A program made the translations under genes and the position numbers. Of a DNA stretch of 47,570 bases, positions 1-47,570 are shown one piece after another. The notes under the pieces were generated by a model that was given only the letters and a program-made list of their open reading frames with translations, was not told the origin of the DNA and did no database searches. This stretch comes from Fidelibacterota bacterium. Lineage in GTDB: Bacteria > Fidelibacterota > Marinisomatia > SCGC-AAA003-L08 > TS1B11. The first letter of the stretch is position 1, and each line of letters starts with the position of its first letter. Where the stretch lies: positions 1,571,608-1,619,177 of the forward strand of contig CP070787.1 in NCBI GenBank assembly GCA_020346745.1, read 5' to 3'.

Positions 1-339
1 AGTGGCGGTACCCTCCAGATTGGGGAACATTCCCTTGCCAGCAGCTGCCAGACCAATGATGGGGATAGGAAGCAGCCTCCGTCGACTCTCATAGGGGAAA
101 GCGTCTTCAGGGAGACCCGGGTTCTGGGTCCGAAATTTGGCTTCAGCAAGTTCGGGATACGGCGCGGAGAGGACTTCAGATAATTGCATCAACCGACCCT
201 TGCGGGGATAGGTCAGATCACGTTCATAGGCGCTGACCTGCTGATATTGAATGCCCAGGCGATCAGCCAACTCCTTCTGTGTCAATCCAGATTTCTCACG
301 ATAATAGGCCAACAGATCGCCAAAACTCATGCTCTGCAC
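1..339 (-). CDS. XRE-family repressor with LexA/CI-type S24 domain (partial)
   Basis: DNA-binding transcriptional regulator, cut by the left edge of the window. The N-terminal ~65 residues form a helix-turn-helix (LTQKELADRLGI, then QQVSAYERD), typical of the Cro/CI family. After a linker comes PIPIIGLAAAGKG, which resembles the start of an S24 peptidase domain, where an Ala-Gly bond is the self-cleavage site in LexA and CI. The catalytic Ser and Lys would lie outside the window. I prefer the GTG start at 339: AGAGG sits 6 nt upstream, whereas the ATG at 330 would have it 15 nt away. It lies 106 nt downstream of valS and has its own TATAAT in the gap, so it is probably transcribed alone and perhaps autoregulated. 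The family assignment is firm; whether it responds to stress or is phage-derived is unknown. Confidence 0.85.
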   Translation of the reverse strand, partial: MQSMSFGDLLAYYREKSGLTQKELADRLGIQYQQVSAYERDLTYPRKGRLMQLSEVLSAPYPELAEAKFRTQNPGLPEDAFPYESRRRLLPIPIIGLAAAGKGMFPNLEGTAT

Positions 340-406
340 GTTCTACCTCTTGGAGTATTTAACATAAATTTAGATATACACATCCCGCAATGCAGTAAAA
401 ATAATG

Positions 407-412
407 ATTATA
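407..412 (-). promoter_or_regulatory. possible -10 box for the XRE repressor
   Basis: A perfect TATAAT on the minus strand in an AT-rich gap between valS and the repressor gene. It would give a 5' leader of about 60 nt. No good -35 hexamer lies 16-18 nt upstream, so the assignment rests on the -10 and its position. Confidence 0.35.
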
Positions 413-445
413 CGTGAATTATATATTTAGTTGAGAGGGGAGTTT

Positions 446-3115
446 TTATATAAGGACGGCGTAGTTTTCCTTCAATTTCACCAATCGGTCACGGTAGTCA
501 GCCTGCTTCTCCCGTTCATGCGTCACTACGTCCGCGGGGGCACGCTGAACGAAGCTCTCATTATCGAGTTTCTTTTGTACCGCAGCCAATCTGCCTTCCA
601 TCTCTTGAATACGTTTCTGGAGTCGTTCCTTTTCCACCTCAAGATCGATGAGGCCTTCCAAAGGAATGAATACCTCAAGGGAACCCACGACAGCAGTCGC
701 GGCATGGGGTGGCCTGTCAATAGCCACTCCTGTGGTTAGCTTGCCCACTCTGGCCAAGCGCTGCAGGTGAGGCATTTCCTGGCTCAGGATATGCGTATCA
801 TCATCGGGGCCACGAACAACCATATCGGCCGATTTCTGCGGTGCAATGCTCATTTCCGACCTCACCGCCCTTACTGACGATATCACCTCCCTGACCAGCT
901 CAATTTTCGCCTCACTATCAGGTGCCCGCAGGTGCTCAGCACTTGTCGGACAAGGCGCGCAGATCAAATCGGGCTCTCCTTCCCGCTTCACCTGTTGCCA
1001 CAGTTCCTCACTCATGAATGGAGCCAGCGGGTGGAGTAGGGCCAGGATATTCCGGAGGACATGTACCGCCACAGTCAAGGCTGTGTCTCGATCACGTGCT
1101 TCGTCACCCATCAGACGCGTCTTGATAAACTCCAAGTACCAGTCACAATAATCAGACCAGATGAAATCATAGATAGCCTTGGCTGCGTCATTTATCCGGT
1201 AGCGGGCGTACGCTTCCTCCACCTGCAATAGTGTTGCCTGCAGCCGTGATAATATCCATCGGTCCACTTCTCTCAATTGCTCTGAAGGAATATCTTCCAG
1301 GGGCGACGGCAGCTCATCGTCGAGATTCATAAATACAAATCGGGCGGCGTTCCAGATCTTGTTCATGTAATTGCGGCCTAGCTCGATATCCTCTTCCGCA
1401 AAGGGGATATCCAGTCCCTGCGGTGCGATGAGCATCATTCCCATGCGCAGGGCATCAGCTCCAAACTTGTCAATGATCTCAAGGGGATCGGGCGAGTTTC
1501 CCAGGCTTTTGCTCATCCTTCGGCCTAGTTTATCCCGCACTATGCCGTTGAAATAGACCGTGCTGAAAGGAACCTGATCCATGAACTTGAGGCCCACCAT
1601 AACCATGCGGGCAACCCAGAAGAAGATAATGTCTGGGGCCGTTACCAGATCCTGCGTTGGGTAGAAGCGTTTCAGGTCGGGGCTATCTGTATCGGGCCAA
1701 CCCATTGTCGCCATAGGCCATAGCCACGAGCTGAACCAGGTGTCAAGGACATCCGGATCCTGCTCCAACTCCACTTCCCCTCGACCATAGTGCTCACGGG
1801 CCTGATCTAGGGCTTCAGCCTCCGTCCGAGCCACGAAGATATGATCATCCGGACCATACCAGGCTGGTATGCGGTGGCCCCACCACAACTGCCGTGATAT
1901 ACACCAGTCCTGGATATACGTCAGCCAGTGCTCATAGACTTTCACCCACCGCTCAGGGTAAAAGGTAATGCGGCTGGTAGCCACAGCTTCCTTAGCCGGT
2001 CCAGCCAGATCCTGCATATTGAGGAACCACTGACGGGAAAGGTAGGGTTCCACCATAGCGTCGGTGCGCTCGGAATAGCCCACATTGTGTACGTAGTCCT
2101 CGACCTTTTCCAATAGTCCTTGGTGCTCCATTTCAGCCACGACACTTTTACGAGCGGCAAAGCGGTCAAGGCCTTGAAATTGCTCCGGGACACTCATATT
2201 CAGAACCGCATCGGGGTAGAGGATATTCACCGCTTCCAGACCATGCCGCTCACCCATTTGATAGTCATTGGGATCATGGGCCGGTGTGACCTTCACCGCG
2301 CCGGTGCCGAATTCCGGGTCCACAAAATCATCAGCAATGATAGGCATCTCCCGGCCAACCAGTGGCAAGATGGCTTTCCTGCCAATGAGATCGCGGTAGC
2401 GATCATCCTTGGGATTTACAGCCACGCCCGTGTCACCCAACATGGTCTCCGGTCGGGTTGTTGCTACGGTTACATATTCGTCACCTTCTTGCAGGGGATA
2501 GCGGAAGAACCACAGGTGACCCTGGGTTTCCTTATGAATAACCTCCTCGTCGGAGAGGGCTGTTTTGCCGACTGGGTCCCAGTTGATCAGACGTTCACCA
2601 CGGTAGATCAAGCCCTCTTCATAGAGCCGTACAAAGACCTCGATGACCGCCCGGGAATAGCCCTCATCCATGGTGAACACACTGCGATCCCAGTCGCAGG
2701 AACACCCCAAGCGCTTGAGCTGCTCAATGATCGTGCCGCCATAGCTATGTGCCCAATCCCAGGCCCGGTCGAGGAACTGCTCCCGGCCAAGGGCATCCTT
2801 ATTTGTGCCCTCATCCTTGAGCATTTTGACGATCTTGGCCTCAGTGGCAATGCTGGCGTGATCCGTTCCCGGCAGCCAGAGAGTGCAGCGATTCTGCATC
2901 CTGGCACGGCGCACCAGCACATCCTGGATAGTGTTGTTCAGGACATGTCCCATGGTGAGGATTCCAGTAACATTAGGAGGGGGTATAAGCACCGTAAACG
3001 GCTCCCGCTCACCGGGATCACCTGGCTTGAAGTAGCCCTGCTTCTCCCAGTGGCGATACCACTTGGATTCCACCCTGCCGGGCTCGTACACCTTGCCCAG
3101 TTGCGCCCGTGCCAT
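446..3115 (-). CDS. valS: valyl-tRNA synthetase
   Basis: Charges tRNA-Val with valine in the cytoplasm; class I aminoacyl-tRNA synthetase of 889 residues, a normal bacterial length. The HIGH-type signature is PPPNVTG followed by TMGH at residues 54-57, and the KMSKS loop appears as GRRMSKS near residue 530. The large insertion between them is the editing (CP1) domain. The anticodon-binding domain follows, and the last ~70 residues form the charged coiled coil (LEVEKERLQKRIQEME) that is typical of ValRS and absent from IleRS. The ATG start lies 8 nt after the stop of the cyclic-nucleotide-binding gene, so it looks like the third gene of a channel / cNMP-binding protein / valS operon. That partnership is unusual for a synthetase gene. 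Confidence 0.98.
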   Translation of the reverse strand: MARAQLGKVYEPGRVESKWYRHWEKQGYFKPGDPGEREPFTVLIPPPNVTGILTMGHVLNNTIQDVLVRRARMQNRCTLWLPGTDHASIATEAKIVKMLKDEGTNKDALGREQFLDRAWDWAHSYGGTIIEQLKRLGCSCDWDRSVFTMDEGYSRAVIEVFVRLYEEGLIYRGERLINWDPVGKTALSDEEVIHKETQGHLWFFRYPLQEGDEYVTVATTRPETMLGDTGVAVNPKDDRYRDLIGRKAILPLVGREMPIIADDFVDPEFGTGAVKVTPAHDPNDYQMGERHGLEAVNILYPDAVLNMSVPEQFQGLDRFAARKSVVAEMEHQGLLEKVEDYVHNVGYSERTDAMVEPYLSRQWFLNMQDLAGPAKEAVATSRITFYPERWVKVYEHWLTYIQDWCISRQLWWGHRIPAWYGPDDHIFVARTEAEALDQAREHYGRGEVELEQDPDVLDTWFSSWLWPMATMGWPDTDSPDLKRFYPTQDLVTAPDIIFFWVARMVMVGLKFMDQVPFSTVYFNGIVRDKLGRRMSKSLGNSPDPLEIIDKFGADALRMGMMLIAPQGLDIPFAEEDIELGRNYMNKIWNAARFVFMNLDDELPSPLEDIPSEQLREVDRWILSRLQATLLQVEEAYARYRINDAAKAIYDFIWSDYCDWYLEFIKTRLMGDEARDRDTALTVAVHVLRNILALLHPLAPFMSEELWQQVKREGEPDLICAPCPTSAEHLRAPDSEAKIELVREVISSVRAVRSEMSIAPQKSADMVVRGPDDDTHILSQEMPHLQRLARVGKLTTGVAIDRPPHAATAVVGSLEVFIPLEGLIDLEVEKERLQKRIQEMEGRLAAVQKKLDNESFVQRAPADVVTHEREKQADYRDRLVKLKENYAVLI

Positions 3116-3123
3116 GTAGAAAC

Positions 3124-3639
3124 CTATTTCTCCAGGATGAGACTTAAAGCAGTGGTGAGTTTGAGTACGTTTTGATTCGACGTCACCAAACGGTTGCAGA
3201 TGATGCGAGCTAAATTGCGCGTTACCTTATAACCGATATCAGGGTTGCCCTCTAGGATGGCTGTGAAGTCCTTGTTAGCTATAACCCCTAAGCGGCAGGG
3301 GGTGAGAGCCTTCACAGTGGCTGACCGCTCGTTACCTTCTGAGAGATAGGACACCTCACCAAAGAGAGGGTGTTGCTCACCAGACAGTCGGATGATGGAT
3401 TTGGCTCGACTATCATATTGGGCCGACTTGGCCATGGGTAATGTCAAGGCCTGACTTATTTCCACCTCTCCAGAGATGAGAAAGAAGATCGTGCCCCCTT
3501 TATCGCCTTCCTGAAAAACGAATTCTTCCGCCGCCAGGCGCTTTTCCTTCAGACGCCTGGCGAACAGATCACGTTCCTTTGACGTCAGTCCCTTGAGGAT
3601 TTCAAAATCGTGGATATCTCCTACCTTGATAACGCTCAT
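3124..3639 (-). CDS. cyclic-nucleotide-binding domain protein
   Basis: A 171-residue protein made almost entirely of one cNMP-binding (CAP-family) domain, with no helix-turn-helix and no membrane segment. The beta-roll includes VFQEGDKGGTIFFLISGEVE at residues 41-60. The phosphate-binding cassette is FGEVSYL (93-99) with GNERSATV, keeping the Glu95 and Arg105 that contact the cyclic phosphate and ribose in CAP and PKA. A C-terminal helical part follows. Its start overlaps the stop of the potassium-channel gene by 4 nt (ATGA), which implies translational coupling. I infer that it senses cAMP, cGMP or a relative and may act with the channel. A role as a free-standing sensor cannot be excluded. 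Confidence 0.85.
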   Translation of the reverse strand: MSVIKVGDIHDFEILKGLTSKERDLFARRLKEKRLAAEEFVFQEGDKGGTIFFLISGEVEISQALTLPMAKSAQYDSRAKSIIRLSGEQHPLFGEVSYLSEGNERSATVKALTPCRLGVIANKDFTAILEGNPDIGYKVTRNLARIICNRLVTSNQNVLKLTTALSLILEK

Positions 3640-4772
3640 GGAATAACTATAGCCCCTTCACCTTTATGAATAGGGCGATCAGGTTCAGGATTAACGATCA
3701 CGTGGATGTGGCTGCCTTCAGCAAAGTCTTGACCAGCTTCAAGCATCTTGCGCTCGATGAATGCGTCCAACTGGGAGCTGTCCGAAGCCAGGAAATCGGT
3801 CAGATTGGCCTGTTCCTCTTCACGGTAAACCGCCAATGTTATCCAGCCATGTTTCTTGCGATTGTGCAAGAATAGATCCTCGAATGGACGATCTACAAAT
3901 TCTGATGGGATCGGTACGCGTTTGATGTGATGTGGTGAGGAAGAGTCCAGCAACTTGTCGGCAGCCTGGGGAATGCCGGGGTGGAGTACGTGGGAAGCGA
4001 CAATGAAGGAGCCGAAATTATCACTGAGCACTACTTCATCCGCTTTAGCTCGCTTTACGTGGGTGATGGCTGACCTGTCAGACACATAAGCGATCAGCTT
4101 TACCCTGGGATTCATATTCTTAACCGTGAGGGACGCAAGAATGGTTCTATCGTCACTGGCCACCCCGGTAGCATGTTCCGTCGGAAGGATGATAACCGAC
4201 CGGGCAGATTCCAACTGCGCCTGCCGGAGAGCAGATTCTCTGGTGAACTCGCCGCGGATGTACTTGATGCGGGTATATCCATACTGATTCTTTAGCGACT
4301 GGATAACATCTTCGTTCTCTTCATTGATCAGCACTATCGGGAATTTATCTTTGTCCCCACCAGCCTTGATCAGCGCATTCAGAAGGCTTTCGATTTTATG
4401 ATGCCACCCGCAAATGATGACGTGATCTTTAACTTTGATTGGCATGAGTCCCTGATTGGCCCGCAATCGCCGGGCCACTAGTTGTGATGCTACTGTTCCG
4501 CTCAAGACTGCCATGAGGGAAATCCCCGCAAATATGATGACCACCGCTAGTGCCCGACCAGTAGGCGCCTGGGGCGTAAAATCCCCGTAGCCTACGGTAG
4601 TCATAGTGACGATAGCCCACCACAATGCTTCCCAGGCGGAATTGAACTGCCTTATACCGGCCTGCCTCTCCAGAAACAGCACACCCATCCCGCCTATCGA
4701 GGCGACCAGCAGGATCAAGCCGAACACCCGAAGAAGCGGATGGCGTAGCAGGAATTGTCGTATCCCGGTCAC
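3636..4772 (-). CDS. two-TM potassium channel with RCK (TrkA-N) domain
   Basis: Inner-membrane K+ channel subunit of 378 residues, expected to form tetramers. TM1 is at about residues 14-33. The pore helix carries the selectivity filter TMTTVGYGD (56-64), and TM2 spans about 72-97. The cytoplasmic part begins near residue 110 with a Rossmann-type RCK domain. Its nucleotide loop reads ICGWHHKIESLL rather than the usual GxGxxG, so ligand binding may differ from NAD-binding TrkA. A second, C-terminal RCK_C-like region ends the protein. The start is GTG at 4772 with GGCGGC just upstream. It heads an operon driven by the promoter at 4829-4857 and overlaps the next gene (cNMP-binding domain) by 4 nt. 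It resembles MthK/GsuK-type channels; the ion specificity call rests on the filter. Confidence 0.92.
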   Translation of the reverse strand: MTGIRQFLLRHPLLRVFGLILLVASIGGMGVLFLERQAGIRQFNSAWEALWWAIVTMTTVGYGDFTPQAPTGRALAVVIIFAGISLMAVLSGTVASQLVARRLRANQGLMPIKVKDHVIICGWHHKIESLLNALIKAGGDKDKFPIVLINEENEDVIQSLKNQYGYTRIKYIRGEFTRESALRQAQLESARSVIILPTEHATGVASDDRTILASLTVKNMNPRVKLIAYVSDRSAITHVKRAKADEVVLSDNFGSFIVASHVLHPGIPQAADKLLDSSSPHHIKRVPIPSEFVDRPFEDLFLHNRKKHGWITLAVYREEEQANLTDFLASDSSQLDAFIERKMLEAGQDFAEGSHIHVIVNPEPDRPIHKGEGAIVIP

Positions 4773-4828
4773 CGCCGCCTATGACAAGGAGAGAAGACAA
4801 TTTCTATCTGGCTTTATCATAACGGGAA

Positions 4829-4857
4829 ATTGTACGGCAAAGGTGGTGGCAAGTCAA
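4829..4857 (-). promoter_or_regulatory. sigma70-type promoter of the channel-cNMP-valS operon
   Basis: On the minus strand, TTGACT (4857-4852) and TACAAT (4834-4829) are separated by exactly 17 nt. Transcription would start near 4822, giving a leader of about 50 nt before the GTG at 4772. No terminator-like hairpin was seen between here and valS. Confidence 0.7.
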
Positions 4858-4928
4858 CAGGTTTAATAGGATTCCCTTGTTGAACATATTGCCGGACTGT
4901 CAGCGGAAATACCGCCTCGGCAACCGGC

Positions 4929-5699
4929 TTATTCCTTAATGCGATACCCCCTGGCGAAAAGTATGGAACCCGCACTGGTAAACAGAACCGCCGCAAATAT
5001 ACTGACGACGAGTGACCACCAGGGAGAGGAGTCAGCCACATCCAGGACCGCATAGCGCAGGCCGTTAATCATATAATACAGAGGATTGAACAGTGATACA
5101 TCGCGCCAGACGGGCGGCAGCATATCGATACTGTAGAACACGCCTCCCAGGAACACGAGCGGTGTGAAGAAAAAATTCACCAGCACCTGAATGTTCTCAA
5201 AAGACTTGGCGTAAATGCCCACCAATAGACCCGCTGCCCCGAACGCCCAGCCGACCACCAGCAGGAAAACAAGGACCAGCAGAGGATGGGCCACGGTGGT
5301 GCCGGTTAACAGCATCCCCAACAGTAGAACCAGAATGCCATTCAGGACACCCCGGGCCATCCCGCCGATAATGTATCCTACTGAGATCTCCAGCCCACTG
5401 AGGGGAGTAATAAGGATATCATCCATGAACTTCATGATCTTGGCCTGAAAAAGGCTGGAAGCGCTGTTGGAGTAGGCATTGGTGATCACGTTCATCATCG
5501 CCAAGCCGGGGATGATGAAACTCATGTAAGGCACCTCCTTGATCTCGCCAATACGTCCCCCCAGCGACTTGCCGAATACGACCACGTATAGAACAGTAGT
5601 GAGCAATCCCGGCACGAGGGTCTGGTTATAAAGGGACAGGAAGCGCTTCAGTTCGCGCCATACAAACGTGAGAAAACCGGTATTAATCATCGATGCCAT
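4929..5699 (-). CDS. ABC-2 type transporter permease
   Basis: Membrane half of an ABC exporter, 256 residues with six predicted transmembrane segments (for example LLTTVLYVVVFGKSL, GVLNGILVLLLGMLL and VVGWAFGAAGLLVGIYA). The layout and the motif FFFTPLVFLGGVFYSIDMLP near residues 177-196 are those of the ABC-2 (NodJ/DrrB/YadH) family. The gene overlaps the 3' end of the ATPase gene by 17 nt, so the two are one transporter. Close relatives export drugs, polysaccharides or lipids; the substrate cannot be read from sequence. It is the last gene of the rumA / ATPase / permease run. No terminator is evident downstream. Confidence 0.93.
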   Translation of the reverse strand: MASMINTGFLTFVWRELKRFLSLYNQTLVPGLLTTVLYVVVFGKSLGGRIGEIKEVPYMSFIIPGLAMMNVITNAYSNSASSLFQAKIMKFMDDILITPLSGLEISVGYIIGGMARGVLNGILVLLLGMLLTGTTVAHPLLVLVFLLVVGWAFGAAGLLVGIYAKSFENIQVLVNFFFTPLVFLGGVFYSIDMLPPVWRDVSLFNPLYYMINGLRYAVLDVADSSPWWSLVVSIFAAVLFTSAGSILFARGYRIKE

Positions 5700-6609
5700 G
5701 CCCCGTCAACGCTATGAATGCGTCTTCCAAGGTGCTACGACAGATCTTGACATCCTGAACCAAAGCCCCGGTTGAGATGATACGGTTGATGATCTCCGTC
5801 AAGCGGAGCTCAGGCTGGTTGATGTGTATCCGGAGATAACCATCCGTGTAGTCATACTTATATCCGTCCAGAGCCCGGGCAGTCTCCTCGTTCCAGTTTT
5901 CCAGCTGCAGTTTCATCCCTTCCCGATTCATTCCAGCCACCAGTTCGGCTGGAGATCCAGTGGCAACGATCCTACCCTGGTCGATAATGGCCACCCGTTC
6001 ACAGAGCTTTTCCGCCTCCTCGATATAATGGGTGGTCAGAACGATTGTTCTGCCTTCCTTATTCAGACGGGTCAGGTAATTCCAGAGCATGTGGCGTAGC
6101 TCCACATCAACTCCCGCGGTAGGCTCATCAAGGATAAGTATATCAGGATCATGGACCAGGGACCGCGCGATCTGGAAGCGGCGCTTCATGCCTCCACTCA
6201 GCTCCCGCGGCTTGACCCGACGCTTGCTGGTAAGCCCGAATTCATCCAGTAGACGCACGGCACGCTCCCTGGCCAGCGTTTTCCCCACACCATAATATCC
6301 CGCCTGAAGCACCATCAAATCTTCGATAGCAAAAAACCAGTCGAAATTGAGTTCCTGGGCTGCCAGCCCGATCCGGCGCCGCGCCTGCCTGTATTGCCGC
6401 ACGACGTCATGACCCATCACCTTGACGGATCCTTCTGTAATGCGTACTAGCCCGGTAGTGATGCCGATGGTTGTGGTTTTCCCCGCTCCATTTGGGCCCA
6501 GTAAACCGAAGAATTCCCCCGCTGGTACCGTCAACTCGATCCCCTTCAGCGCCTCCACGCCACCTGAGTACACTTTGCGAAGGTTCCTTATTTCCACAGC
6601 GGGGGTCAT
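5683..6609 (-). CDS. ABC-2 type transporter ATP-binding protein
   Basis: ATPase subunit of the exporter, 308 residues. Walker A is GPNGAGKTTT at residues 38-47, the ABC signature is LSGGMKRR, Walker B is ILILDEPTAGVD, and the H-loop is TTHYIEEAE. The ~80 residues after the ATPase core form the C-terminal domain usual in the DrrA/YadG/CcmA group. I place the start at the ATG at 6609. It forms an ATGA overlap with the stop of the upstream methyltransferase, while an upstream in-frame start at 6636 would overlap it by 31 nt. It works with the permease encoded immediately downstream. Confidence 0.95.
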   Translation of the reverse strand: MTPAVEIRNLRKVYSGGVEALKGIELTVPAGEFFGLLGPNGAGKTTTIGITTGLVRITEGSVKVMGHDVVRQYRQARRRIGLAAQELNFDWFFAIEDLMVLQAGYYGVGKTLARERAVRLLDEFGLTSKRRVKPRELSGGMKRRFQIARSLVHDPDILILDEPTAGVDVELRHMLWNYLTRLNKEGRTIVLTTHYIEEAEKLCERVAIIDQGRIVATGSPAELVAGMNREGMKLQLENWNEETARALDGYKYDYTDGYLRIHINQPELRLTEIINRIISTGALVQDVKICRSTLEDAFIALTGHGIDD

Positions 6610-8066
6610 GCCGGGCACTCCAGTACGCACAGACATTCGATATGCGGCGTATGAGGAAACATGTCAACCGGCTGGATAGCTTCAAGTTGATAACCGCCGT
6701 CCACCAGCAATCGTACATCGCGTACCTGAGTCGCGGGATTGCAGGATACGTAGACCACTCTCCGCGGCTTCAGGCCGATGACTTCTTCCACCAGCTTGGG
6801 GTGCATGCCCGCCCTGGGTGGATCCGCAATAACGATGTCGGGAAGGTCAATCTGCTTGCGCAGACGGTCACCCTGGCTGCTGAAGAAACGAGCGGATAGG
6901 TCGGCATGGAAGAAACGAGTATTGTAGGTATCGTTCAGCAGCGCATTACGGGAGGCATCTTCCACGGCGGAGGATACGGACTCGAAGCCGGCCACTTCCT
7001 TTGCCTTACTCGCCAAGGTGAGGGCAATCGTGCCCGTCCCACAGTAGAGGTCATATACCACTTCGCTGCCAGTCAGCGCACAGGCCTGGGCGATTTGTTC
7101 GTAGAGAACTGCCGCCTGGGCTGTATTGGTCTGAAAGAAGGAATTGGCGGAGATATCAAACACTAATCCACCCAGGTGTTCTGTGATGGTCGGCTTGCCG
7201 TGCAGGATAATTTCCCACTCTCCGTAAGCCACAGCAGCCTTGCGCGTGTTGATACTATTGATCACACTCACAACGCTCGGGAATGCAGCTGCCAGCTCAT
7301 CCGCCAGAGACTTCAGACGCTGCGGTTCCTCCCGCGACGTAACCAGATTGACCATGATTTCCAGGGAATCCGATGAGGCACCGGCAGTGCGGATGACCAA
7401 ATTGCGCAGAAAACCTGTGTGGTTCTTAATATCGTAGGGCTCCAGGCCCAGTGCATTGATCCTGCTCTTCAGCCACTGAAATATGTCAGTAGCGACCGGG
7501 TGTTGGAGCCAGCACTCCTGGATATCAAGTACCTTATCAAACCTGCCCGGTACGTGAAGCCCGAGAGCCGGACCGGTCGCGTCGGCAATGTCATCCGGGT
7601 TTACGACCCAGGGACGAGTGGAGAAGGTGAATTCCATCTTGTTGCGGTAGTGATAGATCTCACGGCAGCCGATAATGGGTTTAACCTCCAGATCGCGAAA
7701 GCCACCCATGCGGGTGAACAGGTCTTCCACTTGAGCCTGTTTCTGTTCCAGCTGTTGCTGATAGGGGTAATTCTGTGTCGAGCATCCGCCGCATACGCCA
7801 AAGTGCGGACATTCAGGATCTACTGCATTTGGAGAGGGCTTCAGCACTTCTTCAACGCGTGCTTCAGCAAAGCCCCGACGCCGCTTGATAATCCGCGCCC
7901 GTACCTGTTCCCCTGGTATCGTCCGCGGAACGAAAATGACAAAGCCATCGTGGCGGGCGACGCCCTTGCCACCATACGACAAGCTGCCTATGGTAAGCTC
8001 CAGGATTTCACCTTTTCTGGGTAATCGTGCTGTCTCACTAGTTGTGGCGGGGTGAGATTCGCTCAT
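6606..8066 (-). CDS. rlmD: RlmD/RumA-family 23S rRNA (uracil-5-)-methyltransferase
   Basis: SAM-dependent m5U RNA methyltransferase, about 486 residues. An N-terminal TRAM domain (LELTIGSLSYGGKGVA ... VPGEQVRARI type) is followed by the iron-sulfur cysteines CPHFGVCGGC with a further Cys near the N-terminal core. The SAM site is YDLYCGTGTIAL, the Asp/Pro motif is IADPPRAGMHP, and the catalytic cysteine is in YVSCNPATQ. This arrangement fits RumA/RlmD, though RlmC- or TrmA-like specificity cannot be excluded by eye. ATG at 8066 is the preferred start; an in-frame TTG at 8087 would add seven residues. Neither has a strong ribosome binding site. The stop overlaps the start of the ABC ATPase (ATGA), so the two are translationally coupled, which may only reflect compact operon packing. 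Confidence 0.93.
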   Translation of the reverse strand: MSESHPATTSETARLPRKGEILELTIGSLSYGGKGVARHDGFVIFVPRTIPGEQVRARIIKRRRGFAEARVEEVLKPSPNAVDPECPHFGVCGGCSTQNYPYQQQLEQKQAQVEDLFTRMGGFRDLEVKPIIGCREIYHYRNKMEFTFSTRPWVVNPDDIADATGPALGLHVPGRFDKVLDIQECWLQHPVATDIFQWLKSRINALGLEPYDIKNHTGFLRNLVIRTAGASSDSLEIMVNLVTSREEPQRLKSLADELAAAFPSVVSVINSINTRKAAVAYGEWEIILHGKPTITEHLGGLVFDISANSFFQTNTAQAAVLYEQIAQACALTGSEVVYDLYCGTGTIALTLASKAKEVAGFESVSSAVEDASRNALLNDTYNTRFFHADLSARFFSSQGDRLRKQIDLPDIVIADPPRAGMHPKLVEEVIGLKPRRVVYVSCNPATQVRDVRLLVDGGYQLEAIQPVDMFPHTPHIECLCVLECPA

Positions 8067-8131
8067 AGGGAGCGAATTTACTGCCAAGACAGAAGTATAT
8101 CAGCTTTCTCGGGGAGCAGTACTACGAAGGC

Positions 8132-10670
<2,539 letters not shown>

Positions 10671-10678
10671 AGCATAGC

Positions 10679-11128
10679 CTAGGGAATGATGCTAAAGCTA
10701 TTCGAGTACACTACAGCCGCAGAGTCCCCCACTACGTATGGCAGGACAATTCGAAACGGCCCCGTGAAGCTGGTCTTGAGATTTATCAATGGATACGATT
10801 CGTCGAACTTTTCCAAGGGAGGAACGATCCGTAGAATTATTCTGTCAGCTGGACAATCATCATTTACAGCAAGGTAGGTTTTCCAATTATAGTCCTGCCA
10901 TAGATCAAAGGAGAAAATGGTTTCATCTTCACAAACATCCATCATGATGTCATGATCAAGACCGTTGCTGAAACTAAAAACCAGGGTGTCGCCGAGGGAA
11001 TATTGTGACCTGCTAGTATTAAGTGCAACCTTGCTTTGATGGTTACCAACCACCGGTGCTTCATCACATCCGCTGATACCGAACACGATCAATATGGACA
11101 TAAGCCACCTGCGGTTCTGCCTTTTCAC
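10679..11128 (-). CDS. lipoprotein of unknown function
   Basis: 149-residue predicted lipoprotein. A basic N-region (KRQNRRW), hydrophobic core (LMSILIVFG) and lipobox ISGC end at a Cys that would be lipidated. The mature part has a beta-sandwich pattern (YSLGDTLVFSFSNGLDHDI, TSFTGPFRIVLPYVV) reminiscent of Ig-like or BsuPI-type domains, but no family is certain. I chose GTG at 11128 because AGGGGA lies 8 nt upstream and it supplies the charged N-region. ATG at 11101 (AGGTGG upstream) would also leave a lipobox but no positive residues. It lies between the SufS-like gene and the exported-protein gene in one minus-strand run. Confidence 0.72.
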   Translation of the reverse strand: MKRQNRRWLMSILIVFGISGCDEAPVVGNHQSKVALNTSRSQYSLGDTLVFSFSNGLDHDIMMDVCEDETIFSFDLWQDYNWKTYLAVNDDCPADRIILRIVPPLEKFDESYPLINLKTSFTGPFRIVLPYVVGDSAAVVYSNSFSIIP

Positions 11129-11190
11129 ATGTCTGATCCCCTGCGGGATCACTCGATGGACAAGGTCCTGGGAGGCAGCCATGGGAGCTC

Positions 11191-12699
11191 TTACTGTTCG
11201 CCAATTTCCAGAGCGTTATCCACCAGGTTCGGGATAGAATAGCTGGCAGGGTCCAGTGAAAAAGTCACGTGCCTGAATTCATGATCCGTTTCCGCCAGTT
11301 GATACAAGGGGAGGTAAGTGTCTTTGTTCAGGATGATATCCTTGATAGCCTTTACGAGGGCGTCGGCGTCCGCCCGGGTGCTATACAAGCCGAAGCTGGC
11401 CCGAACCATTCCAGGCTTGGGCAATCCCGAGGCAGCCAGATCCTCGTCACTCATGGCAATGTACTCAGCGGCTTGGTCGGGGATCATCTCAATGACATAG
11501 GGATGGGCACAGAAGCACTCATTACGTACGGCAATGTTGTGATAATCATTCAGGACAGCCGCTACCAGGGAATGGTGCACCCCTTCCACATTGAAGGAAA
11601 TGGAGGCTGCCCGTGGGCATGCTATGGTGTCCGTTGAGCCGTACACCTCTACTTCGGGAATGGACTTGAGCCCATCCAGGGCGTAATTGATGATCCGGTT
11701 TTCCTCCTCGACCAAGAAGTCCATGCCAATGCGGTCCAGCACTTCGATGGCGACGGCCAGCCCAATGGCGCCGGGGATATTGGGGGTACCAGCTTCTTCC
11801 CGGTCTGGGAATTTGGGTGAGACCGTGTAGCGCTCGGTGAAGACCCGCTCTACCATGCCTCCCCCTACCTCTTCCGGTTCCAGTTGAGAGAGATGCTCTT
11901 TGCGCGCAATCACCACACCCGGTGAGCCGGGTACGTAGGTTTTATGCCCGGAGAATATCAGGGCATCCACATCTTTGGCAGCATCAGTGTGCCCTGAGAC
12001 CTGCACCGGTATGTGCGCTACCATCTGAGCGGCATCCACAAGCACCAGGGCGCCATGCTTGTGTGCCAGACGGGCAATTTCCCCAATGGGATTGATAATA
12101 CCGGTCACATTGCTCACCCCCGTAATCGCCACGTAATTCACCCGCTTCTGTTCTCTCTCAAGTAGCTTCTCCAGTGCCTTGGTATCCACACAACCCATAC
12201 CATCCTTGTGGATGGCGACCGGTAGATGGATGACCCGCCCCAGATGCTTACGGTGAGGCAGATCGTTGGAATGATGCTCCATGATTGAAACCAAGACGGT
12301 ATCCCGCTCAGGCTGAAGATCCCGAAATACGCGGGCCATGCGGTTCACTCCCGCAGTGGTCCCGCTGCCGGTAAAGAAGCAGGTGTACTGCTCCGGGTCG
12401 GCATGGACGAACCTGAGAATGCGTTCGTGTGCCCAGGCGTAGGCCCGAGTGGCCAACCAGGCACTGTTGTGGAGCAGGCTGTGGGTGTTGGCATAGTGCT
12501 CCAGGAAGGCCGTGATTGCCCGGTGGGCGGCACCCATCATAAGGGTAGAGGCGGTAGAATCCAAGTAGATGCGACGGGTAGTCTGGCCGGAGGCTACCGG
12601 GTAGGTGGTATCTAAGCCTATGAAATCCCCCGCCACGCGGCGGAAAAGTTCCTCGCCACGGAGGGTCGTCTCTTCCATATCCGCACGGTGGTCGTTCAT
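11191..12699 (-). CDS. class V aminotransferase, cysteine desulfurase / selenocysteine lyase-like
   Basis: PLP-dependent enzyme of about 502 residues, longer than SufS (~406). The PLP lysine is in SGHKTYVPGSPG, and the PLP-holding Asp is in ALVLVDAAQM. The substrate loop contains RNECFCAHPY, where two cysteines lie at the position of the active-site Cys of SufS (consensus RTGHHCAQP). A cofactor-stacking His is in IMEHHSNDLPHR. It therefore probably takes S or Se from cysteine or selenocysteine, but the unusual loop and extra length make the exact substrate open. No sufBCD neighbours are present in the window. The start is uncertain: ATG at 12699 or 12678, neither with a clear ribosome binding site. 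Confidence 0.85.
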   Translation of the reverse strand: MNDHRADMEETTLRGEELFRRVAGDFIGLDTTYPVASGQTTRRIYLDSTASTLMMGAAHRAITAFLEHYANTHSLLHNSAWLATRAYAWAHERILRFVHADPEQYTCFFTGSGTTAGVNRMARVFRDLQPERDTVLVSIMEHHSNDLPHRKHLGRVIHLPVAIHKDGMGCVDTKALEKLLEREQKRVNYVAITGVSNVTGIINPIGEIARLAHKHGALVLVDAAQMVAHIPVQVSGHTDAAKDVDALIFSGHKTYVPGSPGVVIARKEHLSQLEPEEVGGGMVERVFTERYTVSPKFPDREEAGTPNIPGAIGLAVAIEVLDRIGMDFLVEEENRIINYALDGLKSIPEVEVYGSTDTIACPRAASISFNVEGVHHSLVAAVLNDYHNIAVRNECFCAHPYVIEMIPDQAAEYIAMSDEDLAASGLPKPGMVRASFGLYSTRADADALVKAIKDIILNKDTYLPLYQLAETDHEFRHVTFSLDPASYSIPNLVDNALEIGEQ

Positions 12700-12816
12700 G
12701 ACCAAAGGTACAAAATCAGGAGCGATTGAGGGTAGAGGGAGTTATGCGCGATTGTGTCGCCGTTTTGAATCCCCTAACGCACTCAGGATGACAAGTATGC
12801 GAGGGTAATGAGTGAC

Positions 12817-13863
12817 CTAGGTGCCAGCGGCCTCCAACAGGCTCTGGATATCCATAAGGTAGATCGCCATGCGGCGGGCACCCTCCGGGGCATCACGACT
12901 GGAAGAGAAGCTGATAGTATGCCCATCCGGCGAGAAAGAAGGAAAGCCGTCAAAGGCATCATTGTAGGTCAGACGAGTCTGGCTGCCGGTCTGCATGTTC
13001 ATAAGGAAAACCTCGAAGTTGTGGGGCGGCAGCATCTTCACGAAAACGAAGTGCACGCCGTCGGGGGCGGGGTTGGGTGCCCAGTTAACACCCTCTTCGT
13101 AGGTGATCCGGCGCAGGTCGGTACCATCGTGATTGATGGTATAAATTATCATGGGCATGCCGCGCTGTCCTTGATCCTGAATTTTCCACGCCCGGAAAAG
13201 GATGGTTTTACTGTCAGGCATATAAAAGGCCCCACCCTCCTGGTCATCCGGGGTGTCGGTGATCTGGATCTCATCGCTGCCATCAGGGCGCATGCGCCAC
13301 AGGTCCATCCGGCCATTGATTGAACGCCCGAAAAGCACCCACTCACCATCGGGTGAGAGCGAGACTTCAGCCTCGTAGAGCTCATTACGCGTCAGCCTCC
13401 GAAGGGCTGAACCATCGGGACGACAAGTATAGAGCTCAGCACCAGCGGGATAGTTAGCCGGATCAGAGTAATCACCCCTGGGGAGGTGACGGTTATCTCG
13501 GGTGGAGGTAAAAATCAGGTGTTGATTGTCAGGAAAGTAATACGCGCAGGCATCGGCACCCAGACTGTTAATACGCCGTTTATCCGTACCATCAAGATTC
13601 ACGGTGTAGACATGGTAATCTTCTTCGCCTTCAATGAGCCGGGCATTGAGAATCAGGCGCCGCCCATCAGGAGAAAAGTAGGACTCTGCCGCCGAATAGA
13701 AACCGGGCACAATCCTTACAGGGAGCTCGACACCCTCCGTAAGTACGACTTGTTCTTCCTGTCTGCTGCCGCAACCCTGGCAGACCAGAAACAGAGCGAC
13801 TAAAGGTATGGCGCTTGTCTTGACAGACCAGCCGATACGGCCGGATTGAGAAGCAAAGATCAT
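12817..13863 (-). CDS. PD40/WD40-like beta-propeller lipoprotein (TolB-related)
   Basis: 348-residue predicted lipoprotein with a lipobox-like LVCQGC after a hydrophobic segment near residues 19-30. The mature part consists of TolB-type PD40 repeats: YFSPDGRRLIL, SLSPDGEWVLFG, YMPDSKTILF, PAPDGVHFVF and SFSPDGHTISFSSSRD. These alternate with DGTDLRRIT-type strands, implying about six propeller blades. It lacks the N-terminal domain of true TolB, so it is a relative rather than the Tol-Pal component; such proteins bind peptides, glycans or other envelope proteins. GAGGA lies 8 nt before the ATG. It is transcribed away from ubiE and seems monocistronic. Confidence 0.88.
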   Translation of the reverse strand: MIFASQSGRIGWSVKTSAIPLVALFLVCQGCGSRQEEQVVLTEGVELPVRIVPGFYSAAESYFSPDGRRLILNARLIEGEEDYHVYTVNLDGTDKRRINSLGADACAYYFPDNQHLIFTSTRDNRHLPRGDYSDPANYPAGAELYTCRPDGSALRRLTRNELYEAEVSLSPDGEWVLFGRSINGRMDLWRMRPDGSDEIQITDTPDDQEGGAFYMPDSKTILFRAWKIQDQGQRGMPMIIYTINHDGTDLRRITYEEGVNWAPNPAPDGVHFVFVKMLPPHNFEVFLMNMQTGSQTRLTYNDAFDGFPSFSPDGHTISFSSSRDAPEGARRMAIYLMDIQSLLEAAGT

Positions 13864-13938
13864 CGATCTATCCTCATGCGTGAAATCGGGGAAAGTTAAT
13901 ATAATAACTGCCTGTCCATGCCGGTGAAATCAAGCCAA

Positions 13939-13956
13939 CAAGAATAGATATTCTTG
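13939..13956. repeat. short inverted repeat in a divergent intergenic region
   Basis: CAAGAAT and ATTCTTG, perfect 7-nt arms separated by AGAT, between the divergent PD40 lipoprotein and ubiE genes. The position fits an operator or a small hairpin; nothing further can be said from one copy. Confidence 0.4.
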
Positions 13957-14101
13957 CCCCTGCATAACGAATACAGCGTACTTTCGAACAGCGCAAATTC
14001 AAGTATCAGACCATAGGCAGATATGAATCACCAACCCAACTTGATCCCGGGCATGCCAATCTCGGTGGTGTAGCCTGGGTACTTTCAGAGCAGAACAATC
14101 C

Positions 14102-14815
14102 ATGGAGGATAAGCGACAATATACCCGAACCATGTTCAACGAAATTGCGTTCCGCTATGATTTGCTGAACCGTTTACTCAGCCTGGGAATGGACCTGCGG
14201 TGGCGAAATCGGCTGATCATTCCGCTCCAGGTACAGCCCGGTGAACGCGTGTTGGACGTGGCCTGCGGCAGTGGCGACGTAGCCCGGTTGATCCATAGAC
14301 GTCAACCGACATGCCTGATCACGGGCGCAGATCCGGCGCCTGCCATGCTTTCCATCGCTAGAAGGAAATTCCCGGCGCTAAATACCACCTGCTGTGAGAG
14401 CGAATCACTCCCTTTCCGGAGTGATAGTTTTCAAGTAGCTACCGTGGCTTTCGGCGTTCGCAATTTCAGCCGCCTCGAAACTGGACTGGCCGAAATCTAT
14501 CGCATCTTGACCCCTGGTGGACGACTGGGGATTCTTGAATTTGCCTTGCCAGATGAGGGTCGGTTCAAAAGGATATACAGCTGGTACCTGACCAAGGCGA
14601 TTCATCGCCTAGGAGCATTATTCAGTCAGGATTATGCTTATCGATATCTGCCGGAGTCAATTCAACACTTTCCAACCCCTGACGAATTTATGGGCCTCCT
14701 ACAAGCAGTAGGCTTAATCCAGATAAATACGGAAAAATATCTTGGAGGGGTCGTGAGAATTTACCGGGGATGGAAAAAGCAGGGGCACGGAGAGGACATA
14801 TTGAGCAAGGCCTAG
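14102..14815 (+). CDS. ubiE: demethylmenaquinone / ubiquinone C-methyltransferase (UbiE/MenG)
   Basis: Final C-methylation in menaquinone (or ubiquinone) biosynthesis; SAM-dependent, 237 residues, normal length. The N-terminal motif YTRTMFNEIAFRYDLLNRLLSLG and the following WRNRL are UbiE signatures. The SAM site is VLDVACGSGDVA (about residues 49-60), and VAFGVRNFSRLETGLAEIYR plus LTPGGRLGILEFALP match family motifs. The C-terminal YLPESIQHFPTPDEF is also conserved. In an organism of this type menaquinone is the likelier product, consistent with the succinate dehydrogenase at the right end. The ribosome binding site is weak. The stop codon overlaps the convergent pspC stop within CTAG. Confidence 0.95.
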   Translation: MEDKRQYTRTMFNEIAFRYDLLNRLLSLGMDLRWRNRLIIPLQVQPGERVLDVACGSGDVARLIHRRQPTCLITGADPAPAMLSIARRKFPALNTTCCESESLPFRSDSFQVATVAFGVRNFSRLETGLAEIYRILTPGGRLGILEFALPDEGRFKRIYSWYLTKAIHRLGALFSQDYAYRYLPESIQHFPTPDEFMGLLQAVGLIQINTEKYLGGVVRIYRGWKKQGHGEDILSKA

Positions 14816-15015
14816 CCGTTGTCTTCGTTCGGTCCTTCCGGCAGGATCATCCACGCAATTAGATAGGTGACAACAGCGGGTACAACCTGTGTAACCAGCC
14901 CGATAAAGACCAGCACAAGGCGGATCAGATTGGCATCAAAATGGTATATCTCCGCCAGCCCGCCGCAGATACCGGCAATTTTCTGGTCTGTTCGTGACCG
15001 GTACAGCTTCTTCAT
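14812..15015 (-). CDS. PspC-domain membrane protein
   Basis: 67-residue single-domain PspC protein: KKLYRSRTDQKIAGICGGLAEIY contains the hallmark GICGGLA, followed by a hydrophobic membrane segment (IRLVLVFIGLVTQVVPAVVTYLIAW) and ILPEGP. Family members are small inner-membrane proteins linked to phage-shock/envelope stress, although many stand-alone copies have no proven role. ATG at 15015 has a strong AAAGGGGAG 4 nt upstream; an upstream in-frame start at 15081 would add residues unlike the family. Confidence 0.9.
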   Translation of the reverse strand: MKKLYRSRTDQKIAGICGGLAEIYHFDANLIRLVLVFIGLVTQVVPAVVTYLIAWMILPEGPNEDNG

Positions 15016-15316
15016 GAACTCCCCTTTAGTGAACGACTGTTTCCTTGGCTGAATTGAGATCGGTACAAAGCGCTTACTCACAGGAGTTTAATGCCTGTCC
15101 TCGGGAAATTCCACCTGAACCAGCACGAATTCGGTAGTGTCCTCGGAATCCACCGCTCGAACTCATATCGAAACAGGAAACTGCCATCGAGACCAATCCC
15201 CATTTTCTCCGGACAAAAATCAGCTTCGACGAGCCGACAGCGCAGTATATCGAGGTTCATCCAGGAGTACATGTGGATAATTGCCTCCCATCTTTTCACT
15301 GTGTAAGTTGCCACCG
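15016..15316. other. intergenic region between pspC and pcm
   Basis: About 300 nt with no gene I can support. A 78-codon minus-strand frame (15078-15314) exists but has atypical composition (many Trp, Arg, Cys) and no family resemblance. The region holds the pspC and pcm 5' flanks and one copy of an 18-nt sequence repeated at 20617-20634. Confidence 0.5.
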
Positions 15317-15988
15317 ATGCGACGTAAAGATGACCTCGAAGCCATTCGGCAAAGGATGGTTGCGGAGCAGATTCGCGGTAGGGGGATCAGAGACGAACGT
15401 ATCCTTGCCGCCATGGCGACTATTCCTCGCCATCACTTCGTCCCTTACACAAAGCCCAGAGACGTCTACCGTGACGGACCTCTCCCCATCGGCCAGGGGC
15501 AAACTATCTCCCAGCCCTATATCACCGCTTATATGACGGATCTACTCCAACTCCGGGAAGCAAGCCGAGTTCTGGAAATCGGTACCGGCTCTGGGTACCA
15601 GGCAGCCCTACTGAGCTTTTTATGCACCGATGTTTATACTATCGAAATAATCAGGGCTCATTACATCCGGGCACGTAAGATCATCGAACGTCTCAAATAC
15701 AAGAACATCCACTTCAGAGAGGGAAACGGCCGGGAGGGATGGCCGGAAGAAGCGCCCTTTGACGGCATCGTAGTTACCGCCGCTGCTAAGGGTAAAGTCC
15801 CGGTTGCCCTGCTCAATCAGCTGAATGACGGGGGGCGTATGGTGATTCCTATCGGACAGTCCCTGTATGACCAACAATTGGTTGTGTATACACGAAAGAA
15901 AGATCGGCTGATTGAGAAAGAGGACTTGGCTGTGCGGTTCGTACCCCTAGTGGAGGGGAGTTCAACGAGTCAGCACGTTGAGAAGTAA
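15317..15988 (+). CDS. pcm: protein-L-isoaspartate O-methyltransferase
   Basis: Repairs damaged proteins by methylating L-isoaspartyl residues with SAM; cytoplasmic, 223 residues, usual length. Family motifs in order: MVAEQIRGRGIRDERILAAM, IPRHHFVP, IGQGQTISQPYI (the substrate-binding motif), VLEIGTGSGYQAALL (SAM motif I), FDGIVVTAAA and LNDGGRMVIPIG. I start at ATG 15317 because the conserved region begins there; an ATG 36 nt upstream is possible. No strong ribosome binding site is seen for either. Confidence 0.96.
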   Translation: MRRKDDLEAIRQRMVAEQIRGRGIRDERILAAMATIPRHHFVPYTKPRDVYRDGPLPIGQGQTISQPYITAYMTDLLQLREASRVLEIGTGSGYQAALLSFLCTDVYTIEIIRAHYIRARKIIERLKYKNIHFREGNGREGWPEEAPFDGIVVTAAAKGKVPVALLNQLNDGGRMVIPIGQSLYDQQLVVYTRKKDRLIEKEDLAVRFVPLVEGSSTSQHVEK

Positions 15989-16190
15989 AGACCAAATACT
16001 ACAAAACGTGAGAGCATCAAAAACCATCTGAACAATCGCCGATGAGCAGCACTTGTGTAGACCGGAGGAACACGCTGATCGACTAGCCATCCCGCCTACG
16101 ATCACCACACATCCATCTTCACGGGTATCCCGATCACAATAACGGCCGCAATACGTGAGTGGTGGATGAGAATCTGGAGCTGCCAGTAGC

Positions 16191-16748
16191 CTAGGCACTA
16201 CCTCCGAAACCGGAGAACTGAGATATCTCAATGCCGAACTGCCGCGCAGCTTCAGCCCACTTGGAATGATCGGCTTCGCCAAAGATAAAATCACCACTGG
16301 CAGGAACCACCAGCCAATCCCCATTGGCTATTTCCCGGTCCAGTTGCTCAGGACCCCAACCGGCATACCCCATTGTGAAGCGGTAGCGCGCCGGTCCCTT
16401 GCCATCCTGAATATCCTGCATAATCTCCGAGTTAGTGGTTAGGGAAACATCCTTAGCAATGGGGATAGTTCCATCGGTCTCATATTCTGGAGTATGTAGA
16501 ACGAATCCAACATTCGGCTGCACTGGACCACCGTAATATATATCTCTGATCCCCTCCTCGCCTTTGGCGGGGCCAATCCCCAAAGCCTGAAGGATGACGG
16601 CGGCGTCAGCCGATGGCAGCGGTCGATTGATTACTAATCCCATGGAACCTTGGCCGTCATGATCACAGATATAGATCACGGTCTTCTCAAAGAAACCATC
16701 GGTCAAGTGAGGCATAGAGACCAGGAAATGATTACGCAACGAATCCAT
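16191..16748 (-). CDS. YqgE/AlgH family protein (UPF0301)
   Basis: 185 residues matching the UPF0301 family from end to end. The N-terminal NHFLVSMPHLTDGFFEKTVIYICDHD, GSMGLVINRPL, YYGGPVQPNVGFVLHT and the C-terminal GYAGWGPEQLDREIANGDWLV are all family hallmarks. The biochemical function is unknown; the Pseudomonas member AlgH affects alginate regulation, but that role does not transfer safely. It converges with pcm across a 202-nt gap in which I see no feature. Confidence 0.95.
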   Translation of the reverse strand: MDSLRNHFLVSMPHLTDGFFEKTVIYICDHDGQGSMGLVINRPLPSADAAVILQALGIGPAKGEEGIRDIYYGGPVQPNVGFVLHTPEYETDGTIPIAKDVSLTTNSEIMQDIQDGKGPARYRFTMGYAGWGPEQLDREIANGDWLVVPASGDFIFGEADHSKWAEAARQFGIEISQFSGFGGSA

Positions 16749-16943
16749 TTGAATTGCCGTTTGTGTCTACAACCTCCCAGCTGTTCCCGATATAAAATCC
16801 TTAATCATGACTGTAAATGAAACCAGTTCTCTATACTTACAAGATAGTGCTTTTTTAACTACTGTGCGTATAAAATTAAGCCCGGATCTGCTCTCCAATA
16901 AGTCACAATCCGCTGCAAGCAAGTATAAGAGCAGTGGCCAAGA

Positions 16944-18158
16944 TCAGTAAATAAATCTCTGAAAGCTATACGGCACAACTTTAGCACCAGTTCCATGAAT
17001 TGTATCACCAAGGACTTTTTTCCACTCTTGCATTTCGGTATTGATTTCATCGACAGTCATAGCTCTCAACCCTATCTCAGCGGCAAGAGGCAGATATGGC
17101 GCCTGTGGATTGGGACTGAACGCCGAAAGATAAATGATATCTCCCTTCGAGAGCGGCAATAATTGCGCCAGAGAGGCCGATTCATTCAGGTGTTTCTCCC
17201 GAAAATCATGTCCTCCCAAACCCACCATGAAAATAATGACAACCGCTACGCCCGCTGCCTTCAGGGAATGTACCACATCGTACACATTCTGCCGGGAGCC
17301 GGGCTTCTGAACGAATGTCAACAGAGCCTCATCGCCACTCTCCACACCAAGGGAAACGCGTCGCAATCCCAGCTCCTTGAGCTTGCGGTAATCATCAACG
17401 GTCTTGCGCGTCCCGGTGTAAATATCCATGAACGCGTGTATGCCGCCATGTTTCAAAGCCTTCTGTAGAGCCGGAGTTTCGTGTAATATATTTACCAGTT
17501 CAAATAATCTGGCGGTAGTGATAGCTATTGCATTGGCATCCCCTAGAAACAAGGACGTCCGGTAGGAAAGTCCCTCGCCCATAAAGTCAAGGACCAGCCG
17601 AATATGCTCTCGAAACTCCCCTGGTGTACGGACGTGAAAGGTCTTGTCCCGGTACAGTGTGCAGAAGGTGCACTTGTTGTAGGTGCAGCCATCTGTTGCC
17701 TGGACGACTAGAGCCCGATACTGATCCGGGGGTAGAATCGGGATATGTCCGTACAACTGCGAGAAATCTCGAGCACTTGAGGCAAGACGGTCATACGAAT
17801 AATCTACGGCCCGCTGCAAAACCTCCTTCGTAGCTGGGTGTGCGGCAGCTGCGGTTCTATCCTCCAACAACCGACCCACCTGTGCCCGTAAATCTTCCAG
17901 ATGAACGCGCGCTTCATCATCCCTGAGGCTACGCTGCCGTAAAGTTGGGCCGGTCTTTCCCCCATCCCTCCAACGGCGTTGAAAGATATTGTCCAATCCC
18001 CTTCGAATATTGGTCCCACGATCATAGGAGCCCAGGTAGCGGCCAGCATGATCATAAGACACAAGATTCTGTTCGGTGAGTGAGACTGTCAGGGCATCAG
18101 CCTTATGGCTTACAATGATTTCCCGATCACCATACTTCCATCGAGTCAGTGCCATCAT
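16944..18158 (-). CDS. radical SAM protein
   Basis: 404 residues. The cluster motif is GCTYNKCTFCTLY (C-x4-C-x2-C) near residue 170, a spacing known in one branch of radical SAM proteins with GCxxNKCTFC signatures. An N-terminal ~150-residue region precedes the radical SAM barrel. Within the barrel SLFLGDANAIAI and RRVSLGVESGDEALL correspond to the SAM-binding beta strands, and VAVVIIFMVGLGG follows. The reaction is unknown; this branch has no characterised role that I can name. AGAGGT lies 8 nt before the first ATG. Divergent from the homocysteine methyltransferase gene with 71 nt between. Confidence 0.9.
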   Translation of the reverse strand: MMALTRWKYGDREIIVSHKADALTVSLTEQNLVSYDHAGRYLGSYDRGTNIRRGLDNIFQRRWRDGGKTGPTLRQRSLRDDEARVHLEDLRAQVGRLLEDRTAAAAHPATKEVLQRAVDYSYDRLASSARDFSQLYGHIPILPPDQYRALVVQATDGCTYNKCTFCTLYRDKTFHVRTPGEFREHIRLVLDFMGEGLSYRTSLFLGDANAIAITTARLFELVNILHETPALQKALKHGGIHAFMDIYTGTRKTVDDYRKLKELGLRRVSLGVESGDEALLTFVQKPGSRQNVYDVVHSLKAAGVAVVIIFMVGLGGHDFREKHLNESASLAQLLPLSKGDIIYLSAFSPNPQAPYLPLAAEIGLRAMTVDEINTEMQEWKKVLGDTIHGTGAKVVPYSFQRFIY

Positions 18159-18229
18159 TCAAATTTACCTCTGGTGACTCCGCGCAGGGTGGGCGTATTT
18201 TATAGCCACCAAGAGCAATCTGGAGACAC

Positions 18230-19147
18230 ATGTCGACTATCGCCAACCTGCTTCACCAAGCAAGCCCGGTTCTGCTTGATGGAGCAATGGGCACCGAATT
18301 GGACCAGCGCGGCGTTGACGTGTCCTTACCCCTGTGGTCTGCCAGCGCACTGACCACTGCTCCTGAGATTATAAGTACAATCCACCAGGATTATCTCGCC
18401 GCTGGCGCCCAAATTCTCACAGCCAATACTTTCCGCACTACCACATATACGTACATGCGTGCAGGACTGAGTGAGCAGGAAGCCCGTGTTGCTGCTCAAC
18501 GAGCTTCAGAGAAGGCTGTGGCCCTCGCCCGCGACGCATGCCAAAAACACACCTCTCAATACCAACTTGTGGCCGGATCCATTGCACCCATAGGGGATTG
18601 CTACACTCCCTCAGATTACCCAGGCAGGGAGCTCGCTCAAAGAACCTATAGTGAGCTGACACTTTGGCTAGCAAATGCGGGAGTGGGACTGCTCTTGCTG
18701 GAGACTCACATCAACCTGGAGGAAGCAGAAATCGCACTGAGGATGGCTGGGGGTACCGGACTCCCGGTATGGATATCCTACCTGATCAACAGAGATCTTC
18801 GACTCTTGGGCGGGACATCTCTACATGAGGCCGTGAAAACCGCCGAGGCAGAGGGGGCACAAGGCATCTTGATTAATTGCGTAACCCTGCCAGTAGCGAA
18901 GATCGGAGTTGAAGCGCTGACCAACATGACTTCTCTACCCTTTGGTGTCTACGCCAATGCTGGTTGCAGCCAACCCTCAATCGATGGGAAAATTGAGGAC
19001 TGTGTTTCCGATACAGAATTTGCCTCCGCTGCGTGTGAATGGGTGAAAGCAGGCGCACGGATAGTCGGCGGCTGTTGCGGCACAACCCCCCAAACCATCG
19101 CGCTTCTGCGGCAGGAACTAACTCCCCTTGCCTCAACCAGCAGTTAA
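18230..19147 (+). CDS. homocysteine S-methyltransferase family protein
   Basis: 305-residue zinc-dependent methyltransferase that moves a methyl group from a donor such as S-methylmethionine or betaine to homocysteine, forming methionine. Motifs: LLDGAMGTELDQRG at the N terminus, AGAQILTANTFRT, ILINCVTLP with the first zinc Cys (about residue 223), and IVGGCCGTTPQTI with the other two zinc cysteines (about 285-286). It is a stand-alone domain, like MmuM/BHMT and unlike the large MetH. GGAG lies 5 nt upstream of ATG. The donor cannot be assigned. A MarR-family gene follows 15 nt later on the same strand. Confidence 0.93.
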   Translation: MSTIANLLHQASPVLLDGAMGTELDQRGVDVSLPLWSASALTTAPEIISTIHQDYLAAGAQILTANTFRTTTYTYMRAGLSEQEARVAAQRASEKAVALARDACQKHTSQYQLVAGSIAPIGDCYTPSDYPGRELAQRTYSELTLWLANAGVGLLLLETHINLEEAEIALRMAGGTGLPVWISYLINRDLRLLGGTSLHEAVKTAEAEGAQGILINCVTLPVAKIGVEALTNMTSLPFGVYANAGCSQPSIDGKIEDCVSDTEFASAACEWVKAGARIVGGCCGTTPQTIALLRQELTPLASTSS

Positions 19148-19162
19148 TTGTAACCTACAAAT

Positions 19163-19579
19163 ATGTATGTCGCAGAGGTCCTTCGTGATCTGACCTGCCA
19201 GTTGCAGGCGTTATTGCGTATCCTTGCTCACGAGCAGCACCTCAGCCTGACGCAGGCACAAGTGATGCTCAATCTACCCGTTGACGGCCTCGGCATATCT
19301 TTGCTGGCACACCGGCTGGGGCTTGACGTCAGTACCATGAGCCGTGTCATTGCTAAAATGGAAGAGCAGGGGTGGGTGAGCCGAGACCGGGATGCCAAGG
19401 ATCGACGGATAAGCAGGGTGATGCTTACTACCGCCGGCAATGATCTGCATCAGAACCTGATAAGCGCATTCGAGTCGGAGGTAAATGAGATTCTCACAGA
19501 AATGGATACCGAACAGCAGGAATTCTACAGCCAACATCTGGAGGAGTTAACCTGGCGGATGATGCGCCATCGACAATGA
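19163..19579 (+). CDS. MarR-family transcriptional regulator
   Basis: 138 residues with the MarR winged helix-turn-helix: LSLTQAQVMLNLP, then ISLLAHRLGLDVSTMSRVIAKMEEQGWVSR with recognition helix VSTMSRVIAKME, and the wing DAKDRRISRVMLT. The flanking helices should form the dimer interface and a small-ligand pocket. It sits 15 nt after the homocysteine methyltransferase gene, probably in one transcript, so it may regulate this unit; that is an inference from position only. No clear ribosome binding site precedes the ATG. Confidence 0.9.
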   Translation: MYVAEVLRDLTCQLQALLRILAHEQHLSLTQAQVMLNLPVDGLGISLLAHRLGLDVSTMSRVIAKMEEQGWVSRDRDAKDRRISRVMLTTAGNDLHQNLISAFESEVNEILTEMDTEQQEFYSQHLEELTWRMMRHRQ

Positions 19580-19730
19580 CCAACAACCTTTCCTCAGCCT
19601 TTCCCAATGCCATTCCAGGTTGGCATGGTATCCAACACCGGCAGCTACCCTGCTCTGGGGAGCAGGACCGGGCAAGACAGAAACGTTTCCCACTCATCGA
19701 GCACACCAGACTACAATCGGCAAAGCGTAC

Positions 19731-20444
19731 ATGAACCGAATCATCATATCGATACTTCGCTGGACATTCGGTTATCTGACCTACGTTATATGCGGTACAC
19801 TGCTGATAATTACCACCTGGATGCCCCCGGAAAGTTTGCGCTACCGCATGGCTACCATCATGAGTCGTGCTATCCTGTGGGCCTTGGGTGTGCGCTTGAA
19901 AGTTGTAGGCACCTATCCTGACGACCAGAGCTATATCTACATGGCGAATCACGCAAGTTTCATCGATATGTTTGTCTTGGCGGCGATCATGAAGGGCAAG
20001 TACACGGGAGTTATGGCCGAGGAACAGATGAAATATCCGCTTTGGCGAGTGATCATCAACCGATTCCAGGCAATTCCAATTCGACGGCGGGATCGTGAGG
20101 CTGCCATGGCCGCAATTAAAGTGGCTGAAGACCGACTCCAACGCGGCTACCAGGTCGGCATCCTGCCAGAAGGCACCCGCACCCTGACCGGTAGGCTGGG
20201 ACCGTTGAAAAAAGGCGGTTTTCATATGGCCCTGAACACCGGAGCTCCTATCATACCAATCGGGATTGAGGGGGCCTTCCGCTTTAAACCTAAAACAACC
20301 TGGTTGCTCCGTCCGGGCCCCGTCACCGTGCGTATAGGCCAACCCATCCCTGCAGAGCGCTACCAGAAAATGACCATGGAAGAAGCCATGGAGGTTGTGC
20401 GGCAGCAATTATTGGTATTGACTGGGGAGCAACTAGCCGCTTAG
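19731..20444 (+). CDS. plsC: 1-acyl-sn-glycerol-3-phosphate acyltransferase
   Basis: Makes phosphatidic acid from lysophosphatidic acid at the inner membrane; 237 residues. An N-terminal membrane segment (YLTYVICGTLLIITTW) precedes the catalytic NHASFID motif (NHx4D, residues 73-79). Motif II is FQAIPIRRRDREAA, motif III is LPEGTRT, and motif IV is GAPIIPIGIEGA. I start at ATG 19731; an in-frame start at 19620 would add residues unlike the family. The upstream gap of 150 nt holds nothing I can identify. Confidence 0.94.
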   Translation: MNRIIISILRWTFGYLTYVICGTLLIITTWMPPESLRYRMATIMSRAILWALGVRLKVVGTYPDDQSYIYMANHASFIDMFVLAAIMKGKYTGVMAEEQMKYPLWRVIINRFQAIPIRRRDREAAMAAIKVAEDRLQRGYQVGILPEGTRTLTGRLGPLKKGGFHMALNTGAPIIPIGIEGAFRFKPKTTWLLRPGPVTVRIGQPIPAERYQKMTMEEAMEVVRQQLLVLTGEQLAA

Positions 20445-20522
20445 CATGCTGAACAATGCTCTTGCGGGGGCCCCCTGACCACCCACAAGGGGCAGCTGCT
20501 CATCTGATATCTATTAAAATGA

Positions 20523-20550
20523 GATACGCCCACCAAACGGAGGGCGTATC
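20523..20550. repeat. inverted repeat, possible terminator
   Basis: Perfect 9-nt arms GATACGCCC / GGGCGTATC around a 10-nt loop, 79 nt after the plsC stop. There is no T-run on the plus side; on the minus side the stem is followed by TCATTTTAAT. It could end transcripts arriving from the right or protect the plsC mRNA end. Confidence 0.4.
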
Positions 20551-20679
20551 CACCCGCTAACGGCACCTCTAGCTTGCGGGACATCAAGTAAAGGTGCTCT
20601 ACCAGCAACCCTAACCTCTCTGGACAAAAATCAGGGCGCTGGCTTGTGGCCTGTGCGGTTATTCAGCCACAATGACTCT

Positions 20680-20717
20680 TCCCGGACCTGAGCTCCAAAC
20701 AGGAGTCATGGCCGGGA
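20680..20717. repeat. imperfect hairpin
   Basis: An extended stem of about 15 base pairs: TCCCGG, CC, TGA and CTCC pair in order with GGAG, TCA, GG and CCGGGA around the loop AAACA, with three single-base bulges. It falls inside a non-coding stretch, suggesting a structured RNA or mobile-repeat remnant. Confidence 0.45.
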
Positions 20718-20841
20718 AATCGCAGAAATGACGACCTATCCCGGGATCATTCCCGAAAGAATGATTCTTATTGACCTCCAGTGAATACTTAATAACTTTC
20801 AGCATTCCAAAACAGACCTCTGCCATGGTCATTTCCGCATT

Positions 20842-20928
20842 CAAAAAAATTAGTACCCCGCTGCTGTAACTACTCGATACAACGGGCAATGCCGTAGGGA
20901 GGGTAATAGGCAGGACAGCGGGGTACTA
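20842..20928 (-). terminator. long-loop hairpin followed by T-run (terminator or small RNA end)
   Basis: Perfect 13-nt arms TAGTACCCCGCTG (20851-20863) and CAGCGGGGTACTA (20916-20928) with a 52-nt loop. Read on the minus strand, the closing arm is followed directly by ATTTTTTT, as in an intrinsic terminator. Inside the loop ACGGGCAATGCCGT can form a second small stem. No gene ends just upstream on that strand, so the element may be the 3' part of a small structured RNA. Confidence 0.4.
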
Positions 20929-21374
20929 GACTTAATGCTCTGTAAACACCAATTCATGGTATTAAAGAATTTTTCCTGTTGCTGTCATTGGCGGGCACCC
21001 GAAATCAACGGAAATCCCAGAGAAAATTTTTATCCTGACAGCCATAACTAAGACGCTTCCCGGCGTCTCCTCTCTTCGCGTAACAAATTGAGTACGAGGA
21101 TTAGACAGTAATACTATCAGAAAGGTTGTCAAGAAAATTCTGCCAGTTTTGCGAGACCACAAAGCCACGAGAAATAGTTACAGGTATAATTAATTCCCCT
21201 CGAGAACCCCCTTATCCCTGCTCGATTTTCGGCATATAGATGCTCTCCGTACCCAAGCGATGCCTGCAACCGGGAGCAGTATCTACAGCTTGCGGGAGGA
21301 AATCGGGACTGCCACCGTGAATATTCCCTCAATGGCTGTCTCTATGGACCAGGAGGTATCTTAGTACAGACGAT

Positions 21375-21402
21375 AAAAAAGGGGTGTTGAACAACACCCC
21401 TT
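21375..21402 (-). terminator. rho-independent terminator of the exbB-exbD-exbD-tonB operon
   Basis: Arms AAGGGGTGTTG / CAACACCCCTT pair around a tiny loop; on the minus strand the stem runs straight into TTTTTT. It lies about 40 nt after the tonB stop and is the clearest terminator in the window. Confidence 0.9.
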
Positions 21403-21442
21403 CGAAAACGATCCTGTGATCAGCTAGTAGTGGATAGTCAGA

Positions 21443-22081
21443 CTAATTTTTTAACCGAAAGTTCACCGGGATGGAAATCCAGACCCCGACAGCCCGGTCA
21501 CGTTGTTTTGCAGGCTTGAATCGGGTGCGCCTGATGGCATCAGAGGCCGCTTCATCCAGGCCAGTATTCGGGATGCCCTTCAGGACAACCGTCTCCTGTA
21601 CTTTCCCCTTGTTATCGACGAAAGCCTGAATGATAACGGTGCCTTCGATTCCGGCTTCCTGAGCAATCTCCGGGTAACGCACGTTTCTCTGGATCGCAGC
21701 ATAACCACCTATGGGCTCAGGCGGCTCATCATAGGGAATGAACCGAATAGTTGGTCCCTCTTCTGGAGGCGGTGGGGGTGCTTCCCAATCGAAGCTTTCC
21801 AAGTCTGTCTCTTCGATGGTGATATCCTCGGCGATATCCTCGTCTTCAGACTCTACCGGGATGGAGGGCCGTGACGGGGGTGGGGGAGCTTCAAACTGCT
21901 GCGTCGGTGGAATGTCGACAGTCTCAACTACCTCATCTATGGTCTGCTCAAGAATCGCCTTCTCCCCTAAAAAGCGCGGAAATATGTAGAACACCACCAC
22001 AATAAACAACACGACCCCGATGCCGATAAGGCGCACCCTGACAGGGTACCGCTCGGCGAACTCGTCCTTATGGACCGGCAA
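21443..22081 (-). CDS. tonB: TonB-family energy transducer
   Basis: Transfers proton-motive energy from ExbBD to outer-membrane receptors. 212 residues: short cytoplasmic N-terminus, membrane anchor at about 16-35 (VRLIGIGVVLFIVVVFYIF), and a periplasmic linker rich in Pro and acidic residues (FEAPPPPSRP, WEAPPPPPEEGP). The C-terminal TonB domain is at about 130-212 with VRYPEIAQEAGIEGTVIIQA, GIPNTGLDEAA and TRFKPAKQRDRAVGVWI. It starts 2 nt after the second exbD and ends the operon just before a terminator. Confidence 0.95.
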   Translation of the reverse strand: MPVHKDEFAERYPVRVRLIGIGVVLFIVVVFYIFPRFLGEKAILEQTIDEVVETVDIPPTQQFEAPPPPSRPSIPVESEDEDIAEDITIEETDLESFDWEAPPPPPEEGPTIRFIPYDEPPEPIGGYAAIQRNVRYPEIAQEAGIEGTVIIQAFVDNKGKVQETVVLKGIPNTGLDEAASDAIRRTRFKPAKQRDRAVGVWISIPVNFRLKN

Positions 22082-22083
22082 AG

Positions 22084-22494
22084 CTAATTCCCCCTGGATA
22101 AAGCTGCATAGTTGACCTTTAAGGCATTGGCATGTCGGAATTCCTGCTGCACATCCATGATGGTCTTCATATGCGTGTCCCGATCCGCTTTGAGCGAAAT
22201 TGTCAGCCGGGGATTCTCCGCAATCTTAGCATAGATGACATGGCGGATGTTAGGCACGGGTACTCGCTTATCATCTATGGACACCAAACCAGCCTTGGAG
22301 ACCCATACATGAGCAGTATTACGCTTGAACTCCAGTTTCTCAATCTTTGTGGCACTAGGAAGAATAAGTTGAAGCCCCTCGAACTCACGTAAGACTGTTG
22401 TGACCATGAAAAATACCAGAAGCATGAAAATGATGTCTGGCATGGATGCCGTAGGAATTTCAGATTTGACTTCAGTTTTGGCTCGAAACTTCAT
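22084..22494 (-). CDS. exbD: ExbD/TolR-family biopolymer transport protein (second copy)
   Basis: 136-residue inner-membrane protein with one N-terminal helix after a short cytoplasmic tail. IPTASMPDIIFMLLVFFMVTT contains the conserved membrane Asp (PDI) needed for proton flow in ExbD/TolR. The periplasmic domain follows (VSIDDKRVPVPNIRHVIYA, LTISLKADRDTHM). It works with ExbB and TonB in one complex. Two different exbD genes in tandem are common in Bacteroidetes-like operons; the two copies here are clearly diverged. Confidence 0.93.
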   Translation of the reverse strand: MKFRAKTEVKSEIPTASMPDIIFMLLVFFMVTTVLREFEGLQLILPSATKIEKLEFKRNTAHVWVSKAGLVSIDDKRVPVPNIRHVIYAKIAENPRLTISLKADRDTHMKTIMDVQQEFRHANALKVNYAALSRGN

Positions 22495-22520
22495 CTCCGC
22501 CTATCAGCTACTGCCGCTCC

Positions 22521-22916
22521 TTAGAAATCAGGCTCCGCAATAGAAATGCGTGGGGCACCAGCCTGTTTGAGCTGATCCAACACATCGATATATACCTGGT
22601 GCTTGGTCTGTGAGTGGGTTTTCACAGAGACGATGAGCCTATCATTCTGAGCCAGCATGTTTTTGATACGCCCCCGCAACTGGTTAAGAGGGATCAACTC
22701 CTCATCCAGCAATATCTGTCCGGTAGCATTCACGAGTACCTTGGTGATATTCTTCGGGTTGACTTCCAGTTCTTCCCCAATGGCCGGTAGCAACTGGCCG
22801 ATTCCTTTGTCCATACTGATCGTTGTGGTCACCAAGAAGAAGACCAAGAGCAGAAAGGCAATATCTGCCATGGAAGCGGAGGGTATTTCTTTGAGTTTTG
22901 ACCTTCTGCGTTTCAT
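22521..22916 (-). CDS. exbD: ExbD/TolR-family biopolymer transport protein (first copy)
   Basis: 131 residues, same layout as the neighbouring copy: basic start (KRRRSKLKEIPSAS), then membrane helix MADIAFLLLVFFLVTTTI with the conserved Asp, and a periplasmic domain (ILLDEELIPLNQLRGRIKNML, LIVSVKTHSQTKHQVYIDV). It lies 30 nt after exbB and 26 nt before the second exbD. Together the two probably form a mixed ExbD dimer in the ExbB pore; that is an inference. Confidence 0.93.
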   Translation of the reverse strand: MKRRRSKLKEIPSASMADIAFLLLVFFLVTTTISMDKGIGQLLPAIGEELEVNPKNITKVLVNATGQILLDEELIPLNQLRGRIKNMLAQNDRLIVSVKTHSQTKHQVYIDVLDQLKQAGAPRISIAEPDF

Positions 22917-22946
22917 AAGGAACCGCGCCCGTCTTCAAATAATCGT

Positions 22947-23573
22947 TTAGGTCTTTAGTTTGCCCGCGCGTTCGAGGTCCATAATCGTCTCAACCAGGGT
23001 TTCCGAACCCTTCTCCATATCTACGATATGACCTTCGATCATATTCAGCGCGATATTCTGGAAGAACTGGAGAACAACCGCTACAATGAGACCGAAAGCA
23101 GTAGTAAGAAGGGCAATGGAAATACCTGCGGCCACAACAGCAGGACTGATATTATTGGCATCCTTGATGTCATTGAAGGCCTTGATCATACCGACCACCG
23201 TGCCCAGAAAGCCAAGCATAGGAGCCGTACCAATGAAGAATGAAATCCAGGCCATGTTCTTTTCAAGATTGGCCATTTCAATGGTACCGCGGGCCTCAAT
23301 TGCCTTCTCCGCTTCGGAAGCACCCAGACCAATCCGCTCTAGAGCCGCAAGGAAAATGTTGCGTACCGGTCCTTTGGCTTCATCACACCTGGCAATCGCA
23401 GCTTCCACGCCAGATTCCTTCAGTGTGCTGGCAACATCATTCGTGAAGACCTCTACATTGATATTACCTTTTAGCAGGTGGTAAAGGCGTTCAATGGAAA
23501 AAGCGATACCCGCTACCCCCAAGATCAGAATAGGCCACATGAAACCACCACCCTGGAGAAAGTAATCTACCAT
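22947..23573 (-). CDS. exbB: ExbB/TolQ/MotA-family proton channel
   Basis: 208-residue polytopic inner-membrane protein that forms the pentameric proton channel powering TonB. TM1 is at about 9-27 (GGFMWPILILGVAGIAFSIE). The conserved ExbB region includes MAWISFFIGTAPMLGFLGTVVGMIKAF and VVAAGISIALLTTAFGLIVAVV with the signature Thr/Pro and Gly residues. First gene of the exbB-exbD-exbD-tonB operon, under the promoter at 23660-23688. A GGAGG lies 14 nt upstream of ATG, farther than usual. Confidence 0.95.
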   Translation of the reverse strand: MVDYFLQGGGFMWPILILGVAGIAFSIERLYHLLKGNINVEVFTNDVASTLKESGVEAAIARCDEAKGPVRNIFLAALERIGLGASEAEKAIEARGTIEMANLEKNMAWISFFIGTAPMLGFLGTVVGMIKAFNDIKDANNISPAVVAAGISIALLTTAFGLIVAVVLQFFQNIALNMIEGHIVDMEKGSETLVETIMDLERAGKLKT

Positions 23574-23659
23574 AACACTCTATCTAACCTCCGTCTAATT
23601 TCCATATAGGTAGGCCATGCTCATTCAAATAGCATCAGACCCCTCGAAAACGGCCTAGC

Positions 23660-23688
23660 ATTTTAAATACGGCGTCAAGGAATGTCAA
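23660..23688 (-). promoter_or_regulatory. sigma70-type promoter of the exb/tonB operon
   Basis: Minus-strand TTGACA (23688-23683, perfect consensus) and TAAAAT (23665-23660) spaced by exactly 17 nt, about 87 nt before the exbB start. No obvious Fur-box-like palindrome was seen overlapping it. Confidence 0.72.
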
Positions 23689-23701
23689 TTTGTAAAGAAC
23701 C

Positions 23702-25297
23702 TCAGCGTAAAGCCAGTAAATCTCGAGCTTGATCGAATAAATCCATGGCAGCCTTAGCCTGCCTGTCTTGATCCAGACGCACTCTGATCTGTGCTTCACG
23801 ATCCCATATCAGGCCCGCTACCTCGCTTGCTACTCGGTTCACAAGAAAATCCCAATCGGTTTCCAAGGGCTCGGCCTCGACTTTTTCTCCATGTTTACGC
23901 AACCAGGCAGCCAAGCGGGTGCGCTCCTCTTCGGTGCGGTCATATCCCACCAGAAAGGCACCCACATCAGGATATTGACCGTTCAGTTCCGCTGCCCGAC
24001 GCTCAGCGTATTGATAGATCAACCTCTCAGGATTATTGAGCAACTGGATTGTCTGGTCGGAAAGATCCAGATTCCAAGGCACGGGTTCATCAGGAAAAAT
24101 CCCGCCACCACCGTAAACCAACCGCCCAGCCCGCGTTCGATAACGAGGCAGGGTGGCCCGTAACGAATCCTGGACTTTAGGATCAGCTGACCGGGATATC
24201 AGGTCATGATAATACTTGTCGGTCCCCTCTCCATATGGCCGCTGGATGAGCCGACCACTCGGTGTATAGTATCGACCTACGGTCACCCGCAGAGCTGAAC
24301 CGTCACTTAGACGCCACTGACGCTGGACAAGCCCCTTGCCGAAACTGGTTTCCCCAACGATGAGGGCACGATCCAGATCCTGGAGGGCACCGGCCACAAT
24401 CTCACTGGCGCTGGCTGAGCCTCTATTGATTAACACAATGACCGGGTATTGAGGGTGGGTACCAACCTGATGTGCCATGTGAACCTGATCCATCCGGGAA
24501 TCACGTCCCAAAGTGAAAACCAGCGTGTCTTCCTTGGCAATAAACTTATCTACCACCCCAACTGCCTGCTCCAGATATCCACCGCTGTTATTACGCAGAT
24601 CTATAAGCAGGCGCGTCATACCTTCAGCTTCCAGCTCCCGTAGCGCAGCTTCCACCTCCTCGCTTGTGGAGCTGGAGAACCGATTAATAAGAATATAACC
24701 AGTCTTCTCATCCAACATAATGGAAGCGAGGACGCTATAAATGGGGATATCGTCTCTCACGATGGTAAAGGCGAGCGGTTTCTCCAGTCCCGGCCGTCTG
24801 ACCTTTAGATTAACTGAGGTACCTCTTGGACCTCTCAAGGTCTGCATGACTTGTTCCTGAGAGAACTTGTACGCCGATTCGCCGTCAATCTCCACAATCT
24901 TGTCCCCCGGCCGCAGCCCAACCCGGTCTGAAGGACTCCCCGCCACGGGCGCGATAACCGTGATCCAGCCATCAATAACGTCGAACTCGATCCCGATGCC
25001 CTGAAACTTGCCAACAAATTGCTCATTGATGGCGTCAAAACGTTCTTTCGGGATATAATTGGAATGGGGATCAAGGCGTTCCAGAAGACCGTCAAATGCC
25101 CCCTCCATGACATCATCCCATACCACAGCATCTACATAATTCTCGTTGACCAGGCTGATGATCTCCTGGAGAGTATTGAGTTTCCGATACAGATCACTGG
25201 TGCGTCCGGCTGGTTGAGACCGGAGATCAGCTCCCGTCAGAACGAAGAAGATGATGCTCGCGACCACGCCAAGCACCAGTAAGCGTTTCTTTCTCAT
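23702..25297 (-). CDS. S41-family C-terminal processing peptidase
   Basis: Periplasmic tail-specific serine protease (CtpA/Prc family), about 531 residues. A basic N-terminus and hydrophobic anchor (MRKKRLLVLGVVASIIFFVLTG) come first. The N-terminal helical region holds EIISLVNENYVDAVVWD, followed by a PDZ domain (IAPVAGSPSDRVGLRPGDKIVEIDG). The catalytic S41 core has LLIDLRNNSGGYLEQAV, the nucleophile Ser in NRGSASASEIVAGAL and the catalytic Lys in GETSFGKGLVQ. A ~140-residue C-terminal extension follows. I prefer ATG at 25297; an upstream in-frame GTG at 25312 is possible. It follows the barrel protein gene by about 100 nt. Confidence 0.95.
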   Translation of the reverse strand: MRKKRLLVLGVVASIIFFVLTGADLRSQPAGRTSDLYRKLNTLQEIISLVNENYVDAVVWDDVMEGAFDGLLERLDPHSNYIPKERFDAINEQFVGKFQGIGIEFDVIDGWITVIAPVAGSPSDRVGLRPGDKIVEIDGESAYKFSQEQVMQTLRGPRGTSVNLKVRRPGLEKPLAFTIVRDDIPIYSVLASIMLDEKTGYILINRFSSSTSEEVEAALRELEAEGMTRLLIDLRNNSGGYLEQAVGVVDKFIAKEDTLVFTLGRDSRMDQVHMAHQVGTHPQYPVIVLINRGSASASEIVAGALQDLDRALIVGETSFGKGLVQRQWRLSDGSALRVTVGRYYTPSGRLIQRPYGEGTDKYYHDLISRSADPKVQDSLRATLPRYRTRAGRLVYGGGGIFPDEPVPWNLDLSDQTIQLLNNPERLIYQYAERRAAELNGQYPDVGAFLVGYDRTEEERTRLAAWLRKHGEKVEAEPLETDWDFLVNRVASEVAGLIWDREAQIRVRLDQDRQAKAAMDLFDQARDLLALR

Positions 25298-25402
25298 CAG
25301 TATCTTATCCACTATTTAGATATTGAATCCCAGAAGTCGTGGGTGTCATTTTCAACACCCTGGCTAATTTTGCTGCCCCCTGTTTGGAGATCTGGAGAGC
25401 TC

Positions 25403-26182
25403 CTAGATTCCCAAATAGAACATGACTCGTACGGCCAGTGCATTGAAGCTACTGGCACTGGGGGCTTGAATCTTTCCAAAATCGTTAAGGGTCCAACCAT
25501 TGGGTGGAAGTGAACCTACGTTATAGCCTGCACTCATGCGCAGGCCAGCGCGATCAAGAAACTGCAACTTTACAGCCACGTAGGGCTGAAAGGTAAAAAA
25601 CGTGCCCGACAAGGCTACCGAATAATTGTCTTGATCAATAGTTGCATAGGTGAACTGGCCCTCCCAACTGGGTTCGATATCTTTCTTCCCAAACTGTATA
25701 ACTGCCCGGCTGATGCCAAAAAGCGAACCGGCCGCAATCTCTAAATTACTGAACAGCGGAATCACATATTCCACCGATGCGCTACCGGTCATGAGGGCCA
25801 CTTTGAGGTCTACCCGAAGATCAGTGGTAGTATCCACACGCGCCACGCTCTTGGACCCTAATCCCACATAGGCGCCCACGCGCCAATTACCGGAAACATT
25901 GCCAAAACCCTCAGCTCCATGAAGCACTAGGAAGCTGCCTAATGACGAAATATCCTCTTCGCTGAATCCCAGGCCGCTGGTTCCGAGCAAACCGGTGCTG
26001 GTTTCATCCGAGCCCATGAGGTTAAAAGGAAAACTCTTTGCTATGTCAAATAATAGAAATGAGGGGGTATAACCAATGCCACCGCCAAAGTACTCTTCCG
26101 TCGAAAACGGGACGTCACGTTGAGAGTAAAGAGCAGATACTAGAACAAATATCAGACAGTAGGATGAAAGCGATTTTGGCAT
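25403..26182 (-). CDS. probable outer-membrane beta-barrel protein
   Basis: 259 residues, not matched to a named family. The N-terminus (MPKSLSSYCLIFVLVSALYS followed by Q) is a signal peptide. The mature part has alternating amphipathic strands with glycine turns (GVGIGYTPSFL type, WRVGAYVGLGSK, VALSGTFFTFQPYVAVKLQFL, GLRMSAGYNVGSLP). It ends in AVRVMFYLGI, a hydrophobic terminal strand as in barrel proteins. It is likely integral to the outer membrane with around 10-12 strands. It precedes the S41 protease on the same strand; whether they cooperate is unknown. Confidence 0.7.
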   Translation of the reverse strand: MPKSLSSYCLIFVLVSALYSQRDVPFSTEEYFGGGIGYTPSFLLFDIAKSFPFNLMGSDETSTGLLGTSGLGFSEEDISSLGSFLVLHGAEGFGNVSGNWRVGAYVGLGSKSVARVDTTTDLRVDLKVALMTGSASVEYVIPLFSNLEIAAGSLFGISRAVIQFGKKDIEPSWEGQFTYATIDQDNYSVALSGTFFTFQPYVAVKLQFLDRAGLRMSAGYNVGSLPPNGWTLNDFGKIQAPSASSFNALAVRVMFYLGI

Positions 26183-26280
26183 GGGTTACTCCATGTTATT
26201 GTCATCTTTAGACCAAGATAATAGCAGAACTTTCGTACTCCTAACAATAGGAGTAGCGCATAAGATCGAACTACCCGTAA

Positions 26281-26541
26281 CTAGAAAGTAAAATATAAGC
26301 GGATTCCCTGCACCCAACAATTCATTTTTAGAGAGGGGTTCCCAGCCGACATCCTGCTATCATAAGGCCATCCTAAACACAAGACGTATACACCCGACAA
26401 GCTGCAATCCCCGTCGATAACCAAGGTCAGTCCCTGAGCGGTGCGCCGGAACCCGGCACTGATCGCGAGCAGCACCGAACCTGCCGCCAGATATACAGAT
26501 CCCTGAAAAAAACACAGCCTCAGACCGGCAATTCCCGATAG
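26281..26541 (-). pseudogene. possible remnant of a barrel-protein 3' end
   Basis: An 86-codon minus-strand stretch after a TAA, with no good start codon. It has alternating hydrophobic strands (GSVYLAAGSVLLAISAGF, GLTLVIDGD, LSGVYVLCLGW) and a final GIRLYFTF, the type of aromatic C-terminus used for outer-membrane insertion. It lacks a signal peptide and most of a barrel. It may simply be chance; the call is tentative. Confidence 0.22.
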
Positions 26542-26629
26542 GTCAAGTATCCAGCATTAATGTATCATAGGGCCACATCCATTCAAATTTGCCCATAAAT
26601 GAGCCAATATAAGGTTTATAACCTTTTCC

Positions 26630-26658
26630 TTGCATAATCATACTGCGCCGTCTAATTT
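26630..26658 (+). promoter_or_regulatory. possible promoter of the FG-GAP/Ig-like protein
   Basis: TTGCAT (26630-26635) and TAATTT (26653-26658) with 17-nt spacing upstream of the plus-strand gene, giving a leader of roughly 85 nt. Both hexamers deviate from consensus. Confidence 0.4.
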
Positions 26659-26751
26659 TTTAAAAATGAATACCAACCGATAAGGCATGGCAAATTCAGG
26701 AGTCACCTACCAAAACTCTCATTCACCTAATAAAAAACGTTAAGTCTTAAT

Positions 26752-29700
26752 TTGAATAGTTTGGGTACTCGTCTCAACATCATCAGCGCCACAATATTAC
26801 TAACCAGCTTCCTTTCCGCTGAAATAACGGTCAAGCAGGTTATAAATGGTAATCAGACCGTTCGTATTTTGGAGGGAGGATGGGACTACAACGGCAATAA
26901 CCAGCTAGAAGTGCTGGCACTCCACGAGCCTGTCGATTCCCTGACACCATCCGAACTGGCCTACTATGAGCTGAACAACCATGATACACTCACAGCGCTT
27001 TGGCGTTATCCGCTAGGTATAGAGACACTCTCCGTATTCGTAGATGCTGCTGTTACTGACCTTGATGGTGACCAGCAGCCAGAACTTGTTGCCCTGCTCC
27101 TCTTCCAAACATTGGAAGAAGAATCTGATCCCTCCTGGCTCTGGGTGTTCAAGTGGGATGCTGAGACCAACATATTCGCTACCGAGCCGACTGCCAAGTG
27201 GAACCACCGTGGCCGGGGCATCTCCTATTTGCGTCCTCGCCAATTGGCAGTGGCCGATCTGGATCTAAACGGTGACGATGAGTTGATTATCGCCACTGGT
27301 AGCCCGGACAGGATGGTACTGATCGCCAACTGGGAACCTGACGGTATGCATGTCCTCAAGGAGTTTCGCGCCCGTCATATAGCCAGAGGTCCTTGGCCCT
27401 TCAGTCTTGCCTTAGTGGATTTCAATGGGGACATGCGAACAGACATTCTAGCCGTAGGTCACGGGAAACCGCAAGCCTTGCCAGCCTACCTGAATAGTCG
27501 AGAAGGCTACAGTGCCGTGTCCGTTCCGATTGACATAACCGAAGCCATCCTGCCTGAAGTGGTAGCAACAGCCGACCTGAACGGCGATGGGGAGGAGGAA
27601 GTCATCCTGGCCCATGCTGACGGATCGCTCACTCTGGTCAGTATGGCTGGCCCCGGTATTAGCGCTACCGTTCTGGATACCGAGATCCCAGATCTCGTCT
27701 ACATCGCCACGACTGACCTGGATGGAGACGGAGCAACAGAAATGATCTTCCTCCAGGCAAACGGCACTGTAACTACAACTGATACACGATTTCTAGAAGC
27801 TATCACGAGTGAGCAAACCCTGTCGCGGCTACCGGCGCATGCAACTCCGCCCATCCGCTACTACTCATTCGCTGTTCTCCCAGCCCAAGTGGACCGCCCA
27901 TCACTCATCATTTTGCCCGTACACACAGCAACCGGTTCGTTCATAGTCTACACTGAGATCGGGGAACCACAACCGCCGCAGGTGATCCCGCCCCCGGGCA
28001 TCACGCCCACGGGGATACCCTCAGGTGAAGTTATCGCTGAGGAAACAGTTCCGTCCGCCGAAGCAGAACCTCTCATGATCCACGAAGAAGACCGGGAGGT
28101 ATATTTCCCTGATAGGACCCTTGCCCACGATCCCAGAGCGCTACCCGCACACAGATCACCAGATTTCCTGCTATACCCTGGCGACGAGTTCGCTTACGAC
28201 GTATTGGGAGAACGGATCGAGCGATTTGCCGGCTTCCGCTTCCTCCGAAAAGCGCCCGATATGGTATTCAACTATCAGCGCCAGGCCGTTGTATGGCAAC
28301 CAACTATCGAGCACCTGGGTGCCTGGCATGTGGAATACGAGATTACTTATGACATCGGTGTCAGGCCTGAGGCGATGGTGACCGATTCCGTCCTGATGCC
28401 TGACAGGGAGGTGGTTCGGAATCAGATCCTCCTTTACGTTAACGACAAACCCCGGATCACCAGCGAGCCTGGAACATCGCAGCTGCTGGCCGGGCATCTG
28501 TTCGCTTATCGGATCCAGGTGGAGGATCGTAACTCGGATGCACGCATCGACTATCGTCTGGAGTCAGGCCCCAAGGGCATGACCATCGAGCGGAATGGAA
28601 TCCTCTCCTGGCGAACCGATGAGACGCACCATGATGATTATCAAGTGGTGATCTCAGTCAGTGATGGCTTTGACAAAGATGTCCAATCCTTTCCGCTCAA
28701 CGTCAATGCACAACTGACTATCACCTCAACAGCCTCCCACGTTGCTCATGTCCAGAAATTATATCAATACCAAGTGGACTTCTTTCAGCCGGGATCAAAA
28801 AGGGATCATGTCTTCTCATTACTTAAAGCGCCAGAAGGCATGAGCATCAATCAGAGCGGCCTGATCAGCTGGACACCCACTCCCGCCCAGATCGACACCC
28901 AGCAGTTTCATGTTCATATCACCGACGGCACCGCCGAAGATGACCAGAGTAGCTGGATCTATGTAAACGCCCAACCTAAACTGATCAAGGTACCACCGCG
29001 GGCCGTGGCGTTCCTGGCCGGGGATACCCTGCGCCTGGCTTTTGAAGGCCGGGATCCCAATCCGGGACAAGCGCTCAATTGGGGCCTGACGAGCGGCCCG
29101 GTAAACATGACCATCGACTCCGTCGGCAATCTCATCTGGCCAACCACATTTCAGGACCTTGATGCCACCCAATACACGGTTGAACTCAATGATGGGATCG
29201 ATAGAACACTGTTCAGGGGCATTGCGTTCGTGAACAGTCCGATCAGCATCACTTCCCTACCTCTGGATTCAGCCGTTGTGGGACAGGCCTACCGCTACGC
29301 CGTCGGGATCCGGGATGACAACAGGAGCAGCCTGCTCAAGCTCCGACGCCCCACTGTGGTCACCGATCTGGACCGGACACTTGCTTACCAAGTAGAGCTC
29401 CAAGATGACAAATTCAAACGGGACCTTCCACGATACCTGGAACAATTCAGGGACCTTAAGAATATTTTCATCAACAAACCTCGCCGACCGCAACCTGGAG
29501 AAGTAGCGGAAGCAGCTCGTATCGATCTTAAGCAGCACGTAAAACATATCTTTGTGGACGAAGACCGGCTGATGCTGGTCATCCACAGCCCCAAACAGGG
29601 CTTGGTGGAACTTGAAGACGTACTGTGGGAATTCTTCCAGGGTGGCAAAGGCATCATGCCCCAATACGCTGCGGAACGGATTCCCTTTATCCACTACAGC

Positions 29701-30474
29701 CTACGCGAATTCCCTGATGGCATGACAGTCGATGACGATGGCATTATCACTTGGACCCCCACTCCTGTCCAAGCCGGTTATCACCAGGTGCGACTCTCGG
29801 TATCGGATGGGTACACCCGCGACGAACAATCATATCAGGTGTATGCCAACTATCCACCGGTGATTATTTCACAGGCAGATACCATGGCACTGGTTGAGCA
29901 GCGTTACATATACCGGATTCAGGTTGACGATAAAAATGCAGATGCGAGTCTTACTTACCGCCTGACTAAACATCCTGAGGGCATGCAGGTTGATTCCAAG
30001 GGTGTGGTGACTTGGATACCCTCGGTGGAACAGATAAATTGGCAGGAATTCGAGGTGGAAGTCTCCGACGGGCATGCCTTTGACCGGCAAGCCACCACGC
30101 TCTTTGTAAATATGCCCCCACGCATCATATCACAACCCAAACCAGTAGCGCTTAACAACTTCGAATACAACTACCGCGTGGTAGCAGAAGATCTAAACCG
30201 GGATGAGATTCATTATCGGGCAACCAGACTGCCACGCTATTCCGATTTTGATGCTCGTACTGGTCTATTCAAATGGCGGCCACGGGAACTTCAGAAGGGT
30301 CCTAACGATATCGTCTTCGAGGTCACCGATTCCCATGGCGGGGTTACCATTCACGAATTCCAAGTCCACGTCTTCGAAGATCCCAGCCGACGCCGGTTCC
30401 TCTTTACAGGATGGCCCTTATTGCTGGCCTTTGTCGGTGTGATTTTCGTTCTGGGAATCGCCATCGGCGGCTAA
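26752..30474 (+). CDS. giant exported FG-GAP / Ig-like repeat protein with C-terminal membrane helix
   Basis: 1240 residues. An N-terminal signal sequence (IISATILLTSFLSA) is followed by an FG-GAP/VCBS-type region (about 35-360) with calcium-binding-like loops DLDGDQQPEL, DLNGDDELI, DFNGDMRTDIL, DLNGDGEEEVI and DLDGDGATEMI. After a Pro/Glu-rich linker (about 400-450) come about seven putative-Ig/cadherin-like repeats. Each has a conserved PEGM...GxISWTPT segment (SLLKAPEGMSINQSGLISW, REFPDGMTVDDDGIITW, TKHPEGMQVDSKGVVTW) and ends in FxVxVSDG-type strands. One repeat carries an insertion of about 115 residues. The C-terminus is RRRFLFTGWPLLLAFVGVIFVLGIAIGG, a single hydrophobic helix. The start is uncertain: TTG at 26752 has no clear ribosome binding site. 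I infer a cell-surface or periplasmic scaffold or adhesin. Confidence 0.85.
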   Translation: MNSLGTRLNIISATILLTSFLSAEITVKQVINGNQTVRILEGGWDYNGNNQLEVLALHEPVDSLTPSELAYYELNNHDTLTALWRYPLGIETLSVFVDAAVTDLDGDQQPELVALLLFQTLEEESDPSWLWVFKWDAETNIFATEPTAKWNHRGRGISYLRPRQLAVADLDLNGDDELIIATGSPDRMVLIANWEPDGMHVLKEFRARHIARGPWPFSLALVDFNGDMRTDILAVGHGKPQALPAYLNSREGYSAVSVPIDITEAILPEVVATADLNGDGEEEVILAHADGSLTLVSMAGPGISATVLDTEIPDLVYIATTDLDGDGATEMIFLQANGTVTTTDTRFLEAITSEQTLSRLPAHATPPIRYYSFAVLPAQVDRPSLIILPVHTATGSFIVYTEIGEPQPPQVIPPPGITPTGIPSGEVIAEETVPSAEAEPLMIHEEDREVYFPDRTLAHDPRALPAHRSPDFLLYPGDEFAYDVLGERIERFAGFRFLRKAPDMVFNYQRQAVVWQPTIEHLGAWHVEYEITYDIGVRPEAMVTDSVLMPDREVVRNQILLYVNDKPRITSEPGTSQLLAGHLFAYRIQVEDRNSDARIDYRLESGPKGMTIERNGILSWRTDETHHDDYQVVISVSDGFDKDVQSFPLNVNAQLTITSTASHVAHVQKLYQYQVDFFQPGSKRDHVFSLLKAPEGMSINQSGLISWTPTPAQIDTQQFHVHITDGTAEDDQSSWIYVNAQPKLIKVPPRAVAFLAGDTLRLAFEGRDPNPGQALNWGLTSGPVNMTIDSVGNLIWPTTFQDLDATQYTVELNDGIDRTLFRGIAFVNSPISITSLPLDSAVVGQAYRYAVGIRDDNRSSLLKLRRPTVVTDLDRTLAYQVELQDDKFKRDLPRYLEQFRDLKNIFINKPRRPQPGEVAEAARIDLKQHVKHIFVDEDRLMLVIHSPKQGLVELEDVLWEFFQGGKGIMPQYAAERIPFIHYSLREFPDGMTVDDDGIITWTPTPVQAGYHQVRLSVSDGYTRDEQSYQVYANYPPVIISQADTMALVEQRYIYRIQVDDKNADASLTYRLTKHPEGMQVDSKGVVTWIPSVEQINWQEFEVEVSDGHAFDRQATTLFVNMPPRIISQPKPVALNNFEYNYRVVAEDLNRDEIHYRATRLPRYSDFDARTGLFKWRPRELQKGPNDIVFEVTDSHGGVTIHEFQVHVFEDPSRRRFLFTGWPLLLAFVGVIFVLGIAIGG

Positions 30475-30648
30475 CCGCTTGTTCCAGATCCTGACGAAAG
30501 TATCAACTATAAATCTTTACCCGATATCGCCAACTTTGCATACGATGCTTGTGCCCAGTCGGATTGAAGCGGTAGCTTAGCACTTTATTCACACACCAAA
30601 ACAGACGGTCAACTCTGTTGCGGTCCTAGTCATTATGAAAGGATCATT

Positions 30649-31698
30649 ATGACAGGTACTAGCCTTAGCTCTACGCCAATCCGAGTAGGCCTGATGGGAT
30701 TTGGCCGCATTGGTCGGAACCTGTACCGCCTGGCCTCAGAAACATCCAACGTCGAAATCAAGGTAATAAGTGATGTTGGTCGACCCGATATCCTGCATTA
30801 CCTGCTCCAACGGGATACCATTCACGGCTCATTCCACTACCAAGCACGCCTTGAGGATAATCGGCTTATTCTTGAAGACAACCGCAGTGCCGAGATGATC
30901 ATGGGGGTGGCGCCGGGTGATGTTCCCTGGAAGAGTTACGATGTGGACCTCGTGGTGGATGCAACCGGGAAGTATACCAAGAAGAGTCATATGATGGACC
31001 ACCTGGACGCTGGTGCTAATCGCGTTATTCTGGCCCACCTTCCTGAAGAGACCATAGACAGGTTAGTGATTGTCGGAGTAAACGAAGAAACCGTTTCCCC
31101 ATCCGATCGGATGATCTCTTCCGGATCATCCACTACCAATCCGGTGGCACTGATGTTGAAGATTCTTGATGATGCCTTCGGTGTCGATCAGGCCATGATG
31201 ACGACCGTCCACGCCTATACTGCGGACCAACCACTGGCGGATACAGCCGGAGAGGATTTTCGGCGGAGCCGATCAGCGGCTGAGAACATCATCCCCAACG
31301 ACACGCCCACAGCCAAATGGCTTGAAGCGATTCTGCCTCAGTTCAAGGGCAAATTTGACGGGATTGCACTCAATGTCCCGGTAGCCGACGGCTCCTGTGT
31401 TGACCTCACGTGCCAACTTCGCGATCCTGAAGCAACCGTTGAGGCCGTTAATAGCGCGATGCGCGATGCAGCCAAGAAATCTCCGGACGTCATCGAAGTG
31501 ACGGATGACCCGATCGTTTCTAGTGATGTGATCCGCAATCGCCACAGCCTGGTTTTTGATGCCCAAGCTACGATGAAAACAAAAGGGCGACTTATCAAGG
31601 TCCTGGGCTGGTATGATAACGGGTGGGGGCATGCAGCCCGGCTGCTCGACATCATCCAAGCATATGGTCGTTTCAATAAGAAGGGGGGTACGGCATGA
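30649..31698 (+). CDS. GAPDH paralog lacking the catalytic cysteine
   Basis: 349 residues, glyceraldehyde-3-phosphate dehydrogenase fold throughout: NAD site VGLMGFGRIGRN, VDATGKYT, TTVHAYTADQ and GWYDNGWG. The catalytic motif, normally SNASCTTN, reads SSGSSTTN; the nucleophile Cys is Ser161 (codon TCC at 31129-31131) and the following conserved Cys is Pro165. His188, the general base, is kept at the normal spacing of 27. The phosphate-site loop IIPTxTGAA is IIPNDTPTA, and the conserved DNEWGY is DNGWGH. Without the thiol, the thiohemiacetal chemistry of GAPDH is not possible. It overlaps the canonical GAPDH gene by 4 nt, so the two are co-translated. It may form mixed tetramers, bind NAD as a regulator, or have another reaction. 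GAAAGGA precedes the ATG. Confidence 0.93.
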   Translation: MTGTSLSSTPIRVGLMGFGRIGRNLYRLASETSNVEIKVISDVGRPDILHYLLQRDTIHGSFHYQARLEDNRLILEDNRSAEMIMGVAPGDVPWKSYDVDLVVDATGKYTKKSHMMDHLDAGANRVILAHLPEETIDRLVIVGVNEETVSPSDRMISSGSSTTNPVALMLKILDDAFGVDQAMMTTVHAYTADQPLADTAGEDFRRSRSAAENIIPNDTPTAKWLEAILPQFKGKFDGIALNVPVADGSCVDLTCQLRDPEATVEAVNSAMRDAAKKSPDVIEVTDDPIVSSDVIRNRHSLVFDAQATMKTKGRLIKVLGWYDNGWGHAARLLDIIQAYGRFNKKGGTA

Positions 31699-32699
31699 AA
31701 GTTGGCATCAATGGATTCGGTCGCATCGGCCGGTCAGTGTATCGCATTCTGCACGAGCGAGATGACATCAATGTTGTGGCTATCAATGATCTGTACGACC
31801 ATAACGCGCTAGCCTACCTGCTGCAATACGATACCATCATGCGGGTATTTCCCGAAAAGGTAACCGTCGAAAACGGGTTTCTGAAAACATCCAAAGATCG
31901 GGTTGCCATGCTGCAGGAGCGCGATCCGGTCGAGATTCCGTGGGGAGACATGGGTGTTGATGTAGTCGTGGAATCTACCGGTGTTTTCCGTAACCGGGAC
32001 CAGCTCGTACCCCATCTGGATGCTGGCGCCAAACGGGTTATCCTGACCGTGCCTGCCAAAGATGAGATCGATTATACGGTTGTCATCGGCGTTAATGAAG
32101 ATGGACTTAAATCCGAGCACCGGATCATCTCGAACGCCAGTTGTACTACCAATTGTCTGGCTCCTATGGCCAAGGTACTGCAAGAGGCCTTTGGGATTGT
32201 TGAGGGCATAATCAACACCGTGCACGCCTATACGAATGACCAGCGGCTGGCTGATGTGCCACATAAGGACTGGCGCCGCAGTCGCGCAGCGGCTGAGAAC
32301 ATCATTCCCACTACTACCGGGGCAGCCCGGGCAGTGGGCAAGGTCCTACCTGAACTGGCGGGCAAATTAGACGGTATCGCTTGCCGGGTCCCTGTACCCG
32401 ATGGATCCGTCGTGGACCTGGTCTGTGAAGTGGAAAAAAAGGTGACTGTAAATGATATCCACGCTGCGGTTCGGGATGCCGCCGAGAGACCGGAGCTGAA
32501 AAACATACTGTCCTATTCCAGCCTGCCGGTTGTCTCCCATGATGTCATTGGTGATCCCCACTCTTCGATTTACGATGCCCCCTTCACGAAAGTCTCTGGC
32601 CGACATTTTGTGAAAACGCTAAACTGGTATGATAATGAGTGGGGCTACGCCAATAGAGTGGTTGACCTGATAGAAATTCTTGGCGGTTGGGGGAATTAG
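31695..32699 (+). CDS. gap: glyceraldehyde-3-phosphate dehydrogenase, type I
   Basis: Canonical NAD(P)-dependent GAPDH of glycolysis and gluconeogenesis, 334 residues, normal length. NAD-binding INGFGRIGRSVYR is at the N terminus. The active-site motif is SNASCTTNC with the nucleophile Cys150, the base His177 is in NTVHAYTNDQ, and the phosphate loop is IIPTTTGAARAVG. The C-terminal WYDNEWGYANRVVDL is fully conserved. The start codon overlaps the stop of the upstream Cys-less paralog (ATGA), suggesting coupled production in a defined ratio. It converges with lpxK 43 nt later, with no terminator hairpin visible. Confidence 0.98.
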   Translation: MKVGINGFGRIGRSVYRILHERDDINVVAINDLYDHNALAYLLQYDTIMRVFPEKVTVENGFLKTSKDRVAMLQERDPVEIPWGDMGVDVVVESTGVFRNRDQLVPHLDAGAKRVILTVPAKDEIDYTVVIGVNEDGLKSEHRIISNASCTTNCLAPMAKVLQEAFGIVEGIINTVHAYTNDQRLADVPHKDWRRSRAAAENIIPTTTGAARAVGKVLPELAGKLDGIACRVPVPDGSVVDLVCEVEKKVTVNDIHAAVRDAAERPELKNILSYSSLPVVSHDVIGDPHSSIYDAPFTKVSGRHFVKTLNWYDNEWGYANRVVDLIEILGGWGN

Positions 32700-32742
32700 C
32701 GGCCCGATACGGTTCGCCCTGTCACCACAGTATATCCTGCCT

Positions 32743-33828
32743 CTAGGCCTCGCCCGCTGGCGGCGTGACATGCGGGAGCTGGAGATACATTGCCAGGGTA
32801 TCCTGAAAGACCTCAAGATCCCGGCCAGCGAGGGAAAACTCCACGCGCAGAGCGTAAATCCGGTGCCTGTCCAGAAAACCTCTGTTCAACTTGACGGCAT
32901 CCTTCTCCGTAGTCACCATCAGCAGCTGATTGTTATCACTTAATCCCGACAGGTAGGACATCTCATGTTCGGTATAGATAAAATGGTCGGGGTAGTAGCG
33001 GACTGCCTCCGGCTCCAGTTCCAAGAAAATGAGCGCCTGATAAAACGTCAGCGGTTGGGCTATACCACAAAAGGCAAGTAATCGTTCTCCCCTGAGCCGT
33101 TCCACTGGTACCATCTCACCAGTAGTCACATTGACGAGCTGCGGGCTGATGACCATGGCACTATCAATTTGGGTGACACCCAGCTTGCTTATTTTGCGCT
33201 TAAGCACTGGAGCGGGGGACTCGGTATTTGTCCGAGTCCAGATCACCAGATCAGCCCGTCGCAGTGCTCCGAGGTGCTCTCGCAGTGTACCATAGGGGAA
33301 AATCCGATAATCCGTACGCGGCGAACCTGCATCCAGCAGCACGATATTGCAGTCCCGTGCCAATCCCCGATGCTGGAAGGCATCATCCAGTATGATCAAG
33401 TCCGGTTTAAACCGGCCGATCATCACGGAGGCTCCCCGGTAGCGATCCTCATCCACCAGAACCGGTACGCCCGGGAGGCGGGAAGCCACGAGGTAGGGCT
33501 CATCTCCAACTGCCAGTGGTGTTTCCAACACACCGCTTTGATCACTCACCAACAAGGTCCCCGTCGAACGGCGCCCATATCCCCGGCTGACAATACCTAC
33601 CTTGTACCCCAAGCCGAGCAGGTGTAGGGCAGTATAAATGGTCGCAGGAGTCTTGCCAGTGCCCCCAACGGAGAGGTTGCCAATCGACACCACGGGAACC
33701 GAAACTCGGCGGGTAATAAAGAAACCGATATTGTAGAAGAAGTTCCGCCACCATGCCAGACCCCAGTACAGCATAGCAACCGGCCAGAGGAACCTACGGA
33801 GCTTAGTCCATGTGCGCTGTGAGGGCAT
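32743..33828 (-). CDS. lpxK: tetraacyldisaccharide 4'-kinase
   Basis: Adds the 4'-phosphate to the tetraacyl disaccharide, giving lipid IVA; inner-membrane-associated, 361 residues. A hydrophobic N-terminal anchor (LRRFLWPVAMLYWGLAWW) is followed by the Walker A SIGNLSVGGTGKTP (49-61), VSRGYGRR, VGDEPYL and the catalytic-region LIILDDAFQHRGLARD. GIAQPLTFY and YYPDHFIYTEHE are further LpxK hallmarks. Its start overlaps the end of the upstream DUF374 gene by 26 nt. It is the last gene of the lipid A operon. Confidence 0.96.
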   Translation of the reverse strand: MPSQRTWTKLRRFLWPVAMLYWGLAWWRNFFYNIGFFITRRVSVPVVSIGNLSVGGTGKTPATIYTALHLLGLGYKVGIVSRGYGRRSTGTLLVSDQSGVLETPLAVGDEPYLVASRLPGVPVLVDEDRYRGASVMIGRFKPDLIILDDAFQHRGLARDCNIVLLDAGSPRTDYRIFPYGTLREHLGALRRADLVIWTRTNTESPAPVLKRKISKLGVTQIDSAMVISPQLVNVTTGEMVPVERLRGERLLAFCGIAQPLTFYQALIFLELEPEAVRYYPDHFIYTEHEMSYLSGLSDNNQLLMVTTEKDAVKLNRGFLDRHRIYALRVEFSLAGRDLEVFQDTLAMYLQLPHVTPPAGEA

Positions 33829-34474
33829 CCGCCTGTTGCTCTACCTCGTTAGCACGGTGAGTCATTATTTCAGCCACTTTTTCGGGATCGGTATCAGGGC
33901 TCACTTCCAACGGTGGGCCGATCTGAATCACAATCCGGCCAAACGGTTTAGGCAGTTGAAAATGATCCCAGCTTTTCCAGAAGGTCCAGTGTCGGCTGGC
34001 GCTGCCAGAAATGGGAATAAGCAAGGCGCCCTTTTTTACGGCTAGCGCAAGGCTGCCAGACTTGGCTATCCGGGCCGGACCCACTGGACCATCAATAGCA
34101 GTGGAAAGGATACTCTCAGGATCAGATAAAACGGGTACCATCTGTCTCAGTGCTTCCCGCCCCCTCTGACCACTGCTGCCAGGAATGATCTCAAAACCCC
34201 ATGTCGACAGCAAATGGATAAGTAGGGCTCCATCACGCGAAGGGCTTACTATTGCGGTCGTGCGATAACGTCGCAGGTATTGTATAGGATAAAGCATTCT
34301 GCCGTGCCAGAAACCCACGAAGACTGGTTTTCTTCCTGCGCAGGCCTGCTTAAAGGCTTCTTCCCCCCGGACAATCACCCGGTTCAGAGAGAACAGAACA
34401 CTAATGAGCCATCGGCCTAGATGCACCAGCAGCCAGGAGCCGATACTCTTGCGCTTCTCGATAACCTTCTTCAT
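33803..34474 (-). CDS. lysophospholipid acyltransferase family protein (DUF374)
   Basis: 223-residue membrane-associated acyltransferase of the DUF374/LPLAT group. Motifs: VFVGFWHGRMLYP (with the catalytic-type His), IVSPSRDGALL, GSSGQRGREALRQM and AIDGPVGPARIAKSG. Members next to lipid A genes are thought to add secondary acyl chains in place of, or beside, LpxL. That is the likely job here because the gene sits between lpxB and lpxK with 4-nt and 26-nt overlaps, but activity is not proven for the family as a whole. Confidence 0.92.
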   Translation of the reverse strand: MKKVIEKRKSIGSWLLVHLGRWLISVLFSLNRVIVRGEEAFKQACAGRKPVFVGFWHGRMLYPIQYLRRYRTTAIVSPSRDGALLIHLLSTWGFEIIPGSSGQRGREALRQMVPVLSDPESILSTAIDGPVGPARIAKSGSLALAVKKGALLIPISGSASRHWTFWKSWDHFQLPKPFGRIVIQIGPPLEVSPDTDPEKVAEIMTHRANEVEQQADALTAHMD

Positions 34475-35670
34475 CGGCTAAACAGAATGGCCTTGGCCGC
34501 TAGGTTTGACGCTCCCGGTTCACCAGCAACATCACCGTTCTCTCCAAGGGTGTCATCAGTACTCGCTCTGGATACCGGCGCCATTAGAGACTGACGGACT
34601 CGCTTTAATTTTTGCAGCACTGTCTGCCGGTGTGCCTCGTCCTGAAAATAGCGCAAAATGGCTCTGGCAATCGGGCCTGGCTCTGCCCGATCCTGAAGAA
34701 ACTCCGGAACCACTTCTTTACCAGACAAAATGTTAACCATTCCCGCATAGGGCAGCTTTACCAGACGGCGACCAAGCCACCATGAAAGAGGTGCAACTCG
34801 ATAGACTACAACCATCGGGATGCCCCACACTGCCCCCTCGAGGGTAGCTGTTCCGGAAGCCACGATCGCCGCGTCAGCATAACGCAGTGCCAAGCGGGGC
34901 TGAGAGACAGCTATTACGACCTCACGTTGAATATCCGCCGGTATCATATCCAGGCTGAGACCGTTCGCCAAACCAAGTAGGAGCTGCGTATCAGGCATTT
35001 GCTGCTTGACAAGTTGAGCAGCAGTGTACAGGAGCTGCAAATGGCGATCCAGCTCCTGCTGGCGACTTCCAGGGAATAGCGTCAATACCGGCTGGCTGCT
35101 ATCCATGCCCAGATCCCTCAGAAAATCGGCTCGTGATATATCCGGCTGACTTTCCTCCAAAATTGGATGTCCCACAAATTGTGCTTCAACACCACGCTGG
35201 AGGTACCAGTCCACCTCAAACGGAAAAATCACCAGAAGTTGATCCACACAGTCGCGAATGGTCGCGATCCGCCCTTCCCTCCAGGCCCACAACTGAGGAC
35301 TTATGAAATAGGTAACCGGAATGCCCATGCGGAACAGTCGGCGGGCTAAACGGAGGTTAAATCCGGGATAATCAATCAGTATCACCCTCTCTGGCTGCCA
35401 ATCACGAATAAATTCCTCTGTCCGGCGCATGACCCGCAGAAGGAAGGGAAGGTGTCGAAGAACCTCCCAATATCCCACTAGGGCCATGTCTTCTGCTTTA
35501 TACAGACATTTCATACCCAGCGCCTCCATGCGGGTCCCGCCAATACCCGAAAAGCGACTCGAAGGATCCAGCTTCTCCATCGCCGATATGAGAGCCGCGC
35601 CGTGCTGATCGCCGGAAACCTCACCGGCGACAATGAAAAAGCGGCGGTCTGAGCCAGAGGAAGTGCTCAC
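34471..35670 (-). CDS. lpxB: lipid-A-disaccharide synthase
   Basis: GT19 glycosyltransferase that joins UDP-diacylglucosamine and lipid X to make the lipid A disaccharide; peripheral inner-membrane enzyme, 399 residues (E. coli 382). Motifs: FIVAGEVSGDQHGAAL at the N-terminus, FSGIGGTRMEALGM, ALVGYWEVLRHLP, YFISPQLWAWREGRI, FVGHPILE, TLFPGSRQQEL and IVASGTATLEGA. It overlaps its upstream and downstream neighbours by 4 nt each. A short C-terminal extension after the conserved core is rich in Gly, Asp and Ala. Confidence 0.97.
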   Translation of the reverse strand: MSTSSGSDRRFFIVAGEVSGDQHGAALISAMEKLDPSSRFSGIGGTRMEALGMKCLYKAEDMALVGYWEVLRHLPFLLRVMRRTEEFIRDWQPERVILIDYPGFNLRLARRLFRMGIPVTYFISPQLWAWREGRIATIRDCVDQLLVIFPFEVDWYLQRGVEAQFVGHPILEESQPDISRADFLRDLGMDSSQPVLTLFPGSRQQELDRHLQLLYTAAQLVKQQMPDTQLLLGLANGLSLDMIPADIQREVVIAVSQPRLALRYADAAIVASGTATLEGAVWGIPMVVVYRVAPLSWWLGRRLVKLPYAGMVNILSGKEVVPEFLQDRAEPGPIARAILRYFQDEAHRQTVLQKLKRVRQSLMAPVSRASTDDTLGENGDVAGEPGASNLAAKAILFSR

Positions 35671-36320
35671 GCTTTAAGATACGTGGATACCAGAGTCAGG
35701 ATAAGGACAGCTATGATAGCCGTGAGAGTACTGCGCTCATGTTGGAAGGCATAGCTCCATGCACGGGAAACAACTGATTGATTATCGTTTGCTTCGACAT
35801 TCACCGGCCGGTACTTGCGGAGGCGTGGGAAAACCCTCGGTACTGATGAACAGTAGTGGATATAGGCATCGCCAAATAGCTCCTGCAAAGCGGCCTCCTC
35901 TACCGAAATGATCAGGGCATATTGAAGCATGAAGTAGACCAGCGCCACAATAAGCAACCATGGCATATACTGACCACCAGCAAATAGCACCACACCCATC
36001 CAGAGAAGCAGATTACCCACATACAGGGGATTGCGCATGTGGGCAAACAATCCCCACGTAATCAATACTTGCGCACCAACCTTCCGCGTCCGGACACCCC
36101 GGCCAAATGACCTCACAGCCGACAGGCGGACGAGCTCTCCTACGACAAGCAGAACCAGTCCCAGGACTGCCAGTGGGAAATGGATGTCAGCCTGCCAGAC
36201 CAGCACAACAGCTAGCGGCACAGGCGTGTAGCTGCGATAACGAAACAGAAAGTTGCCCAGACGATGAAACAGATCAGGTGGAGAGTAAGTCTCCGGCGCT
36301 TTATTCTCACTCGCGGTCAT
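35667..36320 (-). CDS. isoprenylcysteine carboxyl methyltransferase (ICMT)/PEMT-like membrane protein
   Basis: 217-residue polytopic membrane protein. The signature RNPLYVGNLLLWMG (family consensus RHPxYxG) and the downstream EEAALQELFGDAYIHYCSSVPR (E-x3-L-x3-FGxxYxxYxxxVPR) identify the ICMT/PEMT fold, which uses SAM to methylate lipids or prenyl-cysteines. Bacterial substrates are mostly unknown. Its place between the Gfo/Idh oxidoreductase and lpxB, with 4-nt overlaps at both ends, suggests it modifies a lipid or saccharide of the outer membrane. That is inference. An additional C-terminal membrane helix (LTAIIAVLILTLVSTYL) ends the protein. Confidence 0.87.
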   Translation of the reverse strand: MTASENKAPETYSPPDLFHRLGNFLFRYRSYTPVPLAVVLVWQADIHFPLAVLGLVLLVVGELVRLSAVRSFGRGVRTRKVGAQVLITWGLFAHMRNPLYVGNLLLWMGVVLFAGGQYMPWLLIVALVYFMLQYALIISVEEAALQELFGDAYIHYCSSVPRVFPRLRKYRPVNVEANDNQSVVSRAWSYAFQHERSTLTAIIAVLILTLVSTYLKA

Positions 36321-37336
36321 GAGCGATCACTGGGTATAGATGACTCCCCAACATTGTTGCTGGCAATTGTCTCCTGGATGCGGATTGCCACATCAAGGGC
36401 TGCCCGGGCTGAGTAGCCATCAACGATCGGTTTGTCCAGGCCGGCTGCCGAACGGACAAAATTACCTAACTCGAGATGGAGGGCATTTTCTTCCAGAATA
36501 GTAGGTTTTTCGTAGGTAATTAGACTTCGGCGACCATTGAACTCGAATGGCATGGTCAAGAGAGCTTCGGCCGTAACTTCCTCTGGACCAACGAGGCGAT
36601 ACACTTCCGTCAGCTGCTGCAGGAAATCAACACCGATGTAGATATGGCTCTGAAAGATGCGCAGTTTGCGCATCTGTTTCTGGGAAATCCGGCTGGCAGT
36701 CAGATTGGCTACCGCACCGTTTTCAAATTCCAGACGGGCTGTGGCAATATCTATGGAATCGGTGATCACATTCACCCCATTAGCACGAATCTCCCGCACC
36801 GGAGATTTAACCAGGTGAAGCACAACATCGATGTCATGGATCATCAGATCCAGAACCACGGGCACATCCGTACCCCGCAGTGAGAAAGGCGCCAGACGGT
36901 GTCCTTCGATAAAACGTGGTGCCAGGGCATATTTCTCCAGTGCTCGAGCAGCAGGATTGAGCCGTTCAATATGACCCACCTGTATCAGCCGCTCGCACTC
37001 CTCCGCCAGCCGCAGCAGTTGATCGGCCTCATCCAGGGACTGAGCGATCGGTTTCTCAATGAACACATGACAGCCCGCCTCCAAGGCCTGGACAGCAACT
37101 TCGTAATGCTGCTGCGTTGGTACCACTATCGATACAGCTTGCGCGGCTGTCAGAGCTTCATCGTAGGACTCAAAGGTGTCTACATCATAACGTTTGTGAA
37201 CCGCTGCCAGGGTGTCGGGATCAATGTCATATACACCCACCAGATCCGCCTCCGGTATCCGAAGCAGCTGCTCCACGTGACGTCGGCCAAGATAACCGAC
37301 ACCTATGACGGCTGTCTTCACTTTCTTATTCGACAT
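36317..37336 (-). CDS. Gfo/Idh/MocA-family oxidoreductase
   Basis: 339-residue NAD(P)-dependent sugar oxidoreductase. The Rossmann motif is VIGVGYLGRRHVEQL (11-25), followed by VSIVVPTQQHYEVA and the catalytic EKPIA motif (Lys as general acid/base). The C-terminal alpha/beta domain has DLMIHDIDVVLHLV. It heads the lipid A operon and overlaps the ICMT-like gene by 4 nt. Relatives next to lpx genes include GnnA, which oxidises UDP-GlcNAc at C3 toward 3-amino sugars for amide-linked lipid A. No GnnB aminotransferase is in the window, so that is a hypothesis. A TATAAT lies only 10 nt before the ATG. Confidence 0.9.
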   Translation of the reverse strand: MSNKKVKTAVIGVGYLGRRHVEQLLRIPEADLVGVYDIDPDTLAAVHKRYDVDTFESYDEALTAAQAVSIVVPTQQHYEVAVQALEAGCHVFIEKPIAQSLDEADQLLRLAEECERLIQVGHIERLNPAARALEKYALAPRFIEGHRLAPFSLRGTDVPVVLDLMIHDIDVVLHLVKSPVREIRANGVNVITDSIDIATARLEFENGAVANLTASRISQKQMRKLRIFQSHIYIGVDFLQQLTEVYRLVGPEEVTAEALLTMPFEFNGRRSLITYEKPTILEENALHLELGNFVRSAAGLDKPIVDGYSARAALDVAIRIQETIASNNVGESSIPSDRS

Positions 37337-37346
37337 GGCGTGTGAA

Positions 37347-37352
37347 ATTATA
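37347..37352 (-). promoter_or_regulatory. -10 box close to the start codon of the lipid A operon
   Basis: Perfect TATAAT ending 10 nt before the ATG at 37336, on the minus strand. If used, transcription would begin 2-4 nt before the start codon, giving a nearly leaderless mRNA. A TTGACT is present upstream but only 9 nt away, too close to be its -35. Confidence 0.4.
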
Positions 37353-37561
37353 GCCGGGGGAAGTCAATATCCACTCCCACTTGCGCTTAGACATTGTCAC
37401 CCCAGTACATTGCGAACCATCTTGGACACGTCCAATCAAAGAAGAATAGAACTTGCTTTTAGCAACGGGGGCGCGGAAATTTTCTCATCAACAGCAGCTG
37501 TTCGCTTGCTCTCATTCAAAGCGGAGGTGCCAACCATCATCAGCGCCTGGAAGGAGTATCT

Positions 37562-38224
37562 ATGTCCCGGGAATCACGGGTTATCATCAGCCGATTGATC
37601 ACTATCACGATATTCATTGCCGGCTTCCTGGCTATGGTGGTCAGCAACTTTTTAATTACCCTCATCATCATCAGCGCGGGATTAATAATCTGGCTGCTTT
37701 ATCTCCTCGCGGCCGACCTGGGCACAAGCCCTGGTGAGACTACATCTGAGACCAGCCTGGGAATGAGCTTGAGTAGGGTCATCGCCGGACTGGGAGGTAT
37801 ACTGGCCATCTCCGCTTTCAGGACCTACGGTGTGGAACAAACCATGTTTGGCGATTACGCCTTTAACCTAATCGGGCTGGCCCTCGCCCTGGCGGTTCTG
37901 CTGGTCATGCTTATGCCGCTGTTCGTCGTCTCCCTGACCAGTAAATCACGGCCTGCGGTCACACCAACTGAGGAGAAGCCGGTCCCACCTGAAGCCGCAG
38001 CTGCCACCGGGCCTCCAGCTGCTCCTGCACAGCAACCCCCCCTCTATTACACTGCTCCCTATCCACCAGACTATGAACCGTACACCGAGGCGGATGAACT
38101 GGACTATGAGGAAGAAGAGGAGGATTGGGAAGCAGGGGAAGAGAAGGAGCCCTATGAGGATTACTACGAAGAAGAGTACGAAGACGAGGAAGAGAGCGAA
38201 GAGGACGAGTACAGAGAAGAATAG
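37562..38224 (+). CDS. membrane protein with proline-rich linker and very acidic C-terminal tail
   Basis: 220 residues, not recognised. Four hydrophobic segments lie at about 8-30, 31-52, 72-87 and 97-122. A Pro/Ala-rich linker follows (about 132-160, with PPEAAAATGPPAAPAQQPP). The last ~60 residues are almost wholly Glu, Asp and Tyr (DYEEEEEDWEAGEEKEPYED type). With four helices both ends are likely cytoplasmic. The tail could bind basic proteins, metal ions or polyamines. AAGGAG 5 nt before ATG is one of the strongest ribosome binding sites in the window, which supports a real, well-translated gene. Alone on its strand between two minus-strand genes. Confidence 0.75.
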   Translation: MSRESRVIISRLITITIFIAGFLAMVVSNFLITLIIISAGLIIWLLYLLAADLGTSPGETTSETSLGMSLSRVIAGLGGILAISAFRTYGVEQTMFGDYAFNLIGLALALAVLLVMLMPLFVVSLTSKSRPAVTPTEEKPVPPEAAAATGPPAAPAQQPPLYYTAPYPPDYEPYTEADELDYEEEEEDWEAGEEKEPYEDYYEEEYEDEEESEEDEYREE

Positions 38225-38299
38225 TCCCACCGGTTCAATTTTTGCCTGTTCAATTGCCGCATCTTATGCCGCCCTGCAGTACCTAAACCCTACCTAGCG

Positions 38300-39100
38300 C
38301 TAGCGCAGCGCCTCACTTACTCCGTCCACATACCAGTCGCGCCACTCAAAGCGACGGAAAATATCCGCTCCGTGAAATCCATTGATGTCCTCCGGCGAGA
38401 TCAGCTGATGGTAGTGATTCCGCAACAAAGACCGGGCTATAGTTTGATAGGACCAATGCCACGGTTCATAGCGATAACCGCGATCTCGATCCGGCGTGTA
38501 TGCCATGAAAAAGCCATAGTCATTAGCATGTCTCTCGAGCCAGCGGAGAGCTAGCAAGCCCTCCCCCGTCCGCCAGTAGGCCGGGCTCGTACTGTTAAAA
38601 TCAATATCCGTCCCCCAATGGTGGCGGGAGGTACCCGGGGCGGAGGAATACTTCAGAATCGCCAGACATCGTTCCAATGAATCGGGATATTCCTTTGCCA
38701 GGTTGCGTCCGCCAGACAAGCGCTCGCCGGTGAACTTCGCATTCCAGATGGCTCTCTGCTGGGCGAAACTACGGGTGGCGGATACCACCTCCAGGTGCAC
38801 GCCCTCCTCACGAGCATCCCGGATCATGCGCTCAAGCGCCTTGGCAACCTCGGTGCGTAAATAGACGGATCTGCCGTTGGCCAAGTCTTTAGGCAACCGG
38901 GCAAAATCACTCGTGGTATCCGGCCGGAATTGTCCTAACAGATAGGCCTTGGGGTCGATGGGAATGAGGTCGCTTCGGGTCAATGCTACATCTGATCCCA
39001 CCTGTGCGTCCACGTTAATCCATATCAGGAGGCCGGCCAGACTGATGAGGTAATGAAGCCAAACTGCTCTTCTTGCCCCCCTAATCAAATGATTACCCAT
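38300..39100 (-). CDS. M15-family D-alanyl-D-alanine carboxypeptidase (VanY-like)
   Basis: Exported zinc peptidase trimming peptidoglycan stem peptides, about 266 residues. An N-terminal membrane/signal segment (LHYLISLAGLLIWINVDAQ) comes first. The catalytic domain has SATRSFAQQRAIWNAKF, the zinc motif SRHHWGTDID (His and Asp ligands) and EPWHW (catalytic Glu and the third zinc ligand His), exactly the VanY/DacB pattern. I prefer the internal ATG near 39100 as the start; an in-frame non-ATG start 4 codons earlier is possible. It could equally act as an LD- or DD-endopeptidase, since M15 members vary. Confidence 0.92.
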   Translation of the reverse strand: MGNHLIRGARRAVWLHYLISLAGLLIWINVDAQVGSDVALTRSDLIPIDPKAYLLGQFRPDTTSDFARLPKDLANGRSVYLRTEVAKALERMIRDAREEGVHLEVVSATRSFAQQRAIWNAKFTGERLSGGRNLAKEYPDSLERCLAILKYSSAPGTSRHHWGTDIDFNSTSPAYWRTGEGLLALRWLERHANDYGFFMAYTPDRDRGYRYEPWHWSYQTIARSLLRNHYHQLISPEDINGFHGADIFRRFEWRDWYVDGVSEALR

Positions 39101-39159
39101 CGACTCTTTCAATCTGAAGAAACACGAAGATGTACTCGGCTATACCCAAAAGCATTATC

Positions 39160-40260
39160 CTATACATTGAATTTGAAGAATATCACATCCCCATCCTGGA
39201 CGAGGTATTCCTTCCCTTCCAGCCCTACCAAACCAGCCTCGCGCACTGCCTTCTCTGAGCCCAGGCGCACCAGGTCAACGTAGTGAAATACCTCCGCTTT
39301 GATGAAACCGCGCTGAAAATCCGTATGAACTGCGCCTGCAGCGTCATAGGCGGTGGCACCCTGCTGGAACGTCCAGGCATGGGCTTCATTGGGATTACAG
39401 GTGAAGAAGGTCTGGTAACCCAACAGATCATAAGCGGCATGAATCAGCTTGGTCAAGCCCGCCTCGCGCAGATGATACTCCTCAACAAATGCCTCCCGCT
39501 CCGATTCATCCAACAAGGCAATCTCCTGTTCCAGCTTGCCGCATAACCGAACGGCCCGGTTATTCTCCCGGGCGGCAAAATTAAACAGCTCTTGCACCTG
39601 AGCTGCTCGCTCATCATGCTCCATCTCCTTCTCACCGACATTTGCTACGTACAGGATAGGCTTGCCGGTGAGGAGAAACAGGGATTGAAGCTGAGTCTGG
39701 CTTTCCGCTGGCAGACCCATCGCACAGACCATCCGGCCATCGTTCAACCCTTCATGTACACTCTCAAGCACAGTCAACTCCGCACGGGCCTCATGATCAC
39801 CACTGTCTGCCAGCTTCTTGACATGAGCTAACCGTTTATCAACTGACTCCAGATCCTTCATCAAGAGCTCGGTTTCTACAACCTCCGCATCTCTCACCGG
39901 GTCAATGTTGCCCTCTATGTGGCTGATATCGGGATCCTCAAAGCAACGCACAACATGTACCAGCGCATCCACTTCCCGTACATGCGCCAGGAACTGGTTG
40001 CCCAGGCCTTCACCCCGGCTGGCGCCCCGTACCAGCCCGGCAATATCAACGAATTCCACTGTGGCTGGGGTGACTTTACCAGGCTGGTAAATATGGGCCA
40101 ACTTATCCAGGCGCGCATCCGGGACGGGGACGACACCCAGGTTGGGATCAATGGTACAGAAGGGGTAGCTCTCAGCGGGTACCTGAGACGCCGTCAGCGC
40201 ATTAAAGATGGTAGACTTGCCCGCATTAGGCAAGCCGATAATACCGCATTGCAGGGTCAT
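39160..40260 (-). CDS. ychF: ribosome-binding ATPase YchF
   Basis: Obg-family NTPase (OLA1 orthologue) that prefers ATP and associates with ribosomes; 366 residues, normal length. P-loop [15 protein letters not shown] (9-23), switch [21 protein letters not shown] (hydrophobic residue where Ras has Gln, as in HAS-type NTPases) and the divergent G4 motif NVGEKE are all typical. A coiled-coil arm lies in the middle ([19 protein letters not shown]). The C-terminal TGS domain has [15 protein letters not shown] and ends [15 protein letters not shown]. It follows the selenoprotein candidate by 112 nt on the same strand. Confidence 0.97.
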
Positions 40261-40372
40261 GGCTGAGCGAATTTACCCCTATAACAATAACGGCAAGAAT
40301 CGGTATGACGTTTCATCTGCCAAAACTAATTGGATACATAGCGCCGGCTGGACCGACCTATTTGCAAAGTGC

Positions 40373-41029
40373 TCAGGCCGACCCGCCGAGGCCCGCGGTT
40401 GCGAGAATGCGTTCGAGAAACTGAGCCTCCGGCAGGGCTCCATCCGCGGCACTATGCTCATTCGCTACTGTCTTGGGTACACCCCGAACACCATAGCGCT
40501 GACCAAGATGAGGAAATTCTGTGACCTCAACCATATCTGCTGTTACCATATCGCTCTCAAAGGCGAACTGATGGGCCAGGTGAACCACCTGGGGACAGTA
40601 GGGTCACGTGGGGGTCACGAATACCTGCAGGTGCAGCGGATTGGCCAGAGCTGCCAGCTTCTCCTGCGTGGCCTTGGACAGACCGGAATCGCCCCGGGAA
40701 ATCATGTCAATATCTTCCAATATGGTGACAAACTCGTAACCGGACGGAATGCCGTAGAAACGAATGCCCACATCCTTCTTACCCATGATCACGGTAGCAG
40801 GAATTTTGTCCACGCCGTAGGATTGGGCTTTGTCCTTGTCCTCAATGAAATTGAAAACATCAAGACTGATCAGATCAGATAGACCGGCCAATTCTTCCAT
40901 GATCTGCCGTGTCTCCGTGCAATAATCACACTCGATCGTCTGGGTGAAATTGACGAGCCTGACCGGGTCTTCAAGCTCAGCAAAGCGTTTACTGATCTCA
41001 TCTTTGATGGACTCATTCAGTAGTGTCAT
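40373..41029 (-). CDS. protein disulfide oxidoreductase with predicted selenocysteine at in-frame TGA
   Basis: Two tandem thioredoxin folds, 218 residues if TGA at 40606-40604 is read as Sec. Domain 1 has redox motif CDYC (Cys34, Cys37) and cis-Pro77 (DKIPATV). Domain 2 would begin LHLQVFVTPT, then Sec142-PYC145, and continue PQVVHLAHQF with cis-Pro185 (GVPKTV) and a final helix LPEAQFLERILATAGL. This matches the glutaredoxin-like PDO family, about 220-230 residues, with CxxC motifs near residues 35 and 146; here the first Cys of the second CPYC is TGA. Stopping at TGA would leave 141 residues ending just before the active site. A hairpin lies 11 nt downstream (40576-40592). AGGGGG precedes the ATG. 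No sel genes are in the window, so Sec insertion remains a prediction. Confidence 0.82.
40576..40592 (-). promoter_or_regulatory. bacterial SECIS-like hairpin
   Basis: Minus-strand CCAGGTG-GTT-CACCTGG, a perfect 7-bp stem starting 11 nt after the TGA; opening the top pair gives a GGUUC loop on a 6-bp stem. The UGA-to-loop distance of 18 nt and a G-rich loop start agree with known bacterial SECIS elements, whose minimal 17-nt stem-loop in E. coli fdhF also begins 11 nt downstream. The bulged U of the fdhF element is absent. Confidence 0.65.
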
Positions 41030-41121
41030 GATTATGCCCCCTGGTTAATGCATGCTCACTGGATCGGTATTTGCCCTTCGACTTGTTATGCTGATAATCA
41101 TACTTCACACCCCGTCAGGTG

Positions 41122-41868
41122 CTATCCCATTTGCCACTCCTCCGATAATAAGCTGCCTGCCGCTTCATCAATTAGAACCGTGGCGTGCTGGTGCATCTGC
41201 ACTATGGTGGCTGGCACCATAGCAGAAATCGGGCCTTCGATGGTGTTTTTAATAGCCTGGGCCTTGCCCTTGCCATTAGCCAGCATGATCAGCTTCCTGG
41301 CATCCATGATGGTGCCAATTCCCATAGTAATAGCATACTTGGGAACCTGGTCCATGTTGTCAAAGAATCGAGCATTGTCTTGGCGCGTTTTTTCCGTCAG
41401 CGTTTTAATCCGGGTCCGCGAACCGAGGGAGGACCCTGGTTCATTGAAGGCAATATGACCATTCCCACCAATTCCCAGAATCTGCAGGTCAATACCGCCA
41501 ACCTTGACAATCCGCTCTTCGTACCATTCACAGTGGGCCTCAACATCATCAGCCATGCCTTGTGGAACATGTACATAGCGGGGATCAACGTTGATATGCT
41601 TGAACAGGTTCTCCCACATGAAATAATGGTAACTCTGATCATGCCCAGGAGGAAGACCGACGTATTCATCGAGGTTGAAGGTAGTCACTTTCGAAAAATC
41701 AAGTCCCTCCTCAGCATGCATGCGGATAAGCTCTTTGTATAAGCCCAGCGGGGAACTGCCTGTGGCAAAACCCAAAATAGAGTCAGGTTTCTTCCGAACC
41801 TGCTCGGCAACAAGTTTGGCTCCTTCATTACTGATGGCATCGTAATCCTTTTTAATTACTAGAAGCAT
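41122..41868 (-). CDS. nagB: glucosamine-6-phosphate deaminase
   Basis: Converts glucosamine-6-phosphate to fructose-6-phosphate and ammonia in amino-sugar catabolism; 248 residues, typical of the shorter bacterial form. Motifs: LGFATGSSPLGLYKEL, TTFNLDEYVGLPPGHDQSYHYFM (catalytic Asp), GIGGNGHIAFNEPGSS (active-site Asn/Gly loop with His) and SRTRIKTLT. ATG 41868 has AAAGG 8 nt upstream. The PDO gene follows 92 nt downstream on the same strand and may share its transcript. No nagA or nagE is nearby. Confidence 0.96.
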   Translation of the reverse strand: MLLVIKKDYDAISNEGAKLVAEQVRKKPDSILGFATGSSPLGLYKELIRMHAEEGLDFSKVTTFNLDEYVGLPPGHDQSYHYFMWENLFKHINVDPRYVHVPQGMADDVEAHCEWYEERIVKVGGIDLQILGIGGNGHIAFNEPGSSLGSRTRIKTLTEKTRQDNARFFDNMDQVPKYAITMGIGTIMDARKLIMLANGKGKAQAIKNTIEGPISAMVPATIVQMHQHATVLIDEAAGSLLSEEWQMG

Positions 41869-42279
41869 GTCGCTAGCCTTTCAGTTTCTATCCTGTTATC
41901 GCTTTGAGTGTCGGGAGCGGCTTCCTGCCACACCGGATTAGTATCTATTTACTAAGAGATCTCAGGTTGCTGACATCACTCTCACCCGCATCGCTGCAAC
42001 CTGCCACTCTGTTACGTTAAAGTTAAATAAGAATGTATATGTAAGGGCAACCCGATAGCTGAACCTGGATCGTGACCATCTGCTGATTCCCGCAAGGGTC
42101 TGGACCTTGGGATCAGGTAAATTTTCGCCAGGGGCAAATGCGGAAGCGCCTCTTTTTAAAATAACCAATGTCCATCTTCACTCAGCCTCTCCAGAGGTCT
42201 GGTCCACTGCGGGGAAGGCTATCTGGTATTACCAGAGAGCCACGAGTAAATTCGGGTGTTCAACACCATAGAGGTTAGC
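41869..42279. other. divergent intergenic region between nagB and the SDR gene
   Basis: About 410 nt. It must hold the promoters of both flanking genes, but I see no convincing -35/-10 pair. A 68-codon minus-strand frame at 41962-42168 has no family resemblance. No repeat of note. Confidence 0.5.
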
Positions 42280-43062
42280 ATGTCAGATTGGGCAGTTATA
42301 CTCGGCGCATCCAGTGGGTTTGGCCACGCCAGCGCCACAGAACTAGCCAAAGCCGGGCTTGATATTTTCGGAGTGCACCTGGATCGTAGAGCCACGCTAC
42401 CGAATGTCAAATCGATTATTCAGGATATAACTGCTACCGGGTCCAAGGCAGTCTTTTTCAACATCAACGCCGCCGATTCGGCCAGACGAGCCGAGGCCAT
42501 TGCAGCCATGAAGGAAACTGCAGGAGCCAGGGGTCGCGTAAAGGTGCTGTTGCACTCGCTAGCTTTCGGTTCGCTCAAACCCATCATTTCCCAGGATGCG
42601 GGGCAAGCAATAAGCCAGTCTCAGGTTGAGATGACTATTGACGTCATGGCCAGCAGCATCGTTTATTGGGCTCAGGACCTTTACCGGGCTGGACTGATCA
42701 AGGAAGGAAGCCAGATCTTTGCCATGACCTCTTCTGGTGGCCGTCGGCAATGGTACTCCTACGGAGCCGTATCTGCCGCCAAAGCCGCCTTGGAATCCTA
42801 TGTGCGGCAACTGGCGCTGGAGCTTTCCAGCAAGGGCGTTGCGGCAAACTGCATCCAGGCCGGAGTTACTGATACACCTGCCCTGCGGAAGATCCCGGAT
42901 AATGAAAAGATGATTATACATGCCCAGGAAGTAAACCCGGGCAAGCGTCTGACTACACCTGAAGACGTGGCCAAGGCCATCAGACTCTTAGGACTTTCCG
43001 AAGATACCTGGCTAACCGGAAATGTGATTCGCGTCGACGGCGGGGAAGATATCACGGGATAA
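42280..43062 (+). CDS. short-chain dehydrogenase, enoyl-ACP reductase (FabI/FabL)-like
   Basis: 260-residue SDR oxidoreductase. Cofactor motif VILGASSGFGHASATEL at the N-terminus, central LLHSLAFGSLKPI (resembling the HSxAF motif of enoyl-ACP reductases), catalytic Tyr/Lys in WYSYGAVSAAKAALE, and C-terminal TDTPALRKIPDNEKM and GNVIRVDGGEDITG. The TDTxALxxxPxxE stretch recalls FabL (enoyl-ACP reductase III), so a role in fatty acid elongation is plausible, but other SDR activities are possible. I start at ATG 42280 (AGAGGT 5 nt upstream, glycine motif soon after) rather than 24 nt earlier. Confidence 0.85.
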   Translation: MSDWAVILGASSGFGHASATELAKAGLDIFGVHLDRRATLPNVKSIIQDITATGSKAVFFNINAADSARRAEAIAAMKETAGARGRVKVLLHSLAFGSLKPIISQDAGQAISQSQVEMTIDVMASSIVYWAQDLYRAGLIKEGSQIFAMTSSGGRRQWYSYGAVSAAKAALESYVRQLALELSSKGVAANCIQAGVTDTPALRKIPDNEKMIIHAQEVNPGKRLTTPEDVAKAIRLLGLSEDTWLTGNVIRVDGGEDITG

Positions 43063-43075
43063 TACTCCACCCATC

Positions 43076-43858
43076 TCAGATCAATTCCCAGCGCACCTGC
43101 CAGCGAGGATTCACCAGGCGGGTCATGAGCAGGAGGGTGGCGACCACCCCTGAGATCACGCCAGTCGTGATCCACATCATCATAATCACGATCTGAAACT
43201 TCACCGCTTCCACGGGTGGCAAGCCAGCCAGGATCTGACCGGTCATCACTCCCGGCAATTGTACCAGTCCGACTGTCATCAGCGCATTGATCGAGGGGAT
43301 TAGCGCACCTGAAACGGCGTTCTTGAAAGCGGGGTGCAGCGCCTTGCGCGGAGGAGCTGCCAACGACAGTGCTACCTCCACCGATGCCCGGCGCAGCTTC
43401 ATTTCACTGACAAAGCGGTTGGCCGACAGTGAAACAATATTAAGGCCGTTTCCCAGCACCATCCCGCTCAATGGGATCAATACGACCAGATTATACCAGG
43501 GATCAGGGCGAATGATCAGGAGGGCTACTACTCCCAAACTCACAATCAGCGCAAGTGACAGGGTGATGCTCGTAATGAGAAAAAGGCCAGGCAGCCTGGA
43601 CTGTTGCCGTCGTACACTCTCATAGCTGGCCACCGAGATCATCACGATAAGAACTGCCAGTAGAAGCCAGGGTGAGTTGACTTGGAACAGCACCTTCAGT
43701 GCAAAACCGATCAGTGTGAGCTGAGCAAACGCTCTGACGGTACCGATGGCCAGGCTCCGCTCGATACCCAATCCCTCGAGACGGGAAAGAGCAATAGCCA
43801 CAGCCATAAGGATAAGCGAAATGGCTACGTCACCAAAACCGAGGTGGAATAGTGCCAT
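43076..43858 (-). CDS. fetB: FetB/UPF0014-family ABC iron exporter permease
   Basis: 260-residue polytopic inner-membrane protein of the YbbM/FetB family: seven hydrophobic segments, with conserved RAFAQLTLIGFALKVLF, VLIVMISVASYESVRRQ, LIPLSGMVLGNGLNIVSLSANRF and the loop AALSLAAPPRKALHPAFKNAV-type sequence, then SINALMTVGLVQLPGVMTGQILAG. E. coli FetAB exports iron under oxidative stress; related plant proteins carry other metals, so the metal is not certain. It overlaps the ATPase stop by one base (TAATG), so the two form one transporter. Confidence 0.92.
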   Translation of the reverse strand: MALFHLGFGDVAISLILMAVAIALSRLEGLGIERSLAIGTVRAFAQLTLIGFALKVLFQVNSPWLLLAVLIVMISVASYESVRRQQSRLPGLFLITSITLSLALIVSLGVVALLIIRPDPWYNLVVLIPLSGMVLGNGLNIVSLSANRFVSEMKLRRASVEVALSLAAPPRKALHPAFKNAVSGALIPSINALMTVGLVQLPGVMTGQILAGLPPVEAVKFQIVIMMMWITTGVISGVVATLLLMTRLVNPRWQVRWELI

Positions 43859-44505
43859 TACGAAAGACTTCTCAGCGTCCCTTCCGCCATCTCAAGTATG
43901 ACCTGGCCCAGCTTGCGGGCATGGGAGCGTCGGTGGGTTACAAATATGGTGAGAAATTCTTCCTGCTGACTTATCTCTCGGACCAACTCAAGTATACCAT
44001 CCGCCGTCTTGTCATCCAGAGCAGAGGTGGGTTCATCCAGCAGGAGAATATCTGGCTTTGTCACCAGGGTACGCGCCAGACAGACCCTCTGCTGCTGCCC
44101 CACACTTAGTTGAACTACTGTGCGATCGAGAAATGTATGGTCCAGGTGCACCATTTCCATCAACGTACTGAAGTCCGTATCGTTGCGTCGCGCAAACCGG
44201 GCAGCGAAGTCCAGATTCTCTCGGACGCTATCTCCCACAAAGGCCGGCGTTTGGAACAACATGCTGATACGGCGACGAACCTCCGAAGGATGAAGCATGC
44301 TGATATCCTGACCCTCCAGCAGAATCCTCCCCCGGTCAATTGAGGTCAGGTTGTTAAGCACCCGGAGAAGCGTTGTCTTGCCTATCCCGGACGCACCCAC
44401 GACAGCGTAAATGCTTCGCTCCCGAAACGAGAAAGAGCAATTCTTTAGAATGAAATCTGGTGGGGATTCAGAGTTGGACTTCCAAACCGAGTCCAGCGTC
44501 AGCAT
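43858..44505 (-). CDS. fetA: FetA-like ABC transporter ATPase
   Basis: 215-residue ATPase partner of the FetB-like permease. Walker A is VVGASGIGKTTLLRVLNNL, the Q-loop is SMLFQTPAF, the signature LSVGQQQRVCLAR differs from LSGGQ by a Val, Walker B is DILLLDEPTSALD, and the H-loop is IFVTHRRSHA. It begins 6 nt after the TPR lipoprotein stop, implying one transcript of TPR protein / fetA / fetB. Confidence 0.93.
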   Translation of the reverse strand: MLTLDSVWKSNSESPPDFILKNCSFSFRERSIYAVVGASGIGKTTLLRVLNNLTSIDRGRILLEGQDISMLHPSEVRRRISMLFQTPAFVGDSVRENLDFAARFARRNDTDFSTLMEMVHLDHTFLDRTVVQLSVGQQQRVCLARTLVTKPDILLLDEPTSALDDKTADGILELVREISQQEEFLTIFVTHRRSHARKLGQVILEMAEGTLRSLS

Positions 44506-44511
44506 AGGGGA

Positions 44512-44949
44512 TCAGTTGGGAAGCGATTCAGCTGAGGAACTGAGAGCCTCCAGGTTCTTCCGCTTCCGGATCATTTCCTGAAGGTTGTAATTCTCAGGTG
44601 TGGGACGCAATTCAAAGGTTTTCCCAGCCTCGATGAGAGCCAGCTCATACCAGTTCTTCTTGGCATAGGCGACGGCCAGGTTATAATGGGCACGGGCTAC
44701 GATATCCAGCTCCCGGCCTGACATGCGGCGCGGATCAGCCGGTAGTAAACGGACCACCTCCTTGAACTCGAGAATGGCGTCGTCCACCAGACCTTTCTGG
44801 TAATACCAGAGGCCCAGGTCAAGGTGGCGTTCTGGCTTATCACCACACCCCATGACCAGGAACAGAACTGTCAGCAGCAGTAGAACACGAGGAAAGTATT
44901 TCACGGTTGGGAGTCTAGATAGATAATGATTCATCCGGAAAAAGTTCAT
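44512..44949 (-). CDS. TPR-containing lipoprotein
   Basis: About 145 residues. A basic, hydrophobic signal (LSRLPTVKYFPRVLLLLTVLF) leads to the lipobox VMGC. Mature part: LGLWYYQKGLVDDAILEFKEVVRLLP and AHYNLAVAYAKKNWYELALIEAGKTFELRP, two clear TPR motifs, then a charged C-terminal helix. Such proteins act as binding scaffolds in the envelope; the partner is unknown. Start uncertain: ATG at 44949 or 44934, both lacking a good ribosome binding site. A longer in-frame reading to 45072 puts the signal too far in. Confidence 0.8.
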   Translation of the reverse strand: MNFFRMNHYLSRLPTVKYFPRVLLLLTVLFLVMGCGDKPERHLDLGLWYYQKGLVDDAILEFKEVVRLLPADPRRMSGRELDIVARAHYNLAVAYAKKNWYELALIEAGKTFELRPTPENYNLQEMIRKRKNLEALSSSAESLPN

Positions 44950-45088
44950 GGGTGATGATGAGAAATGCAAGTAAAAACAGGGAGCCTTATCATTCCCTTC
45001 GGGTTCTGAACATGGGCGCCCCGCATGTAAAAGTAAGTTGCACACCCCCAAAGGAGAATTAAGATCAGACAAGGTGAAAACAAGTCAT

Positions 45089-45114
45089 GCTGGTTTACCC
45101 GGCACGAAACCAGC
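45089..45114 (-). terminator. possible terminator after sdhB
   Basis: Inverted repeat GCTGGTTT / AAACCAGC, 8-nt arms with a 10-nt loop, 13 nt after the sdhB stop. On the minus strand it is followed by ATGACTTGTTTTC, only a weak T-rich tract. Confidence 0.4.
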
Positions 45115-45126
45115 CGAAAACTGACG

Positions 45127-45822
45127 TTACCGATGCACTACTGTGTAGCGCTTTAAATCACCGATAGCTTTGGTGATGTGGATTTCACGCGGGCAGGCAT
45201 CGGTGCAGTTGAAGATTGAGTGGCAGCGCCAGAGGCCGTCCTTATCATCCAGAATGCCCAGACGGAACTCATTGCCGCCATCACGTGAGTCGAAGATAAA
45301 GCGGTGCGCCTTGACAAATGCCGCGGGCCCCACATAGGCACCATTGGTCCAGAAGGATGGGCAGCTGGTGGTGCAGGAACCACACATGATGCATTTGGTG
45401 GTATCGTCGAAGATAGCCCGGTCTGCAATAGACTGATACCGCTCGGCGGCCGGGGCTGGCTCCTTGGGAATCAGGAACGGCTTAACACTTTCCAGGCCTG
45501 CAAAGAATGGCTCCATGTCCACAACCAGGTCTCGCAGAACCTTCATACCTCGAATAGGCTGGATGCGAATGCGTTTACTCTTCAGATCCTGCACCAGAAC
45601 CTGGCAGGCCAACCGGTTGAGGCCATTGATCTCCATGGCATCAGAACCGCAAACGCCGTGGGCACATGATTTACGGAAAGCAATGGTGCCATCATCCTCA
45701 TCTTTGATAGCCATCATGACATCCAGTACACGGTCCTTCGGATCCACCTCTTTTACAAAGGTGTCAAAGCGGGACTTGTCCGTGTCCGGGTCATAGCGGA
45801 AAATCTCAACGGTCACTTGCAT
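45127..45822 (-). CDS. sdhB: succinate dehydrogenase / fumarate reductase iron-sulfur subunit
   Basis: Electron-transfer subunit of complex II, 231 residues. The [2Fe-2S] ferredoxin-type domain has KSCAHGVCGSDAM with a downstream RLAC. The C-terminal domain binds [4Fe-4S] and [3Fe-4S] clusters through CIMCGSCTTSCPSFW and CHSIFNCTDACPRE. It starts 1 nt after the sdhA stop, so it is co-translated. No membrane-anchor (sdhC/D) gene follows within the window; it may lie upstream of sdhA. Confidence 0.97.
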   Translation of the reverse strand: MQVTVEIFRYDPDTDKSRFDTFVKEVDPKDRVLDVMMAIKDEDDGTIAFRKSCAHGVCGSDAMEINGLNRLACQVLVQDLKSKRIRIQPIRGMKVLRDLVVDMEPFFAGLESVKPFLIPKEPAPAAERYQSIADRAIFDDTTKCIMCGSCTTSCPSFWTNGAYVGPAAFVKAHRFIFDSRDGGNEFRLGILDDKDGLWRCHSIFNCTDACPREIHITKAIGDLKRYTVVHR

Positions 45823-45823
45823 C

Positions 45824-47570
45824 TTAGTACACCCTTGGCTTTGGTTGGAATTTGGTAATGGTTACCGGCTTATAAGCAAACTTCACCTTGCCATCCGCTT
45901 CATAGTGGATGAAGGTGTGCTTCAGCCATTTCTCATCATCCCGCTCGGGATAGTCCTCCCGGGAGTGAGCGCCGCGACTTTCCGTTCGATGAAGAGCACT
46001 TTCAGCGATCATCCAGGCAGAATCCAGTAGGAATCCCAGTTCGATGGCCTCCACAAGTTCGGTGTTGAAATAGGCACTCTTATCCTGCACACCTACTTTT
46101 TGATACCGCTGACGAAGCTCCAGAATGGTGTCCCGCGCTTTAGTAAGGCTATCCTTTGACCTGAAAACCCCACTGTTCACCATCATGACATTCTGCATCT
46201 CTGGACGCAGGTCGACCACCTTTTCAGTGCCACCGCCGTTCTGCAGCCGGTCAATCTCGCCCCGGAGGAACTCATCCGGTTCACCCTTAATTCGACCGAA
46301 CTCGGCCTCTCCCAGGTAGCGTACCATGTCCTTCCCGCCTCGACGGCCAAAGACCACGATGTCGAGCAGCGAATTGGTCCCCAGGCGATTGGCGCCATGT
46401 ACCGACACACAGGCCACTTCACCCGCTGCATATAAACCTGGAACTACCTTGTTCTTGGCATCCCACAGCACCCGGCCTTCGATATCGGTGGGAATGCCCC
46501 CCATCGCGTAATGAGTAGTGGGCTGTACCGGTATGGGTTCCTTGATCGGTTCCACTGCCAGATACGTGCGGGCAAAATGGGAGATGTCCGGCAGACGCTC
46601 GTTGACGATCTCGGCACCCAGATGCACCAGGTCCAGATATAGATAGTCAGAGCCGGTATCGCCGCTGCCTTCAATGCCCCGACCTTCCACAATCTCGTTG
46701 TACATGGCCCGGGCAATGACGTCGCGGGGAGCCAAATCCTTGACAGTCGGTGCAATAGCGCCCATGAAACCATCCTTGCCGGAACCTATGTTCTCAATGT
46801 CCTCCCGATTGCGCAGAATACCACCCTCACCACGCGCCGCCTCAGATATCAGGATACCCAGCTTCCGCATGCCGGTGGGATGGAACTGGACAAACTCCAT
46901 GTCCTCCATTGGAATACCACGGCGGAAGCAAATAGCCATGCCATCACCGGTATAGGTATGGGCATTCGATGTCACTGAGAACGCCCGCCCATGACCGCCA
47001 GTCGCCAGCATGGTCGCCTTGGCCTGGAAAACGTGGATATCACCCGTCGCCAGATCGTACGCGACCACACCCTGGCAGATGTCACCATCCATGATCAGGT
47101 CGAGCACATAGAACTCGTTGAAGAACCGCACCTCGTTTTTCACACACTGCTCAAAGAGGGTGTGAAGAATCATGTGACCGGTGCGGTCAGCGGCATAGCA
47201 GGCCCGCTTAACCGGGGCTTCCCCGAAATTCTTGGTATGACCACCGAAAGGCCGCTGAGCGATCTTACCATCGGGTGTGCGACTGAAGGGCAGACCAAAA
47301 TGCTCCAGCTCCAGGATGGCTTCCACCGCGTCCTCGCACATGATCTCGATGGCATCCTGATCGCCCAGGTAGTCCGAACCCTTGACGGTATCGAAAAAGT
47401 GCCACTCCGGACTATCCGGCTCCTCGTTACCTAAAGCGGCGCCAACACCTCCTTGCGCCGCACCGGTGTGGCTCCGTACGGGGAACAGCTTGGATAGAAC
47501 CGCCACACTGTAATTATGCTGACTGAGCTCCAGGGCGCACCGCAGGCCAGCACCACCGGCACCCACAACG
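45824..47570 (-). CDS. sdhA: succinate dehydrogenase / fumarate reductase flavoprotein subunit (partial)
   Basis: Catalytic subunit that oxidises succinate to fumarate, or the reverse, with covalent FAD. The window edge removes only the first few residues; the reading frame is open to the last bases (VVGAGGAGLRCALEL). FAD-linking His region: VRSHTGAAQGGVGAALGN. Substrate-site residues are in QFHPTGMRK and HYAMGGIPTD; ERLPDISHFARTY and the C-terminal HRTESRGAHSREDYPERDD are hallmarks of the family. About 582 residues are visible, a normal length. Followed immediately by sdhB. Confidence 0.98.
   Translation of the reverse strand, partial: VVGAGGAGLRCALELSQHNYSVAVLSKLFPVRSHTGAAQGGVGAALGNEEPDSPEWHFFDTVKGSDYLGDQDAIEIMCEDAVEAILELEHFGLPFSRTPDGKIAQRPFGGHTKNFGEAPVKRACYAADRTGHMILHTLFEQCVKNEVRFFNEFYVLDLIMDGDICQGVVAYDLATGDIHVFQAKATMLATGGHGRAFSVTSNAHTYTGDGMAICFRRGIPMEDMEFVQFHPTGMRKLGILISEAARGEGGILRNREDIENIGSGKDGFMGAIAPTVKDLAPRDVIARAMYNEIVEGRGIEGSGDTGSDYLYLDLVHLGAEIVNERLPDISHFARTYLAVEPIKEPIPVQPTTHYAMGGIPTDIEGRVLWDAKNKVVPGLYAAGEVACVSVHGANRLGTNSLLDIVVFGRRGGKDMVRYLGEAEFGRIKGEPDEFLRGEIDRLQNGGGTEKVVDLRPEMQNVMMVNSGVFRSKDSLTKARDTILELRQRYQKVGVQDKSAYFNTELVEAIELGFLLDSAWMIAESALHRTESRGAHSREDYPERDDEKWLKHTFIHYEADGKVKFAYKPVTITKFQPKPRVY

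Follow-up and report, generated by a model that had tools for sequence, protein, structure and literature searches.

The window (the whole stretch of 47,570 nucleotides analysed here) carries on its minus strand a gene of the protein disulfide oxidoreductase (PDO) family, flanked by nagB and ychF. Translation of the minus-strand frame 41029..40373 gave 141 residues up to a TGA at 40606-40604, followed by 76 residues and a TGA stop. This is the frame given in the preliminary description, with a CDYC domain, the TGA directly after VTPT and 76 codons to the stop. The frame holds two CxxC-type motifs, one in each thioredoxin domain, namely CDYC and UPYC, the U standing for selenocysteine (Sec) at the TGA. 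The features of the locus are summarized in Table 1. The genomes compared are designated G000 (source genome), G001 to G003 (its congeners), and G194 and G195 (another family of the same phylum).

Table 1. Features at the PDO locus, in window coordinates.
Feature	Position	Strand	Basis
Predicted selenoprotein CDS, two-domain PDO, 218 residues, Sec at 142	40373..41029	-	translation, profile and structure matches
CDYC, active-site motif of domain 1 (residues 34-37), context ECDYCTE	40919..40930	-	translation
UPYC, active-site motif of domain 2 (residues 142-145)	40595..40606	-	translation, structure alignment
In-frame TGA, predicted to be read as Sec, position 1 of UPYC; context VTPT*PYCPQVVH	40604..40606	-	translation, alignment
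Candidate bSECIS hairpin CCAGGUG-GUU-CACCUGG	40576..40592	-	meets published bacterial bSECIS criteria
AGGGGG, ribosome-binding-site-like, 5' of the PDO ATG	41037..41042	-	sequence; inference
ychF, downstream neighbour; adjoins the PDO gene also in G001 and G002	39160..40260	-	profile match
nagB, upstream neighbour; adjoins the PDO gene also in G002	41122..41868	-	profile match

The TIGR02187 profile matched the read-through frame over residues 6-210 with 275.5 bits (cut-off 185). The PF13192 match (residues 133-209 of the same frame) spans the TGA, and both results bear out the second thioredoxin domain that had been claimed beyond it. The solved Pyrococcus PDOs 1j08 and 1a8l were alignable to residues 3-211, and their CPYC motif places a Cys opposite the TGA, in agreement with the earlier placing of the TGA at the first Cys of that motif. 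The mechanical list of open reading frames stops at 141 residues, the truncation that had been foreseen for automatic annotation; standard annotation ends the enzyme at this point and the second active site is lost. TGA also serves as a true stop in the window, as had been claimed, since 12 of its 35 likely real genes end in it. Other frames of the window likewise show a long open stretch, a TGA and a further long open stretch, and most of these are non-genes; what marks the PDO frame among them is that homology extends to either side of its TGA and is kept in other genomes.

The same in-frame TGA was found in the congeners G001 and G003, whose proteins are 76% and 69% identical to the PDO analysed here, and in G194 and G195. 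The column reads TGC in G002, and TGC or TGT in the other aligned full-length members of the phylum. Cys or TGA had been predicted for column 142, and one or the other was present in 21 of 21 aligned phylum members. All four other TGA genomes keep the downstream domain; relatives with a stop at this point and no conserved domain after it, which had been named as the case against a selenoprotein, were not seen among them. Downstream of the TGA, G000 and G001 differ at 44 third positions versus 14 first and second positions, and for these codons dN was 0.09 with dS saturated. Within the genus, the amino-acid identity downstream of the TGA equals or exceeds that of the upstream part. These comparisons show protein-level constraint on the 76 codons after the TGA.

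The published model of the bacterial SECIS (PMC13188914) describes a loop of 3-9 nt with a G within its first two positions and a stem of 4-16 bp, situated 16-37 nt from the UGA and having an MFE of -7.5 or below. The hairpin of the PDO gene has 7 bp and a 3-nt loop GUU with the G first, lies 18 nt from the UGA and has an energy of -9.7 kcal/mol. The model was passed by the hairpin alone in four of the five TGA genes; the hairpin of G001 has 5 bp at -4.3, and reaches -9.1 with the lower stem added. One of 15 Cys genes outside the TGA clade also passed, presumably by chance. Among the 1886 TGAs of the window, three had an equally stable SECIS-like hairpin, the PDO TGA being one of them, and such stability was seen at none of the 12 true TGA stops. 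A hairpin at least as stable as the observed one arose in 1.5-2% of the synonymous shuffles for G000, G003 and G002, in 21% for G001 and in about 10% for G194/G195 (9-21% overall for the latter three). The hairpin is in part a consequence of encoding QVVHL, residues that are themselves hairpin-prone, and it is therefore taken as support and not as proof. The apical GU of the hairpin loop belongs to a conserved Val codon. The three TGA carriers of the genus share an unchanged 5-bp stem, whose register is shifted by one base in G194/G195, hence base-pair covariation was unusable. The Rfam search at gathering score gave nothing in the window, a result that is uninformative for an in-frame bSECIS.

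A separate TGA in the window, at 44514-44512, lies between genes for a TPR protein and an ABC-transporter ATPase that share one frame at 43858-45072 (minus strand), and sits two codons before the ATG. A SECIS-like hairpin was looked for at this TGA and none was found, so the two are probably just adjacent genes.

The Sec machinery of the source genome was analysed by profile search, as the preliminary description had advised. The genes selA (513 bits) and selB (335 bits) were found in tandem at G000:C1 2870977-2874230, together with a tRNA-Sec of 72 bits to which ARAGORN assigned the anticodon tca (UCA). The fourth gene, selD, was not found in the G000 assembly either by profile or with a congener's SelD as query; the weak matches obtained presumably stem from related enzymes of that superfamily. 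A tRNA-Sec was present in five of five TGA carriers. The tRNA-Sec search of the six f23 genomes gave no match, and their complete aligned PDO genes carry Cys. Many carriers of Cys-type PDOs also possess a tRNA-Sec; the machinery therefore allows Sec and does not force it.

The selD gene is present in all three congeners with an in-frame TGA in its GxGUACKL loop, and in G001 and G003 a strong hairpin follows this TGA with the spacing found for the PDO hairpin. It directly adjoins korA in G001 and G002, and in G000 korA is truncated on its 5' side by exactly 100 consecutive N (G000:C1, about 2019263-2019362). The G000 assembly is a single scaffold of 3.11 Mb with 100-N runs in other stretches too and no N inside the window. 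Runs of exactly 100 N in a one-contig genome indicate that it is probably a gapped scaffold. As the run sits at the korA-side place of selD in two congeners, the simplest reading is that the missing selD fell into the assembly gap beside korA, although the run may instead be masking of some other kind.

The different explanations of the in-frame TGA were weighed against these data. A sequencing or assembly error, in which the real codon is TGC and the product an ordinary Cys PDO, would require one base only, and it gains from the TGC carried by G002 and from the source assembly being a MAG read as gapped. The TGA is however found at the same codon in four other genomes with clearly different nucleotide sequences and comes with Sec machinery and a SECIS-like hairpin, which makes an error highly improbable. 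The chance is just as slight that a real nonsense mutation has left a decaying gene or a working single-domain protein of 141 residues. Domain 1 has its own CDYC and the standard gene caller does end at 141 residues, but the downstream codons have stayed in frame and remain constrained at the protein level in G000, G001, G003, G194 and G195, and under decay the stop would not recur at one exact active-site codon. Readthrough of the UGA with another residue, by a near-cognate tRNA or as Cys, with selenium unused, is the least probable of the three; the selD not seen in the G000 assembly would speak for it, whereas selA, selB and tRNA-Sec are intact, a Sec-type selD occurs in the congeners, and the place of the absent gene coincides with the scaffold gap.

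The gene thus very likely encodes a PDO-family (TIGR02187) selenoprotein of the bacterial type, in which UGA 142 would specify Sec by means of SelA, SelB, tRNA-Sec and the downstream hairpin. The selenoprotein put forward in the preliminary description is supported by the machinery genes, the conserved TGA, the downstream constraint and the hairpin. The reading frame, its homology and conservation, the machinery genes and the suitable shape of the hairpin were observed directly; Sec insertion itself, its kinetic advantage and the substrates are inferred. SelA would make Sec-tRNA-Sec from selenophosphate and SelB would carry it; the hairpin 18 nt downstream would recruit the loaded SelB, and the ribosome would read UGA 142 as selenocysteine. 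The protein is predicted to be an oxidoreductase with two thioredoxin-fold domains, the first carrying CDYC and the second UPYC. Sec142 is most likely the attacking selenolate of domain 2 and Cys145 its putative resolving residue, and thiol-disulfide exchange would be expected to proceed faster than with Cys.

The maximum-likelihood tree of PDOs, a small tree in which the Sec/Cys position was masked, placed the five TGA genes and the Cys gene of G002 in one clade (100/100). G002 falls inside the genus clade (99/95) and pairs with G000 at weak support (82/53). Its PDO (L020:1471-2085) is an orthologue by position (nagB-PDO-ychF), and has TGC yet keeps the SECIS-like hairpin, with tRNA-Sec and a Sec-type SelD in the genome. 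One Cys-to-Sec switch and one reversal in G002 make two changes, and an ancestral Cys in G002 needs several independent gains; hence the tree favours the former. It is fairly probable that a single Cys-to-Sec switch occurred in the Neomarinimicrobiota PDO and that G002 later returned to Cys keeping the hairpin, the Sec machinery and the Sec-type SelD, a reversal read from one congener and a small tree. For the PDO family, a survey of 2006 counted two Cys-to-Sec events and zero Sec-to-Cys (PMC1794560). If the reversal is true, G002 would be a molecular fossil of a change of which that survey recorded none. The genus also offers a natural Sec/Cys pair (G000, G001 and G003 versus G002) for probing the role of Sec in PDO.

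The name of TIGR02187 in NCBIfam is PDO_seleno_TRX, and the find is less surprising because UxxC members of this family are already catalogued as selenoproteins. Sec-type PDOs were earlier reported in Carboxydothermus and Symbiobacterium (PMC1794560) and in Asgard Borrarchaeales (PMC11227280). In the literature searched, no description of a Sec-type PDO in Neomarinimicrobiota and no biochemical study of this predicted selenoprotein family, now extended to that phylum, was found. The gene is a well-supported new lineage entry, from an uncultured phylum, in a known selenoprotein family. The known Sec-type PDOs resemble it in belonging to TIGR02187 and having one Sec in a UxxC motif, and differ in host phylum. 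The N-terminal domain of AhpF (1zyn; TIGR03140) shares the tandem thioredoxin folds, but its match is far weaker and the protein here stands alone, without the flavoprotein part. The Cys-type PDOs (1j08 and 1a8l of Pyrococcus, 2ayt of Aquifex) share two thioredoxin folds, two CxxC motifs and a full-length alignment, whereas in the protein here Sec would replace the initial Cys of CPYC in the C-terminal domain.
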